A DNA stretch of 64,000 nucleotides, taken from contig CAJNOJ010000007.1 in the NCBI GenBank assembly GCA_905250025.1, positions 186,001-250,000 on the forward strand. The letters are read 5' to 3'. Shown here in pieces: positions 1-64,000 of this stretch. The DNA comes from Adineta ricciae. Taxonomy: Eukaryota > Rotifera > Eurotatoria > Adinetida > Adinetidae. The position numbers were made by a program, and so were the translations under genes. Positions within the stretch are counted from its first letter, which is position 1. Every line of letters begins with the position of its first letter. The notes under the pieces are model-generated. The model worked only from the letters and a program-made list of their open reading frames with translations, was not told where the DNA came from and searched no databases.

Positions 1-1962
1 TGAAATCTTTGACACAACGTTTGCATTTACTTGGATCCTTAAAATACAGAACGAGTGATGAAAATCAAATCAGAACTTGTTCAATCTTACATCTTTCAAA
101 GCCAAGTCATTGAGAAGCGGCGATTTCTTTGGACATAATCCAAACATGTGACATAATTCCTTACCATCCTATTAAAACAAAGCTAATCTTTCTATTTAAT
201 CGATTCACTTTGTGTGAAACATACAATTTCATTGGTAAGTATCTGTAAGAGACGTGTACCGTCTTTTTCAATTAACGCTTCACACTAAGATATAAGAGAA
301 AAATTTGTTAAAAGTCAACAGTAAACTGCATTGAACAACATACTGCACTTTGAAGTGAGCCAAGCTGTCCACATAAGTTCTTTGTAAGGAATGAACGCAT
401 TTCATCCTAAGAAAGATCGAAAATAATTTGAAGATATATTGCACATAATGGATGTCTCACTTTTTGAACGAGACTTGTTGTGTCAACGATGTTCTTATGA
501 CAAAGTTGAAGTTGAGTGCAGAGAAGCACTGGTTGCTAAAATACTCATCGACATACGAAAATGAAAGCAATTCAGTCCATTTTGCTCTCCTACCATTCCA
601 CTTTGGATATTTCGAATGAATTCTCGTCCGTTATTATCAATCATTTCTTTGCATTTCTTCTTCTCTGCACCAGTCAAACGTGAACAAACTTGTTCATCGA
701 TATAGAGCAATACTTTATCCTAGAACATCAACTGTTGGAATGCATTTGTTTAGTCTATTGATTCCCTACTTCAGTATGCTTTGCATCAATCATTCGTTTA
801 GCCATGGCCAAGACGAATGTGCATAGTTCGCAGCGTACCACTGGTTTAGACTAGACGAAATATTCGAAAATACCAATAATTTATTGCAGAATTCAGATTC
901 TCATACTCGTAAAGCTGAATCGTCGAGGTAGTCACATATTTTTGATGATTCCTTAAAGAGATTATCGGTGTTTTCATATCAAAGTCTCGTTCTCTGATAC
1001 TAACCACATTGCTGGCAACATGTGCATAGATTTCATTGCCGTGGCGTTCAACCAAACTATCACACTGCAAAAACGAGAGATTATTTCATGAAATTTCAAC
1101 AAGTCTTTTATTGTTCGCGTACTTTTTCTGTTAAAGGCGTCGTTGGTAATTGTTGACAATCGTTTTTCAAAAATGCTTGAATGTCCATTCGTGTCTTTCC
1201 TTGTTTGACATGTAATTCTTTTGTGACACGAACAATGACATTGCATAACATTTTGGATTGTTCATCGACTGTTGTTGTTCCGGTATTTTCATCTAATTCA
1301 GTTGTTTCAGTTGCACAAACATTCATCAGATGGCACAATGTATCATAACGCTAAACAAAGCAGAAGGGAGAAATTTATTCAGTTGGCCATAATTTCAAAA
1401 CATACCTTGTTTTCCATTAACGCAAGAACTGTGGTTTGATGGTTTTCAACTGTAGTCTTACACTAAATCGAACAGAAGTTCGGTAACTCTTACCACGTAC
1501 AATCTATGTTACGTACTTTAGTCGAAACATCTTCCAATGGTAATAATTGACATCCATTAATCAATGTTGTTGATACTAAATCCTAGAAGAAGACCAAACA
1601 CCATTTCTGATAATGTTCTTTACAGATATGGATCACAAACGTGATTGTGGGCGACGTTTTCAATAGCTTTATGAGTATTTTCCAGAGTGTTACGACACCA
1701 TTCACACTTGGTTGTTGAATCAACGCTTGTATATTTTTCGTCATATTTCCAAACAGTGTCAGCACAATGACGTAGTGCACCACAATCCTGAGCATTTTGA
1801 AATGATTGACACCAATATTCCGGGCCAACGGCGCAATCTTGTTTATAAGCAGTTGTTAAACAACTCGTTATAGCTAAACAAAGAAAAATATTTTCTTCAT
1901 TACGGCATGCACTAATGAACTACTTTACCGATTAAATACGTGACAAAGACGGCTTTCGCCAT
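1..1962 (-). CDS. prosaposin-like protein, 3' end beyond the window
   Basis: Secreted or lysosomal saposin precursor; saposins bind membrane lipids and present them to hydrolases. The ATG at 1960-1962 starts MAKAVFVTYLI, which splices (donor near 1929) to a second exon completing a signal peptide. A saposin-A type domain follows with the typical DCA..PEYWC..DCGA..HC pattern and the W of the motif CADTVWK. Further exons carry saposin-B halves: MLCNVIVRVTKEL near 1250, LYIDEQVCSRLTG near 700, and DGKELCHMFGLCPKK near 95-170. The first about 40 bases still read as an open exon beginning DPSKCKRCVKDF, so the gene continues past the left edge. Introns are short GT-AG. It is head-to-tail with a second saposin gene and shares its N-terminal design, suggesting local duplication. 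Exact exon ends in the middle are approximate. Confidence 0.85.
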
Positions 1963-2373
1963 GATGTCACAAAGAGCAGAAGTAAAAGGGAAAGAAATCT
2001 AAAAATAATCGAAATCAGTATACTAGACGATCTGTAGCACTGATCGAGTGGCTAACGATTTGTTTTTATCTAGACACCGTGCACTTTCTAGTGATTTGTC
2101 GTTATTTACACATCCTAGAATGTACACTTATATAGTGATGCGTATAGAAGAGAACAGGTCTGACGGTAACGAGGCGGACGGTATAGAAGATAAAAAGAAA
2201 CGAAAGAAAAGAAAGAATCTAACATCGATATTATAGAGAATCGTATCAAGCGCAGGAATCTACTGATTTTTATTCGTTTATAAATAAAAACATTTTAAAA
2301 AAGGCACCGGACAAACGTATTGCAGTAAGAAAAGAAAGCAATAAAATATTGCACCGATAATTCGATGGACTCT
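1963..2373. other. spacer between the two saposin genes
   Basis: Holds the 5' flank of the first saposin gene and the 3' flank of the second. No open reading frame of interest; the plus-strand ORF at 2048-2236 is lysine-rich low-complexity sequence. Confidence 0.5.
2127..2134 (-). promoter_or_regulatory. candidate TATA box of the first saposin gene
   Basis: On the minus strand this reads TATATAAG, about 165 bases upstream of the ATG at 1962. Position and sequence suit a TATA box with a short 5' UTR. No transcript evidence is available. Confidence 0.3.
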
Positions 2374-5300
2374 TTATTTCTCACATAGACCAATAGCTTG
2401 GCACACAGCTTTTGGATCGCCGTATTCAGCAATATATTTCATCAAATCAGGAGCATAGAGATGGACTAAAGTTTTGCATTCTGCCTGTAATTTTTCGCCT
2501 GGTAAAACTTTACAAGCTTTTTCTAGAGCTTGTTCGAATTTGACTTCAGTTGTATTCGATTGGAGGATTGTATCCGCATAGTTGACGATGTACTGACAGA
2601 GATTGCAAGGTAATGATTTGAGCTTGTTGGTTTTGATTGCGGGAATTTGAATGAATTCTTTCTTGGATTTTGGACATAAATCTAACCATGCGCAAACAGT
2701 ATTTGGATCATCGAGTTCAGCGAGAAGCTGAACAAGAATTGGCGAATAAGTATGAACGAATACATCGCATTTGTCATGGTATTCGGCTGGTAAAATGGTG
2801 CAGACTAATTTTAATGCTTTTTCGACTTCGGCTTCAGTAGCGTTCGCAGTGATCAAAAGATTGATATATGATAGCATATATTTGCAGAGAGTACATTCAC
2901 TGTCGCTTTTTCCTTTCTTGCCAGATTCAACGATTTTGCCTAAGACAAAAAAAACGATTTTCGGTTATTTTGCTTACTATAACATATTCAGACTTACGAG
3001 CAACTGACTCGACCGTTTGTGTTCCATTCTGACACACTTTAAGGGCGTTGCATACTTTTTCCGGTGTGCCGAATTTGACAATCAGTTGGTAAACAAGTGG
3101 ACCATAGTTCTTGACGAATGTTACGCATCCTGGTTTGAGCGAAGCTGGTAAGATTGTGCAGACCTTTTCGAGTGCTGCTTCGATGGCAGCTTCAGATTTG
3201 TTGTTTTGAATGACAGTATCAACATAACTGATGATGTACTTGCATAATGCACATTGAGCGCTAGCGATTTTGGCTGGTACGTTTACTAAATTTCCTACAA
3301 CGACGACAATAGAGCGGTTAGCAAATCTCAAATTAACAGTTTTATCGACTCACTGCTGGCTGGTTGAATTGATTCGGTTCCATTGTTGCAGATTTTCAAA
3401 GCGTTGCAAACCAATTCTGGTGTACCATATCTTTGAATCAACTGAACAAGAACAGGGCCATAGGTAACAACAAATTGATCGCATTTAGATTTAATTGAAG
3501 CTGGTAAGATTGTGCAAACTTTTTCTAGTGCAGCTTCGATGGCAGCTTCAGATTTGTTGCTTTGGATAACAGTATCAATATAACCGACGATGTATTTACA
3601 CAAGGAACATTCTACAGAACGGAGTGGTTCTTGTTTACTGCTCAACATTTCCCGCAGACTGCTAGCAACTGAAAAACAAAACAGAAGTTGAAGCCACAAG
3701 GCACAGATTTTGCTGATCTATTTACGTGGTGTTATTTCTTGTGTTCCATTGTTACACACTTTGATGAAATCGCATATTTGTTCAGCTGTGGCGTTGTTAT
3801 GAAACATAAATGCGATGATCGGTCCATATTTTTGGACGAAAGACGCACAGTTGTTTTTGAGGGCTCCAGGTAGGAGGTCGCAAGCTTTGTCTAAGGCGGC
3901 CTCAATTGCTGCCTCGGATCGATTACCTTTGGTAGCAGTGTCGAGATAGCCGATGACAAATTTACAAATTGTACATGGAATAGTGCTAAGTTGTGGTTTT
4001 TGCAAATTCATCATAGGGACATGTTCGACTAAGGAGTCAACATAATAATAGGAAAAACTCGCTGCAAAATTAAACTTACATGTTGCCATTTCTTGTGTTC
4101 CATTGCTACACACTTTGATGAAATCGCATATTTGTTCAGCTGTGGCGTTGTTACGAAACATAAATGCGATGATCGGTCCATATTTGTGGACGAAAGACGC
4201 ACAATTGTTTTTGAGGGCTCCAGGTAGGAGGTCGCAAGCTTTGTCTAAGGCGGCCTCAATTGCTGCCTCGGATCGATTACCTTTGGTAGCAGTGTCAAGA
4301 TAGCCGATGACAAATTTACAAATTGTACATGGAATAGTGCTAAGTTGTGGTTTTTGCAGATTCATCATGGGAGCATGTTCGACTAACGAATCAACATAAT
4401 AATAGGAAAGACTCGCTGCAACATTAAACTTACATGTTGCCATTTCTTGGGTTCCATTGTGACACACTTTGAGGGCGTTGCATACTTTTTCCGGTGTGCC
4501 GAATTTGAGAATCAACTGAAGAAGAAGTGGGCCATAAGTGTCGACGAATGATACGCATCCTGGTTTGAGCGAAGCTGGTAAGATTGTGCAGACTTTCTCG
4601 AGAGCAGCTTCAACAGCGGCTGCTGATTTGTTGTTTTGGATGACAGTATCAACATAGCCGACGACATACTTGCATAATGCACATTGAACGGATTTTACTG
4701 GCTTGGGTAAGACGACGGTATTTTCTGATTTTTTGCAAACTTTGATAAATGCGCATACTTTGTCAGGATCCATTTCACGAACAAGAAGAGCAATGAGATC
4801 AGGGCCATATGAATCGACAAATGATTTGCATTCATCACGTAAAACCGATGGCATTTCTTTGCAAACTCCTTCGAGGATATGTTCAATTTGTTGAGCTGAT
4901 TTGTTTTGACTTGCATATGTCTCGACGATGTGAACAACAAATTCGCAAATAACACATGTTAGATTTGATGGAGCATTGCTGGGTTTTGGTTTTGGTACGA
5001 ACACATTCGATGTATCATGTCCTTGAATGATGGAACAGATTTTGTTAAGTTCCTATTCAAAGAAAAATCCACGATTCAAACGCCCGTTTTTCTTTGCTTA
5101 AATCGTCGACTTACAGTGCCACTTGCAAGATGACGAAGAATATCAGCAACATAGATATCGACAGCCATTTGACACTGTTAGAATTAGCGAATGACATGAA
5201 AAATAATAGAAACGAATATGCAAATGCTTACTTGTTGAACAAGATCTTTTTGGTAAGGTAATTTTGTGCAATCTTGACGAAGATATTCTTTGATCGAATT

Positions 5301-5640
5301 GGCATTCACTGAACTACCAGCAAGAAGTTCATGTGATGCATGAACAAAAACATTACATAACATTTGAGATGTTTCACTGGTGGCACTGGTTTGTTTGGGC
5401 TGATGTTTTTCCTTCCACACTGTTTGTTGACAATGGTGAACAGCACCGCAGTCTTCTGCTGTGGATGCATCACGACACCAATATTCTGGACCTTTGGCGC
5501 AATCACGTGAATAGGCCCAAGTGGAAGTGGCAAAAGATAGCCATACTAACAACGAAAAAGAGGTCGTATTTCTTATTCTTACACACAAGAAAAACAACTT
5601 TCGCGATTCACTTACCACACAAGAGAGCTACGAATTTCAT
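2374..5640 (-). CDS. prosaposin-like protein with nine saposin-B domains
   Basis: Multi-saposin precursor, presumably secreted or lysosomal and cut into lipid-binding saposins. I model nine exons: 5616-5640, 5232-5545, 5115-5174, 4434-5052, 4080-4382, 3726-4028, 3354-3668, 2998-3294 and 2374-2939. All join in frame and give 933 residues. The start MKFVALLC plus exon 2 forms a signal peptide; an A-type domain (DCAKGPEYWC, DCGAVHHC) follows, then nine B-type domains, each with the six-cysteine C..C / C / C / C..C spacing and the CALCKY or CTICKF opening. From the third saposin-B domain on, most linkers carry an intron, so the array grows roughly one exon per domain. Domains 4 and 5 are nearly identical (see the repeat entry). 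The stop TAA sits inside an AATAAA on the minus strand. Human prosaposin has four B domains, so nine is a large expansion. Family assignment is firm; ligands are unknown. Confidence 0.92.
3741..4448 (-). repeat. 354-bp in-frame tandem duplication inside the saposin gene
   Basis: Two nearly identical units, 3741-4094 and 4095-4448, each 354 bp or 118 codons. Each holds one saposin-B domain (starting IPCTICKFVIGYLD) and a linker intron. By eye only a handful of substitutions separate them, both in coding bases and in the intron, so the duplication is recent relative to the other domains. The unit keeps frame whether or not its intron is removed. Confidence 0.9.
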
Positions 5641-6680
5641 TTTAGAAATGCGTTGTTGTCGGTTCTCCTAAAATGGTGAAATGAGAATACATATCTGTAT
5701 ATATAACGAAATGCTTGCTTACGAAAAGATTTTGTTTATCACCCGATAGATAAAAGAGATAACAGATAAGTGCAGTATATACACAACAAAGTTCTGGAAT
5801 TTCTTTTTGCTTCTTTCGTTAGCATTTAAGATAAAACAGGTCAGAAATGACGGTGAAACAATCTGCCATGTCAGTGAAGTATATGAAACAGATGCTGTAA
5901 TCACTCGGTAAGAATCAAACGCCGATATCCGATGCAAAGTGCGGATAAACATCGGCAAGACGATATCTTCGCAAATCATCTAGATATTCTAGAAGCAGAA
6001 CCATACTATGTCGACAAAAAATTTAAAAGATAAATATTCAAATATAATCTTTGTGCGCAGTGCAACTATCTTTGTGTAATTGCGCTGCACTGCAGCAGTA
6101 AATGTGATATGTTCAGATGACTCATCTTTCAAAACCATCTGGGTCACATGAGAAAAAAATTTGACCAAAATAAAATATTTATGTCAAAGAATATGTTTAG
6201 TAGTGAACTATGTTTTGAAAAATTGCCTTAATATTGCAACAGTTGAATAGATGTCGCTTCGTTACGTGCCAATGCATGAATGTTATTTTTAATTGTTCTT
6301 ATTAATCTACTTTTTTTTGTCACTGTGGAAACGAAACGATATCTTGTGTTGAAACGAACCCATAGTTCGAAAGACACATGTATTATAGACTCATATAATA
6401 GAAAAACCTTGTACTTCGTTCTCTCGTGAAATAAAGACTTCATTGTTATCATATCTAAACTCCAAATGAAGAGAATTTTGAATAAAAAGAACTGATATAC
6501 GGTCTAAAGCATTTCAAACTTTTATTTTTAACCTTGTTTGATCTGTTATTACATCAGCGCCTGAAATGAGTCGTCAGTTCGCTTGTTGTTTTGAGAAATC
6601 GACTATTTTTCGATAATCAGTGGTAATTCTATTCATTGTTTTAACGATAAAATATCAATACGGCAAAGGAACAGAAGCTT
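5641..6680. other. intergenic, saposin to cysteine-repeat gene
   Basis: About 1 kb. It holds the saposin promoter side and the 3' flank of the next gene. Minus-strand ORFs at 5719-5979 and 6228-6452 show no domain, signal peptide or splice context. Nothing else seen. Confidence 0.5.
5698..5706 (-). promoter_or_regulatory. candidate TATA box of the nine-domain saposin gene
   Basis: Minus strand reads TTATATATA about 58-66 bases upstream of the ATG at 5640, a plausible TATA position for a short leader. Confidence 0.35.
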
Positions 6681-8163
6681 CTATACAAAAACACACAAAA
6701 CATAACTCATTGTTGAGAATAATATTATGACATGATAGGATGAATGCATCGTATGACTTTTACTAACGCCTAAAAATCGATTTTGTCGTGTACAAATAGT
6801 TCCATTACAACAACCAATGGTATTTGTTGGTGTACAAGCAAAGCCAAACTGGCTAATACACGTATTGGTACAATGTTCAGCATTACCACAAATTGATGTT
6901 GTATAGTAAACACTCGAACCACATTGACATCGACATGTTGGTATATAACCTGAACAATCGCTTCCACAACAGCCTTGAGTGTTGCCTACATTGCATTGAG
7001 CAACGGATTGTAAACATGCTTGAACACACTGTTGTGGCGAACCACATGACGTAGCTAATGTTGTATACTGATTACCGCCACACATGCAAGAACATGAAGG
7101 AAACGAATTGATGCAATCGACACCGCAACAAGCTTGAGTGTTATCCTGTGTACATGCGCTGTATGAACTTAGACACGTTTCTAAACATGTTCGACCACTT
7201 CGACAAGGAACCGCTGTTGTTGTTGTAAAATCTGAACCACAGTTACACGTACATGTTGGAACATACGATGAACACGTTGGACCACAGCAACCTTGTGTTC
7301 GACCAGGCGTACAATCTGCGTAGGTCTATAGAGAAATTTATGATGAAACATAATGTGACAAAAAAAAATGAATGTTTAATGAAACTTTCTTACCGTCATA
7401 CATGTGCTTATGCATCCTTCAGGACCTGTACATTTAGGTGATGGATAATAAGTTCTTCCCTGACATGTACAAGCACATGCATTGGAAACGGCTTGTGTGT
7501 AAGACTGACAATCTTGTCCACAACAAGCTTGAGTAGTTGTTGACGTACATGCTTGCGGAAAATTAGTTAAACATCGTGTTAAACACGACTGAGATGATAC
7601 ACATGTATCGATTGGATTCACAAATTGTTGACCAGCACAATTGCATGCACAAAATCGATTTTCCAGCGATTGTGCTTGAAAATATTGGCACGATGTACCA
7701 CAACAGCCGTAGGTGTTCACAACTGTACACTGTCCTGGATACATTTGTAAGCAGTATGCAACACATGTTTGTGCAGTAAGACAAGTTGCTGGTGGCCCAT
7801 AAGACACGTCGCCGCATGAACAAGTGCATGAACTTGTTTGACCAGTGTTGACATTATTCTGAAAAAGCTGAACATTGGGCATATTGCCGCCCATATAGTC
7901 AGGATTAAATGCATAGTATGGATCGACAAGATTGGTACCGAATGATTGTCGTTGTTGCGCACGTTGTTTGGGATCGACTTCTTCTTTTTTCAATGGGATT
8001 TCCTTTCCTTCTGCAACATAGAAGACATTTTTCTCCTCTTTGAACGTGACACTTATATGTATTTTTGTATTTACAAATACATAAATCTACATGTGGGCGA
8101 GTCGTTACCTGTTGAGTAGACGATGATAAATGTCAATAGTGTGATAATATTACATGAGATCAT
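6681..8163 (-). CDS. secreted protein of six ten-cysteine repeats, unknown family
   Basis: I do not recognise the family. Three exons (8109-8163, 7394-8010, 6681-7325) join in frame to 438 residues. Exon 1 encodes a signal peptide, MISCNIITLLTFIIVYSTG. A roughly 60-residue Gln/Asn-rich spacer follows, then six repeats of about 50-60 residues. Each has the pattern C-x-C-x-C at its start, then three spaced cysteines, one more, a CC pair (usually GCCG or ACCG) and a final C: ten cysteines per unit. Example fragments are CTCSCGDVSYG, YGCCGTSC and QACCGQDC. The intron interrupts repeat 3. The C-terminus ends with a hydrophobic stretch (YHVIILFSTMSYVLCVFV), which could be a GPI-attachment signal or a membrane anchor. 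Even cysteine number and the signal peptide imply a disulphide-rich extracellular protein such as a cuticle, mucus or adhesive component; that is inference. Confidence 0.85.
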
Positions 8164-9023
8164 TATTAGTCACTGATATAAGACGTTCTTGATTTCAATG
8201 TGCAAACACTGTCCTTGTAACGAACATGATCATGAATCGTATAGTTTATTGTGTTCGATCTTATTCTTGTATTGACTCTCTTTCGTTCTTTCTCTCTCTC
8301 TCTCTCCCCCTCTCCCTCACTCTTTAGAACCTATGCAAAGTAGTCACATAGAAAAATACAGAGAGCATAATCATAATTTTCATCATTTCAATCCAATGTC
8401 TCGTTACTTTTTGTCACACGTATGGGGAGGGAGACAGAGAGATGGAGAGCGACCAGCCGACTGAATAAAGCTTACTTCGTTTATAATAGTTTTAATAGAA
8501 ATGTATAACACTAGAGTCACGGAGAACGCAAAAGAAAAAGAAACGAGTGGACATCACAAGGTACAAAATTAACATTGAGCATACAGTTACTATTTCAGCT
8601 GTATTGAATATTGATTTGAACGGTAACCACGCATAGACGTCGCATAGGGCAGGGGAATTATTTGTGTTGTGACACATCAAATGTCTACTACTGGTCATCG
8701 GTGACCGCAGAACGATCGAGGAAGCGTAGAAAGAAATCACTCAATAGACTGCTGGTATACAATTTAAAATGCAGCAAAAATGCTGATCGAGATATTAAAT
8801 TGAACCATAAAATAGAATGTACAATGTGTTTCTCACGGTAGATGAGTTAATCAATCGATTACGTAGTTCTCTCGATCATAATTTCATGTCATAGATGCTA
8901 TTTTTTGCACGTCAACAAAATCGTACGCTTCTCTTCATAGGAAGAATAGAATTAGAATATCATCTGCATCTGATTCAACCTTCATTAGAAATTTATATCA
9001 GATGACATTTACCACATAGGTTT
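8164..9023. other. intergenic with a pyrimidine microsatellite
   Basis: Contains a CT-rich simple repeat at about 8290-8330 and the 5' flank of the cysteine-repeat gene. The minus ORF at 8492-8740 is not convincing. Confidence 0.5.
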
Positions 9024-12000
9024 TTATTGTTTATCAATTATATTCGTTACATTGTATTGCTTTAACCAAGTTAATAAAAATGTTTGGTTATTGTTTCCAT
9101 TGGCCCATAGACGTGGTGTAGCTATTTGTAAAGTTGGCAGGAGAAAATCTAGTTTATCATCGATATAAAAGCGGATTTTATCGATCAATTCAATCAATTG
9201 TTTCGCACATGTTTCCATAATTTTGTATTCGACCGGTGATTCTAACCATGTTGCAAAGAGTCGACGTAAACGACTAGTCAAAAAGTGCACACCGATTTGA
9301 ATATCATTCGACGAAAGAAATGTTATTGATTCGAACAGCACAGGTGAGAGTTTCAGCACGAAATCCATATCGTGTAAGTATCGAATTAGTTTCGAGAGGA
9401 AAAATTGTTTCGTTTCTAAGTAGAAATTCTTGAATATTTTGTAGGTATGAAGAATCAATTCATTGCTTAGGTAGGACAGAATAGCACTCATTGAACGTGG
9501 GTAGTGTGTGAAATGATCGAACATTGTCAAAGATTTGTTAACATGACGAACGATTTCGTAGACAAATGTGTCGATGGCTAATGTTGTCAATTGAGTAATG
9601 TTAAGATGTAACAAATTTTGATGATTTGTCAAGCACGTAAGGCTAGAATAAAATTTAAAAGAGATGCTAGTTCACTGGTTGAAAGAAGAACGATGATGTA
9701 CTTGTTCATATAGTCTTGAAGCAGCTTTTCACTTGCAAAACCGACTTGATCGACTACTTCCAGAACGAAGTGTTTTGCTTTTGTCACTTCTTCGAAGAAT
9801 ACATTGAGATCCTCATCGAACTTGAGATGTTCGATCAAATCCTGGCCGAATTGTCCTTGATCATTGATAAAATCTGTTTGTGTATGATTGAAAAAATTCC
9901 GCACATCATCGATGAACTCGAAAGCGAATTGGTTTTCCAAGAAGAATTGTCTCAAACGTTTGTACCAAGTTTTTTGTTCAGTCGTTTGCCACATTGGAAT
10001 CAATTTCTAGATCATAATGCAATTCATCAGCGAAAACAAATTCTTAAACTTACTAATTGATAATCTGTTCGACTGGAAATAGTAATCAATGCTGTTGACG
10101 AATTTCGATCGATCCATCTTGTGAGAATCGATGCTAAAACTTGTTGAGGAGAGTTTTTCTGTAGAAACAATTGATTTGTTGTTAAATTGAACAAATACTC
10201 TTTTGACCGTAGTCGTAAAGCTGTTGTATCAAGTCGGCCATCGAAGTACTCTTCATTATCAATGAATACTGTTGAATGCAACAAGCCCGTTTCAGGATAC
10301 GATTTCGGCAAAGTCAAATTTAAGTTAATTTCATCTGCAAGGAGTAGAAGGAGGTGTATTTGCGATTCGCTAGTGTTGGCATAGAGATGCATCAATGTTT
10401 TTTCATTGGAGTAAACATTCGGTTTCAAACGAATGCAAAGTTTTCGTCGGGGATGATGATCCAATGTGAAGCTGAGATTTGTTTTTGAGAACACATGAGT
10501 TAATTTAACCGACACGACTTGTTGAGTTAAAATTTGTTGATCGATGTTCAGTTCAAGTACGATAGGTTTAGATTGACTTTCTGCTGATGCATAAATTGTG
10601 TGTACTCTAGCAATAAACTTCGAATCTTCTAATCGACCTTGAATAACACTGTAAATCGGTGTTGATAAGACACCATTCGGGTCCTGGACACTCATTTTTC
10701 CTTGTAAATTCTTTTGTTTCGTATCAATTTTGACATTCCACTTGATAAACACTCGCTCAGATTTCTCATATCCATAGATTAGTTTCCAGCGCTCGTCCAT
10801 TCTGATTTTCTCTTGATTATCGATATCTTCGATAGTAAATGCTAAATTTCCAACGAGAATTAACTGTTTCTTAGGAGTTTGATAGCCTATACGAAATGAT
10901 CGACCACGAACCAGATTAAACGATGACATTTGTAAAGGTAGGAATTCCAGAAAAATTTTCACATAACGATTTTCATCTGTATTTGGATGATAGATCAGGT
11001 TAAGGTCATAGATTGGCGTTTGAATATTTCGATTTTCGTAATAGAATCTTCCCGATTTGTAGTAATTAAACGTGAAGTTCTCTTTTCGTTGTGAATCGTA
11101 CAGATGTAGATATCGCGTAGTATCTGACGAAAGGTTTGCAATGACGATACCGAACCGATGTGTGTGATATTGAATAGTATTATCGTTGAGAGAGAAAAAG
11201 TTCTTTTTGTGATCGAGCTCATGCTGAAAAGTAAAATCTTGTAGGGAACCGTTGAACACGAATTCTGAATTGTGGTTGTACAGATAAAAACGATGGTTTT
11301 CGAGCGAGAGATGCCAGGTTTGATTAATAACTTGATTAAATTGAAATGTTATATGATATGTTGTTTGATTGAGCAGTTTTGAAGAAAATGAGATGTCCAG
11401 ATTGGAAGAATTTCGAAATAACTTGAAAGCAGTGAGCGATCGTACGCCTGCGTATTGAAATACGAAATGGAGCCGAGATTTGTGAAGAATTTCCAAAGCG
11501 ATTTGAGGATTGGTTGTCGGATAAAACTGCACGTATCTTCCCGTTGAAATGTACAACGAAGAATTAAAGTTTAATCTCGATGAGAAATACCAATCATCAT
11601 TTGGAAATATGAGCGAACCATTGAATCGATCGTGTCGAAAATATCCTTCAAGATTCCAATATGTTCCATTCATACTTGGCTTTCCAATGATTCGGTAATG
11701 ATTATGAATGACTTGAAGATGAGCTGAAATCGTTCGGTTTGGATAGTAGCGTAGTTTACATTCGTAACGATCATCCGCATCTTCTCCATGTGGTAATCGA
11801 CGAATGATTAGTTGTCGTCTTTGATTGTCATAGATCGAGGAATATTTAAAAGTTGTTGTATCAAGATGAAATATGTATTTTCTGCGAAGGTCCATCTCGA
11901 ATTTAGTTACAGGGATTAACATTCGTCCATGGCCTGTATAGTTCCAAGACAGATACGAACGTGACAACCATTCAAACATCATCGTAGATAGGCCGTCGTT

Positions 12001-15000
12001 CAAAGTGTAATATTGTATAGAGAATAGACGAGGACGGATTTGGATGATTAAATATGGATTGCACTAAAAGGAAAACATTGATGAAGGTACAATGAAGAGG
12101 AAAAAGCAAACTTCACTTTCTTCTACCTGTAAGATCTGATCATCGATTGTAAATAGATTTGTCGTCCGTTCAAATATGAATCCGAACTTTTCGTTCTGTT
12201 TATCAACGACTGATTTCACAAAGGTCGATGTGATAATCGTCGTAGATTTCATATGTAGTGTGTTTAGATGGAGAACGTTTGCCGAAGTATTCCAAAAGCC
12301 GTGAATATCGTATTGATCTCGATTATTGATGAACAAACCTTGAATAAGATGATTCGAATGATTATAATTTAAATCTAAGTCATAATGTGAATTGATAAGA
12401 TAAAGATCGAAGATTAAATTCGACTGTTTCGTCGTATAATAATATTCGTGATGAAGCCGAATTAACTCACGACGACGGCCTAACATCATTCGAAAATCGA
12501 CTGCCCATTTCCCGAACCATAGATAGTCGTTCGTTATATTTAAGTTCCATTGGATAGGTTCGAAAGAGAATAGAAGCAAGTGTGAGTCGAATGTCCAAAA
12601 ACGAATGGATGCGAGGTTCCAATTGTAATCAAAGTCAAAGTAACGCCGTCGCCGTAGAAATGTCATTTGAACTAATCCTTGGAAATGAAATAGTTCCTTT
12701 TGAACATGTCGAGTCCATACCAATGAGAAAAATTCTCGTTTGAATAGTGGAATATGACATAGGACCTTCAATCTGTGATCTTTCAATGAAATATCAAATA
12801 TAAAATCATTGAGAAATTTGGAAATGAATTTTGAAAACGCAATCTCAATTCGTATCAATGTTTGATTATCTGTGTGATAATGGATCGGTAAAATTTGTGT
12901 TTGATTTGTCTTTAAATAAATTCGCTTTAGCAAAAACGTCGAGTTCAACGGCGAGGAGACGAGCTCGTACCGAATATTCTTGTTGATTATCAGTGACATC
13001 ATCCAGTTTCGATCGAGTTCAAATAGTGTCACATAGGATTTACCTAAGAAGTTCTGTTCAATACGCATATGAATACGCGTTGGAAAGTCATTTATGAAAA
13101 ATATTTGAAGGCCCGAGAAAGTCGAAATATGATAATTAATTGACGTTCGTGTTAGATTTGTCCATTCGAATAGCTGGATGAATAGCTGACGGTCTCTTTC
13201 GTAAAAGAATACAAATGGTTTTGTGGCAAACATCGATGGTATATGGATCGAACTATTCCAAGATTGAAGAACAGTTGAGTTCGGATAGTATTGACTAGAT
13301 GATTGAAGAGAGAACATTTGGTAATGAATCATTTTCAACGATTGGTTAATATATGTTTGAAACAGATAATTCGATCGAAATGTGAAGTTCAGAATCAAAT
13401 CAAACGAGTATTCATTACGAAAGCAGGATGTGACGTTAAGTAGAAGATTGTTTGGTAAAGAAATGAATTCGAGTTGAAGATTAGAATATTTCTTTGTTGT
13501 ACCAAGAACAGTTTCAACGACTGGTAAGTTCAGTGAGAAATTGGTGTACTGAGCAGATAACTGTCCTTGGCCTTCGTAATGGTAACCAGGTATTTCGAAG
13601 ATAAATGTAACGAAATCCGATTGATTCAGATGAAAGTAAGTGTGTAGAAGCTTTTCGGATGCATAGGACATTCGCATTTCGATTGTACGATGTATCATCG
13701 ATGAATGAAAGGAATACCCATTGAAATACGCATGAATTCTTGTCAAACGGTGCATATGAAAGGAAATATCGCAAAGAGACCAGCCGTTTACCAATGAAGT
13801 GGAGTGAAAATTAATATGGGATAAGTTATTATAATGAATCTGAAACGATCGAAAGATTTTTTTCGTCATTTGCCGTGGAATGTTCGTGGATTTTTTTACC
13901 TGAGTATTGTGATCAAATTCGAGTAGAGATGAGTTCATCACCAATGAATGATGCAGATAAGATTCTCCTTTCATAAATATCCATTGAAATTGACTATTCT
14001 CGTTTCTTATCGCTGAAAAGTTGAATGATGATCGATAAAAATCATAGTAGAAGTTTAAGAGAAAATCTTGTTTAAAAAAGAAAAATACACGTTCGATTTT
14101 CATATTCATTCGAGCATGATACCAATCGGTCAGACGCTCCAATTCCATTATCAACTGTCCGCTGAGAAATTTCGATGCATTGATACTGAGATTTCCATTA
14201 TAATGTATAGAAACATTGCCGATGTGTTTCGGATGAACATTCGTTATATTAATCGAAAGATTCGGGGACAAATCATGAGAATACTCGCCTGAACCATTCA
14301 CAATCGATCGATTATTGTAGGAAATATTAAATGACATTATATGATTATCATGCCATTCAATTGACGATGCATACTTTGTTGTTGGTGTAGAAAATTCGAG
14401 ATAGTATGGCATCCATGCAAATTTATGAAACTTTCGTTGGAGATGATACGATTTATAGATGTGTTCGTGCTGTTGGATATGAAAATGAACGGAATGGGAT
14501 GAAGATGTTAGATTATAGACAAGTGATGAATCATCCGAAAGTAGACGTATCTAAGGTTTGGGCAAGAGAAAGGTTAGGATTACTCATATACAACGTCTTA
14601 CTGCGATCGAAGAAGGCCATAGGCGATGGAAAAAAATTGACAGGCAAATTTTGGAATCAAAATGTGGGAGTATATAGCAAAAGTCTTTGAATGATGGGAG
14701 TGAACTAGTTCTTGACAGAATTTGTTTGTTATGAATTAGTGAGCTGATCGATTGTCTAAAGAAGAAAGAGGAATATGAGGATAAGGATGAGAATATCGTT
14801 ATCAAACTGTATTTTGAAGAGAACATTTTCTTTTTGAATCGAACGCCAAATGTATGAAGTGGAGTTGTCGTGTTGGTGAACGTGGATACGAAAGTTGGAT
14901 TCAAGATTAAAACGTATCTCGTAGCCAGTCATGATATGCTGCAATCCATGATTGATTTTGAAGACAATACCAGCACTTGATCTAAGGTAACAATAAAAGA

Positions 15001-17056
15001 TGGAACCTTGTGGGAATTCATTGTATTACTTTTTGAAGAAATTTTTCAACTGATCAAAATAGCCCAGTAGCCAATTGAGATTGAAATCCGTTTTGAAATG
15101 TATTTTCAAACGAAATCCGTCCAGTGTTTCAATTTCAAATAATCGATCGGCATTCAGCCATTTGAACAGATCATCCATAGTCGAAAAACGAATGATTGAT
15201 TTTCTTCCAAATACTAGTAGAATCTCTTTTTCCTACAAATAAAACGAATGTTGTCTAACAACACATTGGAAAGTCACATACAAAATAGAGATCAATTTCT
15301 GTTTGATTTGCTAATTCCAATTGAATTGAGTTTGGTATAAATGTGGAAATCTTTTCGGAGAAAAGACAATGAATTTTACCAAACGGAAAGACATATGAAC
15401 CGGACTGCGATGACCAGATCGAGCTCTGTTTATCGAAAGACTTGATATACAAATGTAATTGCTTGGATTGAATCGTTTCGATTAGATTCGATAGTTCTGT
15501 TGAATTCAGATAGGAATGAATGATTTGGAAAGCGACGATACGTATGTCAGAAGATTCTTGTTCGTCGTATAGTAATGTTCGAAATTCACTGTAGAAATCG
15601 TTCGGATTATTAAGAGTTCGAAAGGCAATCAGACGATAATTCAAACTATTGTTACGATTCAATGCATATTCCATTGTTAGATTATCATTCGAGATAATGA
15701 TTAACATTCGAAGTGTAAGAAAGTCCATCATGTGAGAAGAAGAATTCAGAAATTTTCTTAAACTATCTTGAATATATTCTGTGGGTTGACGCTCAACAAA
15801 CTCCAAATGCTGCATAACGATTTTTGGATCATGCTGAAAATGTTTGAGAATATATTCTGTTGCCGGGTAACGAGTAACGTCAATTATATTTCGATGGATC
15901 CATTTCCTGCAGGACAGAAAGATGTAAAATGAGAAAAGTATAGAAAAAAGTTTTCACCATTCACAGTTGGAGTATTGATCGATATTTTCAGAGAGAATTT
16001 GCTGTAAATCGACATCGTGTAAATCATTATTGAGCATTGTAAACAGTTCCGAATGCAAATTTTCACCATTATTTGCACACATCTCTTTCAGTAATCGATC
16101 AAAATCATTCTTAGTTTTCTTTTCCGATTCGGAAGTCAATATTTCTTTATCTTGTGTAAATAATTTTCGATGATCGATTAGACTATGATATCGAATTTGT
16201 CTTTCAATGGTCAACAAACTCGCTGTTTTCGATCGACAGATACTGGTTTCCAGCTTCTGTTCGTTGATATCTATCGTTGCTTCGCAAGTGGTTGTCGTTG
16301 GAGAGAAGAGTTTATTCAAAAGATAATTCTAAATGATCGCAGCACGAAAAAATTTCACATGAGTTCGCAGATGAATATACTCACGGTAAATATTGAATTG
16401 CCCATAAACCGTCCACGATTTGTTTGAGTTGTTTGTATTCGGCGGTATAGTTTTGTATTATTTTGATAATCTTCGACAAAAATCTTCTCATTTGCACTAT
16501 TTTCCAATGAATACTTGAATCGAAAAGATGAGAAAAGCTTTGACTTGTCATCAAATTCTTCACTTACCATTGTGCGATGAAATATTTGCAGAATAGCATG
16601 TTCAAGTTGATTTCTGTCTGTCTGAATGTCAATTTCTTCCAGTGGATGAACCGTGACATTGTATAACTAAATTACAGGTTGTAGTTCCGAGAAGAACTTC
16701 TATAAATAAATTACTTCAACAAATGATTGATTACAAGGTGGTTTAGGTTGGTAATAAAAGACATCAGCGGCAACGTTCAAGACCGTTTGATCGATAATAG
16801 TCGTTGGAACATATTGAAAGGTTGCTTTGGATGTGTATTGATACTTCGTTAACGAAAAAGTGCCTAATCAGAAGTCAAGTTTAATCGAACTGCAGGTACG
16901 TCCAAATTTCGACTCACATGGTTCATTAATTGAACTCGCGTTGATTCCTTTGACTATAAATAGATGAGAAGACAAATACGTGATGATTTGTTCTCTTTTG
17001 CACTAACCTCGTATTTTCAAGAACAATAGGAGAACAATACAAACGAATCTTCGCAT
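9024..17056 (-). CDS. large lipid transfer protein (apolipophorin/apoB-like)
   Basis: Secreted lipid carrier of the vitellogenin/apolipoprotein B/MTP superfamily, roughly 2,400 residues. The ATG at 17054-17056 gives the signal peptide MRRFVCIVLLLFLKIR, spliced to short N-terminal exons. The exon around 16730-16860 has the beta-barrel style opening of the lipoprotein N-terminal domain (YQYTSKATFQYVPTT, then a cysteine). The helical domain near 15255-15815 contains EQESSDIRIVAFQII, the counterpart of the ESSEVRIAAY helix motif in this family, followed by SSIWSSQSGSYV. Two long exons (about 12130-14570 and 10050-12060) are rich in alternating hydrophobic beta-strands with many Asn-X-Ser/Thr sites, as in the lipid-cavity sheets. 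Introns such as 47 nt near 10004-10050 and 51 nt near 14545-14600 keep frame. I see no cysteine-rich von Willebrand D domain and no polyserine, so a classical vitellogenin is less likely than an apolipophorin-like protein. Some middle exon limits are approximate. Confidence 0.82.
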
Positions 17057-17381
17057 TTTTACTTGTACAAACTTGAAGTGCGCACAATGCAATCGAATAA
17101 GCAACGGAATGTCCGTATCTTTCGTTATCTCAAATTGTGCCATGCTTTTTCAATTGCAATTTATCAACGAGTCAAGAAAAAAGAGACGAACCAGGTTACG
17201 TGATGTATATATATGTACATAATTTAACTTATACATGTATTTATTGTGTATACAAAGGATAAAGAGAGTAGAAGAAAGAGAGAGAGAGAGAGACAAGAAC
17301 TTATACTCGTACACAAACACATGCATACATATTCGATGGAATCTTTTCTTTAGAAGAAAATTGAACGTTCAATGACGATAT
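17057..17381. other. short spacer with GA microsatellite
   Basis: 325 bases between the lipid carrier start and the GPCR stop; holds a GA run at 17275-17294. No gene seen. Confidence 0.5.
17206..17214 (-). promoter_or_regulatory. candidate TATA element upstream of the lipid carrier gene
   Basis: An alternating TA run about 150 bases upstream of the ATG at 17056. It could be a TATA box or simply an AT microsatellite. Confidence 0.2.
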
Positions 17382-19280
17382 TCAAGCGTCTGTTTTCGAA
17401 GGAACACGTGTGAAATTTTGTTCTTGTGGAAGTTTATCAATTCGTAACCAATGTGAGCGCATGTTCTGCGTGCAACATTTTTGCCAGCATGATTTGAAGA
17501 GCGTAATCAACTCATGACGAAAACGATTTCCACATAATGAATAGAGAAAGAAATTCAAACAGAAGGACATGAAGTAGAAATGCCGTAAGATTCCCAGTGT
17601 ACGTTTAAAGTCTTTCTTTGATATAATTGAATAAAGTAAAACAGCACAATAAGGCGAATTGAACAGGAGAAAAGTGGTGGAACAAATAACAAGCATTTTC
17701 GTTGTACGTTGTGATATCGCTTGTCGATTGCTATTGGAATTGGCTGCCGAAACAGGAGATAACTCGTTTGGAATTGGAACTGTTGAAATAGGCGAATTAG
17801 AAAGACGGGCAAGATATTCGTTACCTGTACCTGTAGATTCTATACATGACGAGGATATCTGTCGATTTGTTTGCGATGTTGGTGTGCCAATAGATGTGCG
17901 CGCTGTATCTTTCAATGGAATAAAATTAGTGTCAATCGAATTTGATTCATACAGCCGTTGTCGTTCGTGATATAAATCTCCTTTCGACAAGCGAATCGGT
18001 GACGACGTTCGTTGATTGCGTGAGCCTGGAGCGGTCGTTAATGAACCCCCTAGAAATGTACGGAAACATAAAATAAAGATCTGGCGGCAAGAATCCGTGA
18101 GTACATTGATTCCGTTGGCTAATAACAGAAAAGAAACTACTCTCCTTTCATCTATTTATAGGCTACCTAGTGGTGTTCGACTTCTTTTGAGCAGTTCCTG
18201 TCAGCCTCGTATCATTGAATATGAAATCAAACTCTCCTTCTAATCAAATACACCTCACTGACACCTCGTCTACTTCTTGTCATGAAAACTAATTTTTTTT
18301 CTCTCTGCCTTCGTGTATATCACATAGTATCTCACATTACACTGCGACACATAGATCCATTTTTCATTAAGAATGTTTTAGCTAATATTGCAGTATTCCG
18401 CGCGCTGTTTGCAAAAGAAAAGACGACAATGAATGTTATCTATTTCCGGTCTGTCCTGATTATCACACGACAATGGAATGTAAAGAAAGAACATTTTTGA
18501 ATTAGAACCATGTTACATACCGAAAATATTTGTAAACCGTTTTCTGTTTCTTAATTTATACACAATTGCACAATTGAAGAGTAGAATAAATATGAATGGT
18601 AGAACAAACGTTAAACACGTATCAACAATCAATAATGGATACAGGGCGGGATGATTTTCGTTTTCTTCACATTGATTCTTTGAAATATGTGTAACAAAAA
18701 AACTAAACGAGTAAAAGCTACAACCAATTAAAACTAATATGAAGATATTTATTGTTGACGAACGACTTGATATGATCGTATTGGCATGTAATGGGAAAAG
18801 AACAGCAACGAACCGTTGTAGCGTAAATGATAACGTAAAATTAGCTGAGAGAAATGAACAAATGTGTGTGATATAAACAGTGACTTCACAGACTATTAAT
18901 GAACGATGAAAACCGATGATTGAGCCTGTTGATGTATCAACAATTGACAGAAAGATTATTAATAAATAAAGAAAATCAACGCCAGCTAAAGCTGATAGTA
19001 ACATCGAAGAACGCCACTTCCGCATAGCTTGTCGATTGAGTACAATCATGGTACAAGCATTACCAATCAAGCCGATCACAGAAACAATCAGTGTGATTTG
19101 CGTGGTTAGATTTTCAACGAATTTCAAATGTTTCGAGCCCGCTTCTGTTGTTGTTTCGTTGGGATACACTAGAGATCTTCCAGCCATTGTACTACTATAA
19201 TATAATGACGACGACGATAATAATGTTGGCGAATTGACAGTAATAAATAAGGCAGAATCCGAACGATTAGTAAGAGCCAT
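17382..19280 (-). CDS. class A (rhodopsin-like) G protein-coupled receptor
   Basis: Two exons, 18521-19280 and 17382-18049, with a 471-nt intron, giving 475 residues. The extracellular N-terminus has N-glycosylation sites (NRSD, NETT, NLTT). TM1 carries the GN signature in GLIGNACTMIVL; TM2 has LLSALAGVDFLYLLI; TM3 begins after a cysteine (LIVCEVTVYITHIC) and ends SFTLQRFVAVLFPL, so the usual D/E-R-Y is replaced by Q-R-F. TM4 and TM5 follow; the third loop is long, Ser/Thr-rich and about 100 residues, and holds the splice junction. TM6 is KMLVICSTTFLLFNSPY; TM7 ends SFCLNFFLYSLCGNRFR, where NPxxY is LNFFLY. The shape resembles peptide-type receptors (FMRFamide-like) of rotifers and other protostomes, but the ligand cannot be told. 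Confidence 0.88.
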
Positions 19281-22200
19281 TGCTTTGTTCTTAGATGGTT
19301 AATGTAAGATTATGAGAACATGAAATTATGTCGGTGTAGCGGATCAATTAGAATTCGTAGATTTTCTAGAATAGAGAGACAAGATGTCATCGTGATGGCT
19401 GGGAGAGATGACATAGATATGGTATAACGAATATGACTATGATAAATTTGAATGGCATATACCAGTAGGAGAAAAATTCTGTTAGATGATGAGGATAATA
19501 ATGAGGAGGGAAACAACTACTAACATAAGAACAATAATAACAAACGAGACTGCAATTGACTGTCATTCGAACAAATGTCAACACAATGACAGAAAACGAC
19601 GCGCGACAGAGAAAGCGAGTTCTCTCTTGAACAATTAATCATTTTCGATAATCCTTAGACAATTCGAAATATAATTATTAACGAATAAACAATACGGCAA
19701 TCCTTTCTGTTCTACTCAATCTAGATGAAATAAGAGAACGAATTATGTATATGATATGCAATACGCTCAAGTAAAAAAAAGGAGAAGAAGAAAAATACAT
19801 GCAGACGAGTATTTTCGTATGTGCATCTGTTTACTGTTTGCTTTCTTGCTTTGCAAAGACCGAAAAGGCGAATAATTTCTTCATGGCTATATATACATAC
19901 TTGCTTTTTCGTTCGAAAAAGAGCGAATGAGAAAGAAAAGTACGGGCTGTTTCTGTGCAACATACCACAGACAATGCTCCGTCAGTATGTTTATCTTCTA
20001 TTCTCAACTAGTCATTTGTATACTTCCTGAGATCAGAAACCATCCTTACTGATACAGAAACAACAGTAAGAAGATGAGAATCAAGTACGTCACATTCCAG
20101 AAAAAGAAATAAAGAATCTATCCAGTAGTTTTTTGTTCATCGGTAGTAATAAGAGATTATTATTTATGATGGATAGGAAGAGACGAAGAAGATCCGTATT
20201 TAATGAAGAATTTCTCTTCTTTCATTTAACATACCTATCACGTTCAGTTAGCATGCGTCTATGTCTTTGGAAGAAGGAGAGAAAAGCTGAGTGAAAACTG
20301 CCATTGCATGTCAATTAAAAACAGATCAAAGCTAACTAAGCTCGACATTGAAATAATCAGATTTCGAAGTTTTAGATTAAAACAAAACGTTGAGAGTAGT
20401 TTGTCTCGGCGAGACTTTTTTTGTCGAAGAAATCGACGACGATTATGAGAATGAAACTGAAAAAAAACAACGTCGATATATTATTTGACTTTTTATCACG
20501 CTGACTATATCTAATCAAGTGAAAGTTAGCACGAAATCATCGATGAATATGACAAAAGTGATTTATGAAAACGTAATCGATGAGACTGAGCAATATTACA
20601 TATTCTTTGTCATTATTTTATCAAAATACCAACACGATTCGATTACCTGAATTACAGTTAACACGAGGAGGAAGAAAGAAAGAAAAACGAAACGAGAGCG
20701 AGAGCGAAAGCGAAACGCAGCGAGTAGTAATTCCTACGTAAGTGTTATAAAAGAAAAAAGTCGTTACCTCCCAATAGTCTTGCAATGAAATGTCTTACCT
20801 AGGCATCGCATAGCGAAACCATGTGAGTGCGCAGTTCGCACACATCGACAACATGTCATTGAAACGTGAACAATAAGTAAAAACAAATGAGTCGCTCGCA
20901 GCTATTTCCTCTCTTATTGCATAAGAAATTTCAACAAATCGTCATTACGCAGAACAGACAATACGTAGAAATATTTCACACGGGTGTTACAATAAAGAAA
21001 ATTATTAGATACCGATGAAACCTTCAGTTATTTTCATACATATGCTAATCAGCTTCATTCAACGGCGTGTTTTTTTCTCGTTTTCTATCTGATTTTGTTT
21101 CCCTTGTCTAATCTAGACGTTTCTTTCTTTCGCTGTGTTATTATCATCGTACTTTCTCGTCCTAATAGTCTATTAACCATTAGCTACCGATTAGACACGA
21201 GTAACACGCTGCTATTCATAATCATACATAATTTCTCTTAATGATTGCCTATAATTTGTCACTATGACGAGATTTTCTTAGAGCGAGCAGAGAAAGTACT
21301 GGAAGGTAAGATATAACTTTGCGGGAAAAACACGTCGACTTGCCGCAAAACAATGGGGATAAGTGCTTATTTTTTCTCTGCTTCGCGTCAAGTTATCTGC
21401 GAGTGACGATTTACCTAGAACTATTTATAGTAAATCAGTTTTTTTCACTAATAATTTATATGAAGTAATCGGCATGGGTAGAGAAAAAACGTAGGATGAA
21501 GTACTTCTTGAAAAAGAGCATTTTCTATTCAAGAGAAGAAAAATTCCGTGTCAAAATTATAGTAATTCTTATTTAATTATCGTGTATCAGATTTCCTCTC
21601 GTGTTCATATTAGTACATTATCGATTATTAGAGTCGCGATGGTAAAAATTCGCAGGAAATAATCGCATTATCTATTAAATGATACAATGTCGCGAGAAAA
21701 CCAGAAATTGAACATCCTACGAGTCCCTTAGGATATCAAGTCTATTAAAATGCTCTGCATCGCGCTGTGCGAAAACTTTCGGATGACGATTCAACTCGCC
21801 AAACAAACCAACTAAGCATTTCTATTCGGCACAAACAACATCAGAGAAAAAGAGAATAACAGGGTTGTTGTTGCGTTCGAAAATTTATTTACCAAATGGA
21901 ACGTAATTTTGTTTCTACTATTGATAAATACATCTGAAGGTCACCCATGAGTCGTGTTTGTGCAGATCTTTCTCATCTATTTACCATGCATAACTTCGAA
22001 ATTCGACTAAATTTCTCAAGGCAATTTACATCCATACAAGCATGAAGAAGAGGTTAACTAGTATAAAAGATTGAAAGCGGTCATTGATCATCGAAGATTT
22101 CTGTCTTCGGGAGACAATGTTTGACACTTACGGATACCTTCGAGTATAATACGAATCTCTTATTTAAAGGAATAGATATGGAAAAGGTTACCGATGTTGA

Positions 22201-22671
22201 TGAGCATAACAAAATAAGCAGACAAGGAGACGCAACGAAAAAAAGAGAAAGATTTTTTTGTCTTCGTGCACTTTTTCGGATTAACTGTAAGGACGCAATA
22301 GATTGTCGAAAGAGAAAAAAAACAAGAAATGTGTAAAAAAGAGAGAAAAAGAAATCTACTTAACAACGAGAACGATTGATTGAGCCTTTCAAACGAACAA
22401 AAACTAACATGGATAGATTATATAGTTATATATGAATCTAATCATACCAATGCTTTTTAATCGGAAATAATACAACGAACAGAATTGAATAGAAGGGAGG
22501 ATTAGTTCAGTGATGTTTTCGCCCATTCGTCAAAGTTAGTTACGCCCGTCGCATGTCAGCTTTGAAAAACGACTTTCCAGAAAAATGACAAACTAGTAGT
22601 TCGTTACGAATCATTGGAGTTCGTAAAGGTGATAGATATCGCGTAGTAAAAAAGAAAATGAGGTCTCTTCA

Positions 22672-22704
<33 letters not shown>

Positions 22705-22717
22705 GGGAGAGAGAGAA
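22672..22717. repeat. GA microsatellite
   Basis: A run of GA dinucleotides with three GGGA-type interruptions, about 46 bases. Confidence 0.9.
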
Positions 22718-23152
22718 AAAAAGCTGAAAGTTATGACGTCTTAGGGAAATTAGTCGATCTTCACCATTATAACACTCAACTATGTGTGCATGTCAACTAC
22801 TATCACCACCTTCTTCTTCTTCTTCCATTCCCTTCGTTTCAAGATTTTTTTCTTCTTTTTCCTTTCTCTGTTCTCCATGACTTTTTGATTTTGTTTCTTG
22901 CATGATTTATTACGTACACATTTGATGTTGAAGTAAGAACAATATCTTTTCAGCTAATATAAAAACACTTTCGAACGATATGAAGCACCATTCGACCTTC
23001 GCCATAAAATTTCATCCATGTAGATTGATAAAATTTCTCAGAGAAACTTCCAGGTTTCGACTAAGAAATTAGACGTTTCTTTCGTACTCAATTATTAGCT
23101 GTCATCCATCTTAATTCGCATGAATAGAAAGAGGGACTAACTACCTACCGGG

Positions 23153-23176
23153 GATGATGATGATGATGATGATGAT
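23153..23176. repeat. GAT trinucleotide repeat
   Basis: Eight tandem GAT units in noncoding sequence. Confidence 0.9.
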
Positions 23177-23974
23177 ATAGATAGAACTGTCATGGTCTAT
23201 AAATGACAACTAAATCGTATTAAAAACTCACCTCTGCCAACAACCGGTATTGCTGAACTTATAGAAGAAAATAATTTTCTACTTTTCTTTTAACCTCTTG
23301 CCTCATATACGCAAAATGATACTTATTAATGTTCTGCACAAAATTTACCACTAATCACTAATAATCATTCACTTCCATATTCTTCTCATTGATACTTTTT
23401 CTTTCGATATGTATGATTGTTGTGAATGATTAGTTAAACTCGAAACTGAATTAGTAGCAAGCGAAGATCGTTTCGTTATGATTTTCTCGGCATGATTACG
23501 TCGTTCCCTCAGTGCAAATATAGTCTGATTTATATGCTTGCATGTTGATGAAGAAGATCCATCAGCAGGATTCTGTGTACTCTACTTGAATACGAAACAC
23601 ATCAAATCTATTTTGGGCCTGTGCGGTATTTGACGAAATGAGTCTTTTACTCGAACACATCGAGATCGGGATAAGCAGAAAACTGCGACGAGAAATGATG
23701 TTGACACTTCAAAGAAGGAGAAGAGATGTTGAACGAGGTTCTTCATTTTTTATTCGATCACGAACAACGAATACGATGGTCTCCTGCTCAAGAATAATCT
23801 TTGTCAAATAAATGACGATTGACAGTGATGATAATAAGACATTGAAAGGTTATGCCTTGACATGTACCCCCCTTCAGCATTCGACCGCATTGCGCACAAA
23901 TGTGATTTCGTTAAAAATGACTAACATTTATTTTGTTTAATATCATTATCAAATATTTATTAACAAAAATAAAC

Positions 23975-26355
23975 TCAAATAAATATTTTAATAGAATTAA
24001 GTAGGCGGCGAACAGGTCTCACAGCAACTAAGCGCACTTCCATCACTTGATTTTCCAATTGATCTAATTGTTGACTATAATATTGGATCCAAGTCAAGAT
24101 CGGCCAGGAATTCATCGAATTGTTCTTGTCCTGATGTTGGGCTCGTTTCGAACCGTAATCTAACACTGTCAAACCGATCCGACCGACCTGAGCAAGATTT
24201 TTCGAGAGCTGCTCGATGTCTTGTCCCCACACTTGTTTTATTTTACCGATGTTCGGATCATCGAAGAGAGAGTTCAGACGAATGTGATTGAGAGACCATT
24301 TTTGAAACACACCATGTAAAACGTTGTGGTTAATAGGAGAATTTTCTAATTTCCAGATAGGTTCACTCACAGCCTGAAGAGCGTCAATAAAAGTTGTCAA
24401 TGGAACAAGAGCGTGATATTTTTGACTTTGAGCACGTGGTTCAAAACCACCTGGTTCACAAGCATCAGCTAAAATCATTAGCGGATGCAGAAGGTCCTTC
24501 TTTTTATTGGAATCACCGAATAAATTCTCTAGTCGACTTTTGTATAGAGATAAATGCGTAAGACCGATTTGTAAATCATCGAGTAAATGATTCATACGAA
24601 ACAGACGTTCATACATGGATAGTGTATCATTCATGGACGACGGCGACCAAAAACGCTCGGCAATAGCTAATAAGCGTGGCCATAAACGAGAGTCGACGGT
24701 ATCTTGTGAGACATATTCACTCCACATGCAAGCTTCACCGCCGAGAATATGACTTTGTTGTTCTTTATTGAATAACCATAGTTCGTCATCTAGTATCGGA
24801 TCGTTTTTATAATGAAAGTCTGTGGAAGAAAGGTGATCAAGGTAATAGCCAGTTGAAAGTAAACCTCGATAGCCTTTGTCAATTGTTTCAGTGAGAGACT
24901 TTCGACTTTTCCATGACTGTATAATTGCCTTTTTATCGAGGCCTGATTTTTCACCAACTTGATCGAGTATTTCTTCCCAACCAATCATCACTTTGTTATA
25001 TTTCTTCAGCATGGCTTGAACGCGTCGATTAAAATAAGCTTGTAAACCGTACTTATCTTTTAAGTTTTGTTGTTGAATAAATCGTTGAATGGATTGCGAT
25101 TGTGCCCATTGAGTACCTTCAACTTCATCACCGCCGATATGAAAATACGGGTCTGGAAATAATTCAGTCATTTCACGGAGGACTTTGTCGATAAATGTGT
25201 ATGTCGTTTCTTTTGTTGGATCCATAGTTGATTTTAACATTCCCCATCGTATACTTATTTCATATCGAGTTTGCTCAGCAGCTAAATTAGGATAGCCAAC
25301 GAACCAACTAAAACGAATAAAGCAATAAACTAAGATCTTTGACACAGTGTACTTTCTATTCAATGACACTTATTCGCAGAACATGAATTTATTATACTGA
25401 GAATAATACATAATCATATTCCACTCAAAAAGTATTCGCTTTTTTGCTATAGTCAGAGAAATTACCTTGTCGTATGACCTGGAATATCAAATTCGGGTAT
25501 CAGACGAATACGTCGCTGGGCAGCATAATCCACCAGATATCGAATATCTTTTTGACTAAAGTAATCTTTTCGATCGTGTAATAATGGATATACCAGACTT
25601 TCAACACGAAAACCTTGATCATCTGACAGATGCAAATGAAGAACATTCATTTTACTCAGTTCCATTGCATTCAATGTTCGTTCGATGACTGGTATCGGCA
25701 TCCAATGTCGAGAAACATCCAGCAATAGACCACGCCATGGAAATCGGGGTCGATCAACGATATTCACACAGGGAATAAAAACTGTGCCTGATGACTTGTC
25801 TCGTTCGATCAGTTGGACGAATGTTGAAAGGCCTCGAACGATACCTGTCAATGTAATTGCTGATAGCGACGATTCAGTCTCTGTGACATTGAGTATATAA
25901 GATTCGTCTTCGTTGAGTTCAGGATAGCTATCCCTTTTACAATTTTGCGAACCGCAATAGATAGTTAGTCTGTTCTCAGGGTTCGACGAAGAAGCTAGTT
26001 CGACTTTTATTGAAAGCTTTGTTAACGTTGAGATGTATGTCGAATAACGCTTAAGTGCTAAATCAAGATACTTCGAAGATTTTTCATTTGAGACTAGACG
26101 AAATTGGTCGGTTATTACGAATTTGGAATATTCAGTGCGAACGAATGCCGGCATAGGAATAAGTTTGATGCCATTTGATACGGGATTAAAATTAAAACCA
26201 CGAAAGGCATAATCCTGATAACGTTCATGATTAACATCATTTCGACTTATAAATAACTGCTGGTTGGCATTTCGTATTAGTAGATACAGAATAAATATGA
26301 AATTAATAACTAATGATAACAATAATATTTTAAAAAGAAATACAGGTCGAAGCAT
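23975..26355 (-). CDS. GH20 beta-N-acetylhexosaminidase, bacterial-type, membrane-anchored
   Basis: Removes terminal N-acetylglucosamine or N-acetylgalactosamine from glycans, using substrate-assisted catalysis. Exons 25466-26355 and 23975-25307 flank a 158-nt intron and give 740 residues. Residues about 6-26 form a signal anchor (FKILLLSLVINFIFILYLLI), predicting a type II protein. A GH20b-like N-domain follows, then the barrel: RGLLLDVSRHWM, LHLHLSDDQGFRVES and FDIPGHTT, with the intron right after PGHTT. The catalytic Asp-Glu pair is in YFHIGGDEVEGTQW (about D357-E358). Downstream are MIGWEEIL, AIIQSWKS and GEACMWSE. The segment SWFVGYPNLAA..TMDPTKETTY..DPYFHIGGDEV resembles bacterial GH20 enzymes (as I recall them, acidobacterial-type) more than animal lysosomal HEXA/HEXB, which read like YVHLGGDEV. 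The intron and AT-rich codons argue for a resident nuclear gene rather than contamination. Horizontal origin is inference. Confidence 0.93.
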
Positions 26356-28243
26356 ACTAAATTGAAAGAAAAAAAAACTTGTTCGATAAAATGTATATAC
26401 TGTTGATGTATAATACCTGTCTTCGTATAAACATTGGCTGGCGTATGTAATTGATATAATATTTTATCTGGAATGATTTGGCCGATATCAATTATTTTTT
26501 TCGTCAGACAGAGTGCAACAGATGGAGTTTATCGTATGAATCGGAAAAGAAACCCTTACTCTGCATCGGTAAAAGCACTACGATATTCAGTAGGAGTACA
26601 AGTAAATTTAAATCAAGATTGGCATACGTAAATTTACTTATCTCTTAAGAAAAGAAACGCACATCACGTCTCTTAACTAAATATCAGTTTTCTTTTCTTT
26701 ACGAAAAGATTATGCCCTTAAATACAACCTAATTCATTGTTGTTATTTATTACACGCGTCATATGTAATAAAAACGAAGGTATGCGAAGTTTATTTATTT
26801 ATTTCTCTATATTTCCACATAAGCCATAAAAAAGTAACGATATCTTTTTGTACTTAGTTTGTCGCTGAAGAAAATGGATTGGGGAATAATACGATGGTGG
26901 AGTAGCGAATGGTGGCCTCGAAAAAAAAATGAAAATACTACTGAAATAATAAAAAAAGAAGGAAGGGTAAGAAAACAACGCAACGTGTGCTGTGCATTTT
27001 CATTTGCTTTTGATAGAATTATATCACGGGTATGGTAAAATGACGAAGCCGAATTTAATCTGCGCAAACGAATGCGAAGCAAAACTCGAAATTCATGCGA
27101 AAGAACGAACTAAATCCTATGTATTGTGACATAATAAGTACCCAACAAATTCAAGTTGATCGTAGGACGTAATCCAGCGTATTTGTCCTTTCTGTGTCGA
27201 TGCGGTAAATTTATAAATCAACACATACGAAGAGCGCGAAAAGAAATTAATCGAATTTCGATTTGAAATTCTCTCGAAACTGCAATGTCAGAGTGAGACT
27301 CACGAACGCACTGCAACATCGTCTATTTGCAACATCATATTGTCTAACCTATAAAGTACTCTTTTCTTTCTTTATCTCCCCACCCTTGAAAAGATTTATC
27401 AGTATTTTAACCGAATTTATATGTGTGTTGCTAAAATTCATCCTAACAAATAGGTTACGTGCAATATTTTCAAACAGAAATGACAGTTGAAAAATAAATA
27501 CTTCCGTTGAGACTTCATTTTCTTTCTCAATTATTTTCTAGGAACTATTTTAGTAATTTGACCTACCGATATGATCATTCTTGTTGTATTTACATATTAC
27601 GACGAAAAAAAAAGTCCGGTTGAATGAAATGCTGATGATTTTTATACTTTCTACATTAAACGTCACTGTTCTGTAGGAGACCATTAGTAAAAATAGATGA
27701 CTATGTGAGTTCGACATCTGTTTCTTACCCTCGTTTAATTTTCTTGCTTCTTTGCCAGTCAAACATTTTTACCTTTAAGAAATATTCTTTCACTCACTTT
27801 CTTCTCTTCTCTCTCTCTCTTTTCTTCTGTTTTGTTTATCTCCAGCAACTTTTGTCACTCAACAATCTATTCAACCAGCTCTTTGAAAAGAGAAAGTAAT
27901 GTGAGCATTACACAATAGAAAAAGAAAACTGCATAACATGTTGGTTGATATTCAATTGAAATTTCTTCTTTTAAAAGACCTTGAAACGCGGAGCACAGCT
28001 CTTTCCCTACCCACTTCTTTATATTAAAAATGAATTTGAGAAGAAAAAGGAAACATGTCATGCCCATTTGGAAAACGACTAATTTAGTCGGATTGGAAAC
28101 GGCGAAAGAAGAAAAAAGAAATTTGAAAGCACCGAAGAATTGCAGTGTATATAAATGAAAGAAGACCGTTTAGAAGTTTGTTAGTTACAGTGTAATTTTC
28201 TCAATTCTAAGAGTAACATTTTACAGCACGTATAATTGTCGCC
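26356..28243. other. intergenic, GH20 to PLAC8-family gene
   Basis: 1.9 kb of AT-rich sequence, 5' flanks of two divergent genes. ORFs at 26807-27082, 27263-27490 and 27550-27762 have no supporting features. Confidence 0.5.
28148..28155 (+). promoter_or_regulatory. TATA box of the PLAC8-family gene
   Basis: TATATAAA lies 96 bases upstream of the ATG at 28244. The start itself has a good Kozak context (gtcgccATGG). A pyrimidine-rich stretch between them could be the leader. Confidence 0.5.
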
Positions 28244-28747
28244 ATGGCATATCCACATAATCAACCTTCATACATAACGGGGCAGCCTGGTGGTCAAGGA
28301 GCCACAATAGGTGATCCATTCCGACAGCCCGAGTACGAATGGTCAACTGGTTTATGTGATTGTTGCGAAGATATGAGTCAATGTAGGTTAAAAGAGTGAA
28401 AATTGAATGAACACTATTAAGAAATGTTCTTTCTTTCTTTCTTTCTTTCATAGGTTGCTACGCATACTTTTGTTGGCCATGTTTTCTAGGTACGTTGGCA
28501 CATAAAATCAATGAATCTAGTGTATCTTGCTGCTTCGTACCGAATGTTCTCTCCGTTTATCGAATGAAAATTCGATCGACGTTAAAAATTCGAGTAAGCT
28601 TCATATTTAATAATAAGTCATCTTTTGTTCCTAATGATTCCATACAAATAGGGTGGTGCATGTAATGATTGCTGTGTTGTACTCTGCTGTCCATTCTGTG
28701 CTGGTGTACAAATGACAAATGAGCTGCATAATCGTGGTCTGGCATAA
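28244..28747 (+). CDS. PLAC8/cornifelin-family cysteine-rich protein
   Basis: Three exons, 28244-28382, 28454-28593 and 28652-28747, make a complete 124-residue protein. The N-terminus is proline/glutamine/glycine-rich (QPSYITGQPGGQGA). The PLAC8 domain spans about residues 33-118: WSTGLCDCCEDMSQCCYAYF, then CWPCFLGTLAHKI, and GGACNDCCVVLCCPFC with the terminal CAGVQMTNELHNRG. These CCxxxxCPC-like clusters define the family (PLAC8, cornifelin, plant FW2.2/PCR). Members are small membrane-associated proteins implicated in cell size control or metal transport; the role here is unknown. Splice sites are GT-AG, and the first acceptor follows a (CTTT)n pyrimidine tract. Length is typical. Confidence 0.93.
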
Positions 28748-29704
28748 ACGTCTAGACGAAACTCAACTGATATCCCCAGAAAACACCTATATACTTCCTT
28801 TGACCAATGATAATTCATCAATAAAACATATTTTTTTCCAAAAGTGTCACAGTCAAACAAACATATTCTGTCGTTTGCATGACGTTCCTTCGGCTCCGAC
28901 GGTATTAATAAGTGCTTGAACAGGCAAATTAAACAAGGAAAAACTATTCTATCCTTTAAAAAAAGAACAATTTTCCGCAATAGTACAGCTTTTTTGTATG
29001 GAATCGATATTCATAGAAAAATTGCACTCAGCATATGCAGGCACCAAAGAATGTCAAATGCTATCGCAATAATTCTTTACAGAGGTGTTTTTTGATATAG
29101 CAAGAAAATATCTTAAATTAATTTCAGACAATATTACGAATAAGCGTCGAATCGACATGTATTTGTCCCGAGAGTATTGTCGACGACTTCACACAGTGTA
29201 AACATACGTGTTTTCACATGTAGAATACCAAACGTTTGTATGTAGGTCATCTCGAACGCGAATATATGAATTTTATTAGTCAATAGCTTCATGCTAGTTG
29301 ACAAGATCGGCACGTTGACATGAGTATTGTCATGTTTCGATAAAAATGCATATATATCTCTCTTTCACACTGCCATTGCCAAGCGTTAAACTGGAGCATC
29401 TCTATGTATCTTTAGTATATTTACAGTATGAGTACTGTTCGATTGAGATTCTAAGCTTAAAACTATTTACAGAATATAGGCACACATACAGAAATGAAGA
29501 TGATTTACAAAATGGTTTGTTATGCTCTTTCCACTGTGTCTATTAATATTTAAAATATTTCTGTAAGTCCCTGTAAAAGTATTCAGTTGAAAATTTAATC
29601 GTAAAAGAAACAAGAAATGACGTTAATAGTCTGTTGTTTCATGATTTGTGAGCCATTTTTGTTAATTGAACTTGTGAAGAACCGGCAGTACTTAACGAAA
29701 CTAT
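28748..29704. other. intergenic, convergent 3' flanks
   Basis: Between two converging genes. The plus ORF at 29346-29546 shows nothing recognisable; antisense ORFs over the PLAC8 gene are shadows. Confidence 0.5.
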
Positions 29705-30028
29705 TTACTCGAGTTCATCTTCTTCTGATTGCCTTCGTGTACGTCGATCTTTCGATGAAGCATTCTCATTTTGTCTACCATTTGAACGTTGTATAAACCA
29801 TTGGTGATTAAATCGATTGCTAACGGATGTATCGTGCCAACACCAGCAATATCGACTGAATAGATTCACCCAGAGTAGAACAAGGAAGACGCCAACCATA
29901 AAAGCAATACCAGCTATGTATATCGTGCTAACAACAGTTCGTGTTCGAGCTGGCGGTGACGAAAAAGGTAATGTAGCCAATTTTGTACTGTTTTCCAACA
30001 TTGAGAAATTTTGTCGTTGCTCGTTCAT
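29705..30028 (-). CDS. small single-pass membrane protein, unknown
   Basis: One exon, 107 residues, not recognised. A polar N-terminus with an N-glycosylation site (MLENSTK) precedes a basic RTRT and a strong transmembrane segment of about 23 residues (residues 35-57, IYIAGIAFMVGVFLVLLWV). After it come Cys-rich CWCW and a charged tail, RRTRRQSEEDELE. With Arg residues before the segment, either orientation is possible. The clean membrane segment, full ORF and normal codon use support a real gene; absence of a homologue that I know lowers confidence. Confidence 0.5.
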   Translation of the reverse strand: MNEQRQNFSMLENSTKLATLPFSSPPARTRTVVSTIYIAGIAFMVGVFLVLLWVNLFSRYCWCWHDTSVSNRFNHQWFIQRSNGRQNENASSKDRRTRRQSEEDELE

Positions 30029-31658
30029 CTCTTTATTTAGTCAAATAATTTGTTTGTCGGAGCAGTTGGGTCAATGATTAATAAGCAGTTTAGTCGAGTG
30101 TCGATCGCTAATCGTATCATAATTTCGTCCGTAAAGGATTGAGAAAAACAAAATAATCAGCCAATATGTGCTTCAACTCTTTAGATGGATGTTTATATAT
30201 GTATTGAGTGTGATAATATCTTCGAACGATTATTACTACTAGATAGCGAAGCAAACGACGGATAATAATGTCGATCTAAAAAAGAAAAACGCTTTCTCTT
30301 CGTGTATATATACGCTCTCTTGTTCTCACAGTCGATAGAGATTATATACAATTCCCTGCTCTATTCTATCGTGTTTAACAGAAGGAGAAAATAGATAGCT
30401 AGATAGATATATGAGAGTGAAAAAACGTGAAAGAAAAAAGGAAAGAACCCTTCTCAGTATTGACAATAGCTTCCGTTACCTTGTCTTCTTTGTCTTTTGT
30501 TCTCTCTATGAATGATGAACAAAAACGAAGATTACAAAGATGGTTAGACACATTGTTAGATTGTTCCGAAATCAAACAAAGAGATAATCATCTCGTTCTA
30601 TACGAACAACGCTACCGCCTGGTTTTCTGACCTAGTTGTTAATTTGTTGATGACGCGTATTCAGCGCTGCCTTGGTAAATAGAAATATTCTTATTACTTT
30701 CGTGACTATGTTGTAATTATTTTTTGTTACTTGTAATCAACTATATAATATGCTGACGTGCGTGTTAGAAAGTCTTCCCCTTGTTCACGACACGACGAAT
30801 GAATGTGTGTAGAGAGTGAAAATAAATTCTTTTACTAATGGGAAAACATTCCATCAATTTCATTTATCATTGCCATTCGAACAATCAACTGTGCATTAAC
30901 AATATTAATAAATCATCATGATCTAGATGTATTTTCTTATTCTTAGTTTTGGTTTGCGTCGTGGTCGACTATTTTTTAAACAAATCTTGAATGATGCTCA
31001 TTGTGAAGCTTCTGATCGTTCAGCAGATGCAAGTGTTGCTCTGCAACTAGAGTTTCTTTTTGTACTCTGTAGTTTTTCGATAATTAGGCACATATGAATA
31101 TCAAGTGAGTTTTAAAATTAATTGATTCGTTAAGACTTATCAATTCTTATTAAGTAGACGTTAATATGAAATGAGGATATGCATCATAGACTGAAGATTG
31201 CAAGACAATTTTTTTTCCGTAAATCAAATAAACGTCAACTATTATAACCTGTCTACACATCAATGACTCGATTCGATTATGAAAAATGTCTTAGTCATTA
31301 CTTTCTCTTTAAAAGCAACATTTCTCCGAAAATCTCTCTCGAACATGGGCCAAGCCAGTCAGCGAAGATTATTTTCATCGTTATTTACTGATACTATTAG
31401 TTCTGAATGTCAAATTATCGTAAATAATTATATAGACTAAACTATAGCCTGCATTGGCTATCATTGATAAGATAGACTTCGTCATATGATTACTGTATTC
31501 CGAAGAAAAGAAAAACAAGACAACAACTGTTCAGATAATATACATGAAAAGCCCAATAGACGAAAACTATGAAAGTCTTTTGTGTTCGTTATTTGTCAAC
31601 GAAAGATTATGCATTGATTTACTGTCGTTGAAAAAAAGTGACTTTGCAATCAGGACGA
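30029..31658. other. intergenic, with two weak exon-like pieces
   Basis: About 1.6 kb. Plus-strand 30508-30627 reads MNDEQKRRLQRWLDTLLDCS onward to a stop, and 30956-31100 reads FGLRRGRLFFKQILNDAHCE onward; both look peptide-like, but I could not join them in phase. The rest appears noncoding. Confidence 0.35.
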
Positions 31659-31847
31659 TTATTGGTTAAAATCGAGTGATCGTAGTATATCTCGTTTATT
31701 ATGAGGTTGCTTCAATAACTGTGACTGTAAGTGAAGAATATAGTTTGAAATGCATTGAATAAATTCCAATTCATCTTCACACTGATCTACACCTGGAACT
31801 AAATGGCGAAGTTGTTCGAAGATACTCATTGTGTGTTCGTCGTTCAT
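31659..31847 (-). CDS. Id-like helix-loop-helix protein (no basic region)
   Basis: A 62-residue single-exon ORF. Residues about 8-45 form a helix-loop-helix: MSIFEQLRHLVPG, a short loop, then ELEFIQCISNYILHLQSQLL. The LVPG-loop-E..Q..I.YI..LQ pattern matches Id/extramacrochaetae proteins (LVPTLPQNRKVSKVEILQHV then IDYI..LQ). No basic DNA-binding region precedes helix 1, which in Id proteins makes them dominant inhibitors of bHLH factors. It is about half the length of vertebrate Id proteins, with nothing N-terminal. An upstream exon cannot be excluded. Function as a bHLH antagonist is inference from family resemblance. Confidence 0.62.
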   Translation of the reverse strand: MNDEHTMSIFEQLRHLVPGVDQCEDELEFIQCISNYILHLQSQLLKQPHNKRDILRSLDFNQ

Positions 31848-32350
31848 AATTTGAAATATACAAATAGACGTATGATGCTTGTCACATAATCGTCAAACTA
31901 TGTCGAACGCACGTTGAGATGGTGAAGAGTTAGCATATAAGACATGCAAAAAAAATGAGAACTGATGAAGACGGCGAGGAAAAAAAAGAAGAAGAAGAAG
32001 AGGAAAAAAACGGATGACAACGAGCAAAGAAAAAAAAATCTCGGCGTCGTTGCTCGATTTGAACACAGAACGAACATTCATTCGGATGTATGATAGTAGT
32101 CGTTGTAGTAATAGATGGAAACGAGCAGAACGTCACTCGTGAAAGCATCAAATATTGATGCAATCTCTTTCTTTTTTTGCCCTTTTTTCTCTGTAGACAG
32201 ACAATTTGCGTTTTTTGTCACCAATCTATATGTATGTACGTATATATGAACAATGCAATGATGTACAAGAAAAAGAAAAAAAACGCAGGAAAGCAAAAAA
32301 TGAAAAAAGTCTAATGGTCTGATGAACTATTCTTTTTTGTTTCCGTATGA
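31848..32350. other. intergenic, Id-like gene to SPATA7
   Basis: About 500 bases, purine-rich around 31970-32040. The overlapping minus ORFs are low-complexity. Holds the 3' flank of SPATA7 and the promoter side of the Id-like gene. Confidence 0.5.
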
Positions 32351-34741
32351 TCAATATTCAGAATGATTGCTTTCGTCATCGTTATTGTCCTCAAAGTCAT
32401 TGCTGCCATAAGTGTCGAGATTCGAACGATTATGTGGCACAGGTGATGGACTTCGTTGTTCATCGTGCTCTTTGTTATGTTCAACATGATCATTTGAAGC
32501 TGCTTTCGTTGACTGCGAGTCAGTTAACCAATCAAGATTGTGTAAATCAGTCATCGGCTTTCGGATAGTTGCGTTGAAATTCATCGGTGGACTTGATTCG
32601 TGTTCTGTTGATGGAATTTCATCTAATTGATGGTGATCATCAGTTTTTGTTTGAAGTGATAAACGTGGTTTGGGTTTAACGGTTGTAGATGGGGATGGAA
32701 ATGAATAGTCATCGTTTGAGAGAGTGGTTTTTGATTCGTGTGTTGTGCGCGGTGTGATACTTGGCCGTTTATCAAGTTCATTCGTAGTTTGCCATGGTAA
32801 TGGAGCATTAATATCATATGATGAATAGTCTCTATCACTGTGCGGTGTTTTTGGTGTAAGTATGTGATCGTTCTTCGTGCCAGGTGCTCGAACGGGGAGA
32901 GGATCTCGGTCGAAAACAGTAGCTTTGTGCACGGAAGCGTATGTATCGGGTTCTATATATAAGAAAAACAGTTGCTTGAGTATTGATAGCACCAAGAGAG
33001 ATTATTTTACTTCGTGATGATCGAACGCCAAGATCTTCTTTCAGTGCTTCGAGAAGTCCACGAAGACGACGCTAGAAAGGTATAATGTAAGCCTCTGAGA
33101 AAAAACACACTCAGTAGAATGCAACAAACCTCATCAAGTGTTCCTCGATTACGATCAATGTGAATTTCGAATAGTTTTTCGATCGCTGGTTCAGTGGTAA
33201 GGTTCTTTCGTATAATAGCATCAGTGATTTCTTGCATAAATTTGACATATTGTAAACGTTCTTGTCTGTAAACGAAGAATAGAAATGCGTTTGATTATTC
33301 AAGAAAAAATTGCTTCGTAAAACGTACTCGGATAGGCCATACTGTTTTAACATATCATCCGAGTGTTTTCTACATAGAAGATCAATGCGTAATAGAAATT
33401 GTTCTACACTAATTTACCTTAACGGTGGATCTGTAGTTAGTTTGGCTTTTCTGATTTTCTTTTCCACATTATTTCGGAGCTCCATACTTCTATTCAATTG
33501 GTCTCTAAAACAAAACAAGTCATTTTAACAAATCCGTTCCTCCGAATCAAACAAATTAGTGTCTACGAAAACGGGTATGATAAACATGCAGGTTTTTCTA
33601 CTTCGTTGTTTCTATACTTGCCTAACACGACGAATACTGTTTAGAGAGAAGGAAAATAGATATTTTTACGTATAGAAAAAGAGAAAGATGCGCTTCTTTA
33701 TTCTTGTTATGTTCTAACCTTAATGCCAGTTGTTCGTCTTCTTTTCGTTTGTTTTCATCCGGAACATTTACTTGCTGCGTTCTTGCTGGTTCTTTGGCTG
33801 CACTCGCCGGGCGAGATTTGGTTTTCGAGGGTGGATTATAATATTTATTGTTATTACGTAAAAATGAATCACCGTCACGTTTAACTAAACGTGGTTGATG
33901 TTCTTCGGGATCGGGTTGAGAGAAAAAATCCGGATGTTTATCAAGAACATCAGCACTGCTTTTGTTTCGTTCAGTAGACGTCATCTTTCCTAGCGCGGTC
34001 ATGGCTGTCAGTGCTTGCGAAAGAACACCTCTGAATAGGATAGAAAAGTAAAGCCGATCGATTAATTACTCATTGGAAAAAAATTGTCTACCCGCCGAAC
34101 AATTTGTTTGCAATGTCACCATCGTTCGAAACATTTCGATTAAGATTTTGCGTTGATCCATTCATATTCAAAGAACGTGTCATCGTACGAGCTGATCCAA
34201 TACTTCTCGAACGTGCACGGAAAGTCGTCGGCTAGGACAAGACAAAATCGTTGGGAAAGCAACCAAAATCCTATCTACCTGAGATTGAACATTTCGACGT
34301 GTAGCACTCGCGCTTTGACTTGATCTTCCACGTGGTGTTGCTGCAAGGCTACCACCAGCTAATTGTCCGAGCATATTCTGAGTATACACCAACTGAGCCA
34401 ATTCTTTTCGAGCTCGGTCGCGACATTTTTGACCTAAGATCATCGCTTTCGGTGGTTTAGAATCGATAGCAGCTAGAATAAAAAAACAAACTACATCGAA
34501 CAAAAGAAATATCTTGGAGAATTCTTACATTTGGCACCATTCATTCGTCGATAATGGTTTCTCATATGATCGCTAACAATCGTTTGTTTGACAAGACTGT
34601 TTTCTGTTGGCTGGAGAACTATTAAATCAACTTGATCATTACCAATAGGCCATAAAAAATGAACTCACCACTACTTTTAAGCCCATACAACCCTTTGCCA
34701 GGCCAATTAACTGTACTACTGAGTAAATCTGAATTGGACAT
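32351..34741 (-). CDS. SPATA7: SPATA7 homologue, ciliary connecting-cilium protein
   Basis: About 550-600 residues in roughly eleven exons with short introns; human SPATA7 is 599. The ATG at 34739-34741 starts MSNSDLLSSTVNWPGKGLYG. The next exon gives VSDHMRNHYRRMNGAKSAID, matching human VKNHMAVHYNKILSAKAAVD. The exon at about 33720-34030 has ADVLDKHPDFFSQ and DSFLRNNNKYYNPP, matching LLDKHSELFS and SFLSQYRYYTPA. The exons at 33010-33270 have YVKFMQEITDAIIRKNL, IEKLFEIHIDRN and RGLLEALKEDLG, matching FIEDVTDEIL, LERLFERHIKQN and LLHVLKVDLG. The last long exon is a disordered Ser/Pro/Asp tail. In vertebrates SPATA7 works in the photoreceptor connecting cilium; in a ciliated invertebrate a transition-zone role is likely. 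It is divergent from the YAP gene. Confidence 0.88.
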
Positions 34742-35669
34742 TTCGGATCTTGGACCGTTATAAGTAGAAATGAAAATCTAAAAATATAATTTATATGCCT
34801 GCATAGGAATACATCAAATTCAGTTGATTAATTTTCAAGATATATTCTGGTCATAAAATACGAAGCAAACAGCTCTCGAAAATATATTCGTACTTGAAGT
34901 ATATCTGTGTGCGAGAGGAAAAAACGAAAGAAATTATTAAACTGATGACAATTGTGCATGTGATCTCACAATCATCATAAGGGAAAGGTAAAGCATAGAT
35001 CTTTTTTACACGCAGAATTAACATTAGAGACATAGAATATTCATTGAAGACAGGTAAAAGCGCGCAGAGGGAATGACTGTGCAAGCGTGAAGAATCTGCG
35101 AGCAATTACACCTGTGAACTTCAATCACAGACGAAAAGTAGGTGATTTCTATGCCGAATTTCATCGGCAATTTAGACATGCGATGTTTCTTACTTCAATG
35201 AATTTTTACATCTTCTTTTTTCTTTTTCCGAACAGATTAATTAAATCATCACTATGCACTGCGAGTTACTCACTTTAGTTTACAGAAAGAGAAAAAAAAC
35301 ATCGTGATCTATGTCTCTAAGGAAATAGCCTCTTTGATGATTCGTTGATTTCATTGGATGTATGCTACTAGCGAATCATGTCGAAACGAAAGGAAAAAGT
35401 GTGACCAGCTGAGCGGAGTGATCATTCGTTTGAAAAAAAAACGAACAGAAGGTGTTCTTGACCAACGGACATATGCATAAGTTAATGACAGATTGATGTA
35501 TATCCTTCTTTTTCTTTTCTCACCTGCCATTTCCGTCTTCGACGTTGACACATCTGAATAAATTATAGCTTTTCATCGCACATTGTTTTTTTGGTCATTT
35601 TCTCGTCATTTTAAGATACAGGAGAAATCTAACAACACGTGCTGATATCCTACTGAACGGACGTGATCG
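34742..35669. promoter_or_regulatory. divergent promoter region, SPATA7 and YAP
   Basis: The 928 bases between the two start codons must hold both 5' leaders and promoters. Small ORFs on both strands here are not convincing. No clear TATA box chosen. Confidence 0.45.
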
Positions 35670-37817
35670 ATGAGTAACAGCAATCGTTCATCGTATATTC
35701 GTGTCGAAGATCAAAATCAATCGGCATTAAACGAGCTGTTCTCAGTGGTGAACAATCCTGCACAATACCGCGCACAACTCCTATCGAAACCGTTCCGTGA
35801 TCGAGGTCTACCCGAATCGTTTTTCCAACCGCCATCATCGTCATCGAACAATAGTTTGCCGAAATCTGCGGCCACGTCATCGAACTCAATTAACAATGAT
35901 CAAAAACAAGAAGAAGAATCACCCACTGTACAACGTCATCATGCGAAAAATCAACTCAGTTTACCAAATATTCCATCACAATCGACAACGCTATTGCGAA
36001 CTATTATAAATAATAATCATGTCCAGGGCCATTTACGAACTGTTAGTGATACAGCTGTGCTTGACGGACAAGGGACAACTATGACATCGACAAATTCCAC
36101 ATTATCACAAATAAACTCTCAAGTATCATTACTTCCTCTACCCGATGGATGGGAAGAAAAACAAACACCCGATGGTCAAGCTTATTACGTAGAGTAAGGC
36201 GCATTGTTGTTTTTCCTGAATCGAAGATTATATTCAACTAACAGCCGTTTAAAATCGCTTTCTATCTGTTTCGCTGCATGAGATGATCATTTCATTCATT
36301 AGTTACATGACTAAATCGGCTTTTCTCTTTCTTTTTACTTCAGTCATATGACACAGAACACAACATGGATGGATCCTCGACCCAATCATTACGCAGCGTT
36401 TCAATCATTTTGTGCAACACTCCCGTTACCTGATGGTTATGAACAATCACGTGATGCACGCGGCAATGTTTATTTTATTGATCACAATCATAAACAAACT
36501 TGTTGGGACGATCCACGACCAAGTATACCAAACTTTTTTGTTCTACTCATTCATTTGTGACCATGTTTTTTTCACTTTCGAATAGATTATTATCGTTCAA
36601 TGATGACAAAACGACTCGATATACCGACTCCGCCGACGCCGGTAGCTATTCCGCAATCATCGCCCTCACCGATTCCAACGTCATCATCTCCATTTCATCA
36701 ACAAAGACTTTCTACAGCAACGCTTTCGCCAACAACAAGTATGGCTCAATTATCAACTAATTCACCGCCCGTTGATTCACATCAGCAAGATCGTTTGAAA
36801 AACAAACTTTCGGAAATTTTAAACGAACAACGTATGCTACAGCAACGAAAGGAAGAACTAGCACGCATGGTAAGCAAATTCTTGTCAGTTCTTCTTTCTT
36901 ATCTCTTTTCTAACTACTACTCCATATACACAGATGAAACGACTAATAATAGGTTACTAACGGTATGATACACGCTTGCCACATATATATATATCTATAC
37001 ATGTTTTTCTTTGTCTATCTACATGTGTACTTTCGTTTTCTTTGCTCATGGTGATAGTGTGATATATTTTGTGCCCATAGTGTTTCGTTCATTTTGATCA
37101 CATGAATATCTTCAATTCTGTAATTGTCGTCGGATTTAGGAAGCAGATGTACGAAAAATGCTCAATCAACAAAGTCATGCTCCCAACGATCATAGAGCAC
37201 TGGATTCGTTAATCGATGATTTATTGCATCATAAGCGACAAAATAGTGAAGACAGCGGTGTTGGTGAAGGTAGTTTTGTTATAACCTATTCGTCTCAGAG
37301 AAAAACACTTGAAGAAATCATTTTTACTTTCAGGTCGAAACAGTGTCAACCGTACACCCGATGCGTTGAGCTCAATGGATTGTAATGACGATCCACTTTT
37401 TCCTAACCAAGCAGGTACGTATAACGAAAGTACTTAGCTAGTGTTAAATAAGATTCGATTCGTTTTGTTACAAATATATCCATCATTGCACAGGCGTTCA
37501 TCGTCGTGTCACATGGTCAGGGTATGTGTTCTATACATGAGCTGCCAACGGAAACGGATAAAACTAATATTCAGTTGCTTAATGAGGATCGAATTTTACT
37601 CGAAATACGTTTCCTTTAGATTACGCCACATTTCCCGTGGAAATGGATCATCCGGTGCAGGATCCTCGACCAGTGGGAGTATTGGGTGGTTCACAACTTA
37701 AAGTACGCTTCGTCTTTCTTTTATCAATACGATTGCTTTCATGTGTTTTTTTTATTGTTTTTTTCCCAGATGAAACCAATCAAATCAAATCATCCATGGC
37801 TCTATCACAATAATTAA
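35670..37817 (+). CDS. YAP1: YAP/Yorkie transcriptional coactivator, Hippo pathway
   Basis: Nuclear coactivator of TEAD/Scalloped. Seven exons (35670-36193, 36344-36522, 36586-36869, 37140-37269, 37334-37414, 37620-37702, 37770-37817) give 442 residues. The TEAD-binding region is residues about 18-55: [11 protein letters not shown], then LPESFFQPP (human LPDSFFKPP). A LATS site HLRTVS (H121-S126) matches HxRxxS. WW1 is about 155-187 ([16 protein letters not shown]). WW2 is about 202-233 ([16 protein letters not shown]) with Tyr for its first Trp. A coiled coil ([20 protein letters not shown]) follows, then [19 protein letters not shown], matching the human TDSG..RTPDDFLNSVD. The C-terminus ends HPWLYHNN, without the vertebrate PDZ motif FLTWL. 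An alternative 28-nt exon would change the tail. Confidence 0.93.
37493..37520 (+). other. possible alternative 28-nt cassette exon in the YAP gene
   Basis: Flanked by a cacag acceptor and a GTATGTG donor. Inclusion joins the preceding exon in phase, reads VHRRVTWSG and shifts the next exon to a second open frame that ends GSIGWFTT. Skipping gives the longer tail used in the main model. Confidence 0.35.
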
Positions 37818-38463
37818 TCTTTAAGACAAACTCAACATATTCGATTTAATTGATCTGTTTTACTTTCTTCAACTGAGTATTTATACTGAAAATTATTACA
37901 TTTTTTTTTGTTTTGTTTCTTAATTGTTACTGTCTATGCGCGTATCTTGTATAAAGAACAAAAAACAACGTTCTCCTTTTTTTCAATTTTTTTTTGTCTT
38001 TTCTTACTTCATTATTCGCTCATTATGGTATTCATTCTCCGGTCGTTTTTTCATCGTCATCTTCATTCGGTGCTCTTTATCTTTTGTATAAGAGAATGAA
38101 TCGTACTTTTTTTGCGTTACTTAAGGTCCGGTGTGTGCTTGTGTATCGAGATCTGTTTCTTTGTTGCGCGCTCGATTCAATGAATGTAGCTTGATTCGTT
38201 TTCTGCTAGTTGGATTGTTTCTCCTTATTGCTCTATTTTGTACTATTACTAATACTATCTATACTAATATCATGATTATTATTATTACTTCTTTCTATAA
38301 ACAAAAGGTATTTCTTTAGATACGTGCACGTTAAACACGAATATTGTTTGGGGAAAAAGAGAATGAGTCTAGCTGATTCGAAAGCATTTCGATTGATTGA
38401 TGAGTAATGGAGAAAGATTAAGCATATCAGAAAGAAAAAAAAACATCATATATCTATCTGTAG
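37818..38463. other. T-rich spacer, YAP to PEX7
   Basis: 646 bases, strongly T-rich on the plus strand, holding the YAP 3' UTR and the PEX7 5' flank. ORFs at 37908-38319 are hydrophobic artefacts of T-richness. Confidence 0.5.
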
Positions 38464-39461
38464 ATGTCTTTTCGTATTGTTGCTCAATCAAATTTGATTG
38501 ATGCATGTTACAGTCTCCGTTATTCACCTCATTTAGTCAATCAACTAGCCGTTGTTTCATGTGAAAACTTCGGAATTCGTGGTCGTAGTACTATACAATT
38601 AATTGGCAATCATAATCAGATATCTTTACAATGGTCGGATGCATTGTTCGATATCAGCTTTGTTGAAACAGATCCATCACTGATTGCTTGTGCTAGTGGA
38701 GACGGTTCTATTGTTATCTGGAAGATAAACAATAACACTTCTACTCCGCTATTATCTTTACGTCAGCATCAACGCGAAGTGTGGTCTGTTCATTGGAGTG
38801 AGAGTCGGTCGTCAGATGCTCTACTAAGCGCATCTGCTGACGGTACAATTAAACTATGGGACTTTACTAGGTAGATAAATTTTCTCTTCGAATTTTAGTA
38901 GTTCAGATCCTACTATTTTGTAGATCACCAAACCTCCAGGCAACTTTAACCGGCCATGAATCTATAGTATATGAAGCTCGCTGGCATCCACGTCGGCCTG
39001 GACTGATTGCTTCAGTTTCAGCTGATTGTTCGTTACGAATATTCGATACGAAACAAGCATCGAATATAATGAATCCTCGTGCACATCCCGCAGAAGTTTT
39101 ATCGGTTGACTGGTCCAAATATGATGATCATCTGTTAGTTACTGGCGCATGTGATAATCGTCTTCGCTTATGGGATATACGGATGATTACAAGCGCATTA
39201 AGCATATTCGAAGGACACGAAGCTGCCATTCGTCGCGTTAAATTTGATCCACACCGACGCGATCGTCTTGCATCGACCGGTTACGATGGTCTTCTAAAGT
39301 TTTGGAACATAACACCAACAAATAGTAATATCAATATACATACGGAGCGTATTTGCAAGGAATTTATTTATGGGCTTGATTGGAATTTGTTTGAGCGGGA
39401 TAAATTAGCTGTAGGAGCCTGGGACAAAACGATACGTCTATGTGAATTTGCTTCGCCATAG
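38464..39461 (+). CDS. PEX7: peroxin-7, PTS2 import receptor
   Basis: Cytosolic WD40 propeller that binds PTS2 signals and delivers cargo to peroxisomes with PEX5 or PEX20-type partners. Exons 38464-38870 and 38924-39461 give 314 residues (human 323). WD repeats end IVIWKI, IKLWDF, LRIFDT, LRLWDI, LKFWNI and IRLCEF, with the GH or HP dipeptides before each (LTGHESIVYEARWHP, FEGHEAAIRRVKFDP). PEX7-specific spots include WSVHWSESR, SVDWSKYD, GACDNRLRLWDIR and FIYGLDWN. The start is the first ATG of a clean ORF immediately after an AT-rich leader. The gene looks intact. Confidence 0.94.
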
Positions 39462-40159
39462 CCACTAACAGTAATTTTATTCTACATTGTGTAATGACCT
39501 TGTGATTTATTTGAATGAACTAAATAGATTTTTATTTCATTTTTGAGAATGTGAATCTGGCAAACAGCGATATTAGACGTCTAATCCTTTAGTCACATTT
39601 TTCCGATATAGATCTCATTTGTTCGTGATTAGCTTTTTTATCACTTGTCCGATTAAAAATAGTACAAGTAAATTTCGTTTCAATCAAATATTATAGAATT
39701 AAAATCTACTATTATCAATCTTTTGACATAGATTCAATCTATTTTAAATGTGACAGCATCCTCGTGTGCCTATGTGTCTATAAAATTTCGAAATGAATCG
39801 ACTAGACGATCATTATAGATCTAATCATAAGGTGAGGCTCAAATTCGTATGCAAGGACACTAATCAAGCGTCAAATGCGTGTCGCCAAAACAAAATGAAA
39901 AATGAACACGTGTACGGAATGACTACTACTCGTATCCGTCAATTAAACAACAATTAAAAGCAGAGTAGGTTGAGAGTGAACTTTGTTTTCTTTCTTGTGC
40001 CATACTTTTCGACATCTAAGAGCATACAGATCATTTTTCTTGTTTGTATTATCTAAGAACGATTATTAAATATAGAGTTGAGCAAAATGAATAGTAGGAA
40101 AAAAAATCTTGTAACAAAAAACAAATGTGTGAAAAAGCAAAGATCAAAACGAATGTTTA
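39462..40159. other. intergenic, convergent PEX7 and LicD genes
   Basis: About 700 bases of 3' flank of two converging genes; no gene seen. The plus ORF that begins here (40078) runs antisense over the LicD gene. Confidence 0.5.
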
Positions 40160-41566
40160 TCACTGTAACGTTCTTGGCAAATCTTCTTCACATCGATATT
40201 TATACAAACTCAAACCTTGATTTAATTGAGGAAATTTTAATTCCTCAGAACACAAGTTCGTTGTTGCATTACGTTCTGATCTCACAAACGGATAATTTCG
40301 ATGTAGTTCTTTACATGGAACACGCCAATTATCCGTTGATCCACGATTATACCGATGTAGAAATGTATTACCTTCACAGACATGAAACAAATTCGATCGA
40401 CCTAATCGTACCATGGCTTTTAATGACAAGCGAGGCTGTCGTGGACTCGGTACAAGTAATGGTCCTAATACACGCAAGTATACCGGTTCAACATTGCTTT
40501 TCGCTAAGTAACTCATGGTACCAAGATTGTGTTGATGCTTTGGATACGCATAGATATGTGTGGCGTTTTCTTCATAAGGAAAAATATCGATTTTTGGCCA
40601 GCGGTAGTTGGTTCGATTGACAATTGGCGAACGTAAGGAAAAGATCTTGTATGATGTCACCTTGTGGACGTTCTTGAATTGATAAACTACTAAATCCTTG
40701 TGGAACGATGGTCGACTAGAATATTTCAATAGAAAGAATACCGAAAAGCAGAAAAGAATTTGAATTTACTCTTTCGTCAGTCTTTTTCTGCTATTTTCCA
40801 TTGTTGATGAAGTTGTAGCTGATGAGTTTTTATTCAATGACAAATCCAATCGACGAAATGATTGTAGAATTTTCTCGGTAGCTGTTGATGGAATAAACAA
40901 ATCAATATCCGTATCCCATGGTATCACATCATGATGTCGCAGAACTCCAATCAATGTTCCTTTCGTCAGAAAATACTTAATTTGTGCTTGATGCAAAATC
41001 AACTGAACATTAACCATCAGTTGTAACATATGAAAATAATCACATGCAGAGACATCGGTCGGTAAAATCGAATTATTCACTGCACGTAAATGTTCCAAGT
41101 CAAAGTAATAGAAAAGACCCATTCCAACTGGACGTTTGATTTCATTGATCGGATAGAACGATTCGTTGATGTAATAGACGTACCGTGTGACATCAATGGA
41201 TTCGTAACAATACGATCCATTGTGATGACATAGACTACAAGCATCATGCACAAACTTTGTTAGAATTTGTTGCCATATATTCATTAATTTGTTCCAGATC
41301 GATTGGATATCCGTCAATGAAACGTGAGTATCAAATAATTGATCTAATAGGAATTTTACTTCGTCATATGTCAACGAATTGGCTAATGGAAACGGAAAAG
41401 TCTTTGACGGTTGGGTGGAAACATAAGTTTCAATATCACGGTTCGTGTTGTCTGATTCATGTAGGAGAAGAGTAATGGCACATAAACCGACGAGTATCAT
41501 GCAAGGAATCCATAGACGGCGATTGTTAATTAACAATCGAGCTAATATGACCGGTTTGGCGTACAT
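40160..41566 (-). CDS. LicD/fukutin-family type II membrane transferase
   Basis: Exons 40770-41566 and 40160-40715, with a 54-nt intron, give 450 residues. I chose the ATG at 41566 because MYAKPVILARLLINNRR leads directly into a signal anchor (LWIPCMILVGLCAITLLL), a typical Golgi type II topology; the ORF could extend upstream. The LicD core has QIKYFLTKGTLIGVLRHHDV then IPWDTDIDLFIP, the G-T-L-G...R..G..PWD.D.D pattern of nucleotidyl/phospho-sugar transferases such as FKTN, FKRP and bacterial LicD. The second exon has NYRWPKIDIFPYEENATHI, the family's second W..DIF.Y block. The lumenal stem has CSLCHHNGSYC and N-glycosylation sites. Probable role: adding phospho-linked sugars or alcohols to glycans in the Golgi. 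Substrate unknown. Confidence 0.85.
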
Positions 41567-43009
41567 TGAGGAAAAAGAAATTCTCAGAAATTGACGATAT
41601 ATATCTACATATGTCCGGAGAAAGATCAAATACAAAGAAGAATTAAATTTAATAAAAACATAGTTTTTAACTAGGCGCAAAATCAAAAGAAATTCGTATT
41701 TCATGAAAGTATTCGTTGATGTTCTATGGCACTAAGACGATATCTCAGGTCAAACTAGTACTGCAGCCTGGATTTTCAGACAAATGGTCTGATGTGGAAA
41801 AAAGTGGGCGAGCGAGGGATAACAGACTTTTATATCGAGAAGCGATGCAGAGATAGCAAAGCATAAGAATAGAAAAAATCAACTTCTCTTGAAAGATTAC
41901 GATAAAAGAATGTGGGTGTTTACATATGAACTCTCACACCGACGTCTATTTGCAAACTTTTAGTTAATTTTTCTACTTATATATGTCATATTTATTGATA
42001 AAATCAAACTGTAATCTAAATGAAAGCAATAGTCTTTCACAAAATAATTTCCTGATAATTCAAAAGAAAATTCCAACTAATCCAACTATAATAGATAGAC
42101 ATTCCCTCCTTGACTGGGCTACTGGACAGCACTAATACAGACACACTAGATAGAAGAAAAGCTGTAGCTAATCTTGAGAGAAAATTACCTCGAATGAAAA
42201 CTAACCAAGTCTTCTATCCTTCTCTTCCTTTTGAGCGAAAACTGTCGAGTGGGAGAACAAGTATCTCAACATAACTTTCAGCAGGTCTAATATATCACCC
42301 AAGAAAACATCCAGGCGATTGCACTCGGAAGGATAGATGAAAGCTGAGTACAGTTTCTTCTCTGATGGTGTACATATACATAAACGATAGAAGCAGGAGG
42401 AAATAACAGTTATAGCAACAAGCACTTTTTTCATATTTTCTTTCTTATGATGCCATGTATTAGATCTCTGTTCTTTTCTCTCTCTCTGTCTCTCTTTCTT
42501 TCCTTCCTGTACGATGTAAGAAAAAGATAACTGAAGAGAAGAATAAGAAAACAGAATTCTTACTTGTTTATTACATCATTTCTGACGATATGTGCGGTTA
42601 ATGATCATCATCCGGTATTTATCAGAACATACCATAAGCACGACTGTGGTCTTTCTTTTTCCATGTATGTATATATATATATTTGTCGATTCTGCAACAG
42701 CTTACAACCGAAAAAAAATGATATAAAAAACCGACGAGAAATTTTAGAACACACGAAAGAAGTTAACTTCTTTTCTCGAACAATCGGTAACAAGAATCAG
42801 AGTACAACATAGAAGAACATTGATAAAACAAAGGAGAGAGAGAAAACCGAAAGAAGCATTGAAAGAAGAACAGAACATAAAAACAGGTATTGCTAGTAAC
42901 TGAAAGTATTTTATTCGAATGTGCTCAAAGATTATAAAAGCTTTTCTCTATTCAGAATACTATATAGATTCATATATGCGTAAACTGTTATGGAAATCTG
43001 TATATACTA
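41567..43009. other. intergenic, LicD to claudin-like gene
   Basis: About 1.4 kb. Holds one candidate small peptide gene (42201-42434), listed separately. Otherwise a CT-rich tract near 42475-42510 and a TA run at 42665-42682. Confidence 0.45.
42201..42434 (-). CDS. candidate small secreted peptide, unknown
   Basis: A 77-residue ORF. It begins MKKVLVAITVISSCFYRLCI, signal-peptide-like with a KK start and a hydrophobic core, and it ends in a charged KEEKDRRLG. Two cysteines lie early and one mid-protein. No family recognised. It sits alone in an AT-rich intergenic region, so it may be chance. A donor at its end (CTTG then GTTAGT) hints it could continue into another exon. Confidence 0.25.
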   Translation of the reverse strand: MKKVLVAITVISSCFYRLCICTPSEKKLYSAFIYPSECNRLDVFLGDILDLLKVMLRYLFSHSTVFAQKEEKDRRLG

Positions 43010-45648
43010 TCACAGTTTACGCCATGTCCAAGCTTCATTGGCGCTAACCTAAACAGTAGAATCGAGTAAAGAACTTTTGTTGTTTGTGAAATATTTTTGT
43101 TCATACCTTCTTTAAATTACGTCGTCTGGATGTAACTCGATAATCTCGGTCATCGTTGTCTGAATCACTATTTACAGCATGCAATGAACTGAAACGAGTT
43201 CCTCCTGCCGTTACATAAGTTGCTGCAGGTGCACCAGTGATGATATTCGAGCCTAGGAGATTGCCACCGTTGTTGGCCCGATAGGCGATTGTGTAAATAG
43301 GTTGAGTGGGATTTGATACGACTAATGATGGTTGTGCGGGACCATAGGTTATCATACTTGTTGCTTTTGGCTAAATCAATCAAAACGAAGTGTTTTGCTC
43401 TAGTGAATAATCAGCTGAAAGTGTCAATTGTATTTTTACCTGGGATTGCATAATTTCTTCCACAAATTGTTGTTTCGACGGTGGCTGGATAACATATGCC
43501 ATTGGCTGTTTGTTATTAGTATTGTTATTTCCATTAGTATTATTCGACGAGGTGTTGGCTATCTGACTGGATGGTTGTGAGATAGGCTGCATAGGAGCTG
43601 TTGGTGGGGCAGGAGGTGGCTGCGCCGGAGGTTGGTAGTAAGGAACAGGTATCGGAATGAATTGTGGCTGCAGCTGCTGCTGCTGTTGCTGTTTGTTGTT
43701 ACTGCCATTGTTATTGCTGTTGCTATCGCGAGGATTGTTTCTGTTGGATGCATCATCTCGCGGACTGCGCGATCTCGAACGATGAGTAGAACGATGACGA
43801 GAACAAGAACGACGACGTGAACGACCCGTATGTGGTAAATCTTCCATTTCCGAATTCTAATTAATGCGCAGTATTGTGTGCATGTTAGTGTTTCATCGGA
43901 AAACTTACCTCACTGACAAAATGTCGATGATGAAAAGGATCCATCTAGACAGAGAAAACTATCAATCGATATCGGTCATTTTTTGTTTTGAAACTCACAT
44001 TCGAATGTGGAAATAAGGGACTAGGTGGTCGAGAGTATCCAAATAATCCAGGAGTGTGTTGAAATGCTGGGTTTACTATCCCATTACTACCATGTTGATT
44101 TGATGGTGTAGCGTAGCTGGGGGGAGCTGGATAACCTAGAGGATTCTGGTTACTGCTTGAACCATTGATTTGAAAGCCCGAATTTGGATAGTCCTGCCCA
44201 GATATTGGTTGTGAATAAATATATTGATGAATCTTTTTCATTCCGGATGTCAAATTACTAGTTAGAAAATTTTGAAATGAAAATTATCATTGGATATATG
44301 TCATGAGAATCAAATTGTGTTTTTACCTATCGGACGGTGCTTTGAAAACACTTGCAGCATATTTGTCAGCGGAATGATTAAGAATTCCTGTTACTTCCAT
44401 ATTACGATAATCACACCAGTTGAAGATTGACGCAAAAACAAAACAAAGTGACGCAAAGAAGGACAAGACGATATTAGGAGTAATCAACCACATTCCCCAA
44501 CGTCGCGGATTATCATTATTACTTGTACGTAAGCGTTCAACATAAACTAACGATTCATTTGCAAAGACAGTCATGCCAATAGTTGTAAATATGACTAAAA
44601 CAAATGTATAACAACCCTCTTAAGTTTTTATTTCAAATGAGATTATTAATAGCGGAGAGAAAACAGTGTTTGTCACATCTATTGACACATTTTTTCTATT
44701 TAGATTTCATTACATTGAACGAAGATATAGGACATTTATCTTCTTCGTCATTTACAGGTTAGAGTTCTGTGCAATTTGTCATTTAACGGTATTGAAATCG
44801 ACCTGTGACAGCCGTTTCATTTTGACCCTGAGTTTGGTCAACCAACCAAAGGGTCATTTCGATAATAAGCGTGACCAAAGTCAACCTTTCTTCGCACTCT
44901 CTTTCTTGTGTATCTAGTTGAAGTCATTACTACTATATCTCATATCTAAATACAATCGGTGGTCGATCGATAAGTGTCAAATTTTAAGTATATTCAATGA
45001 GGGAAAGCCGAAATTCTCCCTTCGGTTACACTATTGACGACAGTAATAGACACTCATATCTATTCACCTTAGCTCAAACAGTATAAACAATGAAATCCTA
45101 GCAATATGTTCAAATCAATGTCGGAGGATCTTGAGGGTGTGTGAAAAAGGAAAGAAACAGAATACTCACAGCTCAAAAATGCAAATAACGCCGCAAACAG
45201 TGCTGCGGTAATAAACGTACGTCGAGATAAAAGGCCCACAATAGCAGCCAATAATGAAAGACATCCCAACGATAAACCGAATGGTATAAGTACTTGAGCA
45301 ACTCGTACGAAACCTGATGAATTATAAAAAGCAGAGAGCATTTTCTCAAAAAAAAGAAGCAAACATTAACAAAATATTACTAGGTGCATCCTTATTCCAC
45401 AGTAGACAAATAAAATCATTTGCATCTTGTGAAAATATACATTTATACCAGAGGCCAAATTTTTTAAATTCAATATTATCATCATCGACATTACTGATAT
45501 TTCTTATTGAATCTTTCGCCAAATTACGTTCACGAAATTGTAGCCAATCAGGTACGGAAAATGAGATCCATCCGAGCACGAGACTAACGATGAGAAATCC
45601 AACGCCAGTGGCCAGAAAAATTCGTGGTGGTATAATACATTGATACAT
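43010..45648 (-). CDS. claudin/PMP22-like tetraspan with long low-complexity tail
   Basis: Four-helix membrane protein of the claudin/stargazin/PMP22 superfamily. TM1 is FLATGVGFLIVSLVLGWISF. The first loop has SVPDWLQF and FGLWYKC...FIC, the W-GLW-C-C signature. TM2 (VLIPFGLSLGCLSLL) and TM3 are split by a 575-nt intron (44595-45169); TM4 is IVLSFFASLCFVFASIFNW. A cytoplasmic tail of over 300 residues follows: proline-rich (LGYPAPPSYATP), an RS-like stretch (RSRSRSPRDD), polyglutamine near 43666-43694 and polyproline. The simplest stop is TGA at 43101, but AAG AAG there abuts GTATGA. A good acceptor at 43049-43050 would add VSANEAWTWRKL, ending at 43010; I use that model. Likely an auxiliary channel subunit (TARP/CACNG-like) or a junction protein; not decidable. 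Confidence 0.78.
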
Positions 45649-47365
45649 TGTTCGAAGTGTAATACGTCTCTAGATGTTGTTAACCTGTGAACGATGCTTT
45701 TCGAAGAGGAAAATAAGAAATGAGACTGATCACGCTATTGTAATTGGCAAGTGTAGAAGAGGAATATGCATAATCGTCGAGGAACAACGAGGTAAGCCGG
45801 CGTACGTCAGCGTCTATACGTATAAGTTTCTTATTTATCACTAATTTTAATTCATTGAAGTGTGCAGACGTGATAGAGATGAGAACGTCGAGACGTGAAA
45901 ACGATTGGATTGTTTGTTCTAATAATTGCTTCACTAACTTTAAATAAATGAGAAGAAGAAAAAAGTATACATATATCGGCAAAGAAAAGATGATAGAATA
46001 TATACAACGACGGTCACACGTTGATGAATAGTGAAGAATTCTTTTCTTACTCTTTGTTATATAGATAGATTGACAACGAGAATTGTGTCTCATTCTTCTT
46101 CTCCTCCTCTAACTCTATCGTCTCATTTTTAAGTATAGATCTATGCATGTATGTATGCATGCATGCATGCATGTGCCTACATAAACATTTGTCTATGTAA
46201 GATGCGCCCCTTCGATTATTATACGTAAAAAAATCGTTCATCATTCATTTTTCAACTTCGCTTCTTCCTATGTTCGTTGGCCATCGTACGGGGAGACACT
46301 GGCCATCGCATGAGAAGTTCGTATATTCGATGGTCATGCTCACTGAACCAAAGAATTCTTCTTTATGTTCTCACCAGCGTTTCTCTTTCTCTCTCTCTCT
46401 CGGTCCCTCTGTCCACTTTTTTCTATCAACCGATGCAATAGTATAGTGAACGATGTACATTTGAAATTCGTATGTGTCACTCTCGAATTAAAAAAAGAGA
46501 GAATGAGAACTTTTTCTAACGTACATCGACAATGACAAATAAAATAGAATATTTCTAAAGATCCATTATCTACATACATATTGACCTTGCATTATTATTG
46601 TATATTATATCATTCGAAATGGTCAAATGTTCGAACGACAATGAACTAAACATTGACCTTCTAAATGGACCCTCAAATGATCAGGAAGTGATATATAAAA
46701 TTTGTTTGATTGACTTTACTCGAAAGAATAATGAACACGCTAATGCTTAGTTTTAACATCGGATAATTGTTGAAATTAAAACTGAAATATTCTTTGAAAA
46801 TTATCGCGAAGCTAATGTAAATAACTGAGCTTTTATTTTCACATCTACTCAAATAATGAATTAAATATGAAGATACACGAATACCTAATACATGGATCGA
46901 TGTCAAACCAGTCTTGTCTGTTATAGATGGTAAATGCCAATAACTATGTGTTAATAGCTTTGGTAATCTTCAAATTTACTTTCACTCTTATAGTTAACGC
47001 AAAGGTCTATTCACATGTTTGTGTTGGTTCACTGTCATCTATTGACGTTTTTTTTTTCAATTGTTTCACAAAATCCAAGCAAAAACCCTTCTATGCACAT
47101 CTGCTGCTGTTGTTGCTGATCGACTCTTTCCTTTTCTTTCTAATTGACATTTTCCTGCTCGTCTTGATCGGCTGATACATAAGGCTGTATACTGCTCCTC
47201 TTTCAATGCTTAATTACTGTAAACGGTTCCAACGGATGAGTATACATTACAATGTACTGAGCCATTTATAACAAATTTATCATTACAATGATTTAGGCAA
47301 ACGAAAACATGTGTCTTAGTTTGGAAATGAACAGCAATACATTTTGGTCATACGTGAAGCAATGA
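45649..47365. other. intergenic, tetraspan 5' flank to unknown plus gene
   Basis: About 1.7 kb, with an ATGC microsatellite at 46143-46174 and a CT tract near 46381-46405. ORFs at 45680-46093 and 46927-47175 are hydrophobic or basic without other support. May include undetected 5' exons of the plus-strand gene that ends at 48000. Confidence 0.45.
46143..46174. repeat. ATGC/ATGT tetranucleotide repeat
   Basis: Tandem ATGT and ATGC tetramers; the perfect ATGC core is self-complementary. Confidence 0.85.
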
Positions 47366-48000
47366 TTCAATGAAAATTTAGTACGCCATGAGTTAGATGA
47401 AAAATCGATTGAAATATCTTTTGTAAATGAAAGTGATTCAGAATCAATCGTATTCAACAGTCTGCAACACTTTCCGCGAAGAAGTAATTCGGTTGGCAGA
47501 GAGAGAGAGAGAGGGCGGGAGTGTTTTGGTAAGTTAATGAAGAAAAACAACTGCATTGTTGTTTTTACTTTTAGGAAAACCTGTAGTAAGTGATATTACA
47601 GACACTAGAATTGAAAATAAGGAACAAAAGTCGAATAAACGAAAAAATGCTGATACGGCTGATGCAAAGGATCAGTCAGTTAAACGTCGCAAATGTGGAG
47701 TAAGATCTAATTTCTACAAATAAACTGAACAGTTGAAATAAAATCTCTCGGTTTATGTTCTATTAAGCGGACATAATAGAAGTAAATGGTTCGTTCATAT
47801 AAGGAGAAATATTACTTCACTTGTAGATCAATGGTCGTTTTCTTTCGGTGAATATATTTTTTCAACATCGAGCTCAATGTCATTTACAAACGCATCGGGA
47901 GAATCTTTATGAATATTTTAGATACATACAAAATAATGATCATATTATGTCAACACTTAAACAATATATTGAAGAGAAAAATTTTAAATTGCATGAATAA
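47366..48000 (+). CDS. 3' exons of an unknown spliced gene
   Basis: Not recognised, but three consecutive exons join in phase, which random sequence rarely does. Exon A ends at 47528 (its acceptor is uncertain, perhaps 47381) and encodes RHELDEKSIEISFVNESDSE, then a GA-repeat-encoded RERERGREC. Exon B (47575-47699) reads KPVVSDITDTRIENKEQKSN, then KRKNAD and VKRRKCG, a lysine/arginine-rich segment that looks like a bipartite nuclear signal. Exon C (47827-48000) reads NGRFLSVNIFFQHR, LYEYFRYIQNN and TLKQYIEEKNFKLHE, then TAA. All sites are GT-AG with 46- and 127-nt introns. The 5' end is missing from my model: an in-frame stop precedes exon A, so further exons must lie upstream. Probably nuclear. 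Confidence 0.5.
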
Positions 48001-48848
48001 TAGCATTCTAGCGAAGATTCTTCTCATCATTGATAAGCCAATCGAAATCCGTCAACAATTTGGTTTTGTATGCCTTTCGTCTTAAAGTTTATTTTCTTTG
48101 TCATAAACAGTTAGTATAACTCAATAAGTCTCAAGCATTTTCTCTTTTTTCTGTGTGAGCGATGTTGTTATCTCATGAGTATAAAATTATGGAAATAGGT
48201 TTTTCAATATAATCCTATTTTTCTGAATGCTTATTCATGTCGAACTGTTCTAAATAACACCTGAAATGTTGTGAATTGCATAGAACCAATCAATACATAG
48301 CCAGATTTTCATTTATTTCTCGAACAAGAGCTAATATCTTGACAACAAGAGAACAGATTTCTTTCGGTATTCATTGGTTCATAAAGATCTAATGAATGAG
48401 ATCAACATTCAGGTGATTATATCTCAGAAATCACAAGTTAGTAAAAACATGCTAATGTCACAGGTGCATTTTCATCATTAAGTCAAATGAATTATATAAT
48501 TGATCAGATATGCGACACCGCCTTTTATCTTAATGTGCTGTACGAGATTTGATTTTTATTTCATAAAAAATTCGATGTTCATCCTTTTCTAAACAGAAAG
48601 TATTGATGCAAAATATACTCTGATGACTTTGTTGGTTTCCGCAGCATGCCCTTGTTTACAAGATGGTCATACGAATTTCCATTAGAAAAAAAAAGAAATA
48701 ACTTGCTGATTTCTGTTCTTTTTATTATTCATTTATCAACGGTTGAAATCATCCATCTTGGAACACGAACAACAAAAGAAAGACATCATATCATTCCATG
48801 ATCTTTCGGTTATTTCCTATATGATGTCACAGTATTGTCGATAGTTGT
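48001..48848. other. intergenic, convergent 3' flanks
   Basis: About 850 bases of AT-rich 3' flanks of the unknown plus gene and of eS4. Nothing else seen. Confidence 0.5.
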
Positions 48849-49913
48849 CTAATGCGGTTTGCCAGAAAGTCGTCGATCACGTTCTTCTGCAACGCTTAAA
48901 CGCAAACCTTTACCAGCTGGAAGTGACACCCAAGATTTGTGACCTTTGCCAATGACAAATACATATGCCAAACTAGAACAAACGTTCAATGTATAAATAA
49001 GGAATTCTCTCGCAGAAAAGCAGCTGCTAGTGATCATACCGAGTAGCAAATGTGTGTCCATTTGCATCTTTAACATGAACAATATCAAATGAACCTGGAT
49101 GACGTTCACGCGATTGAATTATACCAACACGACCCAAGTTGTGTCCACCAGTAATCATGACAATGTTACCTATACAGAAATACGTGAGCAGTTCGCTTGT
49201 TTGAGAAGTAAAGAAGCAAGACATACCGGTATCGAACTTAATGTGATCTTGAACTTTTCCACTAGCAATATCGAGTTGAATAGTATCGTTTGCTTTGATG
49301 CGTGGATCTGGATAACGAATTGTTCGTGCATCATGTGTGATTATATATGGTACTTTCTTTGGGCCCATACATACAGATTTAACTTTACATAGTTTATACT
49401 AAAGCAAGATGAATAGTTTCGTAAACTTCATTTTTGACGCTTACTTTAGCTTCTTCAGCTGTAATACGATGAACACAGAATCGACCTTTAACGTCGTAGA
49501 TTAAACGGAAGTGTTCACCTGTTTTTTCGATGGTAATAACATCTAGAAAGGCAAATCTTCATCATTTTAGAATGATTTCTAAACGTGACAAACCCATGAA
49601 ACCGGCTGGAAAGAGAAAATCAGTTCGCACGCGTCCATCGATCTTAATGAGACGTTGTTTACAGATTTTTCTTGCTTCAACGTAAGTCAAGGCGTATTTC
49701 AATCGATTACGTAAGAAGATGATCATGGGTAAGCATTCACGTGTCTTATGTGGACCAGATGATGGTTTCGGAGCGAACACACCACCCAATTTATCGAGCA
49801 TCCAATGTTTTGGTGCATGAAGTCGTTTCAAATGTTTACGAATACCACGATACTAAATAAAATCCGTTAGAATACAAGTATCGGAAGATCAGAACAATTG
49901 AGCTTACACCCAT
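48849..49913 (-). CDS. RpS4: 40S ribosomal protein eS4 (RPS4)
   Basis: Component of the small ribosomal subunit. Five or so exons with short introns. Exon 1 encodes only Met-Gly before a GTAAGC donor at 49907; exon 2 starts at 49852 with [20 protein letters not shown]. Family blocks follow in order: [106 protein letters not shown], then [20 protein letters not shown] and the end DRRLSGKPH. It lacks the usual ARGPKK N-terminus, beginning MGYRGIRKH instead. Length is close to the normal 263. No frame damage. Expected to be constitutive. Confidence 0.96.
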
Positions 49914-50299
49914 GTTTCCTTTTTTTTAGTTGTTAATAAAGATCAAGATCTTTCTGACGATCTAAAACAATTCAAAGCAAAGTAAAAACATGGAAAATCA
50001 GTATTTTATGTAAAAATTTCAGCCAATCGGCGACGAGTTGGACTAACTCCACTCTGATCAGACTTGGTTGGAACTGATTTCCGAAATCATTTTATGAACT
50101 ATTGGAATTCTCCGAAAGAAAGTCAAAATTCAAATGGAATCGACATGATCCTTTTCGGCAAACGTATAAGTGTGCTAACGAGTTCAATGTAGAGGCTTCT
50201 TCAATCAAAAATCAATATGGTTGATTTGTTCTTTCCTTTAACTTCACTTTCATCGCCTGTTGTGTATATATAGTGTGATATTTTGAAAATTTAAATATC
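49914..50299. promoter_or_regulatory. divergent promoter region, eS4 and YTHDC1
   Basis: 386 bases between two start codons on opposite strands, so both promoters lie here. A TATATA at 50268-50273 is about 30 bases before the YTHDC1 ATG and may be part of its leader instead of a TATA box. Confidence 0.45.
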
Positions 50300-53200
50300 A
50301 TGTCGATGTCTGCAGGTATTGAGTCTCTCTCGTTTCGTTTGAATTCATTTCTTTGTCTTATTTCCTAGTTGAACTCGATCTTATTTGTGCAGAAAGTGAT
50401 GCCGATGACTTCTCATTATCAACAAGTATGTTAAATTGCATCAAGTATTGTGAGAAGAGAGGAATCAAGAATTCATTCGTAAGAGAATTCTAGAAGAGTT
50501 AACGATTGTGAAGGAGGATCGCGGCGGTTTGTTTGTCGAGTATTGAGCTATTCCTAGATGGAAAGACTTGTTCTTTAGATTGTATGCATATTAAAGTTGA
50601 GATCGACGCGTCGAAGTTCATATCGTTGCCCTCGGTCAGCGATGAACGCATTGTTATGTATAGAAGCTTACGTAATCGAAATTGCGTCTGTATGAGGTGA
50701 TCGAGACAAAGAATATATGCATCTACTTATATTTTTAATTTAACTGATGATCAATATGAAATAAACATGACACTTTCGCTAAATGGAAAACAGATGTTTA
50801 ACTCTGATTGATAAAACGTGAAAGTGTTACCAATGAATCTCATTTCTCATTTCTCATTTCCTAGAAAACAAAAACATTCGAACCGTATCCATTGAAGAAG
50901 ATCCAGTAAGCTCAAACTAACAAAGAGATGACCATGGTCTTGAGCATCTATAATTCATTTAGATAGTCGAAGATATCAACGATGACAACAATCCAGATGA
51001 CGATGACATAGCGATCATCGAACCTACGGAAGTGGACGCTTCCAATGACAACATTGAATTAACTAAAATAACGATTGAAAACGCGTATACCAGCACAAAT
51101 GAAACAGTACTCAGTGATAATACAACAACTGATTCCAATGAAAACGGTAATCGTCGAACAGCAGAGAGAGTTTCTTCCGCTTCATCTTCCTCCTCAAGCT
51201 CCTCGAGTAGAAGCAGTTCCATCACCGACACTGGCAAAATTTCCAACCATCGTTCGACACACGGTAGTTATTTCGGTAGTACAAGATAAAAACTAGTTTT
51301 CTCTTGTTGACTAAAACAAAACATCTCTTTTGTCGATTCACTACGATGAGATATCCTACAAGACATTGTTGGGTTTATTTTTACTCTTAGATTCGAATGA
51401 TGAAATCTTTGATCACGATTCCAATAGCATCCAGATAGAAATCTCAAGTGACAGGCCAAAACGAACAAACTTTATCAATGGTACAGAACGTCAAAAACCA
51501 TCGGGACTACCCACATTGATGATAACAGTGAAAAATGAAATGGCTCAACAGCCAGCAGATGAACAAACAATTCCAATAGCCGGTAAGATCAGTCGATCTC
51601 GTGTATGAGTGTATTTCGCTAGCTGATTGCCCTTTCAGATCCTACAGAAACCGCAACTCTTCGTCACATATTCAGTGATGCTGTTTACTTTCTGATTAAA
51701 AGTGGTAATGAAGAAAATATTTCATTAGCAAAAAGCAAAGTAAAACTAACGTATAAATATGTTTGTACATATACTATTTCGCATTATTCTTCAATAGGGT
51801 GTGTGGTCAACGCCACCGGCCAATGAGAGTAAACTTAATCGAGCTTTTCGAGTAAGTCGTTTTCTCGAGGAAGAAAAAGAAAGAAACTATTTCGAAATGT
51901 TTTCTCGACTATTTAGGAACATCGAAATGTCATCCTGATATTTTCTGTTGCGGAGAGCAAAGCTTTTCAAGGTTTCGCTCGCATGTCATGTGAATCCCGT
52001 CATGATAGTCAACCAGTGAATTGGGTCTTACCACCCGGCATGCATAATCGAGCTTTTTCTGGTGTTATCGATATCGATTGGGTCACACAGTAAGAGTTTT
52101 TTTTTCTGACAATCTTCCATCTTGGAAATTCTTTTCTTTACAGGCGAAGCTTACCATTCAATAAAACATCTCATTTGTTCAATTCATGGAATGAGAACAA
52201 ACCGGTTAAGATAGGTCGTGATGGTCAGGTAAAAGAATTTTCAATTGAAAAAAAATCAAACTTTGCCCTTTTGCATGATAAAACATGATTTTTTTATATT
52301 TTCAAAAGGAAATTGAACCACGTTGTGCCGAAGCTTTATGTCGCTTATTTCCATCAGATTCATGTATCGATATTATGTCTATAGCATTAAAAGCAAAGCG
52401 AAATAAAAAGCGTTATTCGTCTCGTTCACAATCACGTTCACCCGTACCAGTAAATATGCTATTACCGACATCAACGTCATCACTACCTATGGGATCTCCA
52501 TCGCCGTCACCATCGACAACGTTGATAATTAATCGTCGATTATCCAAAGAACGTTCTCGTCGTTCATCATCAGCTAGTAAATATCGGCCAACATCGTCAT
52601 CACATGTGTCATCTCGTCATTCACCAGCGCGTTACCATCATCATCATCACCGTCGTCGTCGATCATCGTCGACAAACGATCGTCATAGGTCAGACGTGGC
52701 TCTTTATTTATTTCATATTCGTTTAATGAATCTGGCGATTCTATTCTTTACTAATAGAACTTTTAAAAAAGGTGTTGGTTGATAGAGGTCTCCTTTCTTT
52801 TTTGCGCACATCTCATGGACCATATCGAACATTCGACTATTACAAGATGCACCTGCGAAATGAATGATATGGGCTTTAATTTAATGAACTTTTGCACAAG
52901 AGAAAAGAATCGCATGTCGAAGAACTGATATTCATTATTTTGCTAAAGAAAAAGACTCTCTCTGTCTGTCTGTTTATTCAACAGACTGAAACGAATATTG
53001 ATGTCGTTATTCTTCGTACGAAGAATCCGAAATAACGAACAAAATACGACTACGCTTCCCCGGTTTGCCCGCTTTCGACAGATATCTGATTCTTTTCTTA
53101 AATTCGAGGACCAGATAGACGATGATATCTGGAAAAAAAACTAAGTGCATTGACATCTACGCATGCAGAGATATATAAAAATGAATAATAAAAACCAATT

Positions 53201-54186
53201 GCTAGCTAATATCAATAGTTGAAACTTTCTTTTCATTTTGTTTTCTTTTTGTTCATCTTAATTTAGACGTGAGAAATCAAGAAGTCGAGAGCGTACAAGT
53301 AGAGATTCACCAAGAAAACGACGGCGATCAGGTATGCTTAGCAATTTCATAACTTATACATAAGATTATATTGGATACACCTCATCATGTGTTTTGCATT
53401 TTCTAGGATCATCAATACATTCTCGTCATGCTAACAAAAGTACATCCAATCGAAAACATTCACATCGTAGTAACGGCGATCAATCATCTTACAGTAGTTC
53501 ACACAAATCGATGTCAAAAATCATCAGTACAGGAGTGCGTCGTTGCCAATGGATATCTTTCCTTACAAAACATCTATGATTTATTTTCTATGTAGACCTA
53601 TGAAGATTACATGAACCATCTTTTCACTACCCATGCTCAATATTCTGGTTTTAGTGGATCAATGTTCCCATCCGCAGTAAGTGACACGTATTGCCAGCTA
53701 TTTTTCTTGCCTTATTTCTGACTCAATGATGGATGCCACACCTGCATATCATTAATCATTCAAGAAAACCTAATTGATTTTTCTGTTTTTAGAGTTATCC
53801 GATGTCATATGACCTAAGTGGTTTCTATCCAATGGGATACGATCATCGTGGTGTACCAATATCAATGCACGGGGGAGTTTATGATACTCCTATGGACATG
53901 TACCCATCTCAATCTACAACTTCTTCGTCATCACGTTCTCGAAATAATGTAAATGTAAAGTTTCGATAATTGCATCCTTACAGATTCATTTCTTTTCCTT
54001 TCGATTTAGTACGAACAAGAGATAAATGCTTTCCTTCGCCATACAACTGTGCCCAGTACGTATCATCCATCGAATGACAACGGTGCAAAGTTGCATCGAA
54101 ACCATCGTTATAATCGAAACGAAAATGATTATCGACACAGAGCATCTTCCCGACATCGTTCAAAATCGCGTGAACACCATCGTTAA
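50300..54186 (+). CDS. YTHDC1: YTHDC1, nuclear m6A RNA reader
   Basis: Binds N6-methyladenosine in nuclear RNA and links it to splicing, export and decay. About a dozen exons, roughly 700-750 residues. ATG at 50300 ([19 protein letters not shown]); acidic exons follow ([19 protein letters not shown]), then a serine-rich stretch. The YTH domain is encoded at about 51640-52360: [115 protein letters not shown]. The cage tryptophans are present (VWS, and W in NWVLPPG); the third aromatic-cage position aligns with Leu/Met-containing PPGM as in YTHDC1. The C-terminal part is RS-rich ([30 protein letters not shown]) with a His/Arg run, then Tyr/Gly/Met-rich. The domain order is that of YTHDC1, not YTHDF. 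Confidence 0.93.
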
Positions 54187-54621
54187 CTGAAAATTTGTTT
54201 TTCCTTTTGTTTTGACAGTTTTTTTTAATTAAAGAATTCGTTTTTATTTAGTGTGTTCTCCTTTACACAGACATTTCCTTGGTTTTTCTCTTTTTTGTGT
54301 GTACGTGTGTAAACGCGAGGGAAGTTTGTTTTCGAAAAATTGTATCTACTTGCGAATGGAACCTACCAATAAGTGCGCGAGTGCGAAATCCATTTTTATG
54401 TGCCAGCCTTGCATCTTTTTTCCTCATATTTCGTTTTTATGTATTCACATTGCACATTCAGTTTGTTCTGTGATATATCATGTTGAGCACGGCAGGCATG
54501 TTTGTCGCTTTTATTCGATTAGCTATGCGAAACGAGTATATATACATGTAAACAAGAGTGAACAAATAAATTTTTGTGTCGAATTTAATGACCGAGAAGA
54601 AAAACACGATATCGAATTAGA
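54187..54621. other. spacer, convergent YTHDC1 and membrane protein
   Basis: 435 bases of 3' flank. The long plus ORF beginning at 54251 runs through here and antisense into the next gene; I treat it as chance. Confidence 0.5.
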
Positions 54622-55197
54622 CTATCTCGTAGTTTTCACTCGTCTTGGAGCGGTTAAATGCGCTGGCTGGAAGATATTTATTGGAACTGATTTGATTGTC
54701 TGCGGTACTTTTATATGGTTCAGAGATTTGATATTGAAATTCGACTGCTGTGTAGGAGGAATTAGTTCTAAAAGATTTGTATGTGCTTGTGATCGTTTGA
54801 GAAAGAGCAACGTCAATAGACTTCCAACAATGAGTACACTGGCAAGGCTGACGGTTACGATGGGAAAATAATTTCGAGAGTTCGATTCTTCTCGTGGTGC
54901 CATACGTCGCTTTCTTTTATGCTTGCAATGAATGTCATGGACCTGTTTCGAACAGTAAATACATTGTATCGTACGAATGTAGACAAACGTCTCTGTAGGA
55001 CATAGATTCGGTTTGTATGTATCAATTTGAATTACGAACGGTTGATCAGATCGATTCAAAGGAAAGATCGGTAAACAAATTGATCCTTGCCAATTGTCTC
55101 GACATAAGTCATTTGTTTGATATATCTTATAAGTAATCAATTTCGAGTGAATATTAGTAATAAAGAGAAGAAAATTAAGAATTAAATTCATGCACAT
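54622..55197 (-). CDS. type I membrane protein with small cysteine-rich ectodomain
   Basis: Single exon, 191 residues, family not recognised. It starts with a signal peptide (MNLILNFLLFITNIHSKLI). An ectodomain of about 80 residues carries seven cysteines (DLCRDNWQGSICLPIF, NLCPTET, IQCIYCSKQVHDIHCKHK). The CxxC..C cluster is followed by a polybasic KHKRKRR that may be a processing site. A transmembrane segment (IVTVSLASVLIVGSLLTLLF) and a cytoplasmic tail with KRSQAH and Pro/Thr stretches follow. The layout recalls prodomain or growth-factor-type ectodomains such as those with a terminal CxC pattern, but I would not assign it. The orientation is chosen over a similar-length plus ORF because of this complete topology. 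Confidence 0.65.
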   Translation of the reverse strand: MCMNLILNFLLFITNIHSKLITYKIYQTNDLCRDNWQGSICLPIFPLNRSDQPFVIQIDTYKPNLCPTETFVYIRTIQCIYCSKQVHDIHCKHKRKRRMAPREESNSRNYFPIVTVSLASVLIVGSLLTLLFLKRSQAHTNLLELIPPTQQSNFNIKSLNHIKVPQTIKSVPINIFQPAHLTAPRRVKTTR

Positions 55198-57663
55198 ATT
55201 TGCAAAATAAAACTATCCTATTGTAACTTAGTTACGAATCTTTTGAGATTGTAATTCTTCCTGTTGAAAGGTCAGATAGTCGAAGACATGGGATTAGATT
55301 ACGCCAAACATATGTCTTGATCAAATAGTTCAAACACAAAGAATCAATTGTAATCAACAAGAAGTAATTCACGTTTGCTTACATAAGTTTGAATAGGAAA
55401 CAAATAATCGAATTATAAGACTACACATTGTTCATTGAATCCGAATGAAACCTCACGAAGACATACGCTTTGATATTCAAATTCAATGTAAAGAAAACTG
55501 TCAAATTTTCTTTGAAATCAATCTGATAATCTAAATAAACTGTTGATAATTTCATACTTTAGCACACTATTGAATCACTTCAGTCTTTGTTTGTTCGAAT
55601 TTCAAAAGAAAAAGAAAAGATCTCATCACACACAACACATGTTGATCAAACAGGAGGCTACACTGTTCTCCAGAGATAATAGAACAATTTAGCCAGATGA
55701 TGAGAAAAGACGACAGCAAACAAACATATTCTTGTTCGGTATACAGCACAGTATATTTATCTACTGTAAATGAATGTCTCACACATTTACATGATTGCGT
55801 ATAGACAATGATTAAACAATTTCTATTTCAATCGTAGACATTCATTACATCGTCTAATCTATAACTTTGTACAATACAAAGTACCCTTGAAAACGATGAT
55901 TTAAGATTTAATAATGGAGAGAAAAAAAAGTGATGTCCTTCATGTTTCAATATGAAATATCTTCATTGATTTCATAACAATCACTCAGTAGTTTACCTTG
56001 CGGGTAAAAACCGAGACAAAATCAAGAAACTTTCCTTATTACAACAGCTATTACATCACATAGACATATACAATTAATTTACTAGTCTTTCGTTCTTCTT
56101 CTTCTTCTCGCAAATCATCTGTTGTTGTTATTTGTGTATGCATTGTCGTCGTTTGGAGATATAGAGAAAGGAATAGATCAGTTCTTGTTTAGCCAGGCAT
56201 TAGGATAGGACGAGAAAGAGAAAAGGAGTGAGTGAGAAAGGGGGAGGGAAAGATAGACTCTATTTGCGATTTCGTCGTTTTGTCTCTCGTGTACGAAAGA
56301 GCGTACAAGCGCGAGCGTACGCACACGCATATACATATTCTATACGGCTCGAAGAAAATGAAACCTTTTCCTTTTTTTCCCCCCTTCATTCTTTTTAACA
56401 TGTGACGAGAAAAGATGGTAATACAGATGTGCTCTTTTGTCATCATCACGTTTGACATCTCAGCTGGTCAAATTCAAGACTAAACCAAAGGTAATATTTC
56501 ATATTTTTCTTGATATTTAAAAGCCAGTCTAAATGAAATCGAGTAGAAAAACGCATAGATTAGATGACTTGACAAGTTTTTACTTTTAAATCACGGTCAA
56601 ATTTATGCATATATATGTATATATTTATATATAAATTTCAAATAAATGAACTACGTATTTGAAGAAGAAACCAAGAGGAATTTCATATTGAATAACAATG
56701 ATTTTGATTGACAATTGAATGAACAGGTAATACTATGTAAAGAAGAATCTCTCAATGTCAACTCTGCAGGAATTTAATAAAGCTGAAGGAGAAACTAAAT
56801 CGCACTTCATTGAGTATAACACTCGTAAAAAAAAACTATTCTAATATCTGCCATATTAGTATATGTCGTACGCACTTTATGCGCATACTTATACTTCCTG
56901 GAAGAAGAAATGTCGCCTTCTCTCAATTATTGAGGCAATGAAGAGAAAGAAGTAGATGGTTATACATATATTCTTCCCGGGATTTTTTTCTTTCTTACAA
57001 ATCAATGCATCAAAATCGTATGTGTCGTGTTCTATACAGCATATCATCTCACCTACATCGCGATCAGCTAGCTCTATGCATCGTTCTTTCTCTTTGCACA
57101 TATCATTCTTAATTGTTCTATCTTTCTCATCGTATCTAGTCACTAGCCTTAATCATATCTTGATTTCAAATATTTATATGTCATCTATACATATATATAA
57201 GCGTATATTCCTTCAATGATCACAAATAGCAGAGCAGTGATTGAATACATATCGATGTACATCTTTCAATCGAGTGTTTTGTGTGACGGCCATTTCTATC
57301 TGCTGTGATTTTTTTACATTTCGATTTTTTGATTTTATTTCTTACTCATCATACTCTCCGATTGAAATCAACAAACCGACATCGACGAGAAAAGTGTTAG
57401 CATTCTCGTTCTCTTTTTCTTTTTCTTCTTTCCTCTTCTTTTTCCTTCTTCTTCTTCATCTTCATGTCTATTTCTTTTTCATTCACATTAAACTATATGT
57501 ATATACGTTGAACTTTAGTTTTTTTCACTATTTTATTTCATATCTTGCACACTTAATGTGCAGCAAAGTACATTCTTTGACGAGTATCTACGACAATTAT
57601 AATTGACTTGAAAGGAAAAGAAACATTTCGATCAAAAAACAAATAGAAACCGAGCGCTAAGAA
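55198..57663. other. 2.5-kb intergenic region upstream of FAM78
   Basis: No supportable gene. Contains an AT-alternating tract at 56607-56637 and a pyrimidine tract at about 57407-57470. ORFs at 55567-55782, 56189-56458, 56889-57219 and 57241-57606 are low-complexity or overlap each other. Regulatory DNA or untranslated exons of FAM78 are possible. Confidence 0.45.
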
Positions 57664-60351
57664 ATGCTGACAATGGCCGTTCCTGCTCCTTCGATCTATG
57701 AAAACGAAACCGTTGATCTCATACGTTGGCTTTATTGCACGATCGTGTATTATACATTACAAATTACTTGTCTTCTTACTGTACGTATAATAGAACAACA
57801 AAATAACAACTAGGACAGACTAATAATTTTACACTCACTAGAACACAAAACCAAGTACTTCCTAATTAGAAAACTATTGTTAAGTTGTTTTCTGTCCGTA
57901 GAGAAGTCATGCTTGCATGACTTGGACGACTAGTATACACATTGACTGATTGTCATATGTTTCTCGAGAGACTATTCGTTTCGCTAGTGTATTTTTTTAT
58001 TTATTTTCTTTCCTTTTTCTTGCTAGTGATACGCACACGAAGACATAGAGGCTAGATGTTTGTTGTCTATACTGTCTGTCGTCATCGGCATGTAGTAATG
58101 GTGGAAAAAAACGGGAGAACGCAGTAAACACACAGAAAAGAAGAAAAAGAGAATTGGACGGAGTAGGAGAAAAAAAATCAAGGCTATTCTATAACGTTAG
58201 ACGACAAGACGAATGTTGCATACACGTTTAGGATCAAGTAGTAGGAGACTGAGATCTTGAAGGACAAACCTATTTTAACAACATCATCGATGTCAAAATA
58301 ACGTGCGCACTTCTATGTTTACTTTTTTACTTCATAACGTCTACAAAGTTAAATACATATCTTAACATTAGTTGTTAAGAACTATTACTACCTTTATTAT
58401 TATTCTTACTATATTATACTTATTAACTTCTTTAACATCGTTCCTTATTTGAAACGAAGGATCTATCATGCAATTTTATTCATGTCCATATACGAATGCT
58501 AACTACTGGGTGGGTAAAATGCCTCGGTCGACTCAAGTATGCACTAACAGGCATAGATGAATGAACGAGTTTTCGACGAGTACATCTACACATACGCATT
58601 CATATACTTATATATATGCGTAGATATATCGATGTATATATGTATGTCCTACAAATAATTAACCATTGATGATGAATCAGATAAAAACAATATGTTCATA
58701 TATGTAAATTAACTATGTCGATTGACATTTTTTCATTTTTTTGCCTAGGCCTTTCTCAATGTTCAACAATATAAGCATCCAGATCAACAAGAGACTGTTT
58801 CAACAACAACAACAACAACAACAACAACAACGACATCATCGTCGACAACGCCCGCTGGCATGAATGTTATGGGCCAATTGTTTGATAAAGCCAAACGTGC
58901 TATTGTCATGAGAACTACTACAAGCGAAAAATCTCACCAAGATCATCAACAACACATTCAACATCCGACAATACCATCGAATTCGTCGAAATCGATATTA
59001 CCCATTCGAATCCAGGAACTCGAAGCGAAAATTGAAAGTCGTCCAACAATTATCGATGAGAAAAGTTCAGCTGTGTTAAAATATCGCACACCACATTTTC
59101 GGTATTGAAAACGAATTTCGAAAAAAAACTTGAAAAACAAACAACATATTTTTTGTTTGTTTTCTTTTGTCTAGGGCAACAGCAACAGTAAAATTTCCTC
59201 CATTAGCCGAAGGTGAACATTGGAAAATTGGCTGGATTCAATCATGTACTCGTATGGACTTCTTCAATTCATACGGTGATTGTGGTTACTCCAGTTGGGA
59301 ATTTCCTCAACTCGTGTCTGGTCAAAATCCAATGATCTCGGATTCCGATGGACGTAATTATCCATTCTACGGTTCGAAATCTGAAGTTATTGAAATTCAA
59401 GGACCTTGTACAGATTACACAACATTAAAAGTACTTATGAACGATAATTTTTATCCTCATATAACATGGGATATTCCTACAAGTAACGAACGTTTATCAC
59501 GTTTAACGAATGTTAAACGTCATCAAAGTTTTTACACCTGGTTAGTGGCAATGAATGCACGTAACGGTTCGATTCTCGTACTGAAAACGATAAGTTGGCA
59601 AATGAATCTTGAGATCAATGTGGATCCCAGCAAACCTCAAGGTTCACGCGCTGTACTTGTTTCCGATCCAATGCCTGTTCAACCCGAAGTCCTCAAACAA
59701 AATATTCGAATACCAACATGTGTACTTTATCCACCAAACGTAAGTTTGATAGTCTCAGACTATTCATGTGAGGCAAATTTGACATTGATTGTCAATATAA
59801 TAATCATTAATTTCAGGGTTCTTGCACATTAGACATGTTGTTTTTTCTTTCAGGCTAATAGTGCACAAATACTTGTTTGGCATCCAGGTTGTCGCCTCCA
59901 CGAAACAAGTAAACGACCTGAAATCGTCGTTCCACCGAGATGCATGTTTGTTCTACTACAAAATCCATTCTATTCCAATCATATTCGACACAAAACACAT
60001 ACTTCGGTTCAAAATAAATTAAACGGTGGAAGTTCGTCATCATCATCATCATCATCGTCGTCATCATCTTCATCACCATCATCTTCACCAACATCATCTC
60101 CGTCAACATCATCATCTTCTTCACCGTCGCCAACATCTACAGCTTCCTCGTCATCAACATCAGACACTAGGACCAATATGCCTCAAACATTAACAAATAA
60201 ACCCTATTCTCGTGTTATATTTCCACAAGTTCCTCCTCCATTATCACCAACATCGGCATGTTCTATACCGCCTGGTAATCGTTGTTATAATGGCATGAAA
60301 CAGATCCTACACAACCATGCAAGACTTGCTCAGGGTGTTATGGTTCGCTAG
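57664..60351 (+). CDS. FAM78: FAM78 family protein
   Basis: Conserved animal protein of unknown biochemistry. Model: exons 57664-57780, 58749-59101, 59175-59739, 59854-60351, 510 residues, all in phase. The core aligns from IESRPTIIDEKSSAVLKYRT (human TRIEETSPIVLRYKTPYF) through HWKIGWIQSCTRMDFFNSYG (human WVVGWIQACNQMEFFNTYS), SSWEFPQL, ISDSDGRNYPFYG, MNDNFYPHITWDIP, QSFYTWLVAMNARNG and NSAQILVWHPG (human DAQVLMWRP) to EIVVPPR. Vertebrate FAM78A/B end there. This one adds about 145 residues: a polyserine/proline run encoded by TCA/TCG repeats (about 60028-60160) and a conserved-looking tail (SRVIFPQVPPPLSPTSAC). A polythreonine tract (58799-58832) lies before the core. Exon 1 (MLTMAVPAPSIYENETVDLI, then a hydrophobic stretch) is joined by a 968-nt intron and is less certain. 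Confidence 0.87.
58799..58832 (+). repeat. ACA trinucleotide repeat coding polythreonine
   Basis: About eleven ACA units inside FAM78 exon 2, encoding consecutive threonines ahead of the conserved core. Confidence 0.9.
60028..60160 (+). repeat. TCA/TCG repeat coding polyserine
   Basis: Imperfect TCN repeat in the last FAM78 exon; serine with scattered proline and threonine. Confidence 0.9.
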
Positions 60352-63300
60352 TCGATCTCTCACATATGTATAGATATAGGACAATATGTATATGTATACA
60401 AATATAAATAGAAGCGGTGCATATGTTTTTGGCTATTTACAAGGTACAGTGAGGAGTAGAACGTTAACAAAGTTTGATATTGATTTCAAGTTTGTTTGTT
60501 ATTGTTCTTCTTGAGCGAAAAACTAATGAGTGTCCAAGTTTTTCATTACTCATCTTAGTTGTGTGTTTCTTTTTGTTTCTTCTCGAAGATTTCCTTTTTC
60601 GTATATATTCTTGTGTGTGTCAGTGTGTTTTTCGAGGAGATAGAAGAAGAGCAGATAATCCGTTCAAGAAGAAAACCTGTGGTGCTATATGTTTATGTTC
60701 GTTCTTTTAAATATATCTTGCTTGTTAAATCTGATCTTTGATTATTATTATTATTATTGAAAACAGAAGAGAAAAAACAGCGAGTGACATATAGAAGTCG
60801 TTTAAACAACACAGAAAGGACATTTTGCGTTTTGATAACAAGTGAAAAGGGAGAAGGTGAATTGAAATGATATTATTATTTACAGAATAATGGTGATATT
60901 TTATCAGTGATATTTTATACGTTGATGGATGTTATTTTTAAAAGAATATCTCGAAGGATATTTGATAATCTGAGAAAGGAAAAATGTTCAAGGCTTTTCG
61001 CAAGGATAACTCATCAGATCTGATCGATTCGAATTCGCACATCGAATATTCTCGAAAGTTTCCACCAAGCAAATGTAACATAAAATGATAGAGTTTCAAT
61101 CGTTATAGACGCACATGCCAAGGATTTTGTCATCGGTAAAAATGTTGTCGTTTGACGCAAGTGAGCAATGTCGATACTTTGTGACATGCTAATTCCTTCA
61201 TAGTACGATATAACAATAATAGAACATCGGAAAAACAATCTCAGCATCATATATGCTGAAAAGGCAAATGCTTTCGAAAAGAACTTCGTTATCTCGGAGA
61301 TTAGATAAAGATAATTAATATCAAATATGGAAAAACACCAGTGTTGATAACATGAAACCTTCCTCAATCAAGAATAATGAGACATCAAATGCATCGGCGA
61401 TATTCGAGGGAGAAATAACTACATCGTCTCAAATATTTACATGATTGTTTGACTCGTTTGTTTTTCTATTAGCTATTAATAATTGCTAATGCTGTACATA
61501 TCGGACGAACTCCGATCAACTGAAAGTATCAACCGAGAACGTCAATGTTTAGATTTATTAATTGAATATGAGACGAGAGATAAACGATGGACATAAACAG
61601 CGTCTGTTACATTATTTAAACAAAGAACAAAGGTGGAATTCACATTTTGTTGCCTTTTATGATCGAAGGTGTCGATGCAATGATCATGTCATAAATGTAT
61701 ATGGAAGTTAGTTATATATTTACGATTCTATCAAGAGAGAAAAAAGTATCTTCTATTCGTCTTTGGAGATGAGCGATAAAGTTACTCAATAGAAAACACT
61801 GAGAAAGTAACCTCGGATGTTTTGACTCAAATTTAGTTTGGAGAGTTCGGCGGGCCCTACGGAAAAGACATATCTGCATATTAGAATATTTTATAAAAAC
61901 GATAATTAAATGAAGATAAGTACGATGAAATAGAAAAATACAGTAGAAATGTGTCCAATCTATGTGCGATCTGGCGAAGAAAACGACAGATGCGATAAAA
62001 GGGCTTGATACGCATAAATACAGATGCACGAATCAAGGGGGCAGACTGACTTTGAGAAACGATATTGTTGATTAATGATCGTTGTATGTGTCGAAGATGG
62101 AAAGCAGCAATGAAAAGGCTTGTTTTATTAATTAAAACATTTCAATCCATGACACAGCGGCATCTCCCCATTTCTACCTATATTGGTCAAAACGACTAGT
62201 TGATGGGTACGGTACGTACGTACAATCAATCGTTCTCGCATCTCATCGCATCGCTTTCATACACATACACACACGTATTAGCACTCCAATTCTTTCTTTC
62301 TTTTTCTTTTCTTTTCTGCTATTCTAACAACTAAAAACAGTCAAAAGGCTAAATGGTACTCATCATCATCAGCAGCAACATCCTGTTCTTTGTCTGTCTT
62401 CTCTCGAACATTTATGTGTATGTAATCATGAAAAATTGTTTCTATTAGTTTTTTCTCTTGTCTTGAATGTTTTATTTGCAATATCAATGCATACATATGT
62501 ATACGTGTGTATTGAATACCATTTCATGAGCAGTCAGTCAGTCATTCGGAAGAGACATCAATATCGAATATAATGACTTTTGAGCAATACTTGTCTCAAC
62601 GAAATAGAAACGGTAACAGCTGCTGTTATTCTTTCTCTCGTGAACAAATCTGACCACTAGTACTATTGAGTGTACATAAACATTTGTATATGTTTGCTAT
62701 TAATCAGCTAAGAAGAGAGAGAGAGAGAGAGAGAGATTTGATTATGCATAGTTGATTCCGTTCGATGTTTTGTCATTGTTCCTGTCTTTGAGAATTAATA
62801 AAATAGAAAAGCTCATTTTCTATAATGATCGATAGTTGACAGTTGTATATACTGTATACAGGAAAAAAGAAAGAAGAGCATTTATCTTGTCTTGGAGTTC
62901 ACTTCAGAATCTAAGAGGATTACATCACACCAATGATGACGATAGAATGATGAAGTCAGATCTGTTCACGTTCATCTCCTGGGCTATCTTTTTCTCTTAC
63001 TTATCCAAGTCAATATACATGTATGTATATATTTCATTTTTATTTCTGTATTTCTCTACACTAAGTAGGTATATAATCGAACAGCTTGGAAAGATTTCTC
63101 ATGTGAAACATATGATTGCAATCAGCTGGAAGCACAATCATTGAGCTGTTAGCATTGAGATGAGAAACACGCATATATACGCGTGCGCAGAGATAACGAT
63201 AGATAGAACAATTTCTTTACTAATAACATTATAACATGTGCACGCATGTGCAACAATGAATGTAATTAAGAAAATCTCTTCGATTCTCATGTAAAGTGAA

Positions 63301-63780
63301 TGAATAAAATTTCTCTTTCAGACAAATCAAAGTCTGCGCTTTTTTATCCTTTCCATTCATGTGACGATGAACGTATGAAGTATCATCACGTTCAATTATT
63401 GTTATACTAACAAATCTCTTTCTCTTTTCTCTTCTTTGTCTGTCTCTGGTTCTGTCTTTCTTTCTGCTCTCTCTCTTTTCTCCCTCTCCCTCTCTTGTGA
63501 TCGTAACACATATATCAAGAATAGACATAATAACATCTAGCCAGCACAAAAAAAAGGGCAAAGCACTTTTTACATTGCCAATAATATCCATCTCACATAG
63601 CCGTACATATATGCGCGTAAAAAAATGCCATTGACTTCATCTGCTTTCTTCTTCTTTTATCTTTTTAGTATAAACATTGAAAGCATCTGTGTCGCATTTC
63701 ATCTACCTGTATGTGTGTGATGATCATTTTAGAATTGAATCGATTTCGATAGAGAACGCTATGTCGATCGATACAATTCG
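60352..63780. other. 3.4-kb intergenic region
   Basis: No supportable gene. Simple repeats: ATT run at 60739-60757, GA run at 62711-62736, CT-rich tract at 63410-63500. ORFs such as 61014-61367 (minus), 61712-62029 (minus) and 62836-63144 (plus) lack domains and splice support. The right end is the upstream flank of the gene that starts at 63781. Confidence 0.45.
62711..62736. repeat. GA microsatellite
   Basis: Uninterrupted GA run of about 24 bases in intergenic DNA. Confidence 0.9.
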
Positions 63781-64000
63781 ATGGGCAATAAAAATTCATC
63801 CTCACATTTAACAAATCATCGTTCGACTCATCAGCAAAAATCAGCTAATTACATAACAAACGACGACGTCGACGACGACGATAGCAACAATAATATTCCT
63901 GCGTCATCAGATCGAAATCTCAATAGTAAAAAGCATGGTCCATCACCTCGGTTTCGTCGACGCCATGCACGACAAGTTCATCTCGATAAGAAAACAAAAC
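63781..64000 (+). CDS. 5' end of a gene with N-myristoylation signal, cut by window
   Basis: Open reading frame from an ATG at 63781 to the window end, 73 codons. It starts MGNKNSSSHLTNHRS; Met-Gly with Asn-Lys and a Ser at position 6 fits the N-myristoyltransferase consensus. An acidic run (DDVDDDDSNNN) and a basic segment (SPRFRRRHARQVHLDKKTK) follow, a common lipid-plus-basic membrane-targeting design. No catalytic domain is visible yet, so the family cannot be named. The low-complexity N-terminus and in-frame coding without stops support it moderately. Confidence 0.6.
   Translation, partial: MGNKNSSSHLTNHRSTHQQKSANYITNDDVDDDDSNNNIPASSDRNLNSKKHGPSPRFRRRHARQVHLDKKTK

Follow-up and report, generated by a model that had tools for sequence, protein, structure and literature searches.

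A bacterial-type GH20 beta-N-acetylhexosaminidase gene, very probably acquired horizontally, is an intron-bearing resident of the genome of the bdelloid rotifer Adineta ricciae

The window, a stretch of 64,000 nucleotides that was analysed as a whole, corresponds to positions 186001-250000 of contig C7 (1.08 Mb) in a 130-Mb assembly of 1033 contigs (G000). On its minus strand, from position 26355 to 23975, lies a gene of two exons around a 158-nt intron that encodes a GH20 protein of 740 amino acids; the ATG is at 26355 and the stop codon at 23975-23977. Exon 1 (25466-26355, minus strand, 890 bp) encodes an N-terminal anchor-like segment, the GH20 N-terminal domain and the first part of the catalytic barrel, ending in PGHTT. 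Exon 2 (23975-25307, minus strand) supplies the remainder of the barrel, including the HIGGDE motif (D357-E358) and Y452, followed by a C-terminal helical bundle. The intron (25308-25465, minus strand) is in phase 2 and has GT-AG borders (GTAATT...TTTTAG), and its predicted splicing would connect PGHTT with SWFVGYPNLAA. Because 158 is not divisible by three and the unspliced frame contains a stop, only the spliced form would yield the 740-residue protein. This intron had been proposed in an earlier interpretation made from the letters of the DNA (the sequence-only reading), and comparison supports it: a paralogue in the same genome, L009, carries an intron at the same site.

The Pfam model of the GH20 catalytic domain (PF00728) matches residues 205-519 of the protein with an E-value of 1.9e-93 and a score of 314.1 bits, against a cut-off of 22.3. 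Two GH20 N-terminal domain models also match, and NCBIfam returned no match to the protein at an E-value of 0.01. The catalytic motif HIGGDE (residues 353-358) and the assisting tyrosine Y452 are invariant across the three copies of the gene present in the genome. Near the N-terminus is a hydrophobic segment, a signal anchor or signal peptide, whose approximate limits by inspection are positions 26272-26343 of the minus strand (about residues 5-28). Its best 19-residue Kyte-Doolittle mean is 2.75, starting at residue 5. All three in-genome copies have such a strongly hydrophobic segment (means of 2.52-2.75), compared with 1.19-1.35 in three bacterial sequences. The sequence-only reading had named a signal anchor here: the hydrophobic segment stands, as a putative anchor or signal peptide. 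N-glycosylation motifs were uninformative: the three copies have 3, 6 and 8, and 55 bacterial sequences a median of 1 with a maximum of 8. The product is probably an anchored or secreted exo-beta-N-acetylhexosaminidase.

Among solved structures, the best match by sequence is 6yhh, the chitobiase FjGH20 from the chitin utilization locus of Flavobacterium johnsoniae, with 329.5 bits over query residues 65-608, reaching FjGH20 residue 561. Human HEXB is second, with 275 bits over query residues 93-536. FjGH20 has been described as having a C-terminal helical bundle absent from other known chitobiases, and the residues D316, E317 and Y413 are named for it (PMC7426924). The window protein has the same architecture of N-domain, barrel and C-terminal bundle, and its D357, E358 and Y452 align with these three residues. 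The bundle homologous to 6yhh residues 504-673 is present, as bacterial sequences align up to about residue 736 of the window protein. On our reading of the alignments, the counterpart of the lid tyrosine Y538 of the FjGH20 bundle, a feature of that enzyme that is not established as defining the FjGH20-like group, is F585, which is still aromatic; the other two copies carry Ile and Leu there. Unlike FjGH20, the window protein is encoded by an animal, its gene bears an intron and its N-terminal segment is more hydrophobic. Animal lysosomal HEXA and HEXB share the GH20 N-domain and catalytic barrel with the window protein but lack the C-terminal bundle.

Profile scores point the same way. The window protein scored 759.6 bits against a profile of 38 Acidobacteriota sequences, 637.1 bits against one of 14 Bacteroidota sequences and 336.8 bits against one of five animal HEX sequences, although part of this gap arises because the HEX profile is shorter (478 positions, against 723 and 682 for the Acidobacteriota and Bacteroidota profiles, respectively). 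We also modeled the structure encoded by exon 2 from an alignment of ten sequences. As this is half a protein, the mean pLDDT is 65.9, with the half barrel poorly modeled; from residue 301 of the model onward, 11 of 15 ten-residue blocks have a pLDDT of 80-96 and the other four 52-68. A Foldseek search with this model returned 6yhh as the top match (450 columns, E-value 2.1e-14), with a TM-score of only 0.37 that likewise reflects the half-protein model. Among the 29 matches with an E-value of 0.001 or less, 6yhh is the only one to span exon 2 together with the bundle, while the alignments of human HEX chains extend over 215-259 columns. Two weak matches span more than 480 columns, GH20C (5a6j, E-value 2.7) and BtGH84 (5mi6, E-value 4.1). 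On these comparisons we firmly assign the window protein to the bacterial FjGH20-like group, in agreement with the earlier proposal of a bacterial GH20 enzyme rather than an animal HEXA or HEXB.

A scan of bacterial and archaeal genomes confirmed 19 relatives among 66 pattern matches, the best with 40% identity over residues 50-687. All 19 are bacterial, a count whose weight is lessened by the restriction of the collection to bacteria and archaea. Searches with exon 2 in samples of genomes, which overlap and in which many matches are to other GH20 types, found matches in 68 of 199 genomes from the phylum of the Bryobacterales genome G002 (best 298 bits), 148 of 296 from the phylum of a Pedobacter genome (284 bits), 65 of 150 from the phylum of a Gemmatimonadetes genome (256 bits) and 22 of 199 from the phylum of a Planctomycetota genome (245 bits). 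Scores in the G002 phylum sample drop from 221 to 120 bits with nothing between, but intermediate values occur in other samples. The class of G002 gave 107 of 200 genomes (best 340 bits), and the family of genome G926, which includes G002, gave 72 of 150 (best 358.5 bits), the top five with 45-49% identity. Fourteen loci from this family (L099-L112) share 40-45% identity with the full protein, in 12 cases over approximately residues 65-733 or further.

These GH20 sequences from Bryobacterales (Acidobacteriota) and the same family, such as L022, L099 and L087, are the closest that we found, at 40-45% identity and mostly near full length. In contrast to the window gene, they are single intron-free open frames, and three measured loci have a GC content of 60-65%. 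The N-terminal segment of L022 is also less hydrophobic than that of the window protein (1.33 versus 2.75). To our knowledge, no function has been assigned to these Bryobacterales-side enzymes. From these similarities, the donor was probably a Bryobacterales-like member of the Acidobacteriota. Viral and plasmid sources were also considered and rejected. One scan of viral contigs gave 112 pattern stretches and no relatives; exon 2 matched 280 of 72,556 plasmid records, of which one covered at least 80% of the exon, at 34.1% identity.

Phylogenetic trees were drawn from loci among the matches listed, with human HEXB as the sole animal sequence from outside this genome. The in-genome HEX sequences are joined exon translations chosen by profile match and used as unchecked gene models. 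In a quick tree of 70 sequences (L069 omitted as a duplicate of L025, and the in-genome pieces L018 and L020 unused), the three in-genome copies grouped as a single clade (SH-aLRT 98) next to two Bryobacterales sequences (96), with HEX apart. As this tree warned of long branches, a reduced set of 64 of the 95 sequences was used for a careful tree, omitting long or other-type GH20 sequences (including those of contigs C68 and C272), near-duplicates, partial sequences and some others. Rooted on HEX, it recovered the three copies at 98/98 and the five HEX sequences at 100/100 without the window gene, while its deepest split was unsettled. The HEX-like genes of the same genome, which have many exons, fall in this separate group with human HEXB. 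Placement of the window protein inside the metazoan HEX clade, which had been named as the result that would speak against a bacterial affinity, was not seen in the trees made.

The position of the three copies relative to the bacteria depends on the root. In the HEX-rooted tree, the split that unites them with 19 sequences of the G926 family has support values of 56/89. A HEX-free tree of 56 sequences, which omits the five HEX sequences together with L055, L070 and L027, joins the same 22 sequences at 99/88, and two more from that family enter at 100/100 (24 sequences). Nesting of the three copies within one bacterial family is therefore well supported only in trees that omit the very distant HEX root. 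In the 64-sequence, HEX-free and 44-sequence trees, the window gene and relatives were flagged by the program for an amino-acid composition unlike that of the alignment.

The gene might also be an old eukaryotic or animal one, sister to HEXA and HEXB and lost elsewhere. Forcing HEX and the three copies into one clade costs 1.34 log units, and the AU test leaves this arrangement standing (p-AU 0.45); a 44-sequence tree, a subset of the 64 from which the C4 copy was omitted, joins HEX to the window pair at 56/54.9. However, HEX is connected through a branch of 1.38 + 1.38 changes per column, so long that its attachment point is unreliable. The 40-45% identity to the G926-family sequences extends over nearly the full length of the protein, the C-terminal bundle is shared with bacteria and lies beyond the HEX alignments, and the gene nests among the sequences of one bacterial family in the HEX-free tree. 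We consider vertical descent very improbable.

A route through a second eukaryote, in which a fungus, amoeba or alga took the gene from Acidobacteriota and passed it on to the rotifer, is also conceivable. Bdelloids acquire fungal and algal genes as well (PMC3499245). The stem of the three copies, at 0.36-0.39 changes per column, leaves room for an intermediate host, and the collection scanned held only bacteria and archaea. Against this, nothing that we found suggests an intermediate eukaryote, and none of the introns is known to be older than the transfer, since the intron sites of the close pair differ from that of the copy on contig C4. We regard this indirect route as unlikely, and return to direct acquisition from a bacterium below.

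The composition of the gene resembles that of its surroundings. Its third-position GC is 0.32, compared with 0.29-0.36 in five neighbouring frames, and the GC content of the window is 0.33-0.39 in 2-kb bins; a value of 35.6% is published for the A. ricciae genome (PMC5916493). We scanned ten neighbouring frames against Pfam: four passed the cut-off, one had a WW match below it and five had no match. On one side of the gene lie a 7tm_1 (rhodopsin-family) receptor (18513-19298) and saposin repeats (3718-5052), and on the other WD40 (38871-39461) and LicD (40766-41731), all above the Pfam cut-off. Judged from these matches, the neighbouring frames look eukaryotic and the receptor looks animal-like. 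The sequence-only reading had placed the gene between animal genes; that the neighbours are eukaryote-like holds, and animal-like can be said of the receptor.

Bacterial contamination or a chimeric assembly could in principle produce a bacterial-type gene in an animal assembly, and a GH20 locus on another contig (C68, 58% GC, one open frame) could itself be a contaminant. The window gene, however, has host-like third-position GC, an intron that shifts the frame and brings a stop if unspliced, and eukaryote-like neighbours on both sides along a 1.08-Mb contig, and its paralogue has an intron at the same site. We give contamination next to no credence.

The region has other features of its own. 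The saposin-type domains at 3718-5052 lie in four stretches, and two adjoining units are nearly identical, which suggests a recent tandem duplication. At 10027-14550 on the minus strand are two abutting long frames (678 and 828 aa) with no Pfam match at an E-value of 0.001. Window positions 17489-19097 and 29782-29962 match C19:361544-368169 of the same assembly in three stretches of 71-75% identity with order kept, perhaps the second (ohnologous) copy of the region in a degenerate tetraploid genome. None of the 37 in-genome GH20 matches listed lies on C19. Elsewhere in the genome, an open frame matches the ligand-binding domain of AvGluR1 (PDB 4io2), a receptor of Adineta vaga, with 439.6 bits (next chain 176.3). 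This close match to a bdelloid marker supports an Adineta-like bdelloid as the host. A model of glutamate-receptor ligand-binding domains gave 67 matches over many contigs (for example C202, C256 and C124), many of them single frames of about 870-1000 aa, indicating a large family, of which the one member compared is AvGluR1-like.

The paralogue L009 lies about 55 kb from the window gene on the same contig and on the opposite strand (C7:267601-269860) and encodes 732 aa. Its 61-nt GT-AG intron interrupts the same codon in the same phase. The third copy, on contig C4, is modeled at 719 aa with an uncertain C-terminal end; it has a 52-nt intron at another site and none at the site of the window gene. 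L009 is 63% identical to the window protein and the C4 copy 40%, while the C4 copy is 43% identical to one bacterial sequence. Since the C4 copy is so divergent, it could have come by a transfer separate from that of the close pair, although the trees join all three (98/98 and 100/98).

Several further GH20 genes were seen in the assembly. L010 (C7:290500-295500) is an animal-type HEX-like gene about 22 kb past L009 on the same contig. At L011 (C68:258500-263500), a 5-kb locus with a GC content of 58%, a single open frame encodes 670 aa; it groups with Planctomycetota-side GH20 sequences of other types and is either a recent transfer or part of a contaminant contig. L012 (C272:111500-121499) comprises a closely similar pair of GH20 genes separated by about 6 kb, which sit on a long branch next to animal HEX in the quick tree.

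Comparison of the window gene with L009 revealed a tract of 431 bp, at 25475-25905 on the minus strand, that is 100% identical to C7:268039-268469. Fourfold sites are identical at 71 of 71 positions inside the tract and at 47 of 118 outside it, where nucleotide identity is 62% over 588 codons. Searching the whole genome with a 501-bp query turned up both of these copies and, at 70%, the C4 copy. The tract is best read as the result of recent ectopic gene conversion, which is the simplest reading of these identities. Both copies are on one contig, and there is a small chance that the sequence of one was pasted into the other during assembly. Each gene is in frame, however, with diverged flanks on either side of the tract, and gene conversion in bdelloids is discussed in PMC5916493.

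Considering the 40-45% identity to the Bryobacterales family, the nesting in the HEX-free tree, the host-like composition and the intron, we find it highly probable that the window gene is an FjGH20-type exo-beta-N-acetylhexosaminidase gene gained horizontally from bacteria, likeliest from Bryobacterales-like Acidobacteriota, and now a resident, intron-bearing bdelloid gene. A transfer followed by intron gain, as the sequence-only reading had suggested, thus gains support. We propose that a GH20 gene passed from such a donor to the bdelloid and underwent duplication afterwards. One intron position is common to the window gene and the inverted copy near it, whereas the more diverged C4 copy has its intron elsewhere. 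Recent gene conversion between the two close copies would have involved 431 bp or more of the catalytic domain. The N-terminal hydrophobic segment, as a type II anchor or a signal peptide, would direct the protein to the secretory path, and the enzyme would cleave terminal GlcNAc (or GalNAc) off chitobiose, chitin fragments or similar glycans. Catalysis would follow the substrate-assisted retaining mechanism of GH20, with E358 as the acid/base and D357 and Y452 positioning the N-acetyl group. For its role, our first guess is that it digests chitin or fragments of microbial walls in the gut, to which we attach about an even chance; a part in remodelling chitin or glycans made by the animal itself comes second, as a tentative suggestion. 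A broader reading is that a captured bacterial chitobiase has founded a small gene family in the animal, with introns of its own and a membrane anchor, in a presumably asexual host where ectopic conversion keeps neighbouring copies alike in part of the catalytic domain while anchors and bundles diverge. We hold this reading in even balance.

The literature search, which covered titles and the starts of abstracts, found no description of this bdelloid GH20 gene, and neither hexosaminidase nor chitobiase occurred in a text search of PMC3499245. The gene may already be among the candidates in supplementary tables of bdelloid studies. Of the active genes of A. ricciae, about 10% are classed as foreign (PMC3499245). 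Foreign genes are common in bdelloids, and the transfer itself is unsurprising. Like other horizontally acquired bdelloid genes, the window gene encodes an enzyme of foreign origin, bears an intron and lies among genes of the host. It is a clear case of a known type of event: the donor group can be identified, intron sites vary among the copies and the identity tract is sharp. If real, this tract would mean that gene conversion acts on genes gained by transfer in an animal presumed to do without conventional sex. The enzyme, if active in the gut, would aid the digestion of chitin or microbial wall fragments.
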